The position numbers were made by a program, and so were the translations under genes. Positions 1-64,000 of a DNA stretch of 64,000 nucleotides are shown one piece after another. The notes beneath the pieces are model-generated. The model ran no database searches. It was given only the letters and a program-made list of their open reading frames with translations, and had not been told where the DNA came from. This DNA comes from Oscillospiraceae bacterium. Its GTDB lineage: Bacteria > Bacillota > Clostridia > Oscillospirales > Ruminococcaceae. Location: the NCBI GenBank assembly GCA_009776305.1, contig WRLY01000002.1, positions 1-64,000 of the forward strand. Reading direction: 5' to 3'. How positions within the stretch are numbered: the stretch's first letter is position 1; every line of letters starts with the position of its first letter.

Positions 1-374
1 AATCTGATTTGTGCGGTACTGCCCCTTGGAACGCTCACGTTGTCTGCACGGATTGCCGTAGGTGCGTTTCTGACTGTTAAGGTTACATCTCTTGAAACGC
101 CGCCAACAGTAGCCCTGATTGTCGCCGTTCCCTCTTTAAGCGCGGAAATCCTGCCCGAGCTGTTTACCGTAGCGACCGAAGTGTCGCTTGAACGCCAAGA
201 AATTGTGCCTGTGGAGTTGGTTCTTGTCGCGATCGTGAATGTTTCCCCAACACCCAAAGATAAAGACGATACGTTGAGTTGCAAGGTGGTTGAGGATTCC
301 GCCGCCGTAGCGGGGAAGATGAACATCGTCGCCGCGAGCGAAAGCACCAGAAGTAAGCTTAGAATCTTTTTCAT
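1..374 (-). CDS. Secreted Ig-like (BIG2) domain protein, N-terminal part
   Basis: Only the first 124 codons lie in the window; the gene runs off the left edge. It opens with a signal peptide: two lysines, a Leu/Ala-rich core, and a likely cleavage after the Ala-Thr-Ala near residue 24. A bacterial Ig-like group 2 domain follows, with the hallmark order Leu-x-Val-Gly-Glu-Thr, then Trp-Arg-Ser-Ser-Asp-Thr-Ser-Val-Ala-Thr-Val, then Gly-x-Ala-Thr-Ile (about residues 31-100), and a second domain seems to begin at the edge. Such domains form extracellular adhesion or cell-wall proteins. The ATG is preceded by AAGGAGAAAAATTC, which fixes the start. The full function cannot be read from this part. 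Confidence 0.8.
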   Translation of the reverse strand, partial: MKKILSLLLVLSLAATMFIFPATAAESSTTLQLNVSSLSLGVGETFTIATRTNSTGTISWRSSDTSVATVNSSGRISALKEGTATIRATVGGVSRDVTLTVRNAPTAIRADNVSVPRGSTAQIR

Positions 375-465
375 GAATTTTTCTCCTTACATTTTAAAAA
401 TAACAAAATTTCCAAAATTTGAACATGCTATAATTTTACCATATTTGTGCAATATTTACTATAGA

Positions 466-485
466 ATATATATATATATATATAT
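466..485. repeat. (AT)10 dinucleotide run
   Basis: Twenty bases of uninterrupted alternating A and T lie in the spacer between the BIG2 gene and rsgA. This is a simple-sequence tract with no evidence of function beyond easily melted DNA. Confidence 0.8.
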
Positions 486-542
486 GTCGGAGCGTTTTTA
501 TTTAATTTGCACAAAGGTTGGGTTCAAAACGGTTACGCAACG

Positions 543-577
543 AAAAAAGCGGGGTTTGACGCAATGCGCTCCCCGCT
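543..577 (-). terminator. Terminator after rsgA
   Basis: Read on the minus strand, AGCGGGG pairs with CCCCGCT across a 16-nt loop and is followed by a run of T. It lies 13 nt beyond the rsgA stop and closes the housekeeping run. Confidence 0.65.
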
Positions 578-589
578 CAATCTTTTATT

Positions 590-1504
590 TTATTTAAAAT
601 TTCGTTCTTCTCTCCACGCTTCCTCAAAAATCTTAACGTAACTCTCGAATCTGCTCACGGTAATTTCGCCGCGCTCTTTTGCCGCAATTACCCCGCAACC
701 CTCTTCCTTTATGTGTCGGCAACCCGCGAACTTACATTTATCAAGAAAAGGAACAAATTCCCTGAAACACAGCGCAACGTTCGCGGCGGCGAGCTTACCG
801 TATTTTGCCGCCTCAACGGTGGAAAAGCCGGGCGTGTCGGCGATATAGGACTTTTCGCTTGGAGCGGACTTTTCGTTTGGAGCGCAAAGTCCGTAAAGCT
901 CAACCTGTCTTGTCGTGTGCCGTCCGCGTCCGAGCTTTTTGCTGATTTCGGCGGTTTCAAGTCCGAGTTCGGGGAACAGGCTGTTCAGCGTACTGGATTT
1001 TCCAACGCCTGTATTGCCGATAAAAGCGCTGGTTTTGCCGCCGAGGAGCAAATATTCTCGCAATCGTTCAATTCCCGCGCCGCTCTCATTGCTCACGGAA
1101 AAAACCGTGAATCCCGCTTTTTCATAAATCCCTTTTAATTCATCCTGTTTTTTATCGGTTTTTGTGAAAAGCGGAACAGGCTCAATTTCCTTGCTCTCAA
1201 AAATAGCAATCAGCTTGTCAAGAATCAGAAGATTTGGATTTGGCTCGGTGGTAGAAACCACAATCACCGCTGCGTCAAGGTTGGAAAGGGGAGGGCGGAC
1301 GATATGATTTTTACGCGGGAGAACATTTGTAATCACGGATGCACCGTCTTTTATTTCAACCGTGACATGATCACCCGCCGAGGGGCTGATGTTCTGCAAC
1401 CTGAACAGCCCCCGCGCCGCGCAGAGTAAAATTCCGCTGTCCGGAACTTCAACGTGGAAGAAACCTCCGACAGATTTTATAACTTTTCCGGTTAAATTTT
1501 GCAA
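590..1504 (-). CDS. rsgA: Ribosome small subunit-dependent GTPase RsgA
   Basis: RsgA is a late-acting GTPase that checks maturation of the 30S subunit. The 304-residue product has the family layout: an N-terminal OB fold (about 1-70), a circularly permuted GTPase domain, and a C-terminal zinc knuckle. The G4-like motif TKTD (about 113) comes before the P-loop GNTGVGKSS (about 163) and the DTPG of G3 (about 224). The Zn motif is CKFAGCRH with a downstream Cys (about 257-270). G4 reads TKTD rather than the usual NKxD. The start is TTG, 13 nt after the prkC stop. The prpC-prkC-rsgA order is the conserved Firmicutes arrangement and supports the call. Confidence 0.95.
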   Translation of the reverse strand: MQNLTGKVIKSVGGFFHVEVPDSGILLCAARGLFRLQNISPSAGDHVTVEIKDGASVITNVLPRKNHIVRPPLSNLDAAVIVVSTTEPNPNLLILDKLIAIFESKEIEPVPLFTKTDKKQDELKGIYEKAGFTVFSVSNESGAGIERLREYLLLGGKTSAFIGNTGVGKSSTLNSLFPELGLETAEISKKLGRGRHTTRQVELYGLCAPNEKSAPSEKSYIADTPGFSTVEAAKYGKLAAANVALCFREFVPFLDKCKFAGCRHIKEEGCGVIAAKERGEITVSRFESYVKIFEEAWREERNFK

Positions 1505-1517
1505 TCAATAACCCTCA

Positions 1518-3677
1518 TCAATAATTATCAAAATAATTTTCATCGTTATAAGCTTCGCTGTAACCGGGGTATTCGGGGTCGGGCGGGGGAGTGGTTGTGG
1601 TCGGAGCGTCGGGTGTACTGAGGTAAGTGAATATCCCGCCGTTGAATTGAATCTGGGTTTTGGTGGGTTCAGCCCCGGTGAAATTGAATTCCCACTCGCA
1701 GAACAGTCCGCTTTTTCCGGTTTCCAAAGAAGTAATATTAATTGCGTATCTATGCACTCCCGCACCCTCTACGTCCCAGCGAATTTCCTTGTTAAGTCCC
1801 ATGTTCTGGGTTCTCGTAAGGTCTTCCTGCAATACGCCGTCTATATAATACTCAAAACGATAATCTCCTGTAATCGCGGGATTGGTTAGGGTGTGCGATA
1901 TTTCACCGCTCTTGTTGGGACGTGGTCCGGTGCTTACCCAAGCCTCAACATCGCTGAATTTATCGACGCTTACTAAGGGCAGGGGATTCTGCCTTATTAC
2001 CGTGCCGACGGCTACGGTATCGCTGTATTCCTCATAGACAACAAGATTAACGTCGTACATTTTTGCATGTTCTTCGGCGTTTTGTAAACTTAGATTTATA
2101 ATATTGGGTACATTTGTTTTTTCTGTATCAAGGCTTCCGAAACTAACCCAAACGGTTACAACGGTATCCATTTGGATTCTTTCGCCTGCGGGTGGGGTGG
2201 TTCGTATTACAAAATCGGCAGGAACAGACATACTTTCCTCACGTTTGATTTGCGGGTCGGGCAATCCCTGCCGTTTAATTCTCTCGGTAGCCTCATTTAT
2301 ATGAAGCCCCTCATAATTATTTAGCTCAACAAGTCTCGGACCTATACTTACCTTTATTTCAATCTGCTGAGAGGTTCTTATTTCCCTCCCGGGGTCGGCG
2401 CTTTGCCAAATGATTTGTCCTCTTTCAAACTCGGAGGAATATTCCTGTTCAGCTACAAGTGTCAGGTCGGGGTATTCACTCAGCACTTCATCAAAATCCC
2501 TGCCTACAAGCTGCGGCATTTGGATTTGTCTTCCCCCGTGAGCCGGGTCTACTATGGTATTGGTGACGATTTGGAAAATAAGCCACGCCGCCATTATTAC
2601 GAAAACCGAAGCCGTAGCGAACAGTATTGACAAAAGGGGAGAGCGGCGCTCTACCACTTCGTCATAAAAATCATCATCATCGTCGTCATAAAAACTGCTC
2701 TGTACCGGCGGTACGTTTTTAGCGGGAATGACTTCGTTTTTGCCATTCCTTTTTTCAGCGACAGAAGCCGAAGCCGCCTGCGCCTTGTCAAAGTATTTGG
2801 TGTTTTGGTCTGCCCCGAAATACTTATATTCAAAAACTATGCTCGGATTTTTCTTAAACTCGTCTATATCGTTTATCATTTCCCCCGCCGTCTGATAACG
2901 CTTTGCGGGTTCTTTCTGCATAGCCTTTAAGGTTATTTCTTCCAAGCCGTCGGGAATCGAGGCGTTTATTTCCTTTGGCTTTTTTGGTTGGGTCTGCATG
3001 TGCAAAAGAGCTATTGATACAGGATTATCACCGTCGAAAGGTTTCTTGCCGGTAAGCATTTCAAACAGCATTACTCCGACAGAATAAATATCGCTCTTTT
3101 CATCAGTAGCTTCCCCCCGCGCCTGTTCGGGGCTTATGTAATGCACTGAGCCTATTGCTTTTTCCGAGATTGTCTTGTCGGTTTCACGGTTAAAACGTGC
3201 AATGCCGAAATCCATCACCTTTATAGCGCCGTCGGAGAGGAGCATTACGTTCTGTGATTTTATGTCGCGGTGAACTATTCCTCTGTCGTGGGCATGCTGA
3301 AGCGCACGCAGAATCTGCGTGATGAAATGGAGCGCGTCGCGCCACTTCAAAATACCCTGACGCTCAATATACTCAGTCAAGGTTATGCCGTCGATATACT
3401 CCATGACTATGAACTGCACCTTATCGCTGAAACCTACGTCGAAAATCTTCACGATATTAGGGTGGGAGAGCAGGGCGATTGCCTTGCTTTCGTTTCTGAA
3501 ACGGCGCAGGAAATCCTCATTTTCGGCAAGTTCGTTCTTGAGAATCTTGACGGCGACGATTTTACCTTCGACCATATCACGCGCCTTGTATATGTCAGCC
3601 ATACCGCCGACGCCAATCAGCTCAAGAAGCTCGTATCTCCCGTCAAGTCTTTTTCCGATATTGTTATCCATACACAT
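1518..3677 (-). CDS. prkC: PASTA-domain Ser/Thr protein kinase (PrkC/Stk type)
   Basis: Membrane sensor kinase that phosphorylates cytosolic targets in response to cell-wall fragments or lipid II. The kinase domain (about 14-275) shows the glycine loop GVGGMADIY, the lysine motif VAVKILK, the catalytic HRDIKSQN and DFGIA. A juxtamembrane linker with a run of Asp, one transmembrane helix (about 350-373) and three extracellular PASTA repeats (about 385-590) follow, then a roughly 110-residue beta-rich tail rich in Thr/Pro. The product has 719 residues. Two starts are possible, ATG at 3677 or ATG at 3671; the AAAGGA site fits either. The phosphatase gene lies just upstream, as is usual. Confidence 0.95.
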   Translation of the reverse strand: MCMDNNIGKRLDGRYELLELIGVGGMADIYKARDMVEGKIVAVKILKNELAENEDFLRRFRNESKAIALLSHPNIVKIFDVGFSDKVQFIVMEYIDGITLTEYIERQGILKWRDALHFITQILRALQHAHDRGIVHRDIKSQNVMLLSDGAIKVMDFGIARFNRETDKTISEKAIGSVHYISPEQARGEATDEKSDIYSVGVMLFEMLTGKKPFDGDNPVSIALLHMQTQPKKPKEINASIPDGLEEITLKAMQKEPAKRYQTAGEMINDIDEFKKNPSIVFEYKYFGADQNTKYFDKAQAASASVAEKRNGKNEVIPAKNVPPVQSSFYDDDDDDFYDEVVERRSPLLSILFATASVFVIMAAWLIFQIVTNTIVDPAHGGRQIQMPQLVGRDFDEVLSEYPDLTLVAEQEYSSEFERGQIIWQSADPGREIRTSQQIEIKVSIGPRLVELNNYEGLHINEATERIKRQGLPDPQIKREESMSVPADFVIRTTPPAGERIQMDTVVTVWVSFGSLDTEKTNVPNIINLSLQNAEEHAKMYDVNLVVYEEYSDTVAVGTVIRQNPLPLVSVDKFSDVEAWVSTGPRPNKSGEISHTLTNPAITGDYRFEYYIDGVLQEDLTRTQNMGLNKEIRWDVEGAGVHRYAINITSLETGKSGLFCEWEFNFTGAEPTKTQIQFNGGIFTYLSTPDAPTTTTPPPDPEYPGYSEAYNDENYFDNY

Positions 3678-3744
3678 TCATTCCTTTAAAATTTATGCGG
3701 TATTCCGCTTTGTTTCATAACGGCGTTTGACGTATGCCTTGATT

Positions 3745-4521
3745 TTACTTCACTGAAATCACCGCCACCGTAATATTATCCCGTCCGCCTTTTTTCAGCG
3801 CGTAATCAACAAGTTTGTCACAAATCTTATGAACTGGGTTGTTGATAATGATTTCGGCTATGCTGACGTCTTCGCCGTAGGCGTGAAGTCCGTCCGAGCA
3901 GAGCATTAAAATCGAGTCTTCATGCAAATCTATTTCAAAATAGTCGGGGGTTAGAAGCGACTCCGCGCCGACCGCACGGGTAAGGCAGTTGCGCTTTGGG
4001 TGAGTTTTGCTCTCCTCTTCGGTAATCTGCCCGTCCTCAATCAATTTATTTATGTAAGAGTGGTCTTTGGTAATCTGCTGTATGCTGTAGGACGCGGATT
4101 TTGCGGACTTGCCATCCCCGCCGCCACCGAAAATATGATAAACCCTGCTGTCGCCTACATTTATGATATACGCACGCAGTTTGTACACAATGACGCTGAC
4201 GCAGGTTGTTCCCATTCCGAGCATACCGTGGTCGTATTCGGCTAAATCGAACACAAGGTTATTCGCCGCCGTTACAGCCGTAATTAAAAGATTACGAATA
4301 GAATTACGGTTAAGGTCGGGGCGGAATCCGCGCTTAATACGCTCCGAAATAAAGTTTACGGTAGTTTCACTGGCAAAACTGCCGGCATTTTCCCCGCCCA
4401 TTCCGTCGCAAAGCACAACAACAGCGGCGCCTTCATAATCCTCATTAAGAATAGACGCCCAAACCCTGTCTTGGTTTTCGGTTCTTTTTTTACCAATATC
4501 CGATTTTGAGAATACTTTCAT
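3745..4521 (-). CDS. prpC: PP2C-family Ser/Thr phosphatase
   Basis: Metal-dependent phosphatase that reverses the action of the neighbouring PASTA kinase. The 258-residue product has the PP2C signature: CDGMGGENAG (about 38-47), GMGTT (about 101), NVGDSRVY (about 121), LTRAVG, LCSDGLHAY (about 207) and GGRDNITVAVI at the C-terminus. These supply the Asp residues that bind two Mn/Mg ions. There is no membrane segment, so it is cytosolic. It is separated from prkC by 67 nt and is presumably co-transcribed with it. Confidence 0.95.
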   Translation of the reverse strand: MKVFSKSDIGKKRTENQDRVWASILNEDYEGAAVVVLCDGMGGENAGSFASETTVNFISERIKRGFRPDLNRNSIRNLLITAVTAANNLVFDLAEYDHGMLGMGTTCVSVIVYKLRAYIINVGDSRVYHIFGGGGDGKSAKSASYSIQQITKDHSYINKLIEDGQITEEESKTHPKRNCLTRAVGAESLLTPDYFEIDLHEDSILMLCSDGLHAYGEDVSIAEIIINNPVHKICDKLVDYALKKGGRDNITVAVISVK

Positions 4522-4601
4522 AAGTCCCCACTAATACCATTATACTATATTTTTTTGATAATACAAGGAAAAATTGTTTACAAAATATTTAGTTAGTTTT
4601 A

Positions 4602-5654
4602 CTAATTATCGCTCCTGAGCTGCCCGCAAGCCGCGCTTATATCCGTGCCTAAAGTTCTGCGAACCGTAGCATTAACACCGTTTCGGGTCAGCCATGTGTG
4701 AAAAGCCTTTATTCTTGAGGTTTCGGGTGATTTTGCGGGAGAATATATGCCGTTTTTGCATACATTATTCACAGGAATAAGATTTACATGGGCGCTTAAC
4801 GGCTTTACTAACGCCGCGAGTTTTTCGGCGGCTTTTTCATCGTCGTTTAAATCCTTTATAAGCGCGTACTCAAAGCTTATGCGTCTGCCGGTTTTTTCAT
4901 AATAATTCCTGCAGGCGGACATGAGAGTTTCTATATTAAAAGTGAAGTTTACCGGCATTATTTTATTTCTGGTTTCATTATCCGCCGCGTGAAGCGAAAC
5001 CGAAAGGGTTAAGCCGAGCCTCAATTCCGCCAGTGCGTCTATTTTATCTGCAAGCCCGCAGGTAGAAAGGGAAACATGCCTTAAACTCATATTCCTGCCA
5101 TTTTTATCAGAGAGCAGTTCAAGGAATCTGATTACATTATCGAAGTTGTCAAGCGGCTCTCCTATGCCCATTAAAACAAGGTTTCCGACAGAAACATCGC
5201 CTGATGCGGACTTTCCGCTGTCCCGCTCGGTTTCGTAAAGCTGTAAAAGCATTTCGGACGGCGTAAGGTCTCTAATAAAACCATTTGCACCTGAAGCGCA
5301 GAAAGCGCAGTTCATTTTACAACCCGCTTGTGTGGAAACGCAAAGGCTGTTAGCGTGGCGGTAGCGCATTAAAACAGTTTCAATTGTTTCACCGTCTTCC
5401 ATCTCATATAGATATTTTACAGTATAATCATACTCAGATACAAGCTTTTTTCTTATAATTAGTGGTTTTATACAAAAATAATTTGTCAAAAATTGTCGTA
5501 ATTGTTCAGATATATTCGACATTTCCGAAAAATCTGTTATTTTTTTTACATGCAACCAGTCAAAAATTTGCTTTGCGCGGAATTTTTCCTCGCCTACGGC
5601 TGTGATTTGACTTTGCAGTTCCTCAAAGGAAAGAGAGAGAATGTCTTTTTTCAA
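4602..5654 (-). CDS. rlmN: 23S rRNA (adenine-2503-C2) methyltransferase RlmN
   Basis: Radical-SAM enzyme that methylates C2 of A2503 in 23S rRNA, and A37 in some tRNAs. The radical-SAM cysteines are in CKMNCAFC (about 113-120). GIGEPLDN (about 161) and SVSLHAAD (about 216) are family motifs. The catalytic Cys pair is expected at about C118 and at the C-terminal TDISAACGQ. Length (350) is normal. The start codon at 5654 is 70 nt downstream of the rsmB stop. Confidence 0.95.
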   Translation of the reverse strand: MKKDILSLSFEELQSQITAVGEEKFRAKQIFDWLHVKKITDFSEMSNISEQLRQFLTNYFCIKPLIIRKKLVSEYDYTVKYLYEMEDGETIETVLMRYRHANSLCVSTQAGCKMNCAFCASGANGFIRDLTPSEMLLQLYETERDSGKSASGDVSVGNLVLMGIGEPLDNFDNVIRFLELLSDKNGRNMSLRHVSLSTCGLADKIDALAELRLGLTLSVSLHAADNETRNKIMPVNFTFNIETLMSACRNYYEKTGRRISFEYALIKDLNDDEKAAEKLAALVKPLSAHVNLIPVNNVCKNGIYSPAKSPETSRIKAFHTWLTRNGVNATVRRTLGTDISAACGQLRSDN

Positions 5655-5724
5655 ATTATTACCTATATTCCGATTAAGTTTTTTAGTAAAATTTTAACTA
5701 AGCTTTTAAATATAGAAACTTAGA

Positions 5725-7059
5725 TTACATTGGTATTCCGTCAGGTTTTCTTCTGAATATTGCTATAAAAAAACCGTCGCCGCCCGTTACATGCGGAAAC
5801 ATATTATATCTTGAATCGTCGCTTAATCCCGCTACTCCGACAGGAACTATGTACGGTGAGAATTCGGGATGCTCTTTTTGAAAAGCATCGGCTACCGCCT
5901 CGTTTTCATCGGGATTTAATGTACAGGTTGAATAAATTAAAGTACCGTTGGGTTTTACATAGGAGGAAGCGGCGGAAAGAATCTTTCTCTGGATTTCGGC
6001 GAGTCCTTCAAAGATTTCAAAAGACTTATATTTAATTTCAGGCTTGCGGCGGATTACCCCCAGCCCTGAGCATGGAACATCGCATAAAACCGTATCCGCA
6101 GGCGGAAATTCGGGGTTTATAACCGACGCATCGTTTTCCATTACATTTATAACGTCAAGACCTAATCTTTTGGCGCCGCTTTCTATCAGCGCTAATCTTC
6201 CCCCGTACAGGTCGCAGGAAATTACCCTGCCTCGGTTGTTCATTATTTGCGCCATTGTAAAGCTTTTGCCTCCCGGCGCGGCACAAAGGTCTATGACCGT
6301 CTGGTTAAAACCCGGATGGGCTAATTTACAGCAAAGCTGTGAGGAAATATCCTGAACATGGAACATGCCTTTACGGTAAGCGTCGGAAAGTTCTATGCTG
6401 TTTGCGTCGCCCGAATTAAAACGCTCTAATAAAAGGCAGTCGTCAATAATTTCACTTTTCTTCACCTCAAAACTTTCCTTTGACAGTGCCGCCGCTACTT
6501 CATCTGTTTGAAATTTTAAGGTGTTGACCCTAAGATAAATAGGCGGTCGCCCGAAACTGCCTTTTAGTATTTCAAGGGTAGTTTCCTCCCCGTAAGCCGC
6601 CGACCATTTTTTTATCAGCCGCTTAGGGCAGGAATATTCAATTGAAAGCTTGGCGTATCCTTCAAGGTTTTTTGTGTCAATAACCTTGCCATCGCGGATA
6701 AAATTACGCAGAATAGCGTTGACAAAACCTTTAGCGCTGTGTTCGGCAAGTTCAGCGCACTCATTGACGGCGGCGTTTTCAGTAACATTCATGTAAAGAA
6801 GCTGATAAAACCCCATTCGCAGAATTTGCACAGTTTCGCATGAAAGCTCATCAAATTCAATTTCCGAATACTCGCGAATCAGGTAATCCAACGTCATCTT
6901 TCGCTCAAGTACGCCGTAAAACAGCGCGGCGGAAAACCCTTTGTCACGGGCGTTAAGCTTGTCCCGAGAAAAGGTGTTGTCTAAAATTATATTAGAATAA
7001 GCCCCGCTTTGTTCCATGCGGGTTAAAAGTTCCAGCACTGTTTTTCTTGATTGTGTCAT
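5725..7059 (-). CDS. rsmB: 16S rRNA (cytosine-967-C5) methyltransferase RsmB
   Basis: Forms m5C967 in 16S rRNA. The product (444 residues) has an N-terminal NusB-like RNA-binding domain (about 1-140) and a C-terminal Rossmann methyltransferase. Motifs seen are DLCAAPGGK (SAM binding, about 255), CDVPCSGLGV (about 320, the PC catalytic-release motif) and IYSTCTLNPDENE (about 373, with the nucleophilic Cys). It starts 5 nt after the stop of the membrane peptidase gene, so the two are probably co-transcribed. Confidence 0.95.
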   Translation of the reverse strand: MTQSRKTVLELLTRMEQSGAYSNIILDNTFSRDKLNARDKGFSAALFYGVLERKMTLDYLIREYSEIEFDELSCETVQILRMGFYQLLYMNVTENAAVNECAELAEHSAKGFVNAILRNFIRDGKVIDTKNLEGYAKLSIEYSCPKRLIKKWSAAYGEETTLEILKGSFGRPPIYLRVNTLKFQTDEVAAALSKESFEVKKSEIIDDCLLLERFNSGDANSIELSDAYRKGMFHVQDISSQLCCKLAHPGFNQTVIDLCAAPGGKSFTMAQIMNNRGRVISCDLYGGRLALIESGAKRLGLDVINVMENDASVINPEFPPADTVLCDVPCSGLGVIRRKPEIKYKSFEIFEGLAEIQRKILSAASSYVKPNGTLIYSTCTLNPDENEAVADAFQKEHPEFSPYIVPVGVAGLSDDSRYNMFPHVTGGDGFFIAIFRRKPDGIPM

Positions 7060-7064
7060 GTTGG

Positions 7065-7766
7065 TTACCTTCTTCTGTTCGCAATAGACAGGATTCGTAT
7101 AAGCTGGGTAATAGACACTAAAAGCGCCGCAACGTAGGTCATGGCGGCAGCTGTTAAGGTCTTCCGAGCGCCGACCTGTTCATTTTTATCGAGAATATCA
7201 TGCGCTGAAATAGTCTGCATAGCGCGGCTTGAGGCGTTGAACTCCACAGGAAGGGTAATGAGCTGAAAAACAGCCGACAGCGCAAAAAATATGATTCCTA
7301 CGTTTATCATACCGGGCAAAAACATGAACATTCCGATTATAACTAAAAACATCCAAGTTCTGTTTGCGATATTAAGGACGGGAACCAACGATGAACGGAT
7401 TTTCACGGGGATATAATTTTTCGCATGTTGAATAGCGTGTCCGCACTCATGGGCGGCAACACCTATTGCACTGACCGAAGTACTGTTATAAACGCTTTCA
7501 GAAAGGGCTACGACGTTTTTACGGGGGTCGTAATGGTCGGTCAGCTTTCCGCGGGTGGGTATGACCGAAACATTATGCAGTCCGTTGTCGTCAAGGATTT
7601 GCCGTGCTATAATATGCGCGGGCATACCCTTGGCAGACCTTATTTTTTCATACTTTGTGAAAGTAGTTTTGACGTTAGCGGAACAAATTCCGGCGAAAAT
7701 GATGGCTACAAGCATAGCCATAGTAGCCGCCCAGTAATCGTTAAGCAAATAATCTAAAAATTCCAT
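7065..7766 (-). CDS. Membrane zinc metallopeptidase, YugP family
   Basis: Membrane protein of 233 residues in the YugP/DUF2268-like zinc peptidase group. It has an N-terminal transmembrane helix (about 10-30), the zinc motif HECGHAIQH (HExxH type, about 105-113) and further hydrophobic helices (about 125-180 and 205-225). An additional acidic ligand is probably the Glu in PVEFNASS (about 174). Its substrates are unknown. It lies between the rsmB and zinc-ribbon genes, the usual setting in Firmicutes. Confidence 0.88.
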   Translation of the reverse strand: MEFLDYLLNDYWAATMAMLVAIIFAGICSANVKTTFTKYEKIRSAKGMPAHIIARQILDDNGLHNVSVIPTRGKLTDHYDPRKNVVALSESVYNSTSVSAIGVAAHECGHAIQHAKNYIPVKIRSSLVPVLNIANRTWMFLVIIGMFMFLPGMINVGIIFFALSAVFQLITLPVEFNASSRAMQTISAHDILDKNEQVGARKTLTAAAMTYVAALLVSITQLIRILSIANRRR

Positions 7767-7785
7767 TTAGTAAAATCCTTTCTCT

Positions 7786-8121
7786 TTATTTTCCTGCCGT
7801 ATAGCTGTAACCGCATTGAAGACAGGTAATTTGAATTTTATTAGCGCCTATGTTCCCCGCCGCAAGCCCTATGGGACGTCTAAGCACGGCTCTGCCGACT
7901 GCGGCTTTACCTACGCCAAATCCCTTTTTGTTGGAAGAAAGGTTTGCAGAGCCGCATTTGGGGCATCTTGGGGTATCGTCTTGCAACGGCTGTTGTACAG
8001 GTTGCATGGGTGGAACGGGTTGGGGTTGTGCGGGGCTACTTGACGCGAGGTTATAACCACACTCGGGGCAGAATTTCATTCCTTCGCACCCTTTCCCGCA
8101 CTCGGGACAGAATTTAAACAT
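7786..8121 (-). CDS. Zinc-ribbon protein of unknown function
   Basis: Small protein of 111 residues with three CxxC-type zinc knuckles: CPECGKGC and CPECG near the N-terminus, then CPKCG (about 52) paired with CLQCG near the C-terminus. A Pro/Gln-rich linker (about 28-48) joins them. I chose the ATG at 8121 (MFKFCPECG) because the upstream ATG at 8133 directly abuts the AAAGGA site. A glycine-rich, weakly hydrophobic stretch lies between the last two knuckles. No specific role can be assigned. Confidence 0.75.
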   Translation of the reverse strand: MFKFCPECGKGCEGMKFCPECGYNLASSSPAQPQPVPPMQPVQQPLQDDTPRCPKCGSANLSSNKKGFGVGKAAVGRAVLRRPIGLAAGNIGANKIQITCLQCGYSYTAGK

Positions 8122-8193
8122 AATTGTTACCATTCCTTTACATTTGTATATTTTTTTAAATACAATCTTTTTGAAGATTGAAAACCATTCGGG

Positions 8194-9096
8194 TTATCGA
8201 ATAGGTAAAATTTCCCTTTGACCGCGCAAAAACTCCTCCGCGCTCATTCTTTTTTTGCCCTCAGGCTGTATTTCCAAAAGCCGTAAAGTTTTTTTATCGC
8301 CGCAAATAATTTCTAAATTTCCCTTTTCCATACCGGAATCTACGATTTTTGAGGAAAATACTTTGAGCCTCTTATCACCGTAAAAAACAAACGCCTCTCC
8401 CGATAATCCCCTTATAAAGTTATAAATTTCCTCTGAGGTTTTGCTACAGTCGATTTTTTTCATTTCCTTGGTAATAAGCGGCGCGTAGGTGGCGTCAGAA
8501 TTATTTTGCGCTGTTTTGCGGTTTATATAATCCTGCGGGTTTTGGGCGAACCTGACTATAAGCCGCGCCCCTATTTCTTTCAGCCTGTCGTGAAGCTTGG
8601 CGGAGGTCATTTCCTCGCCTATTTCGCAGGACTCCCAAAGCAACATATCACCCGTGTCAATTCCCTCTGCCATCTGCTGAATGGTCACTCCTGTTTGCTT
8701 ATCTCCGCTCATGATACAAAAGTTAATCGGTGAAGCTCCCCGCCAACGGGGCAACAGCGACGCATGGATATTCACGCAGCCGAATCGCGGGGTTTCAAGG
8801 ACTTCACACGGTAAAATCTGCCCGTAAGCCGCGACGATTATAACATCGGGTGCTGATTCTTTTATAAGGTTAAGGCTTTTTTCACCGTCTTCGCCTTTAC
8901 GAAGACTAAGGGGTTGAAAAACCTCTAAGTTTTTACTCAGCGCGTATTCCTTTACAGGGGAAAAGCTTATTTTCTGTCCTCTGCCGCGCGGCTTGTCCGG
9001 CTGGGTAAAAACCGCGAGAACTTCATGTCCGGCATTTACAAGCCCGTCAAGAGCGGGCACGGCAAATTCGGGCGTACCCATAAATATAATTTTCAA
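8194..9096 (-). CDS. fmt: Methionyl-tRNA formyltransferase
   Basis: Transfers a formyl group from 10-formyl-THF to Met-tRNA for initiation. The N-terminal formyltransferase domain shows FMGTPEFAVP, NIHASLLPRWRGASPI (catalytic Asn/His) and GVTIQQMAEGIDTGD (catalytic Asp). The C-terminal beta-barrel domain (about 205-300) binds tRNA. Length (300) is slightly short but complete. It pairs with the adjacent def gene, whose product removes the formyl group. Confidence 0.97.
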   Translation of the reverse strand: MKIIFMGTPEFAVPALDGLVNAGHEVLAVFTQPDKPRGRGQKISFSPVKEYALSKNLEVFQPLSLRKGEDGEKSLNLIKESAPDVIIVAAYGQILPCEVLETPRFGCVNIHASLLPRWRGASPINFCIMSGDKQTGVTIQQMAEGIDTGDMLLWESCEIGEEMTSAKLHDRLKEIGARLIVRFAQNPQDYINRKTAQNNSDATYAPLITKEMKKIDCSKTSEEIYNFIRGLSGEAFVFYGDKRLKVFSSKIVDSGMEKGNLEIICGDKKTLRLLEIQPEGKKRMSAEEFLRGQREILPIR

Positions 9097-9125
9097 TTTT
9101 TTATACCTTTTTATTTTTTTAATTT

Positions 9126-9650
9126 TTAACGTTTTTTTCTGCCTTTTTTTATGCCGATTCGTTTGTTTCTTTGTTCAAATTCCTCGTCTGTAGGCTCTCT
9201 GTCAAGCATTTCAACCGCTATGTCGTTGAACATTATTCCGTCAAGGTGGTCTAATTCATGGCATAAAACGATTGCCAAAAGCTCGGTACCCTCATGGGTT
9301 TGGGGCTTGCCGTAACGGTTCAGGGATTTGACCTTGACATAAGCGGGGCGCTCAACATAACCCCATTTTCCGGAAAAAGAAAGGCAACCCTCCAATTCGC
9401 ACTGCTTGCCCTTTTTCTGGACAATCTCCGGGTTTATAAGTTCAATCACTTCGCCTTCTCCTAAATCTATAACTATCGCCCTTCTTAGAATCCCCACCTG
9501 AACGGCGGCAATTCCGACGCCGTTTTCAGAGGTCAGCGTTTGGTGCATGTCGTCAAGCAATACCCATAATTTATCGTCAAAAGAGGTAATTTCCCTTGAT
9601 TTTTTGAAAAGTGTTTCGTCAGGCAAATTCAAAATGTTTCGTAAAGCCAA
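9126..9650 (-). CDS. def: Peptide deformylase
   Basis: Metalloprotease that removes N-formyl groups from nascent chains. The three active-site motifs are present: motif 1 as GVGIAAVQVG (about 46), motif 2 as EGCLS (about 90, metal Cys) and motif 3 as HELDHLDG (about 131, metal His pair and catalytic Glu). Motif 1 has Val where most enzymes have Pro (AAPQ). The start is TTG, set by the site AAGGAGACCTAATT. The C-terminal tail is lysine/arginine-rich. Length (174) is normal. Confidence 0.95.
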   Translation of the reverse strand: MALRNILNLPDETLFKKSREITSFDDKLWVLLDDMHQTLTSENGVGIAAVQVGILRRAIVIDLGEGEVIELINPEIVQKKGKQCELEGCLSFSGKWGYVERPAYVKVKSLNRYGKPQTHEGTELLAIVLCHELDHLDGIMFNDIAVEMLDREPTDEEFEQRNKRIGIKKGRKKR

Positions 9651-9802
9651 AATTAGGTCTCCTTATATTTATAGTTTTTATTATACTTGTCGCGGGTGTA
9701 GGTATTTTTGGCAAAAATACTAAGACCGCCCGCCCGATTTCTCTTGTTTTAAATTATATATTCCCTTTTCACAAGCATATTCCGTAATAACTTTCTTCTA
9801 AT

Positions 9803-12133
9803 TTAAATTATTTCACCGTTTATATCAACATATATTCCGGTGTATTTGAACTCCGGGCTGTTATACGCCGTTTTTAGCGTTTCGGAAATAACCTCCCGGA
9901 AAGCTGCGCTGTTTTTACATTTTATAATAAGTTTATGTCGGTATTTGCCGTTTACACGTCCGGTTCCGCTTTTTGTCGGACCTAAAACCCGATAGGGGAA
10001 TTTTTGCGAATTTACCCCCGGCTTTAATATTTCAAGAAACTGATTTGCCGCTTTTTGGGATAATTTTTCGTCAACCGAGTAAAAGCCAATTAAAAATATA
10101 TCGCAAAAAGGCGGAAAAATCAGGGCTTTTCTTACCTCGGTTTCCTCGGCGTAAAATTCCGCGTAATTTTGCGCGGCGGCTAAATTCAGCACATAATGGT
10201 CGGGGGTGAAAGTTTGCAAATACGCCCTGCCTTTTTTGCTCCCTCTGCCGGAACGCCCCACGACTTGAGTAATCAGCGAAAAGGTTTTTTCATATCCAAG
10301 GTAATCCCCCGAATACAGCGCCTTGTCAATCGCCAAAACCCCCACTAAAGTTATATTCTCAAAATCAAGCCCCTTGGCGACCATTTGAGTACCGAGCATT
10401 ATATCATATTCGCCGTTTCTGAACTTCGTGAATTTGGTTTCAAAAGCGGTTTTGGAAATAGTGGTATCCGCGTCCATTCGGAGAATCCGCGCTTCCGGAA
10501 AAAGCGCGCCGAGCTCGTCTTCAACTCTTTGTGTTCCCGTTCCGCTTTGGTAAATATGCCTGCATTTGCAGGTTTCGCAGACTTCGGGCATTGGCGCGTT
10601 GTAAGCGCAGTAATGGCATTGCACAGTGCCGATAGAAGAGGTTGAACTACCTTTATGATACGTAAGCGGAATAAGACAAAGCGGACAGTTGACCGCTGCG
10701 CCGCATTTGACGCACTTGGCGTAGGTATGGTAGCCGCGCCTGTTCAGCAAAATCAGGCTTTGCTCGCCGCGCCGAAGATTCTCGGCTAATTCTTCAAGCA
10801 GAACATGGCTGAAATTAGAGCGGTTACCGAATTCTTGCTCGGTTTTCATATCAACTATATATACATCGGGCAAAATTGCCCTGCTGTAGCGTTCATGAAG
10901 CTCAAAGAGGGAATACCTCCCTGTTTTTGCGAAGTGATAGCTTTCAACAGACGGGGTTGCTGAAGCTAATAAAAGCAATGCCTTATGGTGAAAAGCCCGT
11001 TGTTTGGCGACATTTCTCGCATGATAGCGCGGCGAGCGGTCGGATTTATAACTATGCTCGCCCTCCTCATCTATAACGATGATTCCTATATTTTCAAGCG
11101 GCGCGAAGACCGCGCTTCTCGTGCCTATAATTATTCCCGCCTCGCCGTTTTTAATCCGCTTATATTCGTCCGCTCTTTGTCCTATTGAAAGATTCGAGTG
11201 AATAATGGCAACCTTGTTCCCGAAAAGGCTCTTGAAATTTTCGGTCATCTGCGGGGTCAGCGATATTTCGGGGACAAGCATAACGGCGGTTTTCCCTTTA
11301 TTCAAAGTATGCTCTATAAGTTTTATAAATACCGAAGTTTTACCGCTTCCGGTAACACCGCGGAGTAGGGCACACTTTGCCTCGCCGCAATCCGTAAGCG
11401 TTTTTAAGCCGTCGAAGACCTGTTTTTGTGCGGGGGAAAATATTATATTCTCAAGATTTGCGGTGACCTCAAAGTCCTTGCTCAACGCCCTTGAACGCTC
11501 GCTTAAACGCTCTGTAAGAATCCCTTTTTTTACTAAATTCGTCACTACAATCGGTGTAACGCTGCAGACAGAGCAGATTTCTTTTATGCAAGCCGAACCG
11601 TATTCAAGCAGCATTTCGGTGACCGTTTTTTGTTTCGGGGTAAGCCCCGTTTCAGGGGGGACTTCCTCTGAAAATTCTGAAATAAATTTTTCCGAAAGCG
11701 AAACTATTTTTGTAATATCGCCTTTGTAGCGGGCTTTTACTTCATCAGTTTCATCAGATAACTTTAATCCTAAGCCTGTGGGAATGGCGGTTTTCACCGC
11801 ATCAAAATATGTACAGAAAGTATTGTCTTTAAGCCATTTAACCAAGCCGAGCATTTCAGACGAAAGCAGGGGGGCGTCGTCAATTACCGTGGTTATTTTT
11901 TTCAGCTTTTTCGGTTCATATTCTGCCTCACGAACTGAAAAAATCATGCCTACCCGTTTATTCGCACTGTTTGAGCCCTTGCCGAACGGGACTACAACCC
12001 GCTTTCCCGCCCTTACGAGGTCAATTAATTCATGCGGCACTAAGTAATCAAAAAGCGTATCAAACGAGTAGAGCGCCTTTTCAACCGCAATTTGAGCTAT
12101 GATACCGCGCTGTTTAACTTTTTCATTATCCAT
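9803..12133 (-). CDS. priA: Primosomal protein N' (replication restart helicase PriA)
   Basis: Superfamily-2 helicase that reloads the replisome at stalled forks. The 776-residue product has an N-terminal DNA-binding domain (about 10-110), Walker A GVTGSGKTSV (about 260), DEEGEHSY (DExH-type Walker B, about 352), and helicase motifs including LLLASATPSVES. A zinc-binding insert follows with CVKCGAAVNCPLC and CHYC...CETCKC (about 475-545), then the C-terminal helicase half with QVVGRSGRGSKKGRA (about 635). A 152-nt gap separates it from def. Confidence 0.96.
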   Translation of the reverse strand: MDNEKVKQRGIIAQIAVEKALYSFDTLFDYLVPHELIDLVRAGKRVVVPFGKGSNSANKRVGMIFSVREAEYEPKKLKKITTVIDDAPLLSSEMLGLVKWLKDNTFCTYFDAVKTAIPTGLGLKLSDETDEVKARYKGDITKIVSLSEKFISEFSEEVPPETGLTPKQKTVTEMLLEYGSACIKEICSVCSVTPIVVTNLVKKGILTERLSERSRALSKDFEVTANLENIIFSPAQKQVFDGLKTLTDCGEAKCALLRGVTGSGKTSVFIKLIEHTLNKGKTAVMLVPEISLTPQMTENFKSLFGNKVAIIHSNLSIGQRADEYKRIKNGEAGIIIGTRSAVFAPLENIGIIVIDEEGEHSYKSDRSPRYHARNVAKQRAFHHKALLLLASATPSVESYHFAKTGRYSLFELHERYSRAILPDVYIVDMKTEQEFGNRSNFSHVLLEELAENLRRGEQSLILLNRRGYHTYAKCVKCGAAVNCPLCLIPLTYHKGSSTSSIGTVQCHYCAYNAPMPEVCETCKCRHIYQSGTGTQRVEDELGALFPEARILRMDADTTISKTAFETKFTKFRNGEYDIMLGTQMVAKGLDFENITLVGVLAIDKALYSGDYLGYEKTFSLITQVVGRSGRGSKKGRAYLQTFTPDHYVLNLAAAQNYAEFYAEETEVRKALIFPPFCDIFLIGFYSVDEKLSQKAANQFLEILKPGVNSQKFPYRVLGPTKSGTGRVNGKYRHKLIIKCKNSAAFREVISETLKTAYNSPEFKYTGIYVDINGEII

Positions 12134-12142
12134 TACATTTAA

Positions 12143-12736
12143 TTATTTTACAGTCGGAAAACCGCGTTTTACCGAGAGCTTTTCCGATTTTACAATGGCG
12201 GCGAAATCTTTTACCGCTTCTTCCAACTTTTCATTTATAATAACATAATCGTAATTTTTAACAAATGACATTTCAATCCTTGCTATATCGACCCGAGTTT
12301 TTATTGTCTTGGCGTCTTCGGTACCTCTTTTTTGAAGACGGCGTTCAAGTTCCTCAAAAGACGGGGGCAGAATAAAAACCAAAACGCAACTCGGGAAAAG
12401 CTTTTTTATGTTGCTCGCGCCATCCACCTCAATTTTCATAACTACGTCTTTTCCCGACTCTAACATTGACGGAATGTAAGCTTTGGGAGTTCCGTAATAA
12501 TTCCCCGCGTATTGGGTATACTCCAATAATTCTCCGGTTTTAATCATCTTTTTAAATTCTTCGATGCTCTTAAAAAAATAATGCACGCCCTCCTGCTCGC
12601 CCTCGCGTATTGTCCTCGTGGTAGCCGATACCGAATAGTGCAAATGAGGGCAAACATTAAACGCGCACTCCAAAATAGTATCCTTACCGCACCCTGCGGG
12701 AGCAGAAACTACAATCAGCAAGCCTTTTTTCATCAT
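12143..12736 (-). CDS. gmk: Guanylate kinase
   Basis: Converts GMP to GDP with ATP. The P-loop is SAPAGCGKDT (about 11-20), a variant of GxxGxGKS/T with Asp after the Lys. The GMP-binding part has SVSATTRTIREGE and VHYFF (about 37-56), and Tyr/Gly residues in EYTQYAGNYYGTP (about 75). Length (197) is typical. It lies between remA and priA. The usual rpoZ and coaBC are absent between gmk and priA here. Confidence 0.95.
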   Translation of the reverse strand: MMKKGLLIVVSAPAGCGKDTILECAFNVCPHLHYSVSATTRTIREGEQEGVHYFFKSIEEFKKMIKTGELLEYTQYAGNYYGTPKAYIPSMLESGKDVVMKIEVDGASNIKKLFPSCVLVFILPPSFEELERRLQKRGTEDAKTIKTRVDIARIEMSFVKNYDYVIINEKLEEAVKDFAAIVKSEKLSVKRGFPTVK

Positions 12737-12747
12737 ATATACCCCGC

Positions 12748-13002
12748 TTATTTTTCTTTGTTTTGAGGCGGGGAAACCCCGAACCCCTCAATGCTTTTAG
12801 CCGACAGAATAATATGTCCGCTGTCCATTATAAAAACCGTTTTGGTCTTTTTCCCGCAGGAAGCGTCAACGACATTGTTTTTCTCCCTTGCGGCGTTCAC
12901 CATGCGCTTTGCGGGGGCAGAATCGGCGCTCACGGCGGCAATCACCCTATTCGGGTTTATGGCGTTGCCATAGCCTATGTTTAAAAGATTTAAAGGGTTC
13001 AT
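12748..13002 (-). CDS. remA: RemA/DUF370 extracellular-matrix regulator family protein
   Basis: Small DNA-binding protein of 84 residues. It has the family core MNPLNLLNIGYGNAINPNRV followed by a VxxxSADSAPAKRMV segment. In Bacillus the homologue activates biofilm-matrix genes and osmoprotection operons. The position directly upstream of gmk is the conserved Firmicutes arrangement. The site CTGAGGAACGCTTT precedes the ATG. The role in this organism is inferred from family only. Confidence 0.88.
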   Translation of the reverse strand: MNPLNLLNIGYGNAINPNRVIAAVSADSAPAKRMVNAAREKNNVVDASCGKKTKTVFIMDSGHIILSAKSIEGFGVSPPQNKEK

Positions 13003-13023
13003 AAAGCGTTCCTCAGTTTAAAG

Positions 13024-13194
13024 TTAATTATACGGGTAATTATTCGGCGTTTTAGATTGGGCTAAGTTTTTATAAGCCGGACTCCACGATTCAATATAAA
13101 CGGCGTCATCGGCGAAAACTCCGCAAAAACCGGAAATGTCCTTTGTGAGCCAAGAGCCGAAACAGTTTTTTATAACTGATTCCCTTTTGTTCAG
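13024..13194 (-). pseudogene. Fragment of a SnoaL/NTF2-like protein
   Basis: A 56-codon reading frame on the minus strand shows strong coding character. It reads NKRESVIKNCFGSWL, then TKDISGFCGVFADDAVYIES, then WSPAYKNLAQ, before an unrelated-looking end and TAA. This matches the first half of the SnoaL/nuclear-transport-factor-2-like fold, whose members are about 120-130 residues. Only CTG is available as a start, 8 nt after GGGGGTG. I read it as a truncated remnant. It could instead be a small expressed protein with a CTG start. Confidence 0.55.
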
Positions 13195-13324
13195 TTGGAT
13201 TACACCCCCGTTAAAAAGCTTGCATTTTTCATTTTAACATATTTTGACATAAAAATCAAGTAGGGCGTGATATTTGTAGGAGAGGCAGACTGTCGCCCCT
13301 GCATTTTTGCATAATTTTATTGCA

Positions 13325-13903
13325 CTACGAAAAAAACACATGCTCCAAAAACACCTTCAGCCCTATTCCTATAAGAATAATGCCTCCTACGATTTTCGCC
13401 TTGCCGCCGAGCAACGCGCCGAATTTCCTTCCGAGCCGAACTCCCGCAAAGCTAATCACAAAAGTAATAACGCCGATTAATGCCACGGCGGGGAGAATCC
13501 ATGCCCCTCTGATTCCCATAGAAATAAAAACCACTCCGGCAACCAAAGCGTCAATACTGGTCGCGATCGCCTGTATTATAAGCGTTCGCACGGGCAGACA
13601 ATCGGTTTTTTCGGTAAAATCTGCTTTCCCTTTGTCAGTAATTCCGTCAATAAGCATTTTGCCGCCTATAAATCCGAGGAAAATCAGCGCGACATAATGG
13701 TCAAGCTTTACTATGAATTCCTCAAAAAAAGTACCGAGCAAAAAGCCTAAAAACGGCATTAAAGCCTGGAAAATCCCGAAAGCGGCGGCTATTTTCAGCG
13801 CCTCTTTCCTTGAAATATTTTTATTTGTTAAGCCGTTGGTTACTGAAACGGCGAAAGCGTCCGCCGATAAGCCTAAGCCTATTAAAAAAATTTGAACCAC
13901 CAT
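13325..13903 (-). CDS. mntP: Manganese efflux pump MntP
   Basis: Inner-membrane Mn(II) exporter of 192 residues with six predicted hydrophobic helices. The duplicated half motif is visible: LSADAFAVSVTNG (about 12-24) in the first half and ATSIDALVAGV (about 112-122) in the second, each with the conserved Asp needed for transport. It starts 4 nt downstream of the tgt stop, so it is probably translated from the tgt message. No manganese riboswitch is visible in the short junction. Confidence 0.93.
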   Translation of the reverse strand: MVVQIFLIGLGLSADAFAVSVTNGLTNKNISRKEALKIAAAFGIFQALMPFLGFLLGTFFEEFIVKLDHYVALIFLGFIGGKMLIDGITDKGKADFTEKTDCLPVRTLIIQAIATSIDALVAGVVFISMGIRGAWILPAVALIGVITFVISFAGVRLGRKFGALLGGKAKIVGGIILIGIGLKVFLEHVFFS

Positions 13904-13907
13904 AAAT

Positions 13908-15766
<1,859 letters not shown>

Positions 15767-15820
15767 AAATATTTACCTTTCATTTTTATATGTCAAAATA
15801 AGCGATTCTGCTGTAGTATA

Positions 15821-16555
15821 CTATTCCAAATTTAACCACAGAGCGGGGCGAACGCCGCCGCTACTACTATGTTCGTTGTAACCATCGGCTTGCCCCCTGC
15901 CCTCGTAACCGACAATCTGGGTACTTACGTGGTAACCATCGACGCTGATATAGCCGTCATAGTTAATAATGGCGGCATGGTTGCCGAAGGCGCCGGGCGA
16001 CCGAAGCCACCACAAAGAAGCTCCGCCGTTGGCGTTTAAGGCTATTCTATCTGCGTCGCCGGCAAAGTAATCATCAGCTTCTTCAATACTTAATAAAAAC
16101 ATCTTATCTGTGGTGTCGCTACCGCCTGCCGTGCCATATTCCGGATTATCATTGTTTATAACTGTTGTTTCAGCAATTCGTTCCCGCTCCTCAGGTGAGA
16201 AAGAATTATTTAAAAATTCACCGTTCAGATATTGGCGCAGGTCGCATTGCTCCCATGTTATATCGTCGTCAGACAAATGATACGCCTGCACTGATAATAT
16301 ATCTTTACTGATAATCAGCGCTTTGCCGTCTTGTACGTCAAGCACAAGCCAGTCATAGCCGCCGAACCGGATTATTTCATAATCGGATTGGTTGTTCTTC
16401 GGCTCTTCATTGGTTTCATCTGGGGATATAGGATTTGGCGTTAAGGTTTCATTTTGTGTTTTGTTGTTATTGTTTTCGGGTGTATTATTCCCCTCACAAG
16501 CCGTTAATGTAAGTGCAAGGCTAAATGCAAGGATAAGGGTTATGAATTTTTTCAT
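15821..16555 (-). CDS. Lipoprotein with DUF6273-type domain
   Basis: Exported lipoprotein of 244 residues. The signal peptide ends in the lipobox LTAC (Cys about 20), followed by a long Asn/Thr/Pro/Glu linker (about 21-58). The globular part (about 60-244) begins with IIRFGGYDWLVLD and ends with GGVRPALWLNLE. SLWWLRSPG and DGYISVDGYHV occur in between. This pattern is typical of DUF6273 domains in clostridial surface proteins. The function is unknown. GC content and codon use look like its neighbours. Confidence 0.75.
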   Translation of the reverse strand: MKKFITLILAFSLALTLTACEGNNTPENNNNKTQNETLTPNPISPDETNEEPKNNQSDYEIIRFGGYDWLVLDVQDGKALIISKDILSVQAYHLSDDDITWEQCDLRQYLNGEFLNNSFSPEERERIAETTVINNDNPEYGTAGGSDTTDKMFLLSIEEADDYFAGDADRIALNANGGASLWWLRSPGAFGNHAAIINYDGYISVDGYHVSTQIVGYEGRGQADGYNEHSSSGGVRPALWLNLE

Positions 16556-16589
16556 TATTCTATAAGTTTCCTTTCAAGTCGCCGCTTTG

Positions 16590-17606
16590 CTATTTAACCC
16601 CAAACGAATAAACCGTTGTAGATTTAAAGGTTTTCCCTTTTTTAAGTACGCAGGAGGGGAAATCGGGTAGATTCGGGGTATCGGGTGTGAACTGGGTTTC
16701 AAGACAGAATCCGTGCCTGTTCCCGAAAAACACTCCGTTTTTGCCGTATTCATAAAGTCCGCCCGCAGTATAAAACTGCATTGCCGGCATATCGGTATAA
16801 ACAGCCATAATTCTACCGCTTTCAGGCTCGTAGGCGACGGCGGCTTTTTTCATGTTTCCCGGCTCTCCGAGCAGGTAGTTATGGTCGTAGCTTTCGATTC
16901 TGCCCTTGTCAATATACGCTCCCATTCGCTTGGGTTTTGTGAAATTAAAAGGCGTGCCGAGAACGCTCGCTATTTCACCCGTAGGAATATTAAACTCATC
17001 AAAGGGGGTGTAATTAACCGCCTTAATCTGCAAAACAGTGTCAAGCACCTCTCCGTCGCCTTTCAGGTTAAAATAGGAGTGGTTGGTAGGGTTAAAGATT
17101 GTGTCACCGTCGCTCTTGGCGGTATATTTTATTTTAAGCTTGTTGTTCTCGGTCAGGGTATATCTTACCGTTATGTCGAGCGCAGAGGGGAAACCTTCTT
17201 CCAAATCGGGACTACGGTACTTAAAAGTCACGCTGTTCCTTTTTTTATTGATTTTATACTCCCAAACCCGCCTGTTAAAGCCGAAATTTCCGCCGTGCAG
17301 ACAATTCTCACCGTTATTTTTCGGGAGCGTATATTGTTCTTTTCCGAGGGTGAATTTCGCGCCTCCTATACGATTGGCGAAACGACCCACCATAGCACCC
17401 TGAAAGGATTTGCCGTTCACATAGCCCTCAAGGTCGTCATAGCCTAAAACAATGTCAGCCGTAACTCCGTTTTTGTCCGGGGCGCTGATTCCTACGAGCG
17501 TTGCGCCGAAATTAGTAACACGCACTGTCATGGAATCATTTTCCAAAGTAAAAAGTTCAACCGCAAAACCGTCGTGAAATCCCCAACTTTCCTTTAAAAT
17601 CGCCAT
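16590..17606 (-). CDS. galM: Aldose 1-epimerase (galactose mutarotase)
   Basis: Interconverts alpha and beta anomers of hexoses. The 338-residue beta-sandwich protein has the motifs GRFANRIGGAKF (about 75), CLHGGNFGFNRRVW (about 97), NPTNHSYFNL with the catalytic His (about 166), and a C-terminal ETQFTPDTPN with the catalytic Glu (about 304). It is monocistronic or first in its unit and diverges from glgB across a 400-bp spacer. Confidence 0.93.
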   Translation of the reverse strand: MAILKESWGFHDGFAVELFTLENDSMTVRVTNFGATLVGISAPDKNGVTADIVLGYDDLEGYVNGKSFQGAMVGRFANRIGGAKFTLGKEQYTLPKNNGENCLHGGNFGFNRRVWEYKINKKRNSVTFKYRSPDLEEGFPSALDITVRYTLTENNKLKIKYTAKSDGDTIFNPTNHSYFNLKGDGEVLDTVLQIKAVNYTPFDEFNIPTGEIASVLGTPFNFTKPKRMGAYIDKGRIESYDHNYLLGEPGNMKKAAVAYEPESGRIMAVYTDMPAMQFYTAGGLYEYGKNGVFFGNRHGFCLETQFTPDTPNLPDFPSCVLKKGKTFKSTTVYSFGVK

Positions 17607-18006
17607 AATTTAAACCGCTCCTCTCATTTTCGCAGGACGGACTTTCTGAATTTTCAAAAATTTCCGTCTATTCGTTATTTAGATAATTATATACTTTTTC
17701 CATAAAAAAGTCAATCTTGATTTTTTTGGTGTTTTTTTGGGGGACACAACCTCCGCCACTAACATGCAGGTGAAAATTATATGGGAGCTTTATGTAAATT
17801 ATAAGAAAAAACCTTAAATTAATTTTAAAAAACATTTTTTAACAAAAAAAGAACAAAAAATATTGGTGTTTTTACACAAAACAGGATAAATAAATTTATA
17901 GGATTTGTAACAATTTACAATTTAGACTTGTTTTATTTTATAAGGTATGATATTATATAAATAATGCAAAAACAAACAAATTTTTCCACAAAAACGGAGG
18001 TTCGCC
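17607..18006. other. Divergent spacer between galM and glgB
   Basis: Four hundred bases without a plausible ORF, very AT-rich from about 17800 to 17990. It contains the likely glgB promoter (17928-17956) and must hold the galM promoter on the other strand. The piece GGGGGACACAACCTCCGCC near 17740 is GC-rich but forms no clear hairpin. Confidence 0.6.
17928..17956 (+). promoter_or_regulatory. Likely sigma-A promoter of glgB
   Basis: TTGTTT at 17928-17933 and TATTAT at 17951-17956 are 17 nt apart. They lie 50 nt before the glgB ATG, which is preceded by the strong site ACGGAGG. There is no terminator between glgB and glgC, so the promoter probably serves the glgBCD unit. Confidence 0.55.
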
Positions 18007-20403
18007 ATGTCAGTAAAATCCGGTAACGAATACGACATACCGTTGCACTTGTTCAGAGAGGGAAGCCTTACCTACGGATACAAGTTTTTCGGCTCGCAGA
18101 TGACCGGCAAAGGGGTTATCTTCAGGGTATGGGCGCCCAAAGCCGCCGGAGTTTCGGTAGTGGGCGATTTTAACCGTTGGAACGCCGGGGCAAATCCTAT
18201 GGAGAAAATTTCAGAAGACGGTATTTGGGAGCTGTTAATACCCGGACTGAAAAAGTTTGATTCCTATAAATACGCAGTACTTTCATCGAGAGGTCAGCTT
18301 AAACTCAAAGCCGACCCTTACGGCTTTCACATGGAAACCCGCCCCAACACCGCCACCAAAATTTATGACATAGGCGGATATGAGTGGAATGACCAAAAAT
18401 GGTGTGAAAAGAAAAAAAACGGCAATGTATACGACTCACCCATGAATATTTATGAGGTGCATATAAGCTCATGGCGCAAAATGACGCCGGAAAGCGAGTT
18501 TTTCAATTACATGGAACTTGCGAAAGAGCTGATTCCTTATGTTAAAGAGATGGGGTACACCCATATTGAAATGATGCCTGTGGCTGAATTCCCGTTTGAT
18601 GGCTCGTGGGGTTATCAGCAAATAGGTCTTTACGCTCCGACCTCACGTTTCGGTACGCCACACGATTTTATGCAGTTTGTGGATTATTGCCATCAGCATG
18701 ACATAGGTGTAATTTTAGACTGGGTTCCCGCTCACTTTCCGAAAGACGCGGCGGGATTGTATGAATTTGACGGCGATTTCTGCTATGAATACGATGACCC
18801 GTTGAAACGGGAGCATTATAGTTGGGGAACACGGGTGTTCAATTGGGGGAAAAATGAGGTTGTAAGTTTTTTGATTTCCAACGCCTCCTACTGGCTACGG
18901 GAATATCACGTAGACGGACTTCGGGTGGACGCCGTAGCTTCAATGCTTTATCTTGACTATGACCGCAGAGAGTGGCGTCCCAATTACAAGGGCGGACATG
19001 AGAATCTTGAGGCGGTTGCGTTTTTGCAAAAGCTTAACGCTCTGCTGTTTAAGGAATTTCCTTCAGCTCTTATGATAGCTGAAGAATCCACAGCCTGGCC
19101 AATGGTAACAAAGCCCACGGATTCCGGCGGGTTGGGATTTAACTTCAAATGGAATATGGGCTGGATGAACGATATGTTAGCCTATATGGCAATGATTCCC
19201 GAGGGAAGACCGTATAATCATAACATGCTGACATTCTCGTTTTATTACGCATTTTCGGAGAATTATATACTCCCTATTTCCCACGATGAAGTGGTTCACG
19301 GCAAATGCTCCATGCTTGATAAAATGAGCGGTCCGAGGGAGTTGCGTTTTGATTCGTTCAAGACATTTCTTTCTTATATGGCGGCGCACCCGGGTAAAAA
19401 GCTGATGTTTATGGGGCAGGAATTCGCGCAGTTTAAGGAATGGAATTACAAAACCGGACTTGACTGGGATGTTATGGATTTTTCGGAGCATCAGGAAATG
19501 AAAGAATTCGTCCGCGCTCTTAATAATTTCTACCTGAAGAATAACGAGCTTTGGGAAAACGATACCGATTGGGAAGGTTTTAAGTGGATAGTCAGCGACG
19601 ACAGCGCTAACTCAGTAATCGCTTTCCGTAGAATAAACAGGTCAGGCGAGGAGGTTATTATAGTCTGCAACTTCCAGCCTAAGGAGCATGAAGCGTATTC
19701 TTTCGGCGTTCCTGTTGAAACTTTTTACTCCGAAGTTTTCTCCACTACGGGAAAAGCCGTCAACCGCCGTCAAAAGGCAAAGCCGATTCCAATGCATGGC
19801 GAGGAATTTTCAATCACGGTTAAGATTAAGCCAATGTCGGCTATGTTCTTCAAGGGTGAAAAGCCGAAAACGCCTGCTAAGAAAACCGTAACTGCAAAGA
19901 CTAAGGCTGTTACTGCGCCTGCAAAACCCAAGGCGACCGCCGTACCTGCAAAACCTAAAGCGTCTACCGCACCCGCAAAGCCTAAAGCGACCGCCGCACC
20001 CGTAAAGCCTAAAGCGACCGCTACACCCGCAAAACCTAAAGCGTCTACCGCACCTGCAAAACCTAAAGCGACCGTCGCACCCGTAAAGCCTAAAGCGACC
20101 GCTACACCCGCAAAACCTAAAGCGTCTACCGCACCTGCAAAACCTAAAGCGTCTACCGCACCTGCAAAACCTAAAGCGACCGCCGCACCCGTAAAACCCA
20201 AGGTTGTAACCACAGCCGCTAAATCGCCGGCAAAAACTACCCCGAATTCTGCTAAGGCGAAAAGTGCGGTAACTAATAAAGTTTCAGCGGCTGTTAAAAA
20301 CACCAAAAGCCCGGCGAGAGGCAACACTGTTAAAAGTACTGTTAAAAATGTAAATTCTTCAAAGAGTACAACCAATAAAAAACCTCCCCCGAAAAAGAAA
20401 TAA
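18007..20403 (+). CDS. glgB: 1,4-alpha-glucan branching enzyme with Lys/Ala/Pro-rich tail
   Basis: Introduces alpha-1,6 branches into glycogen. An N-terminal CBM48 (about 30-115) precedes a GH13 barrel. Region I is DWVPAHF, region II is DGLRVDAVASM with the nucleophile Asp (about 303), region III is MIAEES with the acid/base Glu, and region IV is LPISHDEVVHG (about 417). The catalytic enzyme ends near residue 620. The last roughly 155 residues are a low-complexity tail of repeated P-A-K-P-K-A-[ST]-A units followed by Lys/Ser/Thr-rich sequence. This resembles histone H1 or AlgP-type tails and is not normal for GlgB. The first gene of glgBCD. Confidence 0.93.
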   Translation: MSVKSGNEYDIPLHLFREGSLTYGYKFFGSQMTGKGVIFRVWAPKAAGVSVVGDFNRWNAGANPMEKISEDGIWELLIPGLKKFDSYKYAVLSSRGQLKLKADPYGFHMETRPNTATKIYDIGGYEWNDQKWCEKKKNGNVYDSPMNIYEVHISSWRKMTPESEFFNYMELAKELIPYVKEMGYTHIEMMPVAEFPFDGSWGYQQIGLYAPTSRFGTPHDFMQFVDYCHQHDIGVILDWVPAHFPKDAAGLYEFDGDFCYEYDDPLKREHYSWGTRVFNWGKNEVVSFLISNASYWLREYHVDGLRVDAVASMLYLDYDRREWRPNYKGGHENLEAVAFLQKLNALLFKEFPSALMIAEESTAWPMVTKPTDSGGLGFNFKWNMGWMNDMLAYMAMIPEGRPYNHNMLTFSFYYAFSENYILPISHDEVVHGKCSMLDKMSGPRELRFDSFKTFLSYMAAHPGKKLMFMGQEFAQFKEWNYKTGLDWDVMDFSEHQEMKEFVRALNNFYLKNNELWENDTDWEGFKWIVSDDSANSVIAFRRINRSGEEVIIVCNFQPKEHEAYSFGVPVETFYSEVFSTTGKAVNRRQKAKPIPMHGEEFSITVKIKPMSAMFFKGEKPKTPAKKTVTAKTKAVTAPAKPKATAVPAKPKASTAPAKPKATAAPVKPKATATPAKPKASTAPAKPKATVAPVKPKATATPAKPKASTAPAKPKASTAPAKPKATAAPVKPKVVTTAAKSPAKTTPNSAKAKSAVTNKVSAAVKNTKSPARGNTVKSTVKNVNSSKSTTNKKPPPKKK
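19915..20205 (+). repeat. 24-bp tandem repeats encoding the GlgB tail
   Basis: About twelve tandem copies of a 24-bp unit encode the octapeptide series PAKPKA followed by two variable small residues (Thr, Ser, Ala, Val). Units alternate between PAKPKA and PVKPKA forms in a higher-order pattern. Near-identical copies suggest recent expansion and a site prone to length change by slippage. Confidence 0.85.
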
Positions 20404-20498
20404 AATTGTGCGGTAAAGCATAATATAAAGGTTAAACAAGGGAATACCCATAGTTAGCAGTCATTTCGCAAATTACGCAAAGAAAGAAGGTATATTGT

Positions 20499-21704
20499 AT
20501 GTATCACGTTAAAAAGGAATGTGTCGCCATGATTTTAGCGGGTGGGCAGGGGAGTCGGCTTTACGCGCTTACGCAGGATATGGCGAAGCCTGCCGTACCT
20601 TACGGAGGAAAATACAGGTTAATAGATTTTCCGTTGTCAAACTGCGTGAATTCGGGGTTCGATACCGTGGGGATTTTAACCCAGTATCAACCGTTGGTGT
20701 TGAATGAGTACATAGGAAACGGGCACCCGTGGGGGCTTGACCGGGTGCACGGCGGCGTTCATGTTTTGGCTCCCTATGAAAGCGCCAGCGGAAAAAGCTG
20801 GTATACCGGTACCGCTAACGCCATTTATCAGAACATCAGCTTTATAGACCGCTACAATCCTGATTTTGTGGCAATATTGGCGGGCGACCATATCTATAAA
20901 ATGGATTATTCCAAAATGCTTCAAGCCCATAAACAAAACAAAGCCGATGCGACTATTGCCGTTTTAGAAGTGCCGTGGCATGAAGCGTCAAGGTTCGGGA
21001 TTATGACGGCGGATGAAAACGGCGTGATTACCGAGTTCGCCGAGAAACCGAAAGAACCGAAATCCAACTTAGCTTCAATGGGTGTGTATATATATTCATG
21101 GCAGACCCTAAAGCGTTATCTTATTGCCAACGAAAATGACAAGGACGCTAAGAAAGACTTCGGCGGAAACATTATACCCGATATGCTTAAAGATGGCTGT
21201 AAGATGATAGCTTACCATTTTAACGGTTACTGGAAAGACGTCGGAACAATAGACAGTCTTTGGGAAGCCAATATGGATTTGTTAAACCCTAATATTCCTT
21301 TGGATTTACACGACCATAACTGGAGAGTATATGCGCGCAATCCTGTTATGCCGCCCCATTACGCGGGTGAAAACAGCTTTATTGAAAATTCTATGATTGC
21401 GGAAGGCTGTAACATTGAGGGCAGGGTTGACTTTTCGGTGCTGTTTGCGGGGGTCACAATTGAAAAAGGTGCGACGGTACGCGACAGTATTATAATGCCT
21501 AACACGGTTATTAAAAGCAACGCGGTTATAGAATATGCCTTGGTCGGCGAGGGTTGCGTGATAGGTGAGAACGTGAGGGTAGGAGAGCGCCCTGAAGCAA
21601 TTGAAGACAAGGAAAGCTGGGGTGTGGCGGTCATAGGACACGGGATTGACATAGCGCCTAACGAGGTAATCAAGCCCAAGGCGATGATTTCGGAGAACAA
21701 ATAG
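20499..21704 (+). CDS. glgC: Glucose-1-phosphate adenylyltransferase
   Basis: Makes ADP-glucose for glycogen synthesis. The 401-residue protein has the pyrophosphorylase motif [15 protein letters not shown] (about 11-25), [15 protein letters not shown], the catalytic Asp in [11 protein letters not shown] (about 131), EKPKEPKS (about 183) and a C-terminal left-handed beta-helix. It lies 95 nt after glgB and 83 nt before the regulatory paralogue glgD, the usual Firmicutes GlgC/GlgD pairing. The start ATG follows AAAGAAAGAAGG. Confidence 0.96.
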
Positions 21705-21787
21705 GCGGCATGAGCTTTGCCGCGGGTAATTCTTTCAACGATTTTTCAGAAATTGTTGAAATATAACTAATGACGAGGTGAAATAAT

Positions 21788-22915
21788 ATGGCTATAATGT
21801 CAAATAATATGCTTGGGCTTATATTCGCGAATCTGCATGACGAAACAGTACCCGACCTTACTAAAAAGCGCACGATGGGAAGCGTGCCGTTCGGGGCGCG
21901 TTACAGGCTTATAGACTTTCCGCTTTCCAATATGGTAAACTCCGGAATTACCACCGTGGGGGTAATAACAAAGTCTAATTATCAATCCCTGCTTGACCAC
22001 TTAGGCTCAGGCGATGAATGGGATTTGAGCCGAAAGACCGGCGGGCTGGGGCTTTTGCCGCCTTACGGGCAGGTGGGAGGCGGTCTGTACAGGGGACGGC
22101 TTGAGGCTCTGCATGGCGTTGAAAACTATATCAGTAGCAGTAACGCCGAATACGTACTTATGACCGACTGTAATGTTATTGTCAATATGGACTTTAACCA
22201 TATACTTGAATACCATATTGAAAAAGAAGCCGACATTACTATAGTGTACGGACGCGGAAATTATACCGCCGCTCAAATGCGTACCAAAACGGCGTTTGGG
22301 TTTGACCCTGACGGTCGTATAAACGATGTGCTGATTTACCCCAACAAAGAAGGGGAATTCGATACCAGTATGAATATGTATATCCTTAAAAGGGATTTCC
22401 TTATGGATTTGATTACCGAAACGGCGTCAAGGAATCTTTACAGTTTTGAGGTTGACATTATTCAGCACAGGCGTGAGGAATATAAAATCTACGGTTATAA
22501 ATATAACGGCTATTATGAGCAAATCGACGGCTTTTTATCTTATTTCGCGGCAAATATGGCGCTTATGAGTGTTGAAAGGCGTTCGATTTTGTTCCCGCAA
22601 CGCCGCCCTATTTACACTAAGGTTCGGGATGAAGCTCCCGCCAAGTACGGAATTGAGTCGGACGTCTGCAATTCGTTGGTGGCAGACGGCTGTGTAATCG
22701 AGGGTAAAGTAGAGAATTGTGTGCTGTTCAGGGGCGTGAAAATCGGAAAAGGCGCGATGGTTAAAAACTGCATACTTATGCAGGATACCGAGATAGGCGA
22801 AAAGTGTGAAATGAACTATGTAATAACCGACAAGAACGTTTTGGTAGGAAGTTACAGAAGCCTTTTCGGGACGGAGGATTATCCCGTCTTTGTGGGCAAG
22901 GGCGCGAATGTATAA
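21788..22915 (+). CDS. glgD: GlgD, regulatory subunit of ADP-glucose pyrophosphorylase
   Basis: Paralogue of GlgC (375 residues) that assembles with it and boosts activity. It keeps [19 protein letters not shown] but lacks the N-terminal Gly-rich AGGxGxRL loop. Where GlgC has the catalytic GDH it has MTDCNVIVNMDF. The C-terminal half is again a beta-helix. Loss of catalytic residues is what defines GlgD. Third gene of the glycogen unit. Confidence 0.93.
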   Translation: MAIMSNNMLGLIFANLHDETVPDLTKKRTMGSVPFGARYRLIDFPLSNMVNSGITTVGVITKSNYQSLLDHLGSGDEWDLSRKTGGLGLLPPYGQVGGGLYRGRLEALHGVENYISSSNAEYVLMTDCNVIVNMDFNHILEYHIEKEADITIVYGRGNYTAAQMRTKTAFGFDPDGRINDVLIYPNKEGEFDTSMNMYILKRDFLMDLITETASRNLYSFEVDIIQHRREEYKIYGYKYNGYYEQIDGFLSYFAANMALMSVERRSILFPQRRPIYTKVRDEAPAKYGIESDVCNSLVADGCVIEGKVENCVLFRGVKIGKGAMVKNCILMQDTEIGEKCEMNYVITDKNVLVGSYRSLFGTEDYPVFVGKGANV

Positions 22916-22945
22916 ATTATGACGCCGGCGGCTCGCCGATAAAAA

Positions 22946-22967
22946 GGAACGGTCGAAAGACCGTTCC
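22946..22967. terminator. Hairpin after glgD
   Basis: GGAACGGTC and GACCGTTCC form a perfect 9-bp stem with a GAAA loop. A T-rich tail exists only for minus-strand reading, so it may end antisense transcription or act as a processing or weak termination signal after glgD. Confidence 0.5.
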
Positions 22968-23015
22968 GATATGCTTTTGGGAGCGATTGAGAGTAATAGG
23001 GGGAAGGTAAATACA

Positions 23016-24572
23016 ATGTCAGAGATTAATTTGGAAACTCAATATGTAATTGGTATATACATACCGTTTTTGATAGTAACGGTGTTTGTCCACTTATCAA
23101 ATACAAACAGGCGCACATTCGTTGGTAATGTGGGGGCATTTACCATTTTGTGTTACAGCGTATTGGGTATGTTTGCCTGTGAGTTGGTCAGATACCTGAT
23201 TAACGACCCCGGATTAAATATTGTTGCGGATAACGGTATACTTATGTTTACCTGTTTAGCCATGACTGCACAATTTTTACTCACATATTGGTTTTATCGC
23301 TCTGATTTTAAAATGCCGGGCTACATCACCATGATATTTTTCATATTCCCGGTATTGTTTGCAATTGCCGCATTGTCGCCCGGATATTTTATGGTGATTG
23401 AACTTTTTGAAATGCGTAGCGCCGGTCAAGGCTATTCAATCCCGAATGTAGATTTTGTCTTCCCGGGCTGGGAAATGTGGTCTCTTATTTCAACCATCTA
23501 TTCCTATTTAATGATTGCGACAGCTTTGATATTCGCTGTTTTCAACCACTTACGCAGACCTAAATTCAACATGCTCCCATCTGTTTTGATGATAATCGCC
23601 ATTCTTTTAACAGTTATCAGTAGCGTGGTAACGCAATTTAATTTTAATCCGACAAACCTTAATACGACAATTATCGCCGTCAGCACAACGACCTTGCTTT
23701 ACCATTTGGCGATTTTAAACCACAACCAAAACTTCTATGCCCGCTACGCAAGACTCGCCGCGTTTGAATTTTTAAAAGACTTTGTAGTCATCTTCGGCAA
23801 AAACGGGAACGTGGCAGACTTCAATGACAGCGCAAGCGAATGGTTTTCATCTGTCGGGATAGATTTGGGAGAATGCACCTACGACTCCCTAATGGAAAAG
23901 CTCAAAGAATTAGGCGCGACAATCGGTCCAGCAATCGGTAAGGAAAAAGGCGAAGATATTTCAATTACAAATAAAGGATTACCGATGGTATTAAACCTGA
24001 TTGTTTTTGACTTGGACGCCAAAAAGAAAAGCAATCAAGGCACTATAGCTTTCTTCTTCGACGTTACGCAAAACAGGGAAATGTTTCAAAAACTTGAGAA
24101 AAGAGCAGGGGTTGACGCCCTTAGCGGTCTTCCCAACCGCATGGCGTTTGATAGAGCTTTAAAGCGTTATGACAAGCAGGAATGTTTGCCGTTGACGGTT
24201 ATTATGGGCGACTTGAACGATTTAAAGAAAACTAATGACAATTTGGGGCATAAATACGGGGATTTGCTCATAAAAACAGCCGCAAAGATTTTAGAAGGCG
24301 CATGTAGGAAACCGCACTTTGTTGCAAGGCTTGGGGGAGATGAATTCGTCATGTTGCTATATCGGACTGAAGAAAAAAACGCCAACAAACTGATTGAACT
24401 GATAAAGGCTAAAATGGCAGAGAGTTCCGAAACACTTTCGTTTAAAGTGTCTATGGCAATGGGAGCCGCCACTAAACGCGCACCTGACGAATCGTTGGAA
24501 GATTTAATTGCTGTGGCTGACAAACGCTTATATATTGATAAAAAGGCTATGAAAGGTGAAGCGCCGCGGTAA
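23016..24572 (+). CDS. Membrane diguanylate cyclase (7TM-PAS-GGDEF)
   Basis: Predicted synthesis of cyclic di-GMP under control of a membrane sensor. The N-terminal 230 residues contain about seven hydrophobic helices resembling the 7TM region of some histidine kinases. A PAS-like domain (about 245-350) precedes the cyclase, which starts with DALSGLPNRMAFDRAL and carries an intact ARLGGDEFVML active site (about 440). An RxxD inhibitory site is not obvious. I chose ATG at 23016 because GGGGGAAGG lies 8-9 nt upstream. No EAL or PilZ partner is in the window. Confidence 0.9.
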   Translation: MSEINLETQYVIGIYIPFLIVTVFVHLSNTNRRTFVGNVGAFTILCYSVLGMFACELVRYLINDPGLNIVADNGILMFTCLAMTAQFLLTYWFYRSDFKMPGYITMIFFIFPVLFAIAALSPGYFMVIELFEMRSAGQGYSIPNVDFVFPGWEMWSLISTIYSYLMIATALIFAVFNHLRRPKFNMLPSVLMIIAILLTVISSVVTQFNFNPTNLNTTIIAVSTTTLLYHLAILNHNQNFYARYARLAAFEFLKDFVVIFGKNGNVADFNDSASEWFSSVGIDLGECTYDSLMEKLKELGATIGPAIGKEKGEDISITNKGLPMVLNLIVFDLDAKKKSNQGTIAFFFDVTQNREMFQKLEKRAGVDALSGLPNRMAFDRALKRYDKQECLPLTVIMGDLNDLKKTNDNLGHKYGDLLIKTAAKILEGACRKPHFVARLGGDEFVMLLYRTEEKNANKLIELIKAKMAESSETLSFKVSMAMGAATKRAPDESLEDLIAVADKRLYIDKKAMKGEAPR

Positions 24573-24630
24573 AATATGCACTTCATAAGCATACGAATTA
24601 TCAAAATCAAACTCAAAGGAAACCCAAAAA

Positions 24631-25431
24631 ATGACAAGAATACAAAAAGCTTTCAGTAAAGACAAAGCTTTCATAGGCTTCTTAACAGGCGGAGACCCGA
24701 GCATAGAAAAAACCGCCGAATTTATCCTCGAAATGGAAAGGGCAGGCGCTGATATAATTGAAATCGGCATACCTTTTTCCGACCCTGTAGCCGAGGGCGA
24801 AGTGATTCAAAACGCGAGTATTCGCGCACTTAATGCAGGCGCGACTGTGCCTAAAATGTTTGACTTAGCTAAAAGTGTTAGGGAAAAAAGCCAAATCCCG
24901 TTGGTTTTTATGACTTATCTTAACCCTGTTTATCATTATGGGCAGGGGCGGACTGTCCGTTATGATGAATTCTTCAAAAAATGTAAAGAAGCGGAAATAG
25001 ACGGCATAATAATTCCCGACCTGCCATTTGAGGAGAGCGGGGAGGTCAGGGAGTATGCCGAACGTCACGGAATCGACTTGATTTTGCTTGTCGCGCCGAC
25101 CTCCGAAGAGCGTATAGGAAAAATCGCCAAAGCAAGTTCGGGATTTGTTTACGTTGTTTCGTCAATGGGTACTACAGGCGTAAGAGAGGAAATAAAAACC
25201 AATATCGAGCCTATTATTAAGGCGGTAAAAACAGCGTCGGACATTCCCGCCGCCGTAGGTTTTGGCGTAAGCACTCCCGAGCAGGCGGCGCGTATTGCAA
25301 AATTCGCAGACGGCGTTATTGTGGGTAGCGCGATTGTTAGAATTATCGCCGAACACGGCGATAACGCGGGCGGGTATGTTTATGAATTTGTTAAAAGTGT
25401 TAAGGAGGCTGTAGCGGGGACGGGGGAGTAG
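24631..25431 (+). CDS. trpA: Tryptophan synthase alpha chain
   Basis: Cleaves indole-3-glycerol phosphate to indole and glyceraldehyde-3-phosphate. The 266-residue TIM barrel has the catalytic Glu in DIIEIGIPFSDPVAEG (about 47-62) and the Asp in the same segment. The phosphate-binding loops are SSMGTTGVREE (about 179) and GFGVSTPEQA plus VVGSAIV (about 210-235). There is no trpB or other trp gene beside it, which is unusual. The 3' end lies 3 nt from the end of the convergent amidase gene. Confidence 0.94.
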   Translation: MTRIQKAFSKDKAFIGFLTGGDPSIEKTAEFILEMERAGADIIEIGIPFSDPVAEGEVIQNASIRALNAGATVPKMFDLAKSVREKSQIPLVFMTYLNPVYHYGQGRTVRYDEFFKKCKEAEIDGIIIPDLPFEESGEVREYAERHGIDLILLVAPTSEERIGKIAKASSGFVYVVSSMGTTGVREEIKTNIEPIIKAVKTASDIPAAVGFGVSTPEQAARIAKFADGVIVGSAIVRIIAEHGDNAGGYVYEFVKSVKEAVAGTGE

Positions 25432-25434
25432 TTA

Positions 25435-26406
25435 TTACACTTTCACAAGTCCGCTCGCTTTCGCAAATCCGGTAGTGTTAATCGAACTTACATCTCCCGC
25501 CTTAACTCCTATTTGATAGGGGAACAGAGCGGTGCTGTCGGTGAAAACCCGCGTTATATAGCGTACCCCGCCCACTGCGGAACTTGTACTCGGCGCTTTT
25601 GCGAATGTGTTCGCCGCATACGCCGCTGTAACCCTAACCCTGTCGCCGACTTTCAGTGCGGCTGGGCTATTGGATGTCGGGGTTTCGGAATCGGATACGA
25701 TGACAAAGGTTTCATAGCCTTTTGTTTTTAATTCTGCCTGAAGCTTTTCGGCGTTTTTCTTATCGCCGAAAACGCCTGTTTGAACACGGTACATTATATT
25801 AGCCGTCCCCGATGAATCGCCGGAGGCGGTTTCGTTTTTCCAGGTTACCCCGAGATATTTCAGTATGCCTTTGGCGTAAGCCGTGCCGAAGTTTTTTTGT
25901 TTCGTTTCGGTGTTAAACCGGGCGTAATCGGCGGGGTTATCAATAAATCCGAGCTCACAGTAGGCGTATGGCGCAGTTACCGAGTTGATATAATTGTTTA
26001 TATTCTGATTGGTATGAACTTTAATCCCTCTGCTTGGCTGACCGAGAGCCTTTACTTCGGTTTCTATAAGCTGACATAAATTAGCGCTTACGGTATTGTA
26101 AGAATTAGTCTGTCTATATGCCTCAAAGCCTTTTGCGGTTCCTGCTCCCGACGTCCCCGCCGCTGTGTTGGAATGTACTGAAATCCCCGCATCAGGTTTC
26201 ATTGCCGCCGCTTTTTTGAAATAATCCGCAAGGGTTATTCCCTCCCACTCTGTACGATTCACTAAGGTTTCGACGTCGTGTCTTTCAAGCTGACGTTTAA
26301 GTTCTAACCCTACCGCCAAGTTAATATCGCACTCGCGTATATTTCCGCTAACTGCTCCGGGGTCAGGCTTTATATGTCCTATTTCAATGCAGACCTTTTT
26401 GCTCAT
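25435..26406 (-). CDS. N-acetylmuramoyl-L-alanine amidase (phage endolysin type)
   Basis: Zinc amidase that cleaves the lactyl-peptide bond of peptidoglycan. The Amidase_3 domain (about 1-190) has the zinc His in IEIGHIKPDPGA, Glu in IRECDINLA, His in ISVHSN and the catalytic Glu in YCELGFIDNP. A SPOR-like repeat follows (MYRVQTGVFGDKKNAEKLQ, about 205-240), then an SH3-like C-terminal part. I chose ATG at 26406 because AAGGAGGAAAATGATA precedes it. The gene overlaps the holin gene by 23 nt, a phage lysis cassette arrangement. There is no signal peptide, so export would depend on the holin. Confidence 0.85.
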   Translation of the reverse strand: MSKKVCIEIGHIKPDPGAVSGNIRECDINLAVGLELKRQLERHDVETLVNRTEWEGITLADYFKKAAAMKPDAGISVHSNTAAGTSGAGTAKGFEAYRQTNSYNTVSANLCQLIETEVKALGQPSRGIKVHTNQNINNYINSVTAPYAYCELGFIDNPADYARFNTETKQKNFGTAYAKGILKYLGVTWKNETASGDSSGTANIMYRVQTGVFGDKKNAEKLQAELKTKGYETFVIVSDSETPTSNSPAALKVGDRVRVTAAYAANTFAKAPSTSSAVGGVRYITRVFTDSTALFPYQIGVKAGDVSSINTTGFAKASGLVKV

Positions 26407-26728
26407 TATCATTTTCCTCCTTAATATCTGTTGCACTTTCTTCTATGGTTTCATCTTTATTACCGAGGTTTTTAATCTGTCTGACGTTTTGATGTCCTCC
26501 GACCGCCGCCCAGGCGGCTAAAATACCTTGTACAATTCCCGTGAACACCGCCTGAACCGTTGTTTCACCCTCAACGAACGCGAACATGTAGAGCGTCGCC
26601 AAGGCTATTCCGGCAAGGTTGAGAATCAGGGGAACAAACCTCGATTTAAGTCCCGCGGCTTTTGCCGCCGCTCCTATTGCTATTAATATGGGAATAAGCA
26701 CTATTAGTTCAGGTTTTATGTGTTCCAT
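26384..26728 (-). CDS. Phage holin-like protein
   Basis: Small membrane protein of 114 residues with three hydrophobic segments (about 7-25, 30-50 and 60-80) and a charged, Glu/Asn/Lys-rich C-terminal tail. Its order directly before an overlapping amidase is diagnostic of a phage holin-endolysin cassette. Its sequence alone would not place it in a specific holin family. The cassette may be a prophage remnant or belong to a tailocin. Confidence 0.75.
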   Translation of the reverse strand: MEHIKPELIVLIPILIAIGAAAKAAGLKSRFVPLILNLAGIALATLYMFAFVEGETTVQAVFTGIVQGILAAWAAVGGHQNVRQIKNLGNKDETIEESATDIKEENDNEQKGLH

Positions 26729-26849
26729 TATTTTTTATCTCCTTTTACAATAAACCGCAGTTCATGGTTATTTTTAATATATGCGCTAAATTGCTTCAGT
26801 GCTACATTTTGCCCTTTTATGCGGACATACTGTAAAAGAGGTGAATTTT

Positions 26850-27020
26850 ATGATTTATTCTGAAAAAAGAGGCAAAAATAACGCTTATTTAAAACAAACA
26901 AGCGTCAACAAAAATATTGAAGACCTGCCCCTCGAAGAACAGGAAATAATAAAAAAATCCCGTGACGGTCTTGCTTTCGATGGGTTAAACCAAAATAACG
27001 GTAAAGGTGGGGAGATTTAA
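26850..27020 (+). CDS. Small conserved-looking protein, unknown
   Basis: A 56-residue hydrophilic protein (starts MIYSEKRGKNN, ends NGKGGEI) with a good site, AAGAGGTG, 6 nt before the ATG. The middle LPLEEQEIIKKSRDGLAFD is acidic/helical. It has no cysteines, membrane segment or recognisable domain. A large hairpin follows 6 nt after the stop. Possibly a regulatory or stress small protein. Confidence 0.5.
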   Translation: MIYSEKRGKNNAYLKQTSVNKNIEDLPLEEQEIIKKSRDGLAFDGLNQNNGKGGEI

Positions 27021-27025
27021 AAAAA

Positions 27026-27109
27026 TAAAGGGCGGTGATGTCCTGCTACTTTTTGTGCGTTAAGGCACGCCGTCACACGGTAAAAAGAAGCGGGACATTC
27101 CACCCTTTA
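27026..27109 (+). other. Long imperfect hairpin
   Basis: The left arm (from TAAAGGGCGG) and right arm (ending CACCCTTTA) form a stem of about 20 bp with few mismatches. CTTTTT pairs with AAAAAG further in, and GTGCG with a nearby CAC closes the inner loop. An AT-rich stretch with a run of T follows. It could be an elaborate terminator for the small gene upstream or an independent structured RNA. Confidence 0.55.
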
Positions 27110-27118
27110 ATTTTAATA

Positions 27119-27147
27119 TTGACAATTCAAATGATTTGTGTTATAAT
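27119..27147 (+). promoter_or_regulatory. Promoter of tRNA-Gln
   Basis: Exact consensus TTGACA (27119-27124) and TATAAT (27142-27147) with a 17-nt spacer, ending 14 nt before the mature tRNA 5' end. Confidence 0.9.
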
Positions 27148-27161
27148 GTAAAATGAAATTT

Positions 27162-27233
27162 TGGGGCGTCGCCAAGCGGTAAGGCAACGGACTCTGACTC
27201 CGTCATTCGAGGGTTCAAATCCTTCCGCCCCAA
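27162..27233 (+). tRNA. tRNA-Gln (anticodon CTG)
   Basis: A complete cloverleaf. The acceptor TGGGGCG pairs with CGCCCCA, the D arm is GCCAAGCGGTAAGGC, the anticodon stem ACGGA/TCCGT encloses CTCTGAC (CTG at 34-36), and the T arm contains GGTTCAAAT. The 3' CCA is not encoded. It marks the left edge of the accessory region; tRNA 3' ends are common phage attachment sites, but I found no second copy of the 3' end in the window. Confidence 0.96.
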
Positions 27234-27242
27234 GCAAACTGT

Positions 27243-27297
27243 ACAAATACGAACCATTACCCCATATTCGTGGGCGATGTGTTCGTATTTGTTTTTT
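27243..27297 (+). terminator. Terminator after tRNA-Gln
   Basis: ACAAATACGAAC and GTTCGTATTTGT form a perfect 12-bp stem around a 26-nt loop and are followed by TTTTT. Confidence 0.75.
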
Positions 27298-27310
27298 CGC
27301 TGAAAGACTT

Positions 27311-27347
27311 AAAATAAAAAGCTGAAGCACTACTCCGGTGCCTCAGC
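27311..27347 (-). terminator. Terminator of the 51-residue gene
   Basis: On the minus strand GCTGAGGCAC pairs with GTGCTTCAGC (7-nt loop) and is followed by TTTTTATTTT. Confidence 0.85.
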
Positions 27348-27369
27348 CCTATTATATAATAGTAATAGC

Positions 27370-27401
27370 GGCGAGCGATGTCTTTCCAAACATCGCTCGC
27401 C
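27370..27401. repeat. Perfect 12-bp inverted repeat
   Basis: GGCGAGCGATGT and ACATCGCTCGCC flank an 8-nt loop immediately downstream of the 51-residue gene (minus strand). There is no T tract. It may stabilise the 3' end of that message together with the terminator 23 nt further on. Confidence 0.6.
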
Positions 27402-27408
27402 TTATCTA

Positions 27409-27564
27409 TTACGCCGCTTCAGCGGATTTTCTTTGTTTCGCCTTCCACTCAGCGAACTCTCGTTTTCCCTGCTCGCACTCAAAGTATTTTACCACTTCGG
27501 GGAGCAAGCATCGAGCCAGTCTATGTATGGCTTCGTCGGGAATGGTTACGGTTCTGTTTGTCAT
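27409..27564 (-). CDS. 51-residue protein divergent from an XRE regulator
   Basis: Begins MTNRTVTIPDEAIHRLARCL and ends with a basic Lys/Arg/Glu-rich helix and Ala-Ala. The early strand RTVTIPDEAIHRLA resembles the ribbon of ribbon-helix-helix proteins or antitoxins, but the rest is short and helical. The site GAAGGAGGGGAGCT is very strong. The gene has its own consensus promoter facing away from the XRE gene and its own terminator, which indicates a real expressed gene. Function unknown; possibly the target of the regulator. Confidence 0.75.
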   Translation of the reverse strand: MTNRTVTIPDEAIHRLARCLLPEVVKYFECEQGKREFAEWKAKQRKSAEAA

Positions 27565-27596
27565 AGCTCCCCTCCTTCATATTATCTTGTAAGGAT

Positions 27597-27625
27597 ATTA
27601 TATCACATAAATAAAGTCTTGTCAA
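27597..27625 (-). promoter_or_regulatory. Promoter of the 51-residue gene
   Basis: On the minus strand TTGACA (27625-27620) and TATAAT (27602-27597) are separated by exactly 17 nt. It diverges from the XRE promoter, with about 30 bp between the two -35 elements. Both contain CTTGACA, and the minus copy lies within the small palindrome TCTTGTCAAGA, a plausible shared operator. Confidence 0.85.
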
Positions 27626-27655
27626 GAGAAAATGGATGTTTTTTGAAAATATTTC

Positions 27656-27684
27656 TTGACATTTCTTTCGGAGTAGGATATACT
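27656..27684 (+). promoter_or_regulatory. Promoter of the XRE regulator
   Basis: TTGACA (27656-27661), 17-nt spacer, TATACT (27679-27684). The ATG at 27709 follows GGGAGGGC. Confidence 0.85.
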
Positions 27685-27708
27685 GTATATAATAGGGAGG
27701 GCTGAACT

Positions 27709-28134
27709 ATGATTATTGCTGAAAGAATACGCATTGCGCGCAAGAGCAAGGGCTTCACACAGTCGCAGTTGGCGGAGAAAATCGGCGTGCAGACTGCGGC
27801 GGTGTCGAAATACGAAAAAGGGATTGTTTCCCCGACATTTGAGCAGTTACAGAAAATCGCCGCCGCGCTCGACATCACGATTTCTGTGCTTATCGGGCAG
27901 GAGATGACTCATGCCTTGACGCATATGGTGCTGATTGAAGCCGAATATCGGCAGAAGCAGAGTGAAATTGACGAGATTCGCGCCAATCCGAAAGCTACAA
28001 ACGCGCAATTACAGCGGTGCAACGAGCTTATTATCGAGGTTAGGGCTTATGAGGGGCTGTTGGAGAAGTTGCGGAAGGATTTATCTTTGGAAGATGATTT
28101 CTTTCCTAAGAAGGCGAGGAAGAGAAAGAAATAA
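27709..28134 (+). CDS. XRE-family transcriptional regulator
   Basis: DNA-binding protein of 141 residues. The HTH (about 5-60) has the family pattern RIARKSKGFTQSQLAEKIGV, then AAVSKYEKGIVSP and LQKIAAALDI. A long helical C-terminal part (about 75-125) rich in Glu/Lys/Arg probably mediates dimer contacts, and the tail is KKARKRKK. It diverges from the 51-residue gene and probably autoregulates both. It could belong to a toxin-antitoxin or mobile-element immunity module. Confidence 0.9.
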   Translation: MIIAERIRIARKSKGFTQSQLAEKIGVQTAAVSKYEKGIVSPTFEQLQKIAAALDITISVLIGQEMTHALTHMVLIEAEYRQKQSEIDEIRANPKATNAQLQRCNELIIEVRAYEGLLEKLRKDLSLEDDFFPKKARKRKK

Positions 28135-28212
28135 ATTGTCAGAACCGCTTGAAAATAAGCAGTTTTTCTGGTATAATGGTGATAAAGAAATATTTGTCAG
28201 AGGTGGCAGACT

Positions 28213-29010
28213 ATGCACGGAGCAATTATCGGCGACATCGTAGGTTCGGTCTACGAGTGGGATAACATAAAAACCAAAGACTTTCCGTTTTTCGGCGAGA
28301 AGTGCTTTTTTACCGATGACACCGTTATGACAATCGCAGTTGCCGAGGCTTTGTTGAACGGCGGGACGGCGAACGATTTTATTGATTCGATGAAAAAATA
28401 CGGCAGATTATACCCAAATCGCGGTTACGGCGGGAACTTCAATGCGTGGTTGACCTCCGATGACCGCAAGCCGTATAACAGTTGGGGGAACGGCTCTGCA
28501 ATGCGGGTTTCCCCGTGTGCGTGGTGGGCAGATTCGCTTGAAGAAGCGGAATTGCTTGCTGAGAAATCGGCGGCAGTGACCCACAACCACCCCGAAGGCA
28601 TAAAAGGCGCGCAGGCTACAGCCGCCGCCATTTATCTCGCTCGAATAAACAAGGAAAAGGGCGAAATCAAGAGATATATCGAGGAAAAGTACGGTTATGA
28701 TTTAAGCAGAACACTCGATGAAATTCGTCCTGTATATCAATTCAACGAAAGCTGTCAAGAAACCGTACCGGAAGCAATTATCGCTTTTCTTGAAAGCAAT
28801 GACTTTGAAGATGCCGTTCGCAACGCAATTTCGCTTGGCGGTGATAGTGACACGCTTGCGGCTATCACGGGGAGCATTGCGGAGGCGGCTTACGGGGTTC
28901 GGAGCGAGACAATCACAAGGGCGTTTCAGTTTTTGGATGATAATCTTTGTGCTTTGATAAACGCTTGGATTGATGTGGGAAAACCTATTGGGGCTTTATT
29001 CCAACACTGA
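28213..29010 (+). CDS. ADP-ribosylglycohydrolase family protein
   Basis: Predicted to remove ADP-ribose from proteins or nucleic acids using two Mg ions. The 265-residue all-helical protein has GAIIGDIVGS at the N-terminus, FFTDDTVMT (metal Asp pair, about 35), NGSAMRVSP (about 95), AVTHNHPEGIKGA (about 123) and SLGGDSDTLAAITGSIAEA (about 216), all DraG-family motifs. The start is fixed by AGAGGTGGCAGACT. It sits between an XRE regulator and a DUF262 nuclease in the accessory region, so a defence or toxin-reversal role is possible. Confidence 0.9.
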   Translation: MHGAIIGDIVGSVYEWDNIKTKDFPFFGEKCFFTDDTVMTIAVAEALLNGGTANDFIDSMKKYGRLYPNRGYGGNFNAWLTSDDRKPYNSWGNGSAMRVSPCAWWADSLEEAELLAEKSAAVTHNHPEGIKGAQATAAAIYLARINKEKGEIKRYIEEKYGYDLSRTLDEIRPVYQFNESCQETVPEAIIAFLESNDFEDAVRNAISLGGDSDTLAAITGSIAEAAYGVRSETITRAFQFLDDNLCALINAWIDVGKPIGALFQH

Positions 29011-29011
29011 C

Positions 29012-29149
29012 GACAAACGAGATATTCAGACGTTTGGGTTTCTGCTTGGTCGGGGAGTGTTGGGGCTGAATGTCGATGTCCCCGTGAACAGCGGCGATGA
29101 TAAAGATGTACTTCGCGGGTGGGGTGATTTTGGGAATATGATGTTATAA
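29012..29149 (+). pseudogene. Coding remnant after the ADP-ribosylglycohydrolase gene
   Basis: A frame without a start runs from about 29012 to TAA at 29149. It reads TFGFLLGRGVLGLNVDVPV and ends GWGDFGNMML, with natural codon choice. It is one frame away from the glycohydrolase stop at 29010 and ends 38 nt before the next gene. It looks like the 3' end of a lost or frameshifted gene. I do not recognise the family. Confidence 0.4.
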
Positions 29150-29187
29150 AGAATCTGTAAAATAAGCAAACTAAATGGAGGAATACT

Positions 29188-30960
29188 ATGGCATTTCAAA
29201 CAGCTCTTACAATAAAAGAAATAATATCAGATATTGACGGCAGAAAATATCTTCTTCCGTCAATACAACGCGAATTTGTTTGGGGCGTAGACCAGATTAC
29301 ACAGCTTTTCGACAGCCTTATGCTTGGCTATCCCATAGGCTCTTTCTTGTTTTGGGAAGTTGATGGCGCAAACGCTAAGAAGTTCGCTTTTTATGAGTTC
29401 CTCAGGAACTACCATGAAAAGAATTGCACACACAATTCCAAAGCAAATATCGCGGGCGGCAAACCCGTTACGGCTATTCTTGATGGACAGCAAAGATTAA
29501 CTTCCCTGTATGTTGGTCTTCTCGGAACATACGCCTATAAAATGCCATACAGACCACGCGACAATCCAAAGGCATATCCTACGAGGAAGCTTTATTTGAA
29601 TCTGCTGGAAAAATCTGACGAAGACGGACAATTTTATGATTTTGCATTTCTCATTGATGACGAGTGCGTTAATGATAAAAACCACTATTGGTTTTTAGTA
29701 AGCGATATTATGGGGTTTGAAAAACTAACCGATGCGGTAAAATATCTTCCGAGAGTTACAACCTATTTGGTAAATTTATCAAAGGAAACCGGAGAATTTG
29801 ATGAGGAAAAAGCCGAGTTTGCAACAGAAACACTCAGTAAACTGTGGCAGGCAATTCATTCCGATGGCACAATCAGTTACTACCTTGAAAGAAGCTCGGA
29901 ACTTGATAAGGTTCTTAATATTTTCATTCGTGTAAACAGTGGCGGAACACCTTTAAGTTATTCTGATTTATTGCTCTCTATTGCTTCGGCTCAATGGGAC
30001 GACTTGGATGCTCGCGAAGAAATACATAAAGCCGTTGACGATATAAATGCGATAGGCAGAGGGTTTAACGTCAATAAGGACTTCATATTAAAAGCGTGTT
30101 TGGTTTTGTCCGACTTTACGGATATCGCTTTCAAAGTAGATAACTTTAACCGCAAAAATATGATGAAAATACAAGGCGAATGGGATAATATTATAACCGC
30201 CCTGCATGAAGCTGTGACGTTAGTGTCGCGCTTGGGTTTTAATCGCGACAATATAACTTCAAACAATCTGTTTATCCCTATCGCATATTTCATCAAACAT
30301 ATTGGTTTTCCTCATAATTTTGCCGCCAACAAGAAAAACGCCGAGAGTGTGCGTCTTATTAAAAGGTGGTTTATCAGTGCAATGCTGAAGCGAGTATTCA
30401 GTTTTCAACCTGACGGCGTGCTTCGTCCGATGAGAGAGATAATCAAAAAGCAAAAGGATAACGTGTTCCCGTTTGAAGCAGTTGTAGAGCGTTTCAAAGG
30501 CACGAACAGGACACACGAGTTCACCGATGAGGATATTGAAAGCCTGTTGCAATATAAATATGGGCAAGGTGGTGCTTTGGTCGTGATGTCGATTCTTTAC
30601 CCTTGGGCAGACATGAGTAATCTATTTCACTTAGACCATGTTTTCCCAAAGGCAGAATTTGTTCCAAAAAAGTTGAGGAAAAGAGGGATTAAAAACGATG
30701 AACATAATGAGTTTATTAAGAACTTCAACTTTATAGGCAATCTTCAATTGCTTGAGGGGTATGATAATATATCCAAAAGCGACAAAGACTTTAAAACGTG
30801 GTTTGAAGAAAATTATAAATCAAAAGAAGCACAACTTTCTTACCGCCAGAAACACTTGATTCCTTACGAATCTGATTTATTATTTGAAAATTTCCCGGAA
30901 TTTTTTAAAGCACGCGAAAAGATAATAATCGAAAAACTTAAAAATGAGTTACAAGGATAA
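29188..30960 (+). CDS. DUF262/DUF1524 protein (GmrSD-type nuclease)
   Basis: A 590-residue protein of the GmrSD type IV restriction family, which cleaves modified DNA and defends against phages. The N-terminal DUF262 (GmrS-like) half has LLPSIQREFVWGVDQI (about 22), GYPIGSFLFWEV (about 48) and the nucleotide-binding ILDGQQRLTSLY (about 97). The C-terminal DUF1524 (GmrD-like) half carries an HNH-like site in LFHLDHVFPKAEF (about 476), with NFIGNLQLL (about 513) downstream. Both halves appear intact and fused in one chain. The ATG follows AATGGAGG. It sits among other defence-type genes. Confidence 0.88.
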   Translation: MAFQTALTIKEIISDIDGRKYLLPSIQREFVWGVDQITQLFDSLMLGYPIGSFLFWEVDGANAKKFAFYEFLRNYHEKNCTHNSKANIAGGKPVTAILDGQQRLTSLYVGLLGTYAYKMPYRPRDNPKAYPTRKLYLNLLEKSDEDGQFYDFAFLIDDECVNDKNHYWFLVSDIMGFEKLTDAVKYLPRVTTYLVNLSKETGEFDEEKAEFATETLSKLWQAIHSDGTISYYLERSSELDKVLNIFIRVNSGGTPLSYSDLLLSIASAQWDDLDAREEIHKAVDDINAIGRGFNVNKDFILKACLVLSDFTDIAFKVDNFNRKNMMKIQGEWDNIITALHEAVTLVSRLGFNRDNITSNNLFIPIAYFIKHIGFPHNFAANKKNAESVRLIKRWFISAMLKRVFSFQPDGVLRPMREIIKKQKDNVFPFEAVVERFKGTNRTHEFTDEDIESLLQYKYGQGGALVVMSILYPWADMSNLFHLDHVFPKAEFVPKKLRKRGIKNDEHNEFIKNFNFIGNLQLLEGYDNISKSDKDFKTWFEENYKSKEAQLSYRQKHLIPYESDLLFENFPEFFKAREKIIIEKLKNELQG

Positions 30961-31360
30961 ACAAGATGTAGTGTCGTCGAAAAAAAGTCGCACATCAAGC
31001 CGGGCTTGCACTGAAAACAAAAAAATGCTGTGGTAGGTTGAAAGTCGTCTGCTTTGCCTGTGCGTGCTTTTTAGGTGGAGGCGCGGAATTGCACTCATGT
31101 TGCGATGAGGCGAATTCGCGCAAATTCAAAACCGGAACTGGTACTAAGACCCAATCCCAGTTTTGTACGCTCCGTTGGAGCGTGCAAAACAAGACACTCA
31201 CTCTGCTTGCTTATTGGGCTCGCTCACGCGAGTTAAGCCGCATTTTTATTTTCGGAAAAATTGTCGCCGCTCCGCTGTGTTGGGGGAAAACTCCAAACCC
31301 CATAAACTCGATGTTCATATTTTAGTAACAATTAAAAACGCAAAACCACGAGGAAAAACC
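30961..31360. other. Spacer with hairpins, no gene
   Basis: Four hundred bases between the DUF262 gene and DUF503. Open frames here lack ribosome sites and recognisable products. It contains a strong hairpin (31161-31189) and a smaller palindrome CAAGCCGGGCTTG near 30996. Confidence 0.5.
31161..31189. repeat. 13-bp stem hairpin
   Basis: TTTTGTACGCTCC pairs with GGAGCGTGCAAAA (one T-G wobble) over a 3-nt loop. There is no following T run, so it is not an obvious terminator. Confidence 0.6.
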
Positions 31361-31636
31361 ATGCACACTTTATCAGCCAAGCTAACTTTTCACATTCACC
31401 ACGCCGCCTCTCTCAAGGACAAGCGGCAGGTTTGTCGCAGTCTTGTTGACAAAACGCGGCGGCGGTTCAATGTGTCTGTTGCAGAAGTCGGCACGCAAGA
31501 CGTTCACCGCACGCTAACGCTCGGAGTCGCTGTTGTGTCGGGTGACATGGCTCACGCGCAGAACTCGCTCGACGAAGTTATACGCTTCATGGAAAACAAT
31601 CCCGATGCAGAATTAACAGGAGTAGCTTATGAGTAA
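31361..31636 (+). CDS. DUF503 (YlxP-like) protein
   Basis: Ninety-one residues with the DUF503 pattern: ASLKDKRQVCRSLVDKTRRR (about 16-35), FNVSVAEVG, then TLGVAVVSGD and a C-terminal helix. In many Gram-positives the relative lies between infB and rbfA; here it is outside that context. I chose ATG at 31361, where AGGAAAAACC precedes it and the family start is expected; the longer frame upstream is not homologous. It overlaps the SDR gene by 8 nt. Confidence 0.8.
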   Translation: MHTLSAKLTFHIHHAASLKDKRQVCRSLVDKTRRRFNVSVAEVGTQDVHRTLTLGVAVVSGDMAHAQNSLDEVIRFMENNPDAELTGVAYE

Positions 31637-32375
31637 CACCAAACACATCATCGTAACCGGCGGCGCGAACGGCATAGGGCGGTGTGTCGCCGAAACATTT
31701 TTAAAGAGCGGCGCGCGTGTTTCCGTCATCGACATCGCCGAACCGCCGTACTCCCATGAGTGCTTGAGGTTCTTCCGTGGCGACATCGCCGACAAGAACG
31801 TGCTTGAAAAATTTGTGAAGTCGTTAGACCATCTGGTGGATTGTTTGATTAACAACGCCTGCGTAAGTCGGCGCGGGATTTTGTCGGGTTGCAGTTACGA
31901 GGACTTTGAGTATGTTCAGCGTGTCGGTGTGACCGCGCCGTATTATTTGACAAGCCTGTTGCTCAAAAATAATCTGCTCGCGCCGAATGCGAGCATTGTC
32001 AACATCGCTTCAACTCGCGCATTTCAATCCCAACCCGACACCGAGGCGTACACATCAGCGAAAGGCGGAATCGTTGCGCTGACACATTCGATGGCGGTGA
32101 GTTTGGGCGGCAAGGCGCGGGTGAATTGCATCAGCCCGGGGTGGATTGACCGGAGTGCCTCCGGCGGCAATACCGGCGAATCAACCGAACTATCCTTACA
32201 TGACAGAAAGCAACACCCCGCCGCTCGTGTCGGAACGCCTGCGGACATTGCCGAGATGGTTTTGTTTTTGTGTAGCGACAAGGCGGGTTTCATCACCGGC
32301 GAGAACTTCACAATCGACGGCGGCATGAGCAAGCTGATGATTTATCATGGGGATAATGGGTGGGGGTTGGAGTAG
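31629..32375 (+). CDS. SDR-family oxidoreductase
   Basis: NAD(P)-dependent short-chain dehydrogenase/reductase of 248 residues. The cofactor motif is TGGANGIGR (about 10-18), NNACVSRRG (about 75) is the NAG-type motif, and the catalytic Ser, Tyr and Lys are in NIASTRAF and AYTSAKGG (YxxxK about 140-144). FTIDGGMSKLM lies near the C-terminus. VSVIDIAE at the end of strand 2 suggests NAD preference. The substrate cannot be predicted. It overlaps the DUF503 stop by 8 nt. Confidence 0.9.
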   Translation: MSNTKHIIVTGGANGIGRCVAETFLKSGARVSVIDIAEPPYSHECLRFFRGDIADKNVLEKFVKSLDHLVDCLINNACVSRRGILSGCSYEDFEYVQRVGVTAPYYLTSLLLKNNLLAPNASIVNIASTRAFQSQPDTEAYTSAKGGIVALTHSMAVSLGGKARVNCISPGWIDRSASGGNTGESTELSLHDRKQHPAARVGTPADIAEMVLFLCSDKAGFITGENFTIDGGMSKLMIYHGDNGWGLE

Positions 32376-32432
32376 CAACCCTCTCCTTATTTTTCAGTCA
32401 AGACTTTTTTAAATATCGCCGCCTATGGGGTT

Positions 32433-32461
32433 TGACAACGCGCCTTTTATTTTATATAATA
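32433..32461 (+). promoter_or_regulatory. Promoter of the DUF1016 nuclease/recombinase unit
   Basis: Exact consensus TTGACA (32433-32438), 17-nt spacer, TATAAT (32456-32461), 48 nt before the DUF1016 ATG, which follows GAGAGGTAAACC. Confidence 0.88.
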
Positions 32462-32509
32462 ATTGTACGACACGGGGAAGTCCCACCTAAAATATTCGAG
32501 AGGTAAACC

Positions 32510-33550
32510 ATGCTGTTCAATAATAACGACTACGTTTCTATCGTGAACGATATTAAGGCAAGAATAAAACAAGCGCAGTATCGTGTCATCGCTACCGCCA
32601 ACAGCGAGTTGTTCATGTTGTACTGGAACATAGGGTGTGTGATAAACGAAAACAGCGTATGGGGAAATAAGTTTATTGAGAATCTTGCGCGTGACATCAA
32701 GCACGACTTCCCCGACACGAAAGGTTATTCTATCCGCAATCTGAAATATATGGCGAAATTTGCAAAGACCTTTACCGAAATTGAAATTGTGCAGACACTG
32801 TCTGCACAATTAAGTTGGTCGCACAACACCGCACTTTTAGACAAAGTCAAAGACCGTGAAGTGTTCTTGTGGTATGCCGAGCGTAATAAAGAATCGGGTT
32901 GGTCGCTGGAAACATTAAAAGAAGAAGTCGAGGATAAATTATACGAACGGCAAGTCCTCGCCGACAAGTCGAGCAACTTTGAACAGCGGCTTCTGCCGCC
33001 GCAGAGCGAGCTTGCCGAGCAGACCTTGAAAGACCCGTATATGTTCGACTTCATACAATATCGCGAGGGAATGAGAGAGCGTGCAATTGAGGACGAACTT
33101 GTGAAGAACATCACGAAATTATTGCTCGAGCTTGGCACAGGCTTCGCCTTTCTCGGAAACCAATATCATATCGAAGTCGAGAATGAAGACTTTTATATAG
33201 ATATGTTGTTCTACCACATGGAGTTGCGATGCTATATTGTAGTCGAGTTAAAACGCGGCAGTTTCATGCCGGAGTATGCAGGGAAGTTGAACTTTTATGT
33301 TTCCGCTGTTGACGATTTGCTGAAAAAGGAAGTGGACAACCCGACAATCGGGCTTCTCCTGTGCAAAAATAAACGCGGCATGATTGCCGAGTATTCGCTT
33401 CGTGACATTGATAAGCCCATAGGTGTCAGCGAGTATAAGTTGATTAAAGACCTGCCGGAAAAATATGAAAACCTCTTGCCGTCGGCGGAGGATATTGCGA
33501 AACGCATTGCCGATATTCCCGATGATGATGAACAAGGTGGTGAACCATGA
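32510..33550 (+). CDS. DUF1016 PD-(D/E)xK nuclease (YhcG family)
   Basis: 346 residues with an N-terminal DUF1016 winged-helix-like domain (about 8-150; SNSEL-type segment then LYWNIGCVINEN and DFPDTKGYSIRNLKYM) and a C-terminal PD-(D/E)xK nuclease domain (about 165-330). The nuclease core has DFYIDMLFYH (catalytic Asp) and CYIVVELKRG (ExK). Such proteins are linked to mobile elements and phage defence. The stop overlaps the recombinase start by 4 nt (ATGA), so the two are translationally coupled. Confidence 0.9.
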   Translation: MLFNNNDYVSIVNDIKARIKQAQYRVIATANSELFMLYWNIGCVINENSVWGNKFIENLARDIKHDFPDTKGYSIRNLKYMAKFAKTFTEIEIVQTLSAQLSWSHNTALLDKVKDREVFLWYAERNKESGWSLETLKEEVEDKLYERQVLADKSSNFEQRLLPPQSELAEQTLKDPYMFDFIQYREGMRERAIEDELVKNITKLLLELGTGFAFLGNQYHIEVENEDFYIDMLFYHMELRCYIVVELKRGSFMPEYAGKLNFYVSAVDDLLKKEVDNPTIGLLLCKNKRGMIAEYSLRDIDKPIGVSEYKLIKDLPEKYENLLPSAEDIAKRIADIPDDDEQGGEP

Positions 33551-33755
33551 AAGCCGTAATCTACGCTCGCTACTCCTCCGAACAGCAGACCGAGAACAGC
33601 ATCGAGGGGCAAATTCGCGAGTGCAAAGAATACGCCGAGCGGCACAACATGAAAGTCGTGACGGCATACATCGACCGCGCGTTGTCGGCAAAGTCGGACG
33701 ACCGCCCGGAGTTTCAGCGCATGATTCGCGATAGCGCGAAGAACAATTTCGATGT
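33454..33755 (+). repeat. 302-bp direct repeat, copy 1
   Basis: Covers the last 97 bp of the DUF1016 gene and the first 209 bp of the recombinase gene. The second copy is at 37225-37526, the same length without gaps and with roughly 15 substitutions by eye. Confidence 0.92.
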
Positions 33756-34911
33756 CGTTCTCGTCTGGAAATTAGACCGCTTCGCGCGGAATCGCCTCGA
33801 CTCGTCTACTTACCGTGCGATTTTGAAACGCAACAATGTCAACGTCGTTTCAATTAAAGAGAATATTTCCGACGGTCCGGAGGGGATTATTCTTGAAGCA
33901 CTTCTTGAGGGCATGGCGGAGTATTATTCCGCAGAGTTAAGCGTGAAAATTAAAAGAGGACACAAAGAAAATGCCTTGAAATGCAAGGCGAACGGAGCAG
34001 TTCCGCCGTTTGGTTACAACGTCAACGCAGAGCATTATTACGAAATCGACTCGCTGACTGCACCGATTGCGTTGGAGATTTTCACTCGTTATGCTGACGG
34101 CGAAACAGCGGTGGAGATTCTCGATGACCTGCACAAGCGAAATGTCTTCGCGGGTTCACGCCGCAAGTTCAAGCACAGAAGCGCGCTTTACACAATGTTG
34201 AAAAACCGCAAGTACATCGGCGAGTACAAATACGGAGACACAGTCATCGCGAACGGAATCCCGGCGATTGTCCCACAAGAAATTTTCGAGCGGGTACAAG
34301 AACGAACCGAGCAGAGCAAACACAAGCCCGCTTCCAAGAAAGCGGACGATGAATATATTTTGACTACGAAGCTGTTTTGCGGACAGTGCGGCACGATGAT
34401 GGTCGGCACAGGCGGCACAAGCCGAACGGGAAAAGTGTACCATTATTATAAATGCGGCAACGCGATGTACAAACACACCTGCGACAAAAAAGCCGTGACT
34501 AAAGATTGGGTCGAGCGGCTTGTCGTGAAGTTGACACAGGACAATGTTCTTCAAGATGACGTGATTGAGCGGTTCGCGGACAGGGTTTTGGAGTTATTCG
34601 ACAAAGAAAACGCGGTTATACCTTTTTTACAAAAACAGCTAAAAGATATTGACAAGCGCATAGACAATGTGCTAAATTTAATAGAGGAAGGCGCGGCGAA
34701 CGATTCTTTGAGAAAACGCCTTGACGACCTTGAAACCAAGAAGGAGCAATTGGAAATTTCCATTTCAAAGGAAAGCATCGAAAAACCGTCGCTTGATAAA
34801 GAGGGTATAATCTTTTGGATTAGTCGGTTCAAAGGTGGCGATGTGGATAATCCCGCATATCGGAAAAGTATCATTGATACTTTTCCGATATGCGGTTTTT
34901 CTGTACGATGA
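33547..34911 (+). CDS. Large serine recombinase, C-terminus frameshifted
   Basis: Site-specific recombinase of 454 residues as read. The resolvase domain has AVIYARYSSEQQTENSIEGQ with the nucleophilic Ser (about 9-10), DRALSAKSDDRPEFQRM and VWKLDRFARNR. The recombinase domain (about 150-250) has IKRGHKENALKCKANG and PPFGYN. A zinc ribbon (CGQCG about 277 and CGNAMYKHTC about 302) and a coiled coil (about 350-415) follow. The frame ends at PICGFSVR. The family's usual last segment is found in the next frame just downstream, so a frameshift has removed it. It could still act, since the lost part is short. Confidence 0.88.
   Translation: MKAVIYARYSSEQQTENSIEGQIRECKEYAERHNMKVVTAYIDRALSAKSDDRPEFQRMIRDSAKNNFDVVLVWKLDRFARNRLDSSTYRAILKRNNVNVVSIKENISDGPEGIILEALLEGMAEYYSAELSVKIKRGHKENALKCKANGAVPPFGYNVNAEHYYEIDSLTAPIALEIFTRYADGETAVEILDDLHKRNVFAGSRRKFKHRSALYTMLKNRKYIGEYKYGDTVIANGIPAIVPQEIFERVQERTEQSKHKPASKKADDEYILTTKLFCGQCGTMMVGTGGTSRTGKVYHYYKCGNAMYKHTCDKKAVTKDWVERLVVKLTQDNVLQDDVIERFADRVLELFDKENAVIPFLQKQLKDIDKRIDNVLNLIEEGAANDSLRKRLDDLETKKEQLEISISKESIEKPSLDKEGIIFWISRFKGGDVDNPAYRKSIIDTFPICGFSVR
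34853..34895. repeat. Perfect palindrome, 20-bp arms, 3-nt loop
   Basis: The left arm 34853-34872 ends AAAAGTATC, the loop is ATT, and the right arm 34876-34895 starts GATACTTTT. All 20 pairs match. The palindrome lies inside the recombinase gene at the frameshift point and is followed by TTTTT, so it could also act as a terminator. Confidence 0.95.
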
Positions 34912-35062
34912 CGAGTTGGTTGTCGGGTTCAATTGGAAAGACGGCACGAGAACGCTCAAGCTATCGGAGCTTGAAAAAACGCTTGGTAAGCGAGAGAGCG
35001 TTGGTTCGTATTTGGGACAGTTTGGTCAAGAAACCAAAAACCCGCTTATTCTGTATGAATAG
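34892..35062 (+). pseudogene. Out-of-frame C-terminus of the recombinase
   Basis: In the +2 frame the sequence encodes AVFLYDDELVVGFNWKDGT and continues to a TAG at 35060-35062. This is the typical end of large serine recombinases (FLYDD...NxKDGT). It shows the gene was originally continuous to 35062 and has since gained a frameshift between about 34880 and 34895. Confidence 0.85.
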
Positions 35063-35080
35063 GCGGGTTATCCTTTTTTA
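35039..35080 (+). terminator. Terminator of the recombinase gene
   Basis: AACCCGC pairs with GCGGGTT, with further pairing of the TTATTC and GAATA segments inside, followed by CCTTTTTT. It overlaps the original stop codon. Confidence 0.8.
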
Positions 35081-35159
35081 GTCACGTTTTTCAGTCGTCA
35101 TATCCGACATGAAATAATTCAAAAATGAGCTATAACACCTATATTTGAATTAAATTTTG

Positions 35160-36413
35160 CTAACGTAAATTGCTAACCTGGGCAGTAACCCCCGCCACCA
35201 GCCCCGCGTCCCCGACAAGTGTAAAATTCGCCTTATATTCGGTTTTATTTTTCTGACGCAAGCGGTTCATGGCAAGCCGCCGCGCTTCCTCGACGGTTTC
35301 AACCTTTTCGTTTATTTCAAGCGTGGGATTGTCGGGAATTGAATCCGACGGCACATAAGTATACTCTATCGTCTGCCCGCTCGCAGGGTCGGTGTAACTT
35401 ACGCGGCATTTACTATAATTAGTATCGTTGGACGACGTGCTGAAGCGGTATGTTTTAATATCGCTTTCGCCCCGCTTTATTTTCCGAACCGATTCTTTTT
35501 TCTCAAAATCCGCTTCGTCAAATAACACAATCACGCCCGCCGTAACTTTTAATGAAATTCCCGCATTTTTACAAAGCCCCTGTAAAAAAACAATATCCGA
35601 TGTTTGAATCTGTTCGCGGCGGCTGTAAAGCGGGTCGAAAGCCGCTAAAAACATAGATTTCAGACTATTTTTATTAGCGATTTCACTCGCAATCGCCGAA
35701 AGCTTTATATTTTCCCACGCCTTAGTCTTTCTCTCGGTTCTGACGGTGGAGGAATGAGGGAGCGCGGTCGCCTTGATTGTAACCCGCGAAGCCTGTCCGC
35801 CGCCGCCCGCCGCGTCTATATCGTCAACCTCAAAAACCCCGCAATCTAATACCCTATCCTTACCGTCGCTTTCCCAATTTTTTTGAATAATGACAGCAGA
35901 TATTTTCACGCCTTTAAAATCACCGCTGATTTTATGTTTCGGCGCATCGTCAGCTGTAAACGCAAGTTCAATCAAATTTTCGTCAACCCACCCGTAAACA
36001 TTCGACGTTTCACCGATAAGGTGTATCGGGTGCAAAGCGCCTTTGGCTATGTTCGTAATTTTCGCAGTCCCCGCCTTTCTCGGCGTGTGGTTCGCCGAAA
36101 CGGTAGCAACAGACGAAACATAATGATGCCCGCCCTTGAAATGAACCATGTCGCCTGTTTTTAATTCCCCGCTACTGACCGGAACGGTTTTTGTGTCCGA
36201 TTCGCAGGGGACACTCCCCTCGGACACAGTTTTAAACCAATTAAGCCAGTCGGTTTCCCTGTCTTCAAGTTCAATTCGTAAATCGTCCGCCTCGTCCTCC
36301 TCGCTGTCGCTGTAATTAAACGACAACAAGTATTTATTTATATCAGCACTCACATCAGCACCGCCGATTTTGACTGCTATTTCCGTTCGCCGCGCTATTT
36401 CGTTGTTACTCAC
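35160..36413 (-). CDS. Phage tail/late control gene D-like protein, 3' truncated
   Basis: Baseplate hub protein of the gpD/XkdQ (VgrG-like) family, part of a contractile tail. Visible features: an N-terminal IGGADVSADINKYLLSFNYS strand region (about 13-32), GVKISAVIIQKNW (about 178), and a segment with IASEIANKNSL and YSRREQIQTSDIVFLQGLC (about 265-290). It stops at VAGVTAQVSNLR, where relatives normally continue some tens of residues, so it looks truncated about 100 bp from the recombinase end. The start is GTG after AAAGGGGGTGAAATGTC. An SH3-like insert (about 75-170) is present. Confidence 0.75.
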   Translation of the reverse strand: MSNNEIARRTEIAVKIGGADVSADINKYLLSFNYSDSEEDEADDLRIELEDRETDWLNWFKTVSEGSVPCESDTKTVPVSSGELKTGDMVHFKGGHHYVSSVATVSANHTPRKAGTAKITNIAKGALHPIHLIGETSNVYGWVDENLIELAFTADDAPKHKISGDFKGVKISAVIIQKNWESDGKDRVLDCGVFEVDDIDAAGGGGQASRVTIKATALPHSSTVRTERKTKAWENIKLSAIASEIANKNSLKSMFLAAFDPLYSRREQIQTSDIVFLQGLCKNAGISLKVTAGVIVLFDEADFEKKESVRKIKRGESDIKTYRFSTSSNDTNYSKCRVSYTDPASGQTIEYTYVPSDSIPDNPTLEINEKVETVEEARRLAMNRLRQKNKTEYKANFTLVGDAGLVAGVTAQVSNLR

Positions 36414-36465
36414 GACATTTCACCCCCTTTAAAACAAAAAAATTGAAAAAAATTTTAAAAAACGC

Positions 36466-36494
36466 TTGACATACGTAATATTACGTGTTATAAT
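36466..36494 (+). promoter_or_regulatory. hicAB promoter with operator in the spacer
   Basis: TTGACA (36466-36471) and TATAAT (36489-36494) are exactly 17 nt apart. The spacer contains the perfect 14-bp palindrome ACGTAATATTACGT (36473-36486), an ideal site for autorepression by the HicA-HicB complex. Confidence 0.85.
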
Positions 36495-36513
36495 ATATAT
36501 AGGAGGTGAGGGA

Positions 36514-36696
36514 ATGACAAATACAGAGTTAAGAAAAAAACTGCAAAAAGCAGGGTGGACGATTACACCGGGAAAAGCTCATGATCAGGCAAAAAACCCA
36601 AACTATCCCGGTGTTAAAATAGCAATCCCTCGCCACAAAGGTGATATTCCAAAAGGCACAGCAAACTCAATTCTAAAGGAAGCGGGGCTAAAATAA
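36514..36696 (+). CDS. hicA: HicA-family toxin
   Basis: Sixty-residue double-stranded-RNA-binding-fold mRNA interferase. TNTELRKKLQKAGWTITPG starts the fold, and the catalytic His is expected in IPRHKGDIPKGT, with LKEAG at the end. The start ATG at 36514 follows AGGAGGTGAGGGA. HicB is 42 nt downstream, the standard toxin-first order. It lies between the truncated tail gene and another phage remnant, inserted on the opposite strand. Confidence 0.9.
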   Translation: MTNTELRKKLQKAGWTITPGKAHDQAKNPNYPGVKIAIPRHKGDIPKGTANSILKEAGLK

Positions 36697-36738
36697 AGCC
36701 CCCGCTTTACCCGATAAAAAATAAAGGAGGCATTTACA

Positions 36739-37146
36739 ATGAAATACGTTTATCCGGCTCTTTTTTCAAAGGAAGGCGATTCAATTTTAGTCAGCGTTCC
36801 CGATTTACCCGGCACTCACACTTTTGGCTCTGATATAGCGGACGCCTTGTTTATGGCGGAGGACGCTATAGCCATGTGGTTATGGGACGCTGAAAACAAT
36901 AACGAAGCCATTCCAAAAGCTTCCGCAAAATCCGATATAGAAAAAAGGTGCAAAGAAAAAGGACAGTTTGTCAATCTCGTAGCCGCCGATACGGAGGAAT
37001 ACAGACGGCAAAACGATTCAAGAGCCGTAAAGAAAACCTTGTCTATTCCCGCGTGGTTAAATCATAAAGCCGAAAAAGCAAACGCGCCCTTTTCCCAAAT
37101 ATTACAACAAGGTTTAAAAGATTATCTTCAAATAACGGACGCTTAA
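36739..37146 (+). CDS. hicB: HicB-family antitoxin
   Basis: Antitoxin of 135 residues. The N-terminal HicB domain (about 1-75) begins KYVYPALFSKEGDSILVSVP and has LPGTHTFG and a MAEDAI helix. A C-terminal DNA-binding part (about 95-135) contains TLSIPAWLNHKAEKANAPFS, ribbon-helix-helix-like or HTH. It is preceded by AAAGGAGG. Together with HicA it forms a self-repressing type II module. Confidence 0.92.
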   Translation: MKYVYPALFSKEGDSILVSVPDLPGTHTFGSDIADALFMAEDAIAMWLWDAENNNEAIPKASAKSDIEKRCKEKGQFVNLVAADTEEYRRQNDSRAVKKTLSIPAWLNHKAEKANAPFSQILQQGLKDYLQITDA

Positions 37147-37159
37147 AGCGTCCGTTATT
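37131..37159. terminator. Terminator of hicAB
   Basis: AATAACGGACGC and GCGTCCGTTATT form a perfect 12-bp stem (5-nt loop) overlapping the hicB stop, followed by CTTT. It also overlaps the stop of the minus-strand phage remnant. Confidence 0.7.
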
Positions 37160-37224
37160 CTTTCCACGGCGGCAAGCCCGAAACCGCCGCCGCTTTAATT
37201 TCGGGAATGTCAAGCACAACCCCC
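37155..37224 (-). pseudogene. 3' end of a phage gene, cut by the duplication
   Basis: On the minus strand a frame without a start reads GVVLDIPEIKAAAVSGLPPW then Lys-Glu and TAA. It ends exactly where the 302-bp repeat copy begins (37225). Its position upstream of the tail gpD-like gene suggests it is the end of the preceding tail gene. The family is not recognised. Confidence 0.5.
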
Positions 37225-37526
37225 GCCGGAAAAATATGAAAACCTCTTGCCGTCGGCGGAGGATATTGCGAAACGCATTGCCGATATTCCCGATGATGAT
37301 GAACAAAGTGGTGAACCATGAAAGCCGTAATCTACGCCCGCTACTCTTCCGAACAGCAGACCGAGAATAGCATCGAGGGACAACTTCGCGAGTGCAAAGA
37401 ATACGCCGAGCGGCACAACATGAAAGTCGTGACTGCGTACATTGACTGCGCATTGTCGGCGAAGTCGGACGACCGCCCAGAGTTTCAGCGCATGATTTGC
37501 GACAGCGCGAAAAATAATTTCGATGT
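37225..37526 (+). repeat. 302-bp direct repeat, copy 2
   Basis: A gap-free copy of 33454-33755. The left junction falls inside the phage remnant and the right junction abruptly joins GAAGTTTTGTCAAGG. It is a partial relic of a second element related to the DUF1016/recombinase unit. Confidence 0.92.
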
Positions 37527-37551
37527 GAAGTTTTGTCAAGGGTTCAAATAG
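37318..37551 (+). pseudogene. Truncated serine recombinase N-terminus
   Basis: Encodes the first 70 residues of a serine recombinase (AVIYARYSSEQQTENSIEGQ and onward to AKNNFDV), then an unrelated KFCQGFK and stop. In the copy a substitution gives DCALSAKS and MICDSAK where the intact gene has Arg. It lacks the rest of the catalytic domain, so it is dead. Confidence 0.9.
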
Positions 37552-37580
37552 ACTTTTTTGAATCTTTTTTATTTTTTCTG

Positions 37581-37609
37581 TTGCATTATTCACGATTGTG
37601 TAGTATAAT
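37581..37609 (+). promoter_or_regulatory. Promoter of the HTH/restriction operon
   Basis: TTGCAT (37581-37586), 17-nt spacer, TATAAT (37604-37609), 32 nt before the HTH gene, whose ATG follows AAGGAGGCG. Confidence 0.8.
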
Positions 37610-37641
37610 AAAATTGAGTTATTTTGTAAGGAGGCGTTTAT

Positions 37642-37836
37642 ATGGAATATATAACGGCAAAAGAGGCATCGGAAATTTGGGCTATTTCTAAACGCCGGGT
37701 ACAAGCTCTTCTCGAAACCGGCAGAATACCAGGTGCTAATAAACTCGGTAGTCAATGGGCAATCCCGAAAGGCACACCCAAGCCAATGGATGGGCGAACA
37801 AAGATTGCAAAACAAATAGCAGAAACCAAAGAATAA
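37642..37836 (+). CDS. Small helix-turn-helix (excisionase-like) protein
   Basis: Sixty-four residues with a MerR/excisionase-type HTH: ITAKEASEIWAISKRRVQAL, then LETGRIPGANKLGSQWAIPK, which is the wing with a conserved Trp. The C-terminus is a short Lys-rich tail. It leads the restriction operon, 40 nt ahead, and probably controls its expression. An excisionase role is the alternative. Confidence 0.8.
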   Translation: MEYITAKEASEIWAISKRRVQALLETGRIPGANKLGSQWAIPKGTPKPMDGRTKIAKQIAETKE

Positions 37837-37876
37837 CTTATAAGGTTAGTAGCACGCAACCAAAAGGAGAATCGTA

Positions 37877-39691
37877 ATGAATGTTAATGTCAACCGCACC
37901 GAAGACGAAGTTAGAGATAGTGCGAAGTTAATACTTGGGTTTGAATCGACTAAAACGGTAAATTCCGGTTGTGGTCAGATTACTACCTTTAATCAGTTGG
38001 GCTTCCCCGGCGTAGCAGACAAGCCCGATGGTTGGTATTTACCAAAAGACAAGAACGAAGTTGCTATTATCCTTGAAACGAAAGCTGAAAACATAGATAT
38101 TGATACCAAGAAATGTGTTGAGGAAATCCGCAAAAATTGCACAATAGCTATGACCCAATATGGCAGAGTTGTGGGCATCCTTTACAACGGCATTGAAACA
38201 CGAGCGTTTAAGAATAATTCTCCGATTGACGTTCCTAATGAATTGCAAGGCAAAGCCTTCTACATCAAAAAATTCACCGAGGAATCCATAGATAAAGAAT
38301 TGATATTCAGACTTACAGCCCGAATTAACAACTGCTTACATAGCGAATTTGGTATTAAGAACTTATATCACCGAATGATATTTACCGCCTGTGCTTTGGT
38401 AGCGGAACGATATAACAAAAACGCGTTGATGATGGGAATGGATTATGCCACATTTCACCAGTCAATATTATCGACTCTTAGCAAATCGTTGGCTGATTCC
38501 AGAAAACAAAATCAGAAGTTAGACACATTGCTTGAGGTTTATGCTGAAATAAGAATGAACTCAACCGAAAATCAAGTAGCTATTGACAATTTTATCGGTT
38601 GGGTAAAAGACATCTCTGCATCAATCAACAGTAATCATTGGCGTGGCGAAGATGTTATGGGTATTTTCTTCAATGAGTTTAATCGGTATAAGAAAAAGTC
38701 TGAGAGCGGTCAGGTTTTTACACCTGACCATATCACATCATTTATGTATCGCATACTCGGATGCACTATGGACGATTATATTTTGGATGCGACTTGCGGA
38801 AGCGGAGCGTTTTTAGTAAAAGCAATGAGCAATATGATGGTCGAAGCGGGCGGTGTTGACACCAATAAAGCAAAAAGTATAAAGTCAAACCACTTATTTG
38901 GTATAGAGTTTGACCGTGAAATTTTCGCTCTCGCCTGTGCCAATATGCTGATACATAAGGATGGCAAAACAAATCTTGAGCAAATGGATACTCGCACAGA
39001 TAAGGCTTGTGAGTGGATGCAATCAAAACCCATTACAAAAGTTATGATGAATCCACCTTATGAAAACAAGTATGGTTGCATTAAGATTGTGGAGAATGTC
39101 TTGAATAGCGTGAGCAAAGGAACATTATGTGCATTTATTCTGCCGGACAAGAAACTTGAAAAGGTATCACAAAAGGCAGTAAAACGGATACTCAATAACC
39201 ATAGATTGATAAAAATAATTAAAATGCCAGAAGCGTTATTCTTCGGGCAAGGAGTAACGACCTCTATTTTTGTCTTTGAGGTAGGCACACCGCAAAAAGG
39301 CAAAGAAATCTTCGGCTGTTATCTTGAAGATGACGGATTAGAAACTGTTAAGAATCAAGGGAGGCACGATATAAAAGGCAAATGGGCTGATATTGAAGAT
39401 TACTGGGCAGATTCGGTTTATAAACAGGCGGATGCAGAGTTCAACACAGGGCAATGGATTAACCCGAAAGAACACTTATCTTATCAAACACCCGAAAAGC
39501 CCTTTGAAATTTTTGAGGAGGATTTTCGCAGAACCGCGATGAATTATTTGATGTTTCAAGACGGCATAAACACGAAAGAGTTTGGCGATAAGTTGTTAAA
39601 CGCCGCATTGTATTCGGGTGATATAACTGCGACAAAGACCGTAGTTACGATTAAGCTGGCGAAAGATGGTGAAGCGGATGACGCAGATTGA
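37877..39691 (+). CDS. BcgI-like restriction-modification subunit (nuclease + N6-adenine methyltransferase)
   Basis: 604 residues. The N-terminus has a PD-(D/E)xK-like site: KPDGWYL (about 49-55) and AIILETKAE (about 63-71). A helical linker follows, then a gamma-class N6-adenine methyltransferase with VFTPDHIT (about 280), motif I DATCGSGAF (about 303) and motif IV MMNPPYENK (about 391). Size and layout match the A subunit of type IIB enzymes such as BcgI (about 640 residues), which pairs with a separate specificity subunit. The next gene overlaps it by 14 nt and is such a subunit. There is no hsdR helicase. Confidence 0.82.
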   Translation: MNVNVNRTEDEVRDSAKLILGFESTKTVNSGCGQITTFNQLGFPGVADKPDGWYLPKDKNEVAIILETKAENIDIDTKKCVEEIRKNCTIAMTQYGRVVGILYNGIETRAFKNNSPIDVPNELQGKAFYIKKFTEESIDKELIFRLTARINNCLHSEFGIKNLYHRMIFTACALVAERYNKNALMMGMDYATFHQSILSTLSKSLADSRKQNQKLDTLLEVYAEIRMNSTENQVAIDNFIGWVKDISASINSNHWRGEDVMGIFFNEFNRYKKKSESGQVFTPDHITSFMYRILGCTMDDYILDATCGSGAFLVKAMSNMMVEAGGVDTNKAKSIKSNHLFGIEFDREIFALACANMLIHKDGKTNLEQMDTRTDKACEWMQSKPITKVMMNPPYENKYGCIKIVENVLNSVSKGTLCAFILPDKKLEKVSQKAVKRILNNHRLIKIIKMPEALFFGQGVTTSIFVFEVGTPQKGKEIFGCYLEDDGLETVKNQGRHDIKGKWADIEDYWADSVYKQADAEFNTGQWINPKEHLSYQTPEKPFEIFEEDFRRTAMNYLMFQDGINTKEFGDKLLNAALYSGDITATKTVVTIKLAKDGEADDAD

Positions 39692-40733
39692 TATTGATAA
39701 ATGGGGCGAGTTTAAGGTAGGAAAATTATTTGATGTGCGCAGACCTGAAAGCAGAAGTAAATCAACTTATACTGAGGGAACCATTCCTTTTGTTGCATCG
39801 GGCAATTATAATAACGGAGTCATCGCACATTTAACACCAAATGAAAATGAGTTGTTAGATAGAGGTAATTGCATTTCATTAAGTCCTGTTGATGGAAGTG
39901 CCTTTTATCAGCCGACAATTTTTATGGGGAGAGGGGGTGCGGGTTCGTCTGTATTGTTATTATACAATGATAATCTTAATGAACTGAACGGACTCTTTAT
40001 TTGCACGGTTCTTAGAAAAACTTTCGGCAAATATTTTTATAGTGATATGGCTAATAAAGGTTCTATTGATGAAGAAGTAATAAGACTACCTGCAAACAAT
40101 AATAATCCCGATTGGGAATATATGGAGTTATACTTTGAAGCAGTTAAAAAAGAAGCAAAGGCAAGGCTCGTAGCGTTAAAGGATGCTGATAAAAACAAAC
40201 GGGCTGTTGGCGTTAATGGATGGAAAAAGTTTCATCTGTATGACGATGGCTTGTTTGATATTGATATGGGTTCAAAGCTGGATAAAGTTAAGATGACCGA
40301 AGTTAGCCCGGTTGTTAATTTTGTTGGTAGGGCAAACGCAAACAATGGAATCACGGCAAATGTGGACTTAATAGAAGGACTTAAACCTTATGAGGCGGGT
40401 TGTATGACTGTATCGTTAGGTGGCGAGTATTTAGGCTCGTGTTTTATACAACCCAAGCCGTTTTATACAAGCCAAAATGTAATTGTGCTGATTCCTAAAT
40501 GGGATATGCCATTTGCCGTGAAAGAATTTATAGCAACTATGATTTTCAAGGAAAGCCAAACTTATTATAAGGCTTTCGTTGAAGAACTAAACCGCCATAT
40601 TAAAACAGGCTTTTCTTTTTGGCTTCCTGTAACATCTGCCGGCAAGCCAAATTGGGGATATATTGAAGAATTTATGAACGATAAAATAGCTGTTGCTATA
40701 AAGTATTTAACACAAATAAGCGAATGTGTATAG
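39678..40733 (+). CDS. Specificity subunit (S/BcgIB-like)
   Basis: Target-recognition subunit of 351 residues with two tandem recognition domains: the first opens KWGEFKVGKLFDVRRP (about 7-22) and the second GWKKFHLYDDGLFDIDMGSK (about 178). Each has a TRD-like strand with IPFVASGNYNNGV or VNFVGRANANNGI and ends in a helix. The size matches BcgIB (about 340). I chose ATG at 39678; a further in-frame ATG at 39666 gives four more residues. It gives sequence specificity to the upstream nuclease/methyltransferase. Confidence 0.82.
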   Translation: MTQIDIDKWGEFKVGKLFDVRRPESRSKSTYTEGTIPFVASGNYNNGVIAHLTPNENELLDRGNCISLSPVDGSAFYQPTIFMGRGGAGSSVLLLYNDNLNELNGLFICTVLRKTFGKYFYSDMANKGSIDEEVIRLPANNNNPDWEYMELYFEAVKKEAKARLVALKDADKNKRAVGVNGWKKFHLYDDGLFDIDMGSKLDKVKMTEVSPVVNFVGRANANNGITANVDLIEGLKPYEAGCMTVSLGGEYLGSCFIQPKPFYTSQNVIVLIPKWDMPFAVKEFIATMIFKESQTYYKAFVEELNRHIKTGFSFWLPVTSAGKPNWGYIEEFMNDKIAVAIKYLTQISECV

Positions 40734-40774
40734 TCAATAAATTTGTTGTAACCGGAGAAAGGAGCGTCCGTAAA

Positions 40775-41518
40775 ATGAGTCAAGTAACAATTTTCAACAA
40801 CAGCATACCGGACATAGGGCTATTCACGCGCCCTGTAACACAAGGCGATGAATATGCTCTTGTTCAGATGTTTATTGACTATTACTGCCATAGGTTTATA
40901 CGCGACAACAAGAAAACGCAACTTGCAGTTTTTGTTGAGCCGCGCATTGATTCCGGCTTCCCCGATGTTGTGTTCGCCTCCTATCTTCCGTCAATTACAA
41001 ATAATTGGTCGGATAAGCGTGAAGCATTAGACGTATTTGACTTAAAATTGCTGTCATACCTTTGCTCTGCCAAAAATGTATTCGGAGCGAAACTAATATC
41101 TACGCTCGGTTTTCCCGAAAAGCAGACTATAACATCCCTTGAAAAATTGATGGATGCTAAACTGGTTTCCTATCGTAATCATAGTTGGCGAGTTCGTGAG
41201 TTGCGCGATGTATTCAGTTTAACTAAGTTAATTGCTGTTGAAGCAAAGCTGAACGACATAAGCCGGGTTGTGGAGCAGACGCATATTAACACGCGGTTTG
41301 CATCGCATTCATACGCTCTAACTAACTCGGCACACCCACAAGGCGAAACCGTTAAAACATTCAAAAGATTTGGTTTAGGTTTATACGGAAAAGATACACA
41401 ATTTCGCAGGATTGTCGAAGCCAAAGAACATACCTTACCGTCCAGTTATTTGTCATTTCAGTTTAATGAATGGATAGGCAAATCAATAGCTCACCAAGGA
41501 GGAACACAATATGCGTGA
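40775..41518 (+). CDS. Predicted PD-(D/E)xK protein with internal winged helix
   Basis: 247 residues, no family recognised with confidence. Possible nuclease core: an acidic VEPRIDSGFPDVVFASY (about 51-67) and LIAVEAKLNDISRVVEQ (about 150-166) give PD and ExK elements separated by about 90 residues. The stretch between (about 84-145) resembles a winged helix (DLKLLSYLCSAKN, then SLEKLMDAKLVSYRNHSWRV). The start follows AGAAAGGAGCG. It is third in the restriction operon and overlaps the kinase-like gene by 8 nt, so it may be an accessory nuclease or regulator. Confidence 0.6.
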   Translation: MSQVTIFNNSIPDIGLFTRPVTQGDEYALVQMFIDYYCHRFIRDNKKTQLAVFVEPRIDSGFPDVVFASYLPSITNNWSDKREALDVFDLKLLSYLCSAKNVFGAKLISTLGFPEKQTITSLEKLMDAKLVSYRNHSWRVRELRDVFSLTKLIAVEAKLNDISRVVEQTHINTRFASHSYALTNSAHPQGETVKTFKRFGLGLYGKDTQFRRIVEAKEHTLPSSYLSFQFNEWIGKSIAHQGGTQYA

Positions 41519-41840
41519 TTTCACAGAGTTAGAGGCAATTCTTTCTAATATGACACAGATTGCACGCGGCGGTCAAAAAGTTGTTTATAGCGCGACACAC
41601 CCGATTTACGGAAATGTTGTCGCTAAACTGTTTTTCAAAACTGATGCCCGTTCTCAGCGTGAAATAGACATCAGTGCAGATTTTGAATTTGATTGTGTTC
41701 CGAAAATCTACGAAACCGGACATGTTACTTATGTTGGCTCAGATACGCTATATGTCATAGAGCAACGAATTGAAGGCGAAGAATTGCGAAAACGCCTTGA
41801 ACGTGATGAAAGGTTCAGTTTAAAAGAAGCCGCAAGCTAA
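41511..41840 (+). pseudogene. Protein-kinase-like fragment
   Basis: The first 109 codons of a Ser/Thr kinase-like protein. A glycine loop ARGGQKVVYSA (about 17-27), the lysine strand NVVAKLFFKTD (about 36-46), a helix, and the hinge-like strand DTLYVIEQRIEGEELRKRL (about 80-98) are present. It stops at TAA after LKEAAS; the same frame then reads EPLHSISALPESMGLTTLMV before another stop. The catalytic HRD and DFG segments are missing, so the gene is broken. The start follows AGGAGGAACACAAT and overlaps the upstream gene. Confidence 0.65.
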
Positions 41841-41920
41841 GAGCCACTGCACAGTATTTCTGCTCTCCCTGAAAGTATGGGGCTTACAACGCTGATGGTT
41901 AGTATTTAAAATAGTATACT

Positions 41921-41970
41921 CAAAATCCAAAAGCCTTTAAAATTGCGGTTTTAAAGGCTTTTGGATTTTG
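41921..41970. terminator. Bidirectional terminator, 22-bp stem
   Basis: A perfect 22-bp stem with a 6-nt loop (TTGCGG). The arms start with an A-run and end with a T-run, so it can terminate both the restriction operon and the facing TSUP genes. Confidence 0.88.
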
Positions 41971-42017
41971 ATAACTAAATATAAAAATAGCCGTTATGCC
42001 AATAATTTTCATTAAGT

Positions 42018-42398
42018 TTAATCGTTTTCTACATTTTTCTTATGAAACATCTCCCTAAAACCCACAAAAACCAACAACCCCGCAAACAATTTTCTAAGCG
42101 TTTTCTCATCTGTAAATCCCAACAGAATAGCCCCTGCCGCCACCCCAAACGCTCCCGAAACGCAAACAGGCAGGATAATTCGCCATTCAATAAGCTTGTT
42201 TTTTGTGTGAATCAGAATTGAAATAAGTGCAATCGGCAGAAAGAAAAGCAGGTTAATTCCCCCCGCCTTTATTTGTTCAGCACCGGCAAAAACCGTAAGA
42301 TAAATAATCAGTACAAAACCGCCGCCAAGCCCCATAGAAGCCGCTACTCCGGTTAAAAACCCCGCCGCAATTATTGCCGCTGAAAAAAAGTCTGTCAT
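42018..42398 (-). CDS. Half-size TSUP/TauE-SafE transporter, second subunit
   Basis: Membrane protein of 126 residues with four predicted helices. The family start is MTDFFSAAIIAAGF and GVAASMGLGGGFV carries the Gly-rich TSUP motif (about 17-29). I chose ATG at 42398, which overlaps the upstream partner's stop as ATGA; a longer frame upstream lacks the motif order. TSUP proteins export sulfur compounds such as sulfite or sulfoacetate. Full-length members have about 250 residues and two such halves, so this gene and its partner probably form a heterodimer. Confidence 0.85.
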   Translation of the reverse strand: MTDFFSAAIIAAGFLTGVAASMGLGGGFVLIIYLTVFAGAEQIKAGGINLLFFLPIALISILIHTKNKLIEWRIILPVCVSGAFGVAAGAILLGFTDEKTLRKLFAGLLVFVGFREMFHKKNVEND

Positions 42399-42745
42399 AA
42401 AAACAAAATCCTCACAGCCGAAATGAATACCACCGCCCCGAATATTCTGCGAAGCAGGGAATTGGGGACTTTTTTCAGCAATAACGCCCCTGTAACCGCT
42501 CCGAGAATTCCCCACGGAATATAGGAAATCGCGGCTTTATAATCAAGATTGCCTTTCAGCGCATAAACGGCAACAGACAAAAGGCTGAGGAAAAATATTA
42601 CCGCCACCGACGTAGCGTGGCTTTTGCGCGGTTCTAATCCCAAATATCGCAGCATCGGCACGGCGACCACCCCGCCACCCGAGCCGAAAAGCCCGTTCAG
42701 AAAGCCGCATAAAGTACCGAGTATATATTTAAAATGCTTTTTCAT
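42395..42745 (-). CDS. Half-size TSUP/TauE-SafE transporter, first subunit
   Basis: Membrane protein of 116 residues with four helices. GFLNGLFGSGGGVVAVPML (about 14-32) is the N-terminal TSUP motif, then PRKSHATSVAVIF (about 39). The stop overlaps the next start (ATGA), indicating coupled synthesis at equal amounts. Substrate unknown. Confidence 0.87.
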   Translation of the reverse strand: MKKHFKYILGTLCGFLNGLFGSGGGVVAVPMLRYLGLEPRKSHATSVAVIFFLSLLSVAVYALKGNLDYKAAISYIPWGILGAVTGALLLKKVPNSLLRRIFGAVVFISAVRILFL

Positions 42746-42802
42746 AATTTATAGTATTTACTTTTTTTCTTAATAAATAACAAAAAAATGAAATTCCCGC
42801 AT

Positions 42803-42987
42803 AAATAAACGTCGGCTGTCTTTCGACAACCGACGTTGACCGCTAACGCCGTGGTATGGCAGATAAAACCCGTGCCTAAGCAGGGTGGGTAAGTTCTCCT
42901 GCAGGTTCACGCTCCCTTCGTCCCGAAGAAAAGCTCGCACTTTTCCCGGGGAGGTCTGCAATCCGCTGGCAGAGTAGAAATCCCTTT
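42803..42987 (-). ncRNA. Structured RNA candidate with own terminator
   Basis: On the minus strand about 180 nt fold into a closing helix (GCC...GGAT.GCAGA with TCTGC.ATACC..GGC) enclosing two hairpins: CTCCC/GGGAG with an inner GGAAAAG/CTTTTCT stem, and ACCC/GGGT. It ends in a terminator, CGTCGGTTGTC-GAAA-GACAGCCGACG then TTTATTT. A TATAAT sits at 43007-43002 (weak -35), and DUF1292 lies just upstream. No family is assigned. A plus-strand piece (CTGCAATCCGCT) resembles part of SRP RNA but the rest does not. Confidence 0.5.
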
Positions 42988-43043
42988 TTTATACTTGTTG
43001 GATTATAAAAAACCATACTTAAACGCACGAAGCAGTAAGTCCT

Positions 43044-43379
43044 TTAATTAAGCTCCGACTCGCCTGATTCTGAAAAAAGCGCGTCGAAACGTGCTAAGAA
43101 TAAATCGCCGATTTTATCCGAAAGGCGGTCGTCGTCAATAGTAGACAAGAAGTATTCGCCGTTTTCTTCCACTTCACGCAATACGATGAACTCGGTTTCC
43201 TCCTCGCCGTCCATATCTTCAAAGTCGGCATTCTCGTCATAGGGAATCAGTGCGAGGTAATTTGCGCCCTCATATTCCATAGCGTCTATAATTTCAAACG
43301 GCTCTCCGTCAAGTTCAACAATATCGGGTTCAAATTCGCCGTTGTTCGGGTTTTGATTGTCTTTTTCAAATTCTGACAT
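43044..43379 (-). CDS. DUF1292 protein (YrzB family)
   Basis: Very acidic 111-residue protein. The DUF1292 core is PDIVELDGEPFEIIDAMEYEG-like (about 18-38), followed by NYLALIPYDE and FIVLREVEENGEYFLSTIDD. The family is widespread in Firmicutes and has no firm function. It has its own consensus promoter and is followed by the structured RNA candidate. Confidence 0.88.
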   Translation of the reverse strand: MSEFEKDNQNPNNGEFEPDIVELDGEPFEIIDAMEYEGANYLALIPYDENADFEDMDGEEETEFIVLREVEENGEYFLSTIDDDRLSDKIGDLFLARFDALFSESGESELN

Positions 43380-43409
43380 GTTTGTCCCTTTCTTTTTTGT
43401 GCTAAATTT

Positions 43410-43438
43410 ATTATACAGTAAAAATTCCGATTTGTCAA
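43410..43438 (-). promoter_or_regulatory. Promoter of the DUF1292 gene
   Basis: On the minus strand TTGACA (43438-43433), 17-nt spacer, TATAAT (43415-43410), 31 nt before the ATG. Confidence 0.9.
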
Positions 43439-43535
43439 TAATAAATCCTGCATTTTCAAGAAAAAAATTGAAGTTTTTTATTGAATTTATGCAAAATTAA
43501 TAAACAATTGTTGAAAAGATTGTACACAATGACTA

Positions 43536-43564
43536 TTGACTTTGTTGTTTAATTATGGTAATAT
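43536..43564 (+). promoter_or_regulatory. Promoter of the long noncoding RNA
   Basis: TTGACT (43536-43541) and TAATAT (43559-43564), exactly 17 nt apart. A start about 7 nt downstream is expected near 43571. No ribosome site plus ORF follows. Confidence 0.75.
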
Positions 43565-44192
43565 TAAATCACGGAAGAAGTTACGGAAAACTTTTAACAA
43601 GGGAAAGCCACCGGACGGGCAAACCTAATTGGAAGCAAAAGCGGAAACGGCGGAGTAAGCGGCAAGAGTAACGATGGTGAAATTACCGAAACAAACGGCG
43701 AAGAAGCGAAAAGCGGAAAATAGGGATTTCAAAAAGACGACGGAGCAATGGCTTTAAACCGAGAAAAGCGCGGAGCGATTTGAGAGGCTTTGAAAGGCAT
43801 TACTTTAAATCAACCTGTAAAAGTGAGTAAGTTATCGGAAGCCGAGGCGGGGTTTTCAAAAAGCGGCTGAACAACTATGCAGATGATGAAGCAAGGTAGG
43901 TCGTGAGAAAACCAAAATGTATAATTCTGCCGTAAATTAAAGAATTGTATAAATAAGACCGAGAAAGGAAGCGAGTCCAATGGATGCAGAATTTAAATGT
44001 GCCAGCGCAGTTTGTGGCTCGTATGCCGATTAAGCGCCACTTGAAATCGCGGTTAAGCAGAGAAGACTCAAGCGGTCGGAAAGTTTAACGGGTTTAAGTT
44101 TCGGACTTATCCGAATATAAAGCTTAATAAGGAATTAGTAGTCGTGAATGCGTCGGCAAACAGCTATTTGTGGAGAATCTGCAGCGAAATAA

Positions 44193-44410
44193 TCGTGAAA
44201 ACAATTAAGTAGTGAAAGCGAATTCGTGAAAATGAAAAGAACGCGTAAACGGTAAAATCGTGGGAACGAGGAAATCGTGAGAGCGGGAAAGTAATGGAAA
44301 CGAGGAAAATCGTGGGAGCGAAAAAACGTTGAAACGAGAAAAATTGCTAAGGCGGGAAGTTCGTGGGAAAGCGGAAAAAACGCGGTAGTGAATATTTCGC
44401 GAAAATGCGG
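44193..44410 (+). repeat. Array of 13 mini-hairpins at 17-nt spacing
   Basis: Each unit is a 3-4 bp stem with a tetraloop or hexaloop, for example TCGT-GGGA-ACGA, TCGT-GAGA-GCGG, TTGC-TAAG-GCGG and CGC-GGTA-GTG. Loop starts are 44197, 44214, 44228, 44245, 44262, 44279, 44296, 44314, 44330, 44348, 44365, 44384 and 44401; the spacing is 14-19 nt with a mean of 17. Most loops are GNRA (GAAA, GTAA, GGGA, GAGA, GGAA). Stem sequences vary while pairing is mostly kept, one unit (44292-44303) is degenerate, and linkers are A/G-rich. Confidence 0.75.
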
Positions 44411-44599
44411 AAAATCCGAAAAAGTAGCTTGAAAATTTATATACCGGTAAAAAATGTGTTAAAAAGTGTTTGATGCCGACTAACGGTAAAGAAAGCTTTT
44501 TGATAACGACCGGAATTAATCGCGAAAGCGTTTAAATAAAAAAATGTAAAGTTTCAAGTGAATCTCTTTATTAAGAAGGAGAAAAATTAAAATATAATG

Positions 44600-44633
44600 C
44601 CCGCGCAGTTTTACTGCGCGGGTTTTGGTTTTG
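44600..44633 (+). terminator. Terminator of the long RNA
   Basis: CCCGCGCAGT and ACTGCGCGGG form a perfect 10-bp GC-rich stem with a 3-nt loop, followed by TTTTGGTTTT. Confidence 0.9.
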
Positions 44634-44761
44634 TCTGCTCAAAAAATACTGTTTTTTCATTGTATATAATTTAATTTTCTGCAAAGCTATAGTAATTTTC
44701 TTCAAAATATGTTATACTTTACTTTATATGGTTTTGCACCAAATCGGAAAGGCGCGAAGAA

Positions 44762-45760
44762 ATGAATTATAAGCTAAACCTTGGTGCTTGGAACAGCGTT
44801 TTCGCGGTTCCGGCGGCGGTCGTCGATAATTACATAAAATTAGCCGGCGGTAATAACTTGAAGGTACTGTTGTTAGTATTGAGAAACGCGGGAAATGAAA
44901 TATCTGCGGAGGAAATTGCGCGAAAAACCGGCGTGAGCTCCGATGATGTTCAGGATGCGTTACTTTTCTGGGAACAGACAGGTCTGTTTGCCGTAAGCGA
45001 ACATGAAATTGTACCCGGTGAATCTGAAACTGTTGAAACTGTACCGCTTAAAGCACTTGATAAAGCTACGGTTTCACCAATTGAATCATTGTCACCTGAT
45101 AAGGATAAAAAGGCAAATAGCGTAAGAAAGCCTTATTATACCCCGGGCGAAATTGCCCGGGCAGTGCGCGAGGATAAAGGTATGGACTTTCTCTTTACCG
45201 GTGCTGAGCGAATTTACGGAGAACCGCTGAGTCACAGCCGTCAAAACACATTAATGTACATAACGGCAGAGGCGGGCGTAACTGCGGAATGTGCTTTAAT
45301 GTTAGTGGAATATTGTCATACTGAAAAAAAACCGTCTTCCTACATGAAAATGATTGCCGAAGACTGGTACAATCGGGAAATCAATACCGCTGTATTGGCG
45401 GAAGAAGAAATAAAGGCTTTACAGGAATTAAACAGCCTTGAAAATAAATTGAAAAAATTATTTGAAATGAAAAGTAAATTTTCAAGGAATAATAAGGATT
45501 TAATAAGAAAATGGTCTGATTGGGGTTATGATGAAGAAATGATTGATGAAGCCTATCAAATAACCCTTAACGCAACCGGTCAAATGTCTTTCCCTTACAT
45601 GGATAAAATTATCACAAACTGGAATTCCAATGGAATAAAAAATAAAGAGCAACTCGAAAAATCTCAAAAATCCCATAAGGAAAATTTACAAAAATCAAAT
45701 GAAACCGCTAAATCCTCTTTTGATTTGGATAAAATATCGCGGCTGATAAATGAAAAATAG
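44762..45760 (+). CDS. DnaD/DnaB-domain primosomal protein
   Basis: Helicase-loading protein of 332 residues with an N-terminal winged-helix DDBH1-like part (about 20-85; ISAEEIARKTGVSSDDVQDA) and two DnaD (DDBH2) domains (about 130-215 and 240-305), each ending in the YxxxI-type motif: YMKMIAEDWYN and YMDKIITNWNSNG. It works with the adjacent DnaI-like ATPase to load the replicative helicase. The ATG follows GGAAAGGCGCGAAGA. It lies directly downstream of the long RNA's terminator. Confidence 0.9.
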   Translation: MNYKLNLGAWNSVFAVPAAVVDNYIKLAGGNNLKVLLLVLRNAGNEISAEEIARKTGVSSDDVQDALLFWEQTGLFAVSEHEIVPGESETVETVPLKALDKATVSPIESLSPDKDKKANSVRKPYYTPGEIARAVREDKGMDFLFTGAERIYGEPLSHSRQNTLMYITAEAGVTAECALMLVEYCHTEKKPSSYMKMIAEDWYNREINTAVLAEEEIKALQELNSLENKLKKLFEMKSKFSRNNKDLIRKWSDWGYDEEMIDEAYQITLNATGQMSFPYMDKIITNWNSNGIKNKEQLEKSQKSHKENLQKSNETAKSSFDLDKISRLINEK

Positions 45761-45839
45761 TTAAAATCAGGTAATAGTTTGAAAAAAAGAACAAGCGCAA
45801 GAGGAAAAATATTGGTGTCGAGAAGGGATGGTATATAAA

Positions 45840-46820
45840 ATGAAGCAGGAATTTTATGTTCGCGCTGAGGAAGAAATAAAACGCCGCCGTGAAATTAATG
45901 CAGAGAAATTAAATTTACGCAAGCAGGAAATTGAAAACGCTATTCCCGAATATAAGGCTCTGAGGCAGGAAATGGCTAACATCGGCGTTAAGCTTTACAG
46001 TGCAATTCTTGACGGCGACGGAAAAAGGGAAAAGCTGAAAAAGCTCGAAACGGATAGTTTAAAGGCGCAGGAAGCCATTAAGAATTTGCTGATTCAACAT
46101 CGGTTTTCCCCCGATTATCTCCATGAAATCTATACCTGCCCCAAATGCCGCGATACCGGTATTTATCAAAACCGCCGTTGTTCATGTTTTAAGGAAATTG
46201 TGAAAAGGTTAGCTTCGCAGGCGCTTAACGCCGCCGCACCTATAAAATTAAGCGGTTTTGAATTATTTGACCTGAATTTTTACCCCGACTGTACAGATGC
46301 CGGTTCAGGGGTTAATATAAGAAGTAAAATGAGCCGCAATTTCAATTTTTGCAAGGAATACGCCGAAAATTTTCACCTCCCCTGCGAGGGCATTTTAATG
46401 CAAGGGGGAACAGGGCTTGGAAAAACCCATCTGTCCCTTGCTATAGCAAAAACGGTAATTTCAAAGGATTACGGCGTAATTTACGGCTCTGCGCCCGATT
46501 TACTTCGTAAAATTGAGAAAGAACATTTCGGGAGAGACGCGGAAACCGACACTGCGGGTTTGCTTCAGCGAGCCGATTTGCTTGTGTTTGACGACCTCGG
46601 AGCGGAATTTGAAAGTCAGTTTTACGTTTCCGCTTTTTATAATCTATTGAATTCCCGCATTAATTCAGGGCTACCGACAGTTGTCAGCACAAATTTTGAG
46701 CTTGCCCGGCTTAAAAAACGCTATGGGGACAGGATTATGTCCCGCCTGCTTACAATGGAATGTTTGGTGTTCTGTGGCGATGATATAAGGGTGGGGAAGA
46801 AGTACGGTATTGATTTGTAA
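45840..46820 (+). CDS. DnaI/DnaC-like helicase-loader ATPase
   Basis: AAA+ protein of about 326 residues. The N-terminal coiled coil (about 5-80) precedes a zinc site CPKCRDTG and RRCSCF (about 95-112). The ATPase has Walker A QGGTGLGKTH (about 185), Walker B LLVFDDLGAE (about 245) and sensor 1 TVVSTNFEL. This is the DnaI/IstB-like loader that places DnaB-type helicase on DNA. I prefer ATG at 45840 over the ATG at 45828, which directly abuts the AAGGG site. It pairs functionally with the dnaD gene 68-80 nt upstream. Confidence 0.9.
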   Translation: MKQEFYVRAEEEIKRRREINAEKLNLRKQEIENAIPEYKALRQEMANIGVKLYSAILDGDGKREKLKKLETDSLKAQEAIKNLLIQHRFSPDYLHEIYTCPKCRDTGIYQNRRCSCFKEIVKRLASQALNAAAPIKLSGFELFDLNFYPDCTDAGSGVNIRSKMSRNFNFCKEYAENFHLPCEGILMQGGTGLGKTHLSLAIAKTVISKDYGVIYGSAPDLLRKIEKEHFGRDAETDTAGLLQRADLLVFDDLGAEFESQFYVSAFYNLLNSRINSGLPTVVSTNFELARLKKRYGDRIMSRLLTMECLVFCGDDIRVGKKYGIDL

Positions 46821-46839
46821 GCTAACCGAAAAATAAATC

Positions 46840-46868
46840 TTGCATTTATATAGAAAATGTTGTATAAT
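46840..46868 (+). promoter_or_regulatory. Promoter of the speD unit
   Basis: TTGCAT (46840-46845), 17-nt spacer, TATAAT (46863-46868), 38 nt before the TTG start of speD. It probably drives at least the first polyamine genes. Confidence 0.75.
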
Positions 46869-46906
46869 AACCTTTGTATAATTAAAAACAAAAAGGGGAT
46901 ACCCAA

Positions 46907-47671
46907 TTGGAAAAAAGATTAAAACTCTACGGCTTTAACAATCTTACAAAAGCCCTCAGTTTCAACATATACGACGTTTGCTACGCTAAAACCGAGCGGG
47001 AGCAGCGTGATTATATCGCCTATATTGACGAGCAGTATAACTCGGAACGCTTAACCAATATCCTGACCAGCGTTACGGATATGATAGGCGCAAAGGTTTT
47101 GAACATTTCCCGCGCCGATTATGAGCCGCAGGGTGCAAGTGTTACACTGCTGATTGCCGAGGAAAGCATGGTTAAGAATTTAACCGGGGACAGGGCAATC
47201 GGGCATTTGGACAAAAGCCATGTGACCGTCCATACCTACCCCGAATATCACCCCGAAACCTTCCTTGCGACCTTTCGGGTGGATATTGACGTGGCGACCT
47301 GCGGGGAAATCACACCGCTTTCAACCCTTGATTATCTAATCGGCAGTTTCGATTCGGACATCATTACTATGGATTACAGGGTTCGCGGTTTTACGCGGGA
47401 CATAGCGGGAAAGAAGTTGTTTATTGACCATGATATAACCAGCATACAAAATTATATAGACCCTGCCACCATGAACAAATACGACGCAGTGGACGTAAAC
47501 GTCTATCACTCGAATATTTTCCATACCAAAATGCTGATTAAGGACATAGACCTGCAAAACTACCTTTTCAACACCGACGTTTACGAAATCCCGCCCAAAA
47601 CGAGGCTTGATATTACCAATAATTTAAGACAGGAAATGATTGAAATTTTTTCGGGGAGTAATATATACTGA
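46907..47671 (+). CDS. speD: S-adenosylmethionine decarboxylase proenzyme
   Basis: Provides decarboxylated SAM for spermidine synthesis. The 254-residue protein is of the longer proteobacterial-type class. The self-cleavage site lies in [18 protein letters not shown], between Lys and Ser (Ser about 104), which generates the pyruvoyl cofactor. [15 protein letters not shown] carries the conserved Cys. The start is TTG with the site AAAAGGGGAT. The stop overlaps the next ATG by one base. Confidence 0.93.
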
Positions 47672-48132
47672 TGATTAATTACAGAAAAGCAATCGTGAGC
47701 GATGTTGCCGTGCTTGCTAAAATCAGAAGCATATTTATAGCCGAGGCGACGGGTTGCTCGGAAAGCGAGCGTGAAAAACTGGAAACAGCCAATAAAGCGT
47801 ACTTTGAAGTCGCTCTTGCAGATGACAGCTTTGTTGCGTGGCTCGCGCTTGACGGCGAGAAAATAATCGCGACAAGCGGGCTGTCTTTTTCTGTTGTTCC
47901 GCCTACCGGCGATTGTATCAGCGGCAGAGTAGCCTATATAATGAATATGTTCACATACCCCGAATACCGCAAACAGGGCATAGGCACGGAGCTTTTCAAA
48001 AGAATTGCCGATGAAGCCAAAAGCAGGGGCTATAATAAAATAACATTATCCGCAACTGATATGGGCAGACCGTTATATGAAAAATACGGTTTCAAAGACG
48101 TAACAGACAATATGGTATTTTATGCAGAGTAA
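47671..48132 (+). CDS. GNAT-family N-acetyltransferase
   Basis: 153 residues with a GNAT fold. The acetyl-CoA motif is RKQGIGTELFKRI (Q/RxxGxG/A, about 101-113), preceded by AYIMNMFTYPEYR and followed by ITLSATDMGRPLYEKYGF. Being within the polyamine operon it may acetylate polyamines, but the substrate is an inference. It overlaps the speD stop by one base. Confidence 0.88.
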   Translation: MINYRKAIVSDVAVLAKIRSIFIAEATGCSESEREKLETANKAYFEVALADDSFVAWLALDGEKIIATSGLSFSVVPPTGDCISGRVAYIMNMFTYPEYRKQGIGTELFKRIADEAKSRGYNKITLSATDMGRPLYEKYGFKDVTDNMVFYAE

Positions 48133-48147
48133 TGAAGGAGCGCAAAA

Positions 48148-49599
48148 TTGAATCTGAACCAAAACCGCGCCCCCATAAAAGAAGCTCTTGAGGAATTCAC
48201 CTCCCGTCGCGTCGTTCCTTTCGACGTACCGGGGCATAAACGTGGTCGCGGAAACTATGAGCTTACCGACTTTTTGGGAAAAGCCTGCATGGCGCTTGAC
48301 GTAAATTCCATGAAGCCTCTTGATAATATCTGCCATCCTGTTTCGGTAATAGCCGAAGCGGAGAAGTTAGCGGCGGCGGCGTTTGGCGCAAGTCACGCCT
48401 TTTTTATGGTAGGCGGGACGACCTCTTCGGTTCAGGCTATGGTTTTCGCGGCGACTAAGCGCGGGGATAAGCTGATTCTCCCCCGCAACGTCCACAGAAG
48501 CGTTATAAACGCGCTTGTCTTAAACGGCGCGAAACCTGTTTACGTCAATCCGCAGGTTAATCAAAATCTTGGCATTTCACTCGGAATGTCCCTTGAAGAC
48601 GTTAAAAAAGCAATACTTGAAAATCCCGACGCCAAAGCCGTTTTGGTCAATAACCCGACCTATTACGGCGTTTGCTCCAACTTGAAAGAAATATGCAAAA
48701 CAGCGCATGAGAATAATATGCTGGTCTTAGCTGACGAAGCTCACGGTACGCATTTTTATTTCGGGAAAAATCTGCCCGTAAACGCAATTGAGGCGGGCGT
48801 CGATTTTGCTTCGGTAAGTATGCACAAGTCGGGCGGCTCGCTCACGCAAAGTTCATTTCTTCTGCTCGGCAAGGGGGTAAGCGAAGGATATGTACGGCAG
48901 ATTATAAATTTAACTCAAACCACGTCGGGAAGTTATCTTTTGATGTCCAGCCTTGATATTTCCCGGAAAAACCTTGCCCTTCACGGCAGGGAAATCTTTA
49001 AAAAAGTTATTGAACTCGCCGAATATGCCCGCGAAGAAATAAACGCAGTCGGAGATTATTACGCTTTTTCGAGAGAAATCATAAATGGGGACACTATATT
49101 TGACTTTGATATAACCAAGCTTCCTGTAAACACTATAGGAATAGGTATGGCGGGAATTGAGGTTTATGATTTATTGAGGGACGATTACGACATACAGGTG
49201 GAATTCGGCGACATCGGCAATATTTTGGCATATATTTCGGTAGGCGACAGGGAGCGGGATTTGGAGAGATTAGTCGGTGCGCTTTTGGAAATACGCCGCC
49301 GCTATAAGCGCGGAAACGCGGGTATGCTTACGCAGGAATACATTGAGCCTATTGTGGAAACTACCCCACAGGAAGCTTTCTACGCGCCGAAAATCTCACT
49401 GCCTTTGAACGAAACGGTCGGGAGAATTTCAAGCGAGTTTGTCATGTGTTATCCCCCCGGTATCCCCATTTTAGCCCCCGGCGAAAAAATCACCGTCGAA
49501 ATTGTGGAATATATAATTTATGCCAAGGAAAAGGGCTGTTTTATGATGGGGGCAGAGGACGAGAATATTGAGAGGTTGAATGTGATTGGTAAAATATAA
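48148..49599 (+). CDS. speA: Orn/Lys/Arg decarboxylase family (SpeA-type)
   Basis: PLP-dependent fold-type I decarboxylase of 483 residues. Motifs: FDVPGHKRGRG (about 22), FMVGGTTSSVQAM (about 89), ADEAHGTHF (about 194) and SVSMHKSGGSLTQSS with the PLP Lys (about 226). A C-terminal domain (about 370-480) ends the protein. With the agmatinase gene nearby, arginine is the most likely substrate (agmatine product). Lysine or ornithine cannot be excluded. The start is TTG after AAGGAGCGCAAAA. Confidence 0.85.
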   Translation: MNLNQNRAPIKEALEEFTSRRVVPFDVPGHKRGRGNYELTDFLGKACMALDVNSMKPLDNICHPVSVIAEAEKLAAAAFGASHAFFMVGGTTSSVQAMVFAATKRGDKLILPRNVHRSVINALVLNGAKPVYVNPQVNQNLGISLGMSLEDVKKAILENPDAKAVLVNNPTYYGVCSNLKEICKTAHENNMLVLADEAHGTHFYFGKNLPVNAIEAGVDFASVSMHKSGGSLTQSSFLLLGKGVSEGYVRQIINLTQTTSGSYLLMSSLDISRKNLALHGREIFKKVIELAEYAREEINAVGDYYAFSREIINGDTIFDFDITKLPVNTIGIGMAGIEVYDLLRDDYDIQVEFGDIGNILAYISVGDRERDLERLVGALLEIRRRYKRGNAGMLTQEYIEPIVETTPQEAFYAPKISLPLNETVGRISSEFVMCYPPGIPILAPGEKITVEIVEYIIYAKEKGCFMMGAEDENIERLNVIGKI

Positions 49600-49619
49600 A
49601 AAAGGAATGGTATTAAAAA

Positions 49620-50000
49620 ATGAATAATAAAGGCTTAAAATATCTCACGGTTATAGCAAACGCTTATGAGATTGTAGTCGCTTGTTTATTGTTAATCGTA
49701 ATTGCGATTAAAATATTTGAGATGATTAGCGGGTTAGCGGGATTCCAAATAGAATTAATAGCTATGGACTTCGACAGAATTTTGTCTTTAGCTTTTGCTT
49801 TGGTTATAGGCGTTGAGCTTACAAAAATGCTGGTTAAGCATACGCCAGAATCGGTAATTGACGTATTGGTTTTTGCCACGGCGCGTCAGACAATCATGTA
49901 CCACCAAAGAAAAACAGACATGCTTATAGGCATTATAGCGATTGCCGGACTGTTCGCTACTAAGAAGTTTTTACTTAATAAAAAAGATGATGTTAAATAA
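49620..50000 (+). CDS. PsiE-family membrane protein
   Basis: 126 residues with four hydrophobic segments (about 10-32, 50-64, 75-90 and 98-115) and the motif GVELTKMLVKHTPESVIDVL that is typical of the PsiE family (phosphate-starvation-inducible E). Function unknown. It is embedded in the polyamine operon between the decarboxylase and speE, with an ATG 20 nt after the upstream stop. Confidence 0.75.
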   Translation: MNNKGLKYLTVIANAYEIVVACLLLIVIAIKIFEMISGLAGFQIELIAMDFDRILSLAFALVIGVELTKMLVKHTPESVIDVLVFATARQTIMYHQRKTDMLIGIIAIAGLFATKKFLLNKKDDVK

Positions 50001-50015
50001 AGAAAAGAGGTCAGT

Positions 50016-50879
50016 ATGGACTTATGGTTTAGCGAATACCACACCGACAGTGTGCGGTTTTCCATTAAGGTACACAAGCAGTTATATTCCGGTCACAGCG
50101 ATTTTCAGCAAATTGATGTGTTTAAGTCAAGGGAATTCGGGCGTTTTCTGACCCTTGACGGTTACATGATGCTGACCGAGCGAGACGAGTTCATCTATCA
50201 CGACATGATTGTACATGTTCCTATGGCGGTAAATCCCGATATAAGGAAAGTACTTGTTATAGGCGCGGGTGACGGCGGCGCGGTACGGGAGCTTTGCCGT
50301 TATGATTATATCGAAAAAATTGATTTGGTTGAAATAGACGAATTAGTAGTTGAGGTCAGTAAAAAATACTTGCCGACCACCGCCTGTTCTTTCCATGATA
50401 AAAGGCTTGAAATTTTTTATCAGGACGGCTTAAAATTTATCAGAAAATGCACCGATTGCTATGATTTAATCATAGTCGATTCAACCGACCCTTTCGGTCC
50501 GGGGGAGGACTTGTTTACTAAGGAGTTTTACGGGAACTGTTTCAACGCCTTAACCCAAAGCGGAATCATGGTAAATCAGCATGAAAGTCCTTTTTACAAA
50601 AACGATGCCAACGCCATGCAGCGGGCGCATAAGCGAATCGCCGAAACCTTTCCTATTAGCAAGGTTTATCAGGCGCATATCCCGACCTATCCATCGGGAC
50701 ACTGGCTTTTCGGTTTCGCGTCAAAGGGTTTGCACCCCACAAACGACCTCAACCCCGCCAAATGGAACAGTTTGGGGATTGATACTAAATATTATAATAC
50801 CCAGCTTCATTACGGCTGTTTCGCCCTGCCGACCTATGTCGAGGAAATGTTAAGGGAGGTTGAAAATGAGAGGGAATAA
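50016..50879 (+). CDS. speE: Spermidine synthase
   Basis: Transfers the aminopropyl group from decarboxylated SAM to putrescine. The 287-residue protein has VIGAGDGGAVRELCRYD (about 85-101), LVEIDELVVE (about 109), the catalytic Asp in VDSTDPFGPGEDLF (about 155) and the usual Tyr/Gln residues around LDGYMMLTERDEF. It starts 15 nt after the PsiE stop with AAAGAGG as the ribosome site. It pairs with speD at the head of the operon. Confidence 0.95.
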   Translation: MDLWFSEYHTDSVRFSIKVHKQLYSGHSDFQQIDVFKSREFGRFLTLDGYMMLTERDEFIYHDMIVHVPMAVNPDIRKVLVIGAGDGGAVRELCRYDYIEKIDLVEIDELVVEVSKKYLPTTACSFHDKRLEIFYQDGLKFIRKCTDCYDLIIVDSTDPFGPGEDLFTKEFYGNCFNALTQSGIMVNQHESPFYKNDANAMQRAHKRIAETFPISKVYQAHIPTYPSGHWLFGFASKGLHPTNDLNPAKWNSLGIDTKYYNTQLHYGCFALPTYVEEMLREVENERE

Positions 50880-50933
50880 TAAAGCTTGAAGCCGTGCGGG
50901 GAAATTGAATTATCGTAATACGGGGGTTAAACT

Positions 50934-51515
50934 TTGGAAAAACAATTATCTGAAATGGCATTGAAAGAATTGTGGGAGTTATTCCCTATAGTTTTAAAAG
51001 AATATAATCCGCAATATAATGAATGGTATGAAATCGAAAAGCAAAGTATTTTTAGTAATATAAACGCTGATAATATAGCGCGTATTAACCATATTGGCAG
51101 TAGTGCGGTTGTGGGGTTGATTTCAAAACCTACGGTGGATATTTTATTAGAAGTTGTAAACGATTGCGATATTTTACGATTGATTGATGATTTAATCGTT
51201 ATCGGGTGGGGTCTTATGAAAAAGCAAGATGAACCGATTAAACTCACTTTTAACAAAGGCTATACACCCAACGGTTTTGCCGATAAAGTTTATCATCTTC
51301 ATGTAAGATATTCGGGGGATTGGGAAGAGTTGTATTTTAGGGATTATCTTATTGAACACGCTGATGTCGCAAACGAATATGGTATATTAAAGTTAAATTT
51401 ATTGAAAGATTTTGAACATGACAGGGACGGCTATACAGAAGCAAAGTCCGAATTTATTTTGAAATACTCTGAAATGGCAAAACGTGATTTTCAAGGTAAA
51501 TATAAACCACAATAA
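50934..51515 (+). CDS. GrpB/UPF0157 family protein
   Basis: 193 residues of the nucleotidyltransferase-like GrpB family. The motif HIGSSAVVGLISKPTVDILL (about 44-63) contains the GS and the D of the fold, and KVYHLHVRY (about 121-129) is the second family block. Known members have no settled activity. The start is TTG after GGGGGTTAAACT. It appears unrelated to polyamine metabolism. Confidence 0.83.
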   Translation: MEKQLSEMALKELWELFPIVLKEYNPQYNEWYEIEKQSIFSNINADNIARINHIGSSAVVGLISKPTVDILLEVVNDCDILRLIDDLIVIGWGLMKKQDEPIKLTFNKGYTPNGFADKVYHLHVRYSGDWEELYFRDYLIEHADVANEYGILKLNLLKDFEHDRDGYTEAKSEFILKYSEMAKRDFQGKYKPQ

Positions 51516-51536
51516 TAAACATTATCCGTAAAATTC

Positions 51537-51562
51537 AGGGGCGGGCATGGAAACCCGCCCCT
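51537..51562. repeat. GC-rich intergenic palindrome (TAGGGGCGG type)
   Basis: AGGGGCGGG and CCCGCCCCT form a perfect 9-bp stem (8-nt loop). Related to 15098-15116. It lies between the GrpB and agmatinase genes. Confidence 0.55.
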
Positions 51563-51581
51563 ACGAAAAGGACTTAAAACC

Positions 51582-52448
51582 ATGAACAAAAACATCGAAA
51601 CTTTCATCGGTTGCGATGCCGAATATGCCGAAGCCGACATAGTATTATTCGGCGCGCCTTACGACGGCACAACGTCGAATAAACCGGGTGCACGCTTCGC
51701 GGGAAAGACAATCAGGGCGGAATCCTTCGGGCTCGAAACCTACAGCCCCTACCTCGACCGCGACTTAGAGGACATAAAGGTTTTTGACGGCGGCGAATTG
51801 GAACTGCCGTTCGGTGACCCCGTACCCGTCCTTGATAAAATATATAGTTATACTAAGAAAGTAATATCGGGTAATAAACTGCCCGTAATGCTCGGCGGTG
51901 AGCATCTTGTAACCCTCGGCGCGGTTCGCGCAATGGTTGAAAAATACCCCGATTTGGTCATCATCCACTTTGACGCGCACGCCGACCTGCGGGACGAATA
52001 CTTGGGGCAGAAACTTTCCCATGCCTGTGTAATTCGTCGGTGTTGGGAAATTGTCGGCGATAACAGGATTTACAGTTTCGGTATTCGCTCGGGAACGCGT
52101 GAGGAATTCGAGTGGGCAAAAGAGCATATTTGTTCGGGAAAATATCTTTTAGAAAAAGTCGAGAGCCTCGACTCGCTTAAAGAATATAAAATGATTGGTA
52201 AAGCTCCTGTTTATATAACCATAGACCTTGATGTACTTGACCCTTCTGTCTTTCCTGCGACAGGAACGCCTGAAGCGGGAGGCTGGCAGTTCAGTACCTT
52301 GCGCGGTTATATTAAGGATTATTGCGGTGCTTTAAATATAGTCGGTGTGGACTTAGTTGAATATTCACCGCCTTATGATTCTAACGGCGTTTCAGCGGCG
52401 ACGGCTTGTAAAATTCTGCGAGAATTATTATTGTTGCTTAGAAAATAA
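51582..52448 (+). CDS. speB: Agmatinase (ureohydrolase)
   Basis: Binuclear manganese enzyme converting agmatine to putrescine and urea. The 288-residue protein has the family metal motifs: MLGGEHLVTLGA with His (about 107), HFDAHADLRDEYLG with three metal ligands (about 129-142), and TIDLDVLDPSVFPATGTPEAGG, here written in two parts: TIDLDVLDPS and ATGTPEAGG (about 211-230). It starts 66 nt downstream of the GrpB gene. It supplies putrescine for SpeE. Confidence 0.92.
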   Translation: MNKNIETFIGCDAEYAEADIVLFGAPYDGTTSNKPGARFAGKTIRAESFGLETYSPYLDRDLEDIKVFDGGELELPFGDPVPVLDKIYSYTKKVISGNKLPVMLGGEHLVTLGAVRAMVEKYPDLVIIHFDAHADLRDEYLGQKLSHACVIRRCWEIVGDNRIYSFGIRSGTREEFEWAKEHICSGKYLLEKVESLDSLKEYKMIGKAPVYITIDLDVLDPSVFPATGTPEAGGWQFSTLRGYIKDYCGALNIVGVDLVEYSPPYDSNGVSAATACKILRELLLLLRK

Positions 52449-52462
52449 AAAGGAGATTTAAA

Positions 52463-53686
52463 ATGAACGGAAAATTATTAATCATCGGCGCGGGTGGTGT
52501 TGCTTCGGCGGCTTTCGCCAAATGCTGTCAGAACAGCGAAGTTTTCAAGGAAATCATGCTTGCCAGCCGTACAAAATCCAAATGCGACGACCTAAAAGCA
52601 AAGTGGCAAGATAAGACAACCGCGAAAATTTACACCGAACAGGTTGATGCCGATAATGTGCCTGAGCTCATTACGCTAATTGAAAGATTCAAGCCCGACG
52701 CAGTTTTGAATCTTGCGTTGCCGTATCAGGATTTAACCATCATGGACGCCTGCCTTGCCACAAAAACAAACTATATCGACACGGCAAATTACGAGCCTTT
52801 GGATACCGCCAAGTTCGAGTATAAATGGCAGTGGGATTATAAAGAGCGTTTCGAGCAGGCGGGAATAACCGCCCTTTTAGGGAGCGGATTTGACCCCGGT
52901 GTTACAGGGGTTTTCTGTGCTTACGCTATGAAACATTACTTTGATGAAATACATTATATCGACATTCTTGACTGTAACGGCGGAGACCACGGCTATCCTT
53001 TTGCGACTAATTTCAACCCTGAAATAAATATCCGCGAGGTTTCGGCAAACGGGCGTTATTGGGAGAAAGGGGACAGCGAGTTTGGCTCGAACTGGATTGA
53101 GACACAGCCTATGGAAATCAAGCGTGAATATGACTTTGAGGAAGTCGGTAAAAAGGACATGTATCTGCTTTACCATGAAGAACTTGAATCACTTGCCAAA
53201 AACATCAAGGGCATAAAACGCATACGATTTTTTATGACTTTCGGGCAGAGCTATTTAACCCACTTGAAATGTCTTGAAAACGTGGGAATGACCTCGATAA
53301 AGCCTATTATGTATGAGGATAAAGAAATCGTCCCGATACAATTTCTCAAAGCTGTTCTGCCCGACCCTGCATCCCTTGGTCCACGTACAAAAGGCAAGAC
53401 CAATATAGGTTGTATCTTACAGGGAGTTAAAGATGGAAAGCCTGTAAATTATTACGTTTATAATATATGCGACCATGAGGAATGTTACAGAGAAGTCGGC
53501 ACACAGGCTATTTCATACACCACGGGCGTACCCGCGATGATTGGGGCAATGCTTGTAATGAATGGCACATGGCGTAAGTCAGGCGTGTTCAATACAGAAG
53601 AATTCGACCCCGACCCGTTCATGGACGCGCTGAATAAGTGGGGACTGCCGTGGAAAGAGTGCTTTAAGCCGGTTTTGGTGGGGTGA
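52463..53686 (+). CDS. Carboxynorspermidine dehydrogenase/synthase (saccharopine-DH family)
   Basis: NADPH-dependent enzyme joining aspartate beta-semialdehyde to a diamine (putrescine gives carboxyspermidine). 407 residues of the LYS9/saccharopine dehydrogenase family: NAD(P) motif IIGAGGVASAAFAKC (about 6-20), LNLALPYQD (about 93) and GFDPGVTGVFCAYAM (about 139). The partner nspC is downstream, which supports the specific assignment over lysine biosynthesis. The start follows AAAGGAGATTTAAA. Confidence 0.88.
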   Translation: MNGKLLIIGAGGVASAAFAKCCQNSEVFKEIMLASRTKSKCDDLKAKWQDKTTAKIYTEQVDADNVPELITLIERFKPDAVLNLALPYQDLTIMDACLATKTNYIDTANYEPLDTAKFEYKWQWDYKERFEQAGITALLGSGFDPGVTGVFCAYAMKHYFDEIHYIDILDCNGGDHGYPFATNFNPEINIREVSANGRYWEKGDSEFGSNWIETQPMEIKREYDFEEVGKKDMYLLYHEELESLAKNIKGIKRIRFFMTFGQSYLTHLKCLENVGMTSIKPIMYEDKEIVPIQFLKAVLPDPASLGPRTKGKTNIGCILQGVKDGKPVNYYVYNICDHEECYREVGTQAISYTTGVPAMIGAMLVMNGTWRKSGVFNTEEFDPDPFMDALNKWGLPWKECFKPVLVG

Positions 53687-53734
53687 AAAAACATCTCGCT
53701 TTTTAAACAGCAGAAAAATAAATTTTTAAAGAAA

Positions 53735-53932
53735 TTGATAATCTATATTGCATCCGCTGTTGTAATCTCATTTATTTTTCAAAAGGGTATTATTGAAAAC
53801 GAGGATTTCAATATTTATGATTTTTGCATGAACCTTTGTACTGAAATTGTCGGGTTTATTATCGCCTTTCTATCTTTGACACTCTTATCAGAGAAAAAAA
53901 GGACGACTTTAAGACTTGGAGAAAAAGAATAA
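53735..53932 (+). CDS. Small membrane protein, uncertain
   Basis: A possible 65-residue protein from a TTG start with a hydrophobic N-terminal helix (about 1-18) and a second hydrophobic stretch (about 32-54), then a charged tail. No clear ribosome site and no family. It may be a real two-helix protein or chance. Confidence 0.35.
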   Translation: MIIYIASAVVISFIFQKGIIENEDFNIYDFCMNLCTEIVGFIIAFLSLTLLSEKKRTTLRLGEKE

Positions 53933-54113
53933 AGAACCCGAAAAAAAATAAAGAGATATAAACGACCATTATAAGCAAAACACTCTATAAAAGGTTATAT
54001 AAAGGGACAAAAATGTACGCGGAAAGGGTTAAAATAACGCAACCTTTTTATATTCCAACCGGTTTTATGATTAGAGGCATTAACAGTCTACTGATTTTTG
54101 GAGGTAAATAAAA

Positions 54114-55193
54114 ATGAAAAGGTTTATGATTGCGCTCCTTTGCGTTATTTTTGCTTTGGGTATGGTTGGGTGCAGTGAAAGTCTTCCCGAAAGCGGGGAA
54201 ACGGAAGAAATTCATGAAATTTCGGGAACCGGTGGAATTTCAGAAGAACTCGAACAGACTGATGAACCGCAAGAAGCAGCCCCTGCTCCAATAGCTATAT
54301 TGTTTCCGAATAAAGCTCCGTCGCTTGACGTAAGCTTGATAACAGGCACTCCGATTCAAAGCGTTAAAGCAATACAACTGACTACAAGTTGGTTTTTCTT
54401 TGATGAAGATGGAAATGGTTCGGGATTTGAATCCGATTCGCCTCACGCTCTTCAACTGCGACCGGAAGCTTTTGACGGCAGCACGCTGCGCTTAGATAGC
54501 GGGAGCGGAGAAATAGAACTAAATTTCAGCGATAATTACCCGCCCCAAACCATATCGGTTCAGCGTTGGTCTGCAGAGTATGTTTCGGAAAATCAGGACA
54601 TAGCTGATGTGTTAGGAAAAAGCGAGCTTGTTGAAGTAAGCGGAAATAAAATTCCAATCATTGATGGTGGAAATGATTATATTTATGAAATTTACGCAAA
54701 ATGGACTGAGGGCAACGCAACGGGTAGCTCATGGTATACTTTCCGTGTATCTGCCGCTGAACCTGTGGGGATTCAAAAAGAACAAACGCAAGCAAATGCC
54801 TATTTCACGGTTTTTGAAAAGCTTTTTGAGAAAGACTTGGCGCTCAATGACGAAAGCACCTATCTGGCGGTAGACTTAACAGATGTGAAATTGACGGAGA
54901 CCGAGCCGCTGACCCGTCTTATTCAAAATTTTTGCGATGAACGTGGGTTTACGCTTTTACTTGATACGCCTGAGGGCTTGAAAGAAAAAGGCTACATAAA
55001 CGATTCGTTTCCGATTTATTTTGAGGACGGCTTTTTAATATCGTTTAAGGATATTGAATTAAAGCAGGATAAACTTGTTACGTCGGCGTCAAAATGGCGT
55101 TCGGGACTTGGCGCATTTGGCGCGGATTACACGGTTAAGCTGAATGAAAACACATGGGAAATTACAAAAACAGAAAATATGTGGATAAGTTAA
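54114..55193 (+). CDS. Lipoprotein of unknown function
   Basis: 359 residues. The signal peptide ends with the lipobox GMVGC (Cys about 20), followed by a Glu/Ser/Thr-rich linker (about 21-60). The body has two parts, a beta-rich domain (about 65-215) and another (about 225-359) with FDEDGNGSGFES-like and SVQRWSAEYVSENQDI segments. No recognised domain. The start ATG follows TTTGGAGGTAAATAAAA. It lies between the two carboxynorspermidine genes but is not obviously part of the pathway. Confidence 0.7.
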   Translation: MKRFMIALLCVIFALGMVGCSESLPESGETEEIHEISGTGGISEELEQTDEPQEAAPAPIAILFPNKAPSLDVSLITGTPIQSVKAIQLTTSWFFFDEDGNGSGFESDSPHALQLRPEAFDGSTLRLDSGSGEIELNFSDNYPPQTISVQRWSAEYVSENQDIADVLGKSELVEVSGNKIPIIDGGNDYIYEIYAKWTEGNATGSSWYTFRVSAAEPVGIQKEQTQANAYFTVFEKLFEKDLALNDESTYLAVDLTDVKLTETEPLTRLIQNFCDERGFTLLLDTPEGLKEKGYINDSFPIYFEDGFLISFKDIELKQDKLVTSASKWRSGLGAFGADYTVKLNENTWEITKTENMWIS

Positions 55194-55234
55194 TGCTTGA
55201 ATGAAATCAAAAATTAAAACCGAAAGGAACGGGA

Positions 55235-55264
55235 GCGCACGGACTTTCATATTCTTTCGTGCGC
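55235..55264 (+). other. Hairpin before nspC
   Basis: GCGCACG and CGTGCGC pair over a 16-nt loop just upstream of nspC. No T run follows. It could influence translation of nspC or be a processing site. Confidence 0.45.
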
Positions 55265-55285
55265 GTTGAGGGCGTGGTCATCAGT

Positions 55286-56440
55286 ATGAATTATTGGTTA
55301 AACAATTTAAAAACACCCTGCTACGTCATTGACGAAACCGCGATGATAAAAAATCTCGAAATCCTGCAAGCTTTAGGGCGGCAAACAGGCTGTAAGGTTT
55401 TATTGGCGCAGAAAGCGTTTTCGGCGTTTGCGCTTTATCCGCTTATCGGCGAATATATTAGCGGCACTACGGCAAGTGGGCTTTTTGAGGCAAAGCTCGG
55501 TTTTGAGGAAATGCAGGGCAGGGAAGTCCATGTGTTTTCACCCGCTTACACTGAAGAGGATTTCACAGAGCTGATTAAGATTTGCGACCATGTTATTTTT
55601 AACTCGTTCGGGCAATGGGAGAAATTCCGCGCTCAAATTCCCGAAAATGTCAGCGCGGGTCTGCGTGTAAATCCCGAAAAATCCACGCAGGATATTGCAA
55701 TATATGACCCTTGTGCGCCTTTTTCGCGCTTGGGCGCAACGCTTGAAAACTTGCAGGACAAGGACTTAATTGGAATAGAGGGCTTGCATTTCCATACATT
55801 GTGCGAGCAGGATTCAGACGCTTTGGAAGTAACGCTTGATGAGTTTATACGAAAGTTCGGGTACTTATTACCGCGAAGCGAAAATGCGTGTCGGGGCTCC
55901 CGGCTGAAATGGTTGAATTTTGGCGGCGGACATCATATAACCCGCGAAGGTTATGATATAGAACGGCTTGTGAGGTGCATAGAGCGTGTAAAATCTTACG
56001 GTTTGGAGGTTTATGTCGAGCCGGGGGAGGCAGTCGCGCTGAACGCCGGCTGGCTTGCCGCCTCTGTGCTTGATATTATTCATAATGAAATGGATATTGC
56101 CGTTTTGGATGCTTCGGCGGCGTGCCACATGCCTGACGTTATTGAAATGCCCTATCGTCCCAATATAGTCGGCTCAGAGTTGCCTAATGTAAAAAAGTAC
56201 ACATACCGCCTTGCGGGGAACACCTGCCTTGCGGGTGATATAATAGGAGATTATAGTTTTGACCATAAACTAAAAGAGGGCGATAAGTTGCTCTTTTGTG
56301 ATATGGCGATTTATTCAATGGTGAAAAATAATACGTTTAACGGCATGGCTTTACCGTCAATTGCAGTTTTACGAAAAGACGGAAAAACAGAAATTATAAA
56401 AGAATTCGGGTATGAGGATTTTAAGAACAGATTGTCATAA
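55286..56440 (+). CDS. nspC: Carboxynorspermidine decarboxylase
   Basis: PLP-dependent fold-type III (alanine-racemase-like) enzyme that decarboxylates carboxyspermidine or carboxynorspermidine. 384 residues from the preferred ATG at 55286; an upstream GTG at 55259 would add nine residues. Motifs: the PLP Lys in LAQKAFSAFALYP (about 41), GLHFHTLCEQDSD (about 172), NFGGGHHITREGYD (about 215), VEPGEAVALNAGW (about 245) and the C-terminal GNTCLAGDIIGDY with the catalytic Cys (about 317). It completes the second spermidine route begun by the saccharopine-DH-like gene. Confidence 0.92.
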   Translation: MNYWLNNLKTPCYVIDETAMIKNLEILQALGRQTGCKVLLAQKAFSAFALYPLIGEYISGTTASGLFEAKLGFEEMQGREVHVFSPAYTEEDFTELIKICDHVIFNSFGQWEKFRAQIPENVSAGLRVNPEKSTQDIAIYDPCAPFSRLGATLENLQDKDLIGIEGLHFHTLCEQDSDALEVTLDEFIRKFGYLLPRSENACRGSRLKWLNFGGGHHITREGYDIERLVRCIERVKSYGLEVYVEPGEAVALNAGWLAASVLDIIHNEMDIAVLDASAACHMPDVIEMPYRPNIVGSELPNVKKYTYRLAGNTCLAGDIIGDYSFDHKLKEGDKLLFCDMAIYSMVKNNTFNGMALPSIAVLRKDGKTEIIKEFGYEDFKNRLS

Positions 56441-56455
56441 TTCGGGGGTGTTTTT

Positions 56456-56932
56456 TTGAATACGCTTTACGCGATTTTTCTTTTAACTGCCGTATGGGTT
56501 ATTTTGTGTGAAAATTTTTCACTTTTTTCAGTAATAACCGGTGTTATTATTAGCGCCGGCTGTTTGCTTTTTTGCCGTAAATTACTTCCATTTCCTAAAA
56601 TAAAGAGCATTAACCTTTTCAGACTGGCCATATATTTTCTTTACTTAATCACTCAAATGTATTTAGCCGGAATTTTAATAATAAAAATAATTTTAACGGG
56701 AGCAGACACAGATGTTATAAAAGTAAAAACGCAAATAAAAAGCGGTTTTTTGCGAACCTTGCTTGCCAATTCAATAACCCTTATACCCGGCACGGTTTCA
56801 CTTGATGCGCAAGACGGCGCGATTACAGTATTGCACTTTAAAGAGAAAGCTGACCAATCGCGTAATCCCGAAAAAATCGGACAGGAAATCAAGGGCGGGC
56901 TCGAAAAAATGTTACTGAAAATGCAAAAATGA
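56456..56932 (+). CDS. mrpE: Mrp antiporter subunit E
   Basis: Membrane protein of 158 residues. Hydrophobic segments lie at about 4-40 and 55-80, then a cytosolic tail with RTLLANSITLIPGTVSLD (about 98-115), the MrpE signature. Start TTG after GGGGGTG. First gene of the Mrp (Na+/H+ or K+/H+ antiporter) operon, 16 nt after nspC. Confidence 0.9.
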   Translation: MNTLYAIFLLTAVWVILCENFSLFSVITGVIISAGCLLFCRKLLPFPKIKSINLFRLAIYFLYLITQMYLAGILIIKIILTGADTDVIKVKTQIKSGFLRTLLANSITLIPGTVSLDAQDGAITVLHFKEKADQSRNPEKIGQEIKGGLEKMLLKMQK

Positions 56933-56957
56933 GAAAATAAGGAAATAAGGAGGCGTT

Positions 56958-57215
56958 ATGTATATTTTTTGGATTATTCCGGTATTTTTGATTTTATATA
57001 TTATAAGAATTATAATAGGTCCGTCCGTTTGGGACAGACTGCTCGGTATGAATCTTGTGGCGACAAAAGTAGTAATTATTATAATTGCTTTCGCGTCTCT
57101 TTATGAGCTTACTTATTTATTGGATTTCGCGATTGTTTATGAAATTTTCGGGTTTATAAGCACTATTTTTATCTCGCTTTTCTTAATGGAGAGAAAAAAA
57201 GGGGGGAAGAAGTAA
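56958..57215 (+). CDS. mrpF: Mrp antiporter subunit F
   Basis: Small three-helix membrane protein (85 residues). IIIGPSVWDRLLGMNLVATK (about 23-42) is the MrpF signature with the conserved RxxxxN region, then a YLLDFAIVYEIFGFIS segment. ATG follows AAGGAGGCGTT. It abuts mrpG. Confidence 0.9.
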   Translation: MYIFWIIPVFLILYIIRIIIGPSVWDRLLGMNLVATKVVIIIIAFASLYELTYLLDFAIVYEIFGFISTIFISLFLMERKKGGKK

Positions 57216-57539
57216 TTGCAAATTGCGGGTAACATTATAATAATTATTGGGATTATATTTATGTTTTTCGGCGTTATAGGTATATACAAATTCAAAAACT
57301 TTTATTCAAGAATTCTTATATCTGGTCAAATAGATACGGTAGGCGCGCTTACCGTCATCATAGGAATCGCCGTAAAACACGGGATTAGTTTTTTTTCCTT
57401 GAAACTGTTGCTTCTTGCGGGTATTATTTTGTTGCTTAATCCACTTGCCACTCATATTACGGCTCGTTCGGCGCGTTTAAGCGGCTATTTAGCCCAAGAA
57501 CAGGAACCCCCTCCGCATGATAAAAAGGACGGTGTGTAA
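57216..57539 (+). CDS. mrpG: Mrp antiporter subunit G
   Basis: 107-residue membrane protein with three helices; FGVIGIYKFKNFYSRI (about 19-34) is the MrpG signature, followed by LLAGIILLLNPLATHITARS. The start is TTG immediately after the mrpF stop; its last base overlaps the next ATG, showing tight coupling. Confidence 0.9.
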   Translation: MQIAGNIIIIIGIIFMFFGVIGIYKFKNFYSRILISGQIDTVGALTVIIGIAVKHGISFFSLKLLLLAGIILLLNPLATHITARSARLSGYLAQEQEPPPHDKKDGV

Positions 57540-58471
57540 TGATATACGCATTTCTTACTCTTTGGATTGTAGGCGCGTTATTAATTATTCGGGAGTCCAA
57601 AATCATAAGAATGATTATATACCTCGGAATTTTTTCGTTAATTTCCTCAGTCTGCTTTTATATGTTCGGTGCGCCCGATGTAGCTATTGCAGAGGCGGCT
57701 ATAAGCGTTTTTTCCACCGTTTTCTTTATTGTTTGTTTTGAAAAACATTTCGGTCTCGCGGTCGGTGTTTCAGACGTTACTCCTGAATCGGCAGAAAATA
57801 GAACAAATCTGAAAAAATATATACCTCCTGTGGTTTTTACGATTTTTTTGTTTGTTTTATTTATATTTTTTATTCCGGAAAATCCGGCTAATTCATATCT
57901 TAAAGACCAATATTTGTCCTTGTTTTCCCGCGATGTGGGCGGGGAAAACTCTGTGACTTCAATATATTTGGGATACAGGGTGTATGACACGCTATTTGAG
58001 GCGCTTATGCTTTTAGTCGGCATAGTCTCGGTCACACATTTGTCCCGATATTGTGAAACCTCGGTAAAGGAGGGAAAGCCAAGCGATATTAACAGGGCAG
58101 ATATAGCCGTTTTTACAATACGCGTGATTTGTCCGGTTATGCTTTTGTTCGGAATATATCTTATACTGAACGGTCATATTTCTCCGGGCGGAGGTTTTCA
58201 GGGAGGTGCGGCAATAGCTTCTTTCTTTGTTTGCAGATACATGATATATGATATTTACGACATACCGATTGAAAGAATTATAATGGTGGAAAAAATTATT
58301 TATGTGGTTGTGGTTTTATTAGCGGTTCTGTTTATCTTTATCGGCTTACACTCTTTTTTACCGCTCCCGCAAAGTGTATATTTAATAACGATGAATCTGC
58401 TTATCGGAGCTAAAGTGACCTGCGGATTAATTATAATTTTTTACAGATTTATCGCGTTTGAAAGGAGATAA
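57539..58471 (+). CDS. mrpB: Mrp antiporter A-tail/B fusion (DUF4040-MnhB)
   Basis: 310-residue membrane protein that joins a DUF4040-type segment, equal to the C-terminal part of MrpA (about 1-80: FGAPDVAIAEAAISVFSTVF), to an MnhB/MrpB domain (about 180-305: LNGHISPGGGFQGGAAIAS). About nine hydrophobic helices. Without a full-length MrpA in this operon, this fusion supplies the small A-domain. Such arrangements occur in ion-pumping complexes related to Mrp. It has a 1-nt overlap with mrpG. Confidence 0.85.
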   Translation: MIYAFLTLWIVGALLIIRESKIIRMIIYLGIFSLISSVCFYMFGAPDVAIAEAAISVFSTVFFIVCFEKHFGLAVGVSDVTPESAENRTNLKKYIPPVVFTIFLFVLFIFFIPENPANSYLKDQYLSLFSRDVGGENSVTSIYLGYRVYDTLFEALMLLVGIVSVTHLSRYCETSVKEGKPSDINRADIAVFTIRVICPVMLLFGIYLILNGHISPGGGFQGGAAIASFFVCRYMIYDIYDIPIERIIMVEKIIYVVVVLLAVLFIFIGLHSFLPLPQSVYLITMNLLIGAKVTCGLIIIFYRFIAFERR

Positions 58472-58474
58472 AAA

Positions 58475-58822
58475 ATGGTTTTCGACATAATAGAGATTTT
58501 TTCGGTTCTTATGTTTTTCATAAGCTTTTACGGACTGATCACAAGTAAAAGCATTATAAAGTCGGTAGTTTCAATATTGCTTATGGAATCGGCTGTAATT
58601 ATGTTTTTTCTAAGCATCGGTTACACAAGCGGCATAATGCCTCCTATAGGGCAGAACCCCGAAACTGAAACCGTTGCCGACCCTCTGCCGCAGGCGCTCA
58701 TGATAACGGCTATAATAATAGGCGTTGCGGTTGTGGCGGTCAACTTAATCATGTTAATATCACTTTACAGGCAATGTAAAGCAAAAGATTGGGACGCTGC
58801 CAAAAAGAAAAGTATGGAGTAG
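58475..58822 (+). CDS. mrpC: Mrp antiporter subunit C
   Basis: NuoK-like membrane protein of 115 residues with three helices. FYGLITSKSIIKSVVSILL (about 18-36) is the NuoK/MrpC signature, then DPLPQALMITAIIIGVAV (about 70-87) with the conserved PQALxLTxIVI-type motif. Start 3 nt after mrpB. Confidence 0.92.
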   Translation: MVFDIIEIFSVLMFFISFYGLITSKSIIKSVVSILLMESAVIMFFLSIGYTSGIMPPIGQNPETETVADPLPQALMITAIIIGVAVVAVNLIMLISLYRQCKAKDWDAAKKKSME

Positions 58823-58825
58823 ATT

Positions 58826-60412
58826 ATGCTTGCCTATTTTGTGATTATTCCTATATTAATTGCGGTTTTCCTGTATGTTTTCCCGTCGTCAAAAGCGGGA
58901 AGGCTCATTGCCGTTATTACGCAAACCGCTTTGGTAGGTTTGGCGTTTTATCTGTTCTTTATCTGCAAAAGCAGAGACGTGGTTTCCAATATAGGGAATT
59001 ATGAAAGCTTTTTGGGAATTACGCTCAGAGCCGACGCGCTTTCATCGGTTTTTATTATACTCACATCTTTTATTTTTTTAATTGTCGCCGTTTATACCTT
59101 TAATGAAAAATATAACGGGCTGTTCTGGTTTCTTTTGTTTATTTGGGAAGGCTTGCTAATCGGTATTTTTCTGAGCCGCGATTTATTCAACATATTTGTT
59201 TTAGTTGAAGTAACTACGGTGGCGGTGGCGGTTTTGATTATGTTCAACCGTGACAATCGCTCAATGTATGACGGTATGGTTTATTTGATGATAAATACTG
59301 TTGCCGTGCAGTTTTACTTATTCGGAACAGGTTATGTTTATAAGCTTACCGGCGTTCTTGACATAGACGCCGCCGCCAAGGTATTGGAAGAACTTGATAA
59401 ATCTTCGCTTATATTGCCTTACGCGCTTATCATAACCGCAATAAGCTTAAAATGTGCTCTTGTGCCTCTTTTCAGTTGGCTACCAAAGGCGCACGGAACG
59501 CCCGGCGCACCTTCTGCCGTTTCGGCTATACTATCCGGCTTGCATATAAAAGGCGCCGTTTATCTTTTTATACAGTTTAATGATTTATTTAAAGAAGTAG
59601 TGGTTTCTGAATTTTTCCTTATAATCGGAATAATTACCGGCATAGTGGGATTTATTTTCGCAATGTCGCAAAAGGATATTAAGCTAATCCTTGCATACAG
59701 CACCATATCGCAAATAGGAATGATAATAACCGGCTTGAATAACGACGACATCTATTCTTACACGGGGAGTTTGTACCATATTTTCAACCACGCTTTATTT
59801 AAATCAGCCTTGTTTTTAAGTGCCGGAATAATTATTAAAATCTATAATACCCGGGATATATACAAAATCCGAGGGGTGTTAAAACGAAGTCCGCTAATCG
59901 GTGCGGTAATTATTATGGCGATTCTCGGAATAATAGGTACTCCGTTTTTCAACGGAAGTGTTTCAAAATACTTTATATTTTCAGGCACAAGCCTGCCGGT
60001 AGGCGGGGCAATTTTACTTATAAATTTAGGAACTATAATTACGTTTATAAGATTTTCCTCAATCCTTTTCGGAAAGCCGCAAACCGAACCTGACCCGGCA
60101 AAAACAGATAAATGTAAACAAGCCGCCGTTTTAGTATTAGGTACTCTGTGTTTGGTTGGCGGCATTTTAGGCGAACAGCTTATAGAATTTTTGTTTAACG
60201 TTAAAGTCAGCGTGGACACGGCGGGGTATCTTCAAAAATCTGCTCTATTTACCGCAAGCGCGGTAGGGGGGTATTTGATTTATAAGCTCTATATAAAAAA
60301 CAGCCCGCGTTTAAAGCAGGTACGGGAAATTGAATTGAGTTTCAGGGGAATGTGCGTTTCTGTAGGTGCGTTTTTCGCGGTGGTTTTAGTGGTCACTAAA
60401 TTGTTTGCCTGA
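58826..60412 (+). CDS. mrpD: Mrp antiporter subunit D (NuoL/M/N-like)
   Basis: Large proton-translocating membrane subunit of 528 residues and about 14 helices. The conserved Lys/Glu channel residues are in LVEVTTVAVAVL (Glu about 130), SLKCALVPLFSWLPKAHGTP (Lys about 213-228) and STISQIGMIITG. It is homologous to the antiporter subunits of complex I. Last gene of the operon; the plus-strand run ends here with a hairpin downstream. Confidence 0.92.
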   Translation: MLAYFVIIPILIAVFLYVFPSSKAGRLIAVITQTALVGLAFYLFFICKSRDVVSNIGNYESFLGITLRADALSSVFIILTSFIFLIVAVYTFNEKYNGLFWFLLFIWEGLLIGIFLSRDLFNIFVLVEVTTVAVAVLIMFNRDNRSMYDGMVYLMINTVAVQFYLFGTGYVYKLTGVLDIDAAAKVLEELDKSSLILPYALIITAISLKCALVPLFSWLPKAHGTPGAPSAVSAILSGLHIKGAVYLFIQFNDLFKEVVVSEFFLIIGIITGIVGFIFAMSQKDIKLILAYSTISQIGMIITGLNNDDIYSYTGSLYHIFNHALFKSALFLSAGIIIKIYNTRDIYKIRGVLKRSPLIGAVIIMAILGIIGTPFFNGSVSKYFIFSGTSLPVGGAILLINLGTIITFIRFSSILFGKPQTEPDPAKTDKCKQAAVLVLGTLCLVGGILGEQLIEFLFNVKVSVDTAGYLQKSALFTASAVGGYLIYKLYIKNSPRLKQVREIELSFRGMCVSVGAFFAVVLVVTKLFA

Positions 60413-60425
60413 GATTACTTTTTTT

Positions 60426-60452
60426 AGGGGACAGTGCATTGCGCTGTCCCCT
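60426..60452. terminator. Hairpin between convergent operons
   Basis: AGGGGACAGTGC pairs with GCGCTGTCCCCT (one T-G wobble) over a 3-nt loop. It lies between mrpD and the facing ABC permease. A short T run flanks only one side, so it may be a bidirectional stop for both. Confidence 0.5.
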
Positions 60453-60474
60453 AATGTTTGTCTTAGGAATGTTC

Positions 60475-62139
60475 CTAATGAAACATCATATCCCTTTTTC
60501 TATACCCTATAAATCCCGCGACCGTTAGTAGGGCGGCTACTCCTGTCATGATTGTCAAAATCGTGAAATTGATTTCCTCCGATGGGAGGAAGTCTAAGTT
60601 AGTAACCCGAATTTCAGGAATATACGACATAGGTGATATTTTTGTGAGCCACTCGGGCAGTATGCCTATACCGCCTATAAGTGTAGTAAAACAGATAAAT
60701 CCGAAATACCCCCACACCGCGCCCACCGCTTTCGGGAATAATCCTGCCAACAGAACAGTCAAGCCTACCATGAGCCAAAGCGCGGGGAGATAAGCCAAAT
60801 TGGCTTTAAACAGGCTTTCGAGTATGAACGGATTTTCATCGCCCAACACCGCCGCCGTAGATGAATATAATCCTAAAACAGTGGCGCACTGCATTAACGC
60901 ACTCATTATAAATGCTATTACCGTAAAACCGCCGAGATATTTCGTTTTTGAAACAGAGCGGGATAGTATGTTTTCAGTACGCCCCGCTTTTTCCTCGCTC
61001 CTGAGTTTCAGCGTCGCCATAAGCAAAGGCACCAATGCAATCAGTGTCATCATAGTGGTTACAAACACCCCAAAACCGTCAACTATCATTTCGGCTTTAG
61101 TATCATCCGGAATACCCTCAACCATTTCAGCTGGGATACCCATTAAGGTAAGGTATTCGGGGCTGTCGCTGACAAAGCCGGGAATATCCCCTATTACCGA
61201 GCCGTAAGAGCCGCCGAGGGCGAACATTACGATAACCCATACAATAATTGTATTTCGGAGAAGCCGAAACGAAAACCCGAAAGGGGAAAGCATAGATTTT
61301 TTTGCTTTTTTTCTGCCCGGCATGGCGGGGATAAAGCCCTGTCCCAAATCACGCATTGAATTAAGCTTATAAGCAAATGCCGACAGGGCAACCGTCGCAA
61401 TAAGTAAAAAGATTAAGGGAACGGGATTGTTTTCAACATAAATCTTTGAACGCAAGGCTAACCCCAAGGGGCTGATTAGCGACAAAACCTCGTTTCCCGC
61501 ATCGCCCGCCGCACGGAGCATATAGAACGCACCAAGGCTTAAAAACGATAAGCCCATCGCTCCGCCGGTGTTAGAAGAAAGCTGGCAGAATATTGCCGTG
61601 ATTGCCGCAAAAACCAACCCTACAGCTCCCGAAACCGCGCCGTAAAGCATTGAACCCGCCAAATCCATGCTCTCCACCTGTGTAATAAAAATACCGAGTC
61701 CTGTCGTCAGGGCTAAAATCCCGTTTATGACTACTGCCGAAATCATAGTAGCGTTGAGGTTAGCGAGTCGCCCCACAGGTAGCGAGCGCACGACCTCTCC
61801 ACGCCCGTGTTCTTCGTCAGAACGGGTATGGCGAGCAACAAGAAACACATTCATAATCGCCACGGTCAGAGCAACCCATAACAGCATCATTCCGCTATAC
61901 ATAGCCCCCGCCGTATAATTATCCGCACCGTAAATAGGTCCGAGCATTGCCACCATTACGGGATTGTCATACACTGCGGCAAACTGCTGTCTGGCTTCAT
62001 GGTCGAACAGGTTTGCCATTCCCGGTGCTAAAAGCATTGAAAAAGCTACTAATACAATAATCCAAATTGCCGATACGACCCGTTCCCGCCTCAAAATGAA
62101 ACGTACCAATTTTCCGGTATTGTCAAAGTTTCCGCGCAT
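60475..62139 (-). CDS. ABC-2 type exporter permease
   Basis: Integral membrane protein of 554 residues with about 12 hydrophobic helices in two similar halves. Each half begins after a basic/amphipathic stretch (MRGNFDNTGKLVRFILRRER; KKSMLSPFGFSFRLLRNTI). HTRSDEEHGRGEVVRSLPVG (about 103-122) and LRSEEKAGRTENILSRS are the cytosolic coupling-like motifs of the tetronasin/polyketide-exporter permease group. It works with the ATPase gene 2 nt upstream. Likely substrate: a drug or lipid-like compound. Confidence 0.88.
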   Translation of the reverse strand: MRGNFDNTGKLVRFILRRERVVSAIWIIVLVAFSMLLAPGMANLFDHEARQQFAAVYDNPVMVAMLGPIYGADNYTAGAMYSGMMLLWVALTVAIMNVFLVARHTRSDEEHGRGEVVRSLPVGRLANLNATMISAVVINGILALTTGLGIFITQVESMDLAGSMLYGAVSGAVGLVFAAITAIFCQLSSNTGGAMGLSFLSLGAFYMLRAAGDAGNEVLSLISPLGLALRSKIYVENNPVPLIFLLIATVALSAFAYKLNSMRDLGQGFIPAMPGRKKAKKSMLSPFGFSFRLLRNTIIVWVIVMFALGGSYGSVIGDIPGFVSDSPEYLTLMGIPAEMVEGIPDDTKAEMIVDGFGVFVTTMMTLIALVPLLMATLKLRSEEKAGRTENILSRSVSKTKYLGGFTVIAFIMSALMQCATVLGLYSSTAAVLGDENPFILESLFKANLAYLPALWLMVGLTVLLAGLFPKAVGAVWGYFGFICFTTLIGGIGILPEWLTKISPMSYIPEIRVTNLDFLPSEEINFTILTIMTGVAALLTVAGFIGYRKRDMMFH

Positions 62140-62141
62140 AA

Positions 62142-63032
62142 CTATTCACCCCCGTTCGACGCATAATGGCGCATAAATAAATCTTCTAACTTAGGCGGTG
62201 CGCTTTCAAGTTTTTTAACGCCGTATTTTGATATATAAGATATTATATTGCCCATTTCATTAGAATCCACTTGGAAAGACACAGAGCCTTTATCGGTGAA
62301 AACCTCGTGTACGCCTTTGATTTTTTCAAGGTTCTCTATTGTTTTTTCGGTTTCTACGCTCATAATGATTCTGGTCAAATGCCGCAGTTCTCCGAGCGTT
62401 CCGGTTTCAACCACTTTTCCCTCGCGGATTATTGCGACCTTGTCGCAAAGCCGCTCAACTTCCTGTAAAATATGACTTGAAAGGAAAATGCTTTTCCCCT
62501 GCGTCTTTATTTCGGCGACGCACTCCTGGAAAATCTGCTCCATTAAGGGGTCAAGCCCCGACGTCGGCTCGTCTAAAATATATAAATCGGCGTCAGAGGC
62601 AAAAGCAGCTATTAACGCTACTTTTTGGCGGTTGCCCTTTGAATAGGTTCTGCACTTTTTGGAGGGGTCAAGCTCAAATTTTTCAATTAATCTTTCCCGC
62701 TTTTCCTTGTTACTTTTTTGCCGCAGACTGACGAATAAATCAATTACCTCCCCGCCCGTGAGGTTTTGCCAAAGATTTACGTCGCCGGGTACATAAGCAA
62801 TACGTTTATGTATTTCAACCGCTTTTTTCCATGCGTCCATACCAAACACCGAAGCCGTACCTTCTGTCGCCTGTAAAATCCCCAGCAACACCCTTATGGT
62901 TGTGGTTTTTCCCGCGCCGTTAGGTCCTATAAAGCCAAACACTTCTCCCTCTTTTACCTGCAAATTCACCCTGTCAAGGGCGGTGAATTTACCGAATTTC
63001 TTGGTTAGATTACTTGTTTCGAGCATAAACAT
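62142..63032 (-). CDS. ABC transporter ATP-binding protein
   Basis: 296 residues: Walker A GPNGAGKTT (about 37-45), signature YSKGNRQKV (about 136), Walker B LYILDEPTSGLDP (about 155) and the H-loop in SSHILQEVERL. A C-terminal regulatory region (about 215-296) is longer than in the simplest ATPases. The start follows AAGGAGGTTTTGAC. Partner of the permease 2 nt downstream; transcribed under the TetR gene. Confidence 0.94.
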   Translation of the reverse strand: MFMLETSNLTKKFGKFTALDRVNLQVKEGEVFGFIGPNGAGKTTTIRVLLGILQATEGTASVFGMDAWKKAVEIHKRIAYVPGDVNLWQNLTGGEVIDLFVSLRQKSNKEKRERLIEKFELDPSKKCRTYSKGNRQKVALIAAFASDADLYILDEPTSGLDPLMEQIFQECVAEIKTQGKSIFLSSHILQEVERLCDKVAIIREGKVVETGTLGELRHLTRIIMSVETEKTIENLEKIKGVHEVFTDKGSVSFQVDSNEMGNIISYISKYGVKKLESAPPKLEDLFMRHYASNGGE

Positions 63033-63047
63033 GTCAAAACCTCCTTA

Positions 63048-63653
63048 TTATACATATAAATTATTTCTGAAAAGTGCTAAACATTCATCAAATTCCCGCA
63101 TAATCAGCTCCATGTCAACCCTTTGACCTTTCGGCATTTCGTTCATGCGTCCTGTAGTGAAATAAAGCAAGAGCTTGGTGACAAGCATAGGGTCAACCCC
63201 CTCTTTGAACCTTGAAAAATCAATCCCCTCAAAATACGGCTGTACATTGAAATTCAACTCGCTTACTGACATAAACTTTTTAATTTCCGACTCTACCTCC
63301 GGGTCGGTTTCAAAAAACATGCACTCCATGAACGACATCATACCGGGGTACTCACTTATTACCTTGAGTTTTATTTCGGAGATAATTCTGATTCGCTTGA
63401 AAAATTCCGTTTCGCCTTTGTCAAGTCTGCTCATAACGCCGCCCGAAATTGCTTCGGCGCAGAATTCAACTAAATAAAGGTAGAGCTTTTTTTTACTGCC
63501 AAAATAATAAAATACCATAGCTTTTGAAATGCCTGCCGTTGCCGCTATATCTGCCGCCGAGGTTTTTTTATAGCCGTTGCGTCCGAAAGAAGAGAGCGCG
63601 GCGTTGATAATGTTTTGCTGTTTTTCGGACGGCAGGTTAAAAAAATGTTTCAA
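63048..63653 (-). CDS. TetR-family repressor
   Basis: About 201 residues. The TetR HTH is IINAALSSFGRNGYKKTSAA then DIAATAGISKAMVFYYFGSK (about 15-53). The ligand-binding domain is all-helical. I chose TTG at 63653, with GGAGGTGATTTT as the ribosome site, over an ATG at 63671 that would contain that site within the coding part. It is the first gene of the exporter operon and faces a symmetrical operator. Confidence 0.88.
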   Translation of the reverse strand: MKHFFNLPSEKQQNIINAALSSFGRNGYKKTSAADIAATAGISKAMVFYYFGSKKKLYLYLVEFCAEAISGGVMSRLDKGETEFFKRIRIISEIKLKVISEYPGMMSFMECMFFETDPEVESEIKKFMSVSELNFNVQPYFEGIDFSRFKEGVDPMLVTKLLLYFTTGRMNEMPKGQRVDMELIMREFDECLALFRNNLYV

Positions 63654-63679
63654 AAAATCACCTCCTCCCAATTAAATCA

Positions 63680-63728
63680 ACCGATTCGGTTTATTTGTTA
63701 TCATTATAACATAATAAACCGAATCGGT
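63680..63728. promoter_or_regulatory. Paired operator of the TetR regulator
   Basis: ACCGATTCGGTTTATT (63680-63695) and AATAAACCGAATCGGT (63713-63728) are a perfect 16-bp inverted pair. Each half contains the smaller palindrome ACCGAWTCGGT. It lies just upstream of the regulator gene, so the repressor likely binds here and controls its own operon. Confidence 0.85.
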
Positions 63729-63763
63729 CAATGGGGTTTCGGAAAATTTTTCAAAAATATAAA

Positions 63764-64000
63764 TTATATCTTCCACTCAGGCAAAACCCCGAATTCCCTC
63801 AAAACTATCGCCGTCCTCGCGAGCGGCAAGCCCATAACGTTGAAATAATCGCCGCGTATCCCCTTAACCAAAAGTGCGCCTTTTTCCTGTATGCCGTAAG
63901 CGCCCGCCTTGTCAAAAGGTTCGCCGGTTTTTATATAAGAAGTTATTTCATAATCCGAGAGAACATGAAATTCTACCGAGGTGCGCCCGAAAAACGAGCG
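63764..64000 (-). CDS. maf: Maf-family nucleotide pyrophosphatase, C-terminal part
   Basis: Seventy-eight codons at the window edge, reading off the right end. They contain the Maf C-terminal motifs: GRTSVEFHVLSDYEI, then TGEPFDKAGAYGIQEKGAL and GIRGDYFNVMGLPLA. Maf proteins hydrolyse non-canonical nucleoside triphosphates (m7GTP, UTP or dTTP type). The N-terminus with the start lies outside the window. Confidence 0.93.
   Translation of the reverse strand, partial: RSFFGRTSVEFHVLSDYEITSYIKTGEPFDKAGAYGIQEKGALLVKGIRGDYFNVMGLPLARTAIVLREFGVLPEWKI

Follow-up and report, generated by a model that had tools for sequence, protein, structure and literature searches.

Comparison of homologous loci points to a large structured RNA encoded at positions 43570 to 44633 of the window, by which we mean the whole 64,000-nucleotide stretch of DNA analysed here, and to an apparently undescribed class of such RNAs that spans this bacterial family and reaches at least one other in the order. 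The comparison supports a gene for the RNA, a conserved structure, a conserved genomic context, starts that are complementary to 16S rRNA, and stops that are kept immediately behind those starts. Our best explanation, which we hold tentatively and at somewhat less than an even chance, is a stand-alone trans-acting structured RNA that would capture or sense initiating ribosomes. Features lie on the + strand unless a minus strand is given.

The sequences support a separate gene for a large RNA, with a promoter and a terminator of its own. The predicted promoter (TTGACT-17-TAATAT with an extended -10, TATGG) occupies positions 43536 to 43564, the start was placed by the conserved CACGGAAG box, and the end is an intrinsic terminator at 44599 to 44633, whose stem of 10-11 pairs is conserved and includes two compensated pairs. 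A search for promoter-like sites found 6 against 4.0 ± 2.0 in shuffles, so that the window promoter taken alone is within chance, and we accept it as real because it is conserved rather than for its score. Promoter, start box and terminator are all retained in the alignment of the five nearest relatives, and a near-consensus promoter (TTGAC-n-TAnnnT) is present in the corresponding place in 40 of 60 DUF1292-flanking loci of the family. The good promoter and strong terminator proposed in the first-pass annotation are therefore borne out, with conservation carrying the case.

Other claims of that annotation hold for this copy and less so for the class. At 64.7% purine, the window RNA has a skew (towards purines or pyrimidines) that is equalled in only 0.16% of same-size segments taken along the 64 kb at steps of 50, but purine richness is not a class feature, as 40 homologues average 56% with a minimum of 47%. 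The small repeats noted there do exist (44250 to 44344, period 17/34), but these purine-rich 17/34-base units are confined to an insertion at 44213 to 44441 (borders approximate) most of which the other five close copies lack; such insertions, one of them with repeats, are the reason why the window copy, at about 1.06 kb, is longer than its close relatives (0.6-0.74 kb). Finally, the RNA was described as noncoding and free of ORFs. We found no + strand ORF of at least 40 aa within 43570-44633, but a 17-codon ORF with an extended Shine-Dalgarno lies in the most conserved block (43980-44033), and the description as a noncoding RNA stands as regards a discrete large RNA gene but not as regards the conserved ribosome-binding sites, minimal ORFs and micropeptides predicted in the class.

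A DNA search of 99 relatives returned the window's own genome and 16 others, all with the same genus label; five genomes (G012, G023, G027, G046 and G054) have matches in several pieces immediately upstream of dnaD, and one of the 16, the match in G020 (L011), which sits between ilv-like genes, was rejected as a copy on inspection. G054 has a further partial match, to the 5′ portion of the RNA, at a contig end (G054:C5:56-113), possibly a second copy or an assembly duplicate. In the alignment of six close copies, besides promoter, CACGGAAG and terminator, a core (AAAGG..GCGAGTCCAATGGATG, with small changes) and a 3′ block are also conserved, and the GGTGAAATTACC element at 43676 to 43687 is nearly invariant in the subclade. 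With one mismatch allowed, the core pattern occurs in 22 of 396 family genomes and 12 of 126 genera (reversed control, 0), and, searched for in exact form among named records, in 25 contigs, most of them from MAGs that bear the label Oscillospiraceae, Ruminiclostridium, Ruminococcus or Clostridia. Two pattern loci, L073 and L096, were rejected as coding false positives.

A synteny sample was taken from the upstream DUF1292 flank of 60 family loci. Forty-three flanks scored at least 10 for a promoter, three of which (L133, L149 and L157) were dropped on inspection and counted among the 20 remaining loci that served as control, leaving 40. The 3′ limit of each RNA was set at the first strong terminator, and 6 of the 40 without a clear terminator were cut at about 1.1 kb, giving lengths of 0.53-1.6 kb. 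ORFs of at least 80 codons occur on the RNA strand of only 2 of the 40 (L139 and L151) against 4.4 ± 1.6 in shuffles, and on the opposite strand of 17 against 11.7 ± 2.6, so an unrelated gene may occupy some of these loci. The synteny sample and 45 pattern loci together make up 85 RNAs, which are related, so that counts over them are not independent. ORF and module counts leave out L073, L096 and, in doubt, L085, which is probably real because DUF1292 adjoins it; module-ORF lengths leave out L054, L057, L058 and L069 (same-genome or near-twin copies), and the ORF1 hairpin tests leave out L028, L057, L058, L059 and L069.

The constant neighbours of the RNA are a DUF1292 gene and a 6S RNA. The divergent DUF1292 gene (PF06949; 43044 to 43379, minus strand), which has its own consensus promoter at 43438-43410, shows conserved synteny, lying upstream of the RNA in 49 of 52 pattern loci, with the two false positives and G054 as the exceptions. 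DUF1292 is present in 144 of 158 family genomes. Directly after it comes a 6S RNA (RF00013; 42833 to 43041, minus strand) with a full-length structural alignment and 38.2 bits against a gathering score of 46.4, and the two stand side by side in the same order in 10 of the 13 genomes searched; 6S RNA was also found in 5 of 8 named contigs scanned. A 6S RNA below the Rfam gathering score, as here, is easily overlooked by annotation in this lineage. Beyond it, at 42018-42745 (minus strand), two overlapping ORFs in different frames look by eye as if a single membrane-protein gene had been split in two, perhaps through a frameshift or an error of assembly.

Downstream of the RNA the gene differs between genomes: dnaD in part of the genus, and elsewhere a PfkB-like kinase gene, a Sir2-like gene or others, the names being read by eye from translations. 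As the 3′ neighbour varies while DUF1292 and 6S RNA stay, we reject the role in dnaD function or replication control that had been suggested for this RNA. A cis-acting leader of dnaD/dnaI, or a spacer without function, would fit the place of the RNA ahead of dnaD, as seen in the window and in several relatives, yet a terminator precedes dnaD, the downstream genes vary, and both the structure and the synteny with DUF1292 are conserved, which makes either of them very improbable.

We examined the structure by RNAalifold on the six copies, which predicts 132 pairs, 27 of them with at least one change on both sides. Compared with column shuffles, z is -7.5 for the ORF1 domain, -9.2 for the 3′ domain and -11.7 for the whole (the last from only 25 shuffles), and the reverse complement of the alignment folds more weakly. 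Pairing is conserved among relatives, and it is strong and strand-specific, the overall structure having been assessed within the window subclade. In the predicted 3′ domain, which is without ribosome sites, CTTGAAAATTTATAT (44428 to 44442) pairs with ATGTAAAGTTTCAAG (44544 to 44558, with an AUG-UAA inside the helix) around a CCGG stem and a GAAA-loop hairpin, TCGCGAAAGCGTTT (44520 to 44533); a GCGTTTA element similar to this hairpin recurs in part of the homologues.

The ORF1 hairpin joins GCGAGTC (43971 to 43977) to GGCTCGT (44016 to 44022) and can be followed more widely. The core arm GCGAGUCC is found in 52 of 68 loci, and a partner of at least 7 pairs, located 25-85 bases past the AUG, in 48 of 68 compared to 8.5% after shuffling. 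In the 16 loci with variant arms, the arms fit their own partners (permutation p 0.001); set against the consensus arm on the same partner region, 8 of the 16 pair longer, 7 tie and one (L120) does worse. The six-copy fold pairs the core GUCC with GGAU and not with the ORF1 partner, suggesting that alternative folds compete.

With a structure this strong in the subclade, including a 3′ domain free of ribosome sites, the fold itself might be the function, as in an ornate large RNA, and strong Shine-Dalgarno sites would then bind 30S subunits as a shield against nucleases or as a means of tying the folding of the RNA to the supply of ribosomes. Bound ribosomes are known to protect mRNA (STAB-SD), in support of such a ribosome-stabilised scaffold. 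Similarly, the two-codon ORF of axe-txe raises downstream expression, possibly via mRNA protection, according to the available text of PMC8708949. Up to 7 minimal-ORF modules per RNA and the keeping of their stops nevertheless exceed the needs of a 5′ shield, and the overall structure in its favour is that of the window subclade only; we regard the scaffold as unlikely.

The ribosome-capture reading draws on a module that is repeated across the homologues, in which a Shine-Dalgarno extended along the 3′ tail of 16S rRNA is followed by (U)CC-N-AUG, and which can pair with much of the free tail (AGAAAGGAGGUGAUCC-like) directly before the AUG. What follows this AUG is either an ORF of 15-34 codons in a covarying hairpin or a minimal ORF of 1-3 codons. 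AUGs with a strong Shine-Dalgarno number 216 in the 40 RNAs compared to 59 ± 9 (maximum 80) in 20 dinucleotide shuffles, and the pattern GG-n(3-9)-CC-N-AUG has 248 sites in the 85 RNAs. The lengths of the ORFs behind these 248 sites are bimodal, with 10 of 1 codon, 79 of 2, 34 of 3 and 82 of at least 15. Lengths of 1-3 codons account for 123 of 248 module ORFs against about 16% of the 1416 other AUGs in the same RNAs, and lengths of 2-3 codons for 113 of 248 against 9% (for the other AUGs, 6.5, 5.2 and 4.0% have 1, 2 and 3 codons, respectively). Both the second codons of minimal ORFs (UAC 17, AAA 9, GCU 7, UGC 7 and others) and their stops (UAA 69, UGA 32, UAG 22) are mixed, indicating that the stop itself is what is kept.

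Counted once per AUG, minimal-ORF modules in the 40 loci number 81 on the RNA strand versus 2 on the opposite one; in the 20 remaining loci there are 4. At least one is present in 33 of the 40 synteny-sample RNAs and 27 of the 45 pattern loci (7 and 18, respectively, are without), with at most 7 per RNA. The clearest minimal-ORF array seen is in L112 (the flank of G193, oriented), at some 0.7-1.1 kb from the start of DUF1292, where similar modules in tandem include AAUAGGUGUGACCAAUGGAAUAA (AUG-GAA-UAA) and AUG-GAC-UAA.

Furthermore, the bases upstream in the modules approach the complement of the 16S tail GGAUCACCUCCUUUCU, which was found exactly in 4 of 14 genomes, the remaining assemblies probably lacking complete rRNA. 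For the modules, predicted duplexes with the tail come to -12.8 (n = 123) and -16.6 (n = 85) kcal/mol; the figure for 469 starts of long ORFs (first ATGs of ORFs of at least 150 codons, taken as starts) is -8.1 kcal/mol. The module energies are inflated because the definition of a module already contains CC at -3,-2. Positions outside the definition agree, with U at -4 in 76-88% compared to 27% and A at -6 in 76-84% compared to 35%.

A variant of the module, GUGAGUCC, is without AUG and occurs 59 times in 35 of the 85 RNAs. The GUG frame of these AUG-less modules is short (within 8 codons) in 59% of cases against 32% for the +2 frame, which is suggestive only. An AUG-less motif, GGNGTGAGTCCRMS, has five matches in ten genomes, three at this locus and two outside it. 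In many AUG-less modules, GUG-AGU-CC[AG]-CCN frames would read M-S/R-P-P, and a AGUUUAGCUU-like string downstream is shared. In the window, GGTGAAATTACC resembles the GG-n-CC module and may be an AUG-less relative of it.

The existence of AUG-less modules, together with a complementarity that can extend past the usual Shine-Dalgarno (UCC against the GGA of the tail), would also suit an RNA that pairs with the tail so as to guard, or help mature, the 16S rRNA 3′ end in 30S subunits that are idle. That 30S subunits are degraded by RNase R, as stated in the available text of PMC10901742, fits such a role. We consider it quite improbable, since AUGs that are kept and stops that follow at once speak for initiation and termination.

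Among the DUF1292 flanks from other families of the order, modules were found in 3 of 20 (L164, L169 and L173), all three fetched from one family, and the scan gave no module array in the other 17; five of the 20 (L158, L162, L164, L171 and L177) were read at length. Some of these flanks have promoter-like sites, and L160 has one lone AUG-stop module. The relative in L164 (G489) is compact, at about 280 bases, and carries two AUG-less modules, AUG-UAC-ACG-stop, a basic 15-aa peptide and, ahead of the terminator, AUG-UAC-AGU-stop.

In the window, the core module consists of the extended Shine-Dalgarno AGAAAGGAAGCGAGTCC (43962 to 43978; predicted duplex of -11.8 kcal/mol with the 16S 3′ tail) and ORF1 (43980 to 44033), whose 17 codons read MDAEFKCASAVCGSYAD. 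A module ORF of about this length is present in all six closest copies. The frame of an overlapping AUG at 43984 runs for 34 codons in the window and for only 8 in G046. Throughout the class, 76 of the 85 RNAs have a module ORF of 15-34 codons (exactly one in 72, two in 4) and 9 have none.

Such ORFs would also be expected of a polycistronic messenger for several very short proteins, an often acidic peptide of 15-34 aa plus basic peptides of 8-18 aa ending -LN(I/F), with the minimal ORFs serving to space or couple the cistrons. There are 28 peptides of 8-18 aa ending [LTI]N[IFLV](x), compared to 3.75 ± 1.9 in shuffles, and in the 11 that end LNI or TNI most changes in the codons for Leu, Asn, Ile and stop are synonymous; a GUGAGUCC-like module lies within 45 bases after 19 of the 28. 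For ORF1, the products share M[DE]..E-like starts by eye, and changes by codon position (131/123/185) are most frequent at the third. Its sequence is nevertheless poorly kept, with 118 non-synonymous versus 56 synonymous single-difference codons over non-independent pairs, and its coding signal is weak. Moreover, a messenger of micropeptides would leave the long structured stretches and the minimal ORFs unexplained, and the window copy has only ORF1. We therefore see it as possible but doubtful.

No minimal-ORF module was found in the window copy and its five closest relatives (L001-L006), so the array of modules cannot be the general mode of action there. The window copy is best read as a reduced member of the class, with one full module and its hairpin ORF1, the 3′ domain kept and purine-rich repeats gained. 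In these repeats, GUG codons stand behind GAGGA and open ORFs of 5-6 codons (44277, 44312), possibly a local means of generating modules. The repeats at 44250-44344 are lineage-specific, and some of their TGA stops overlap GUG (GUGA), as if forming short coupled ORFs.

From these features we infer capture or sensing of ribosomes. Under this hypothesis, 30S subunits would be captured at over-strong module sites, and on minimal ORFs the ribosomes would terminate or fall off at once, so that the RNA would hold or recycle ribosomes without making protein. A ribosome translating ORF1 would open the hairpin and thereby switch the fold. By rough analogy with the action of 6S RNA on RNA polymerase, the RNA would buffer or sense free ribosomes. 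The available text of PMC5303271 describes translation as best at intermediate anti-Shine-Dalgarno pairing and as decreased or equal for the strongest; it also gives a higher optimum for B. subtilis than for E. coli, so a 'too strong' Shine-Dalgarno may not hold as such here. The many AUG-less modules count against ribosome capture, as plain initiation does not explain them, and so do the conserved -LN(I/F) endings, which suggest that some peptide products matter.

Scanning with Rfam 15 (cmscan, gathering scores) gave only a tRNA elsewhere in the window and 0 matches in 14 homologue loci, and a permissive scan gave no match reaching half its cut-off, in agreement with the first-pass view that the RNA fits no described large class. 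A very divergent known family is still conceivable because the scans at gathering scores also missed the neighbouring 6S RNA. No 6S match to the large RNA itself was obtained by cmscan in the window or in 43400-44760. Like 6S RNA, which is encoded beside it, the large RNA would be a stand-alone regulatory RNA, and the proposed analogy is that of a decoy, of a promoter there and of a translation start here; it is several times longer, however, has no model match, and would bind ribosomes and not RNA polymerase. GOLLD, ROOL and OLE are likewise long and structured, with their own gene and no long ORF, and to our knowledge have never been described with arrays of SD-AUG-stop modules. They differ in that our RNA has no match at Rfam gathering scores and shows chromosomal synteny, and we set them apart by these scores and by their description in the available text of PMC12286853. 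A phage origin was rejected, with 0 matches in phage records and 0 exact core matches in viral contigs.

The phage lambda bar RNA is a minigene, and minigene expression is inhibitory. The class shares with it and with axe-txe a strong start followed by a two-codon ORF, and the minigene arrangement SD-AUG-X-stop is found in the class, in the same 33 and 27 RNAs as above, but not in the window copy. The two-codon ORF of axe-txe, which shows that such an ORF can be regulatory, is a single one in a toxin operon in the available text of PMC8708949, whereas here several stand on a separate, terminator-ended RNA. With tmRNA the class shares a short internal reading frame that would engage ribosomes. 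No tmRNA or tRNA match was found in the large RNA, and a separate tmRNA (RF00023) scores above cut-off in 10 of 13 genomes (not in G000, G012 and G162); a divergent tmRNA is unlikely because tmRNA is found elsewhere in the genomes. As in leader peptides and attenuators, a short ORF starts inside a hairpin and ORFs stop just before the next Shine-Dalgarno, but no regulated gene lies on the predicted transcript here. We found no literature on a noncoding RNA with DUF1292, and such an RNA is undescribed among the matches listed by a literature search that had most subscription journals outside its reach. We call the class new, apparently so, because no Rfam family fits and no description stands among those literature matches.

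Taken together, these results allow a still more tentative reading, in which the new class would be a translation-side counterpart of 6S RNA at the same locus, holding or counting ribosomes by arrays of over-strong, 16S-complementary starts with near-empty ORFs behind them, and with a hairpin-gated ORF as a switch that ribosomes drive. Proteins that idle ribosomes are known; within the reach of the search, no RNA class devoted to engaging ribosomes, through repeated pairing with 16S rRNA and through minimal ORFs, has been described. The class occurs in many genera of this gut and rumen lineage and, because the RNA sits directly beside 6S RNA, RNAs that tune transcription and translation alike may come from a single locus.
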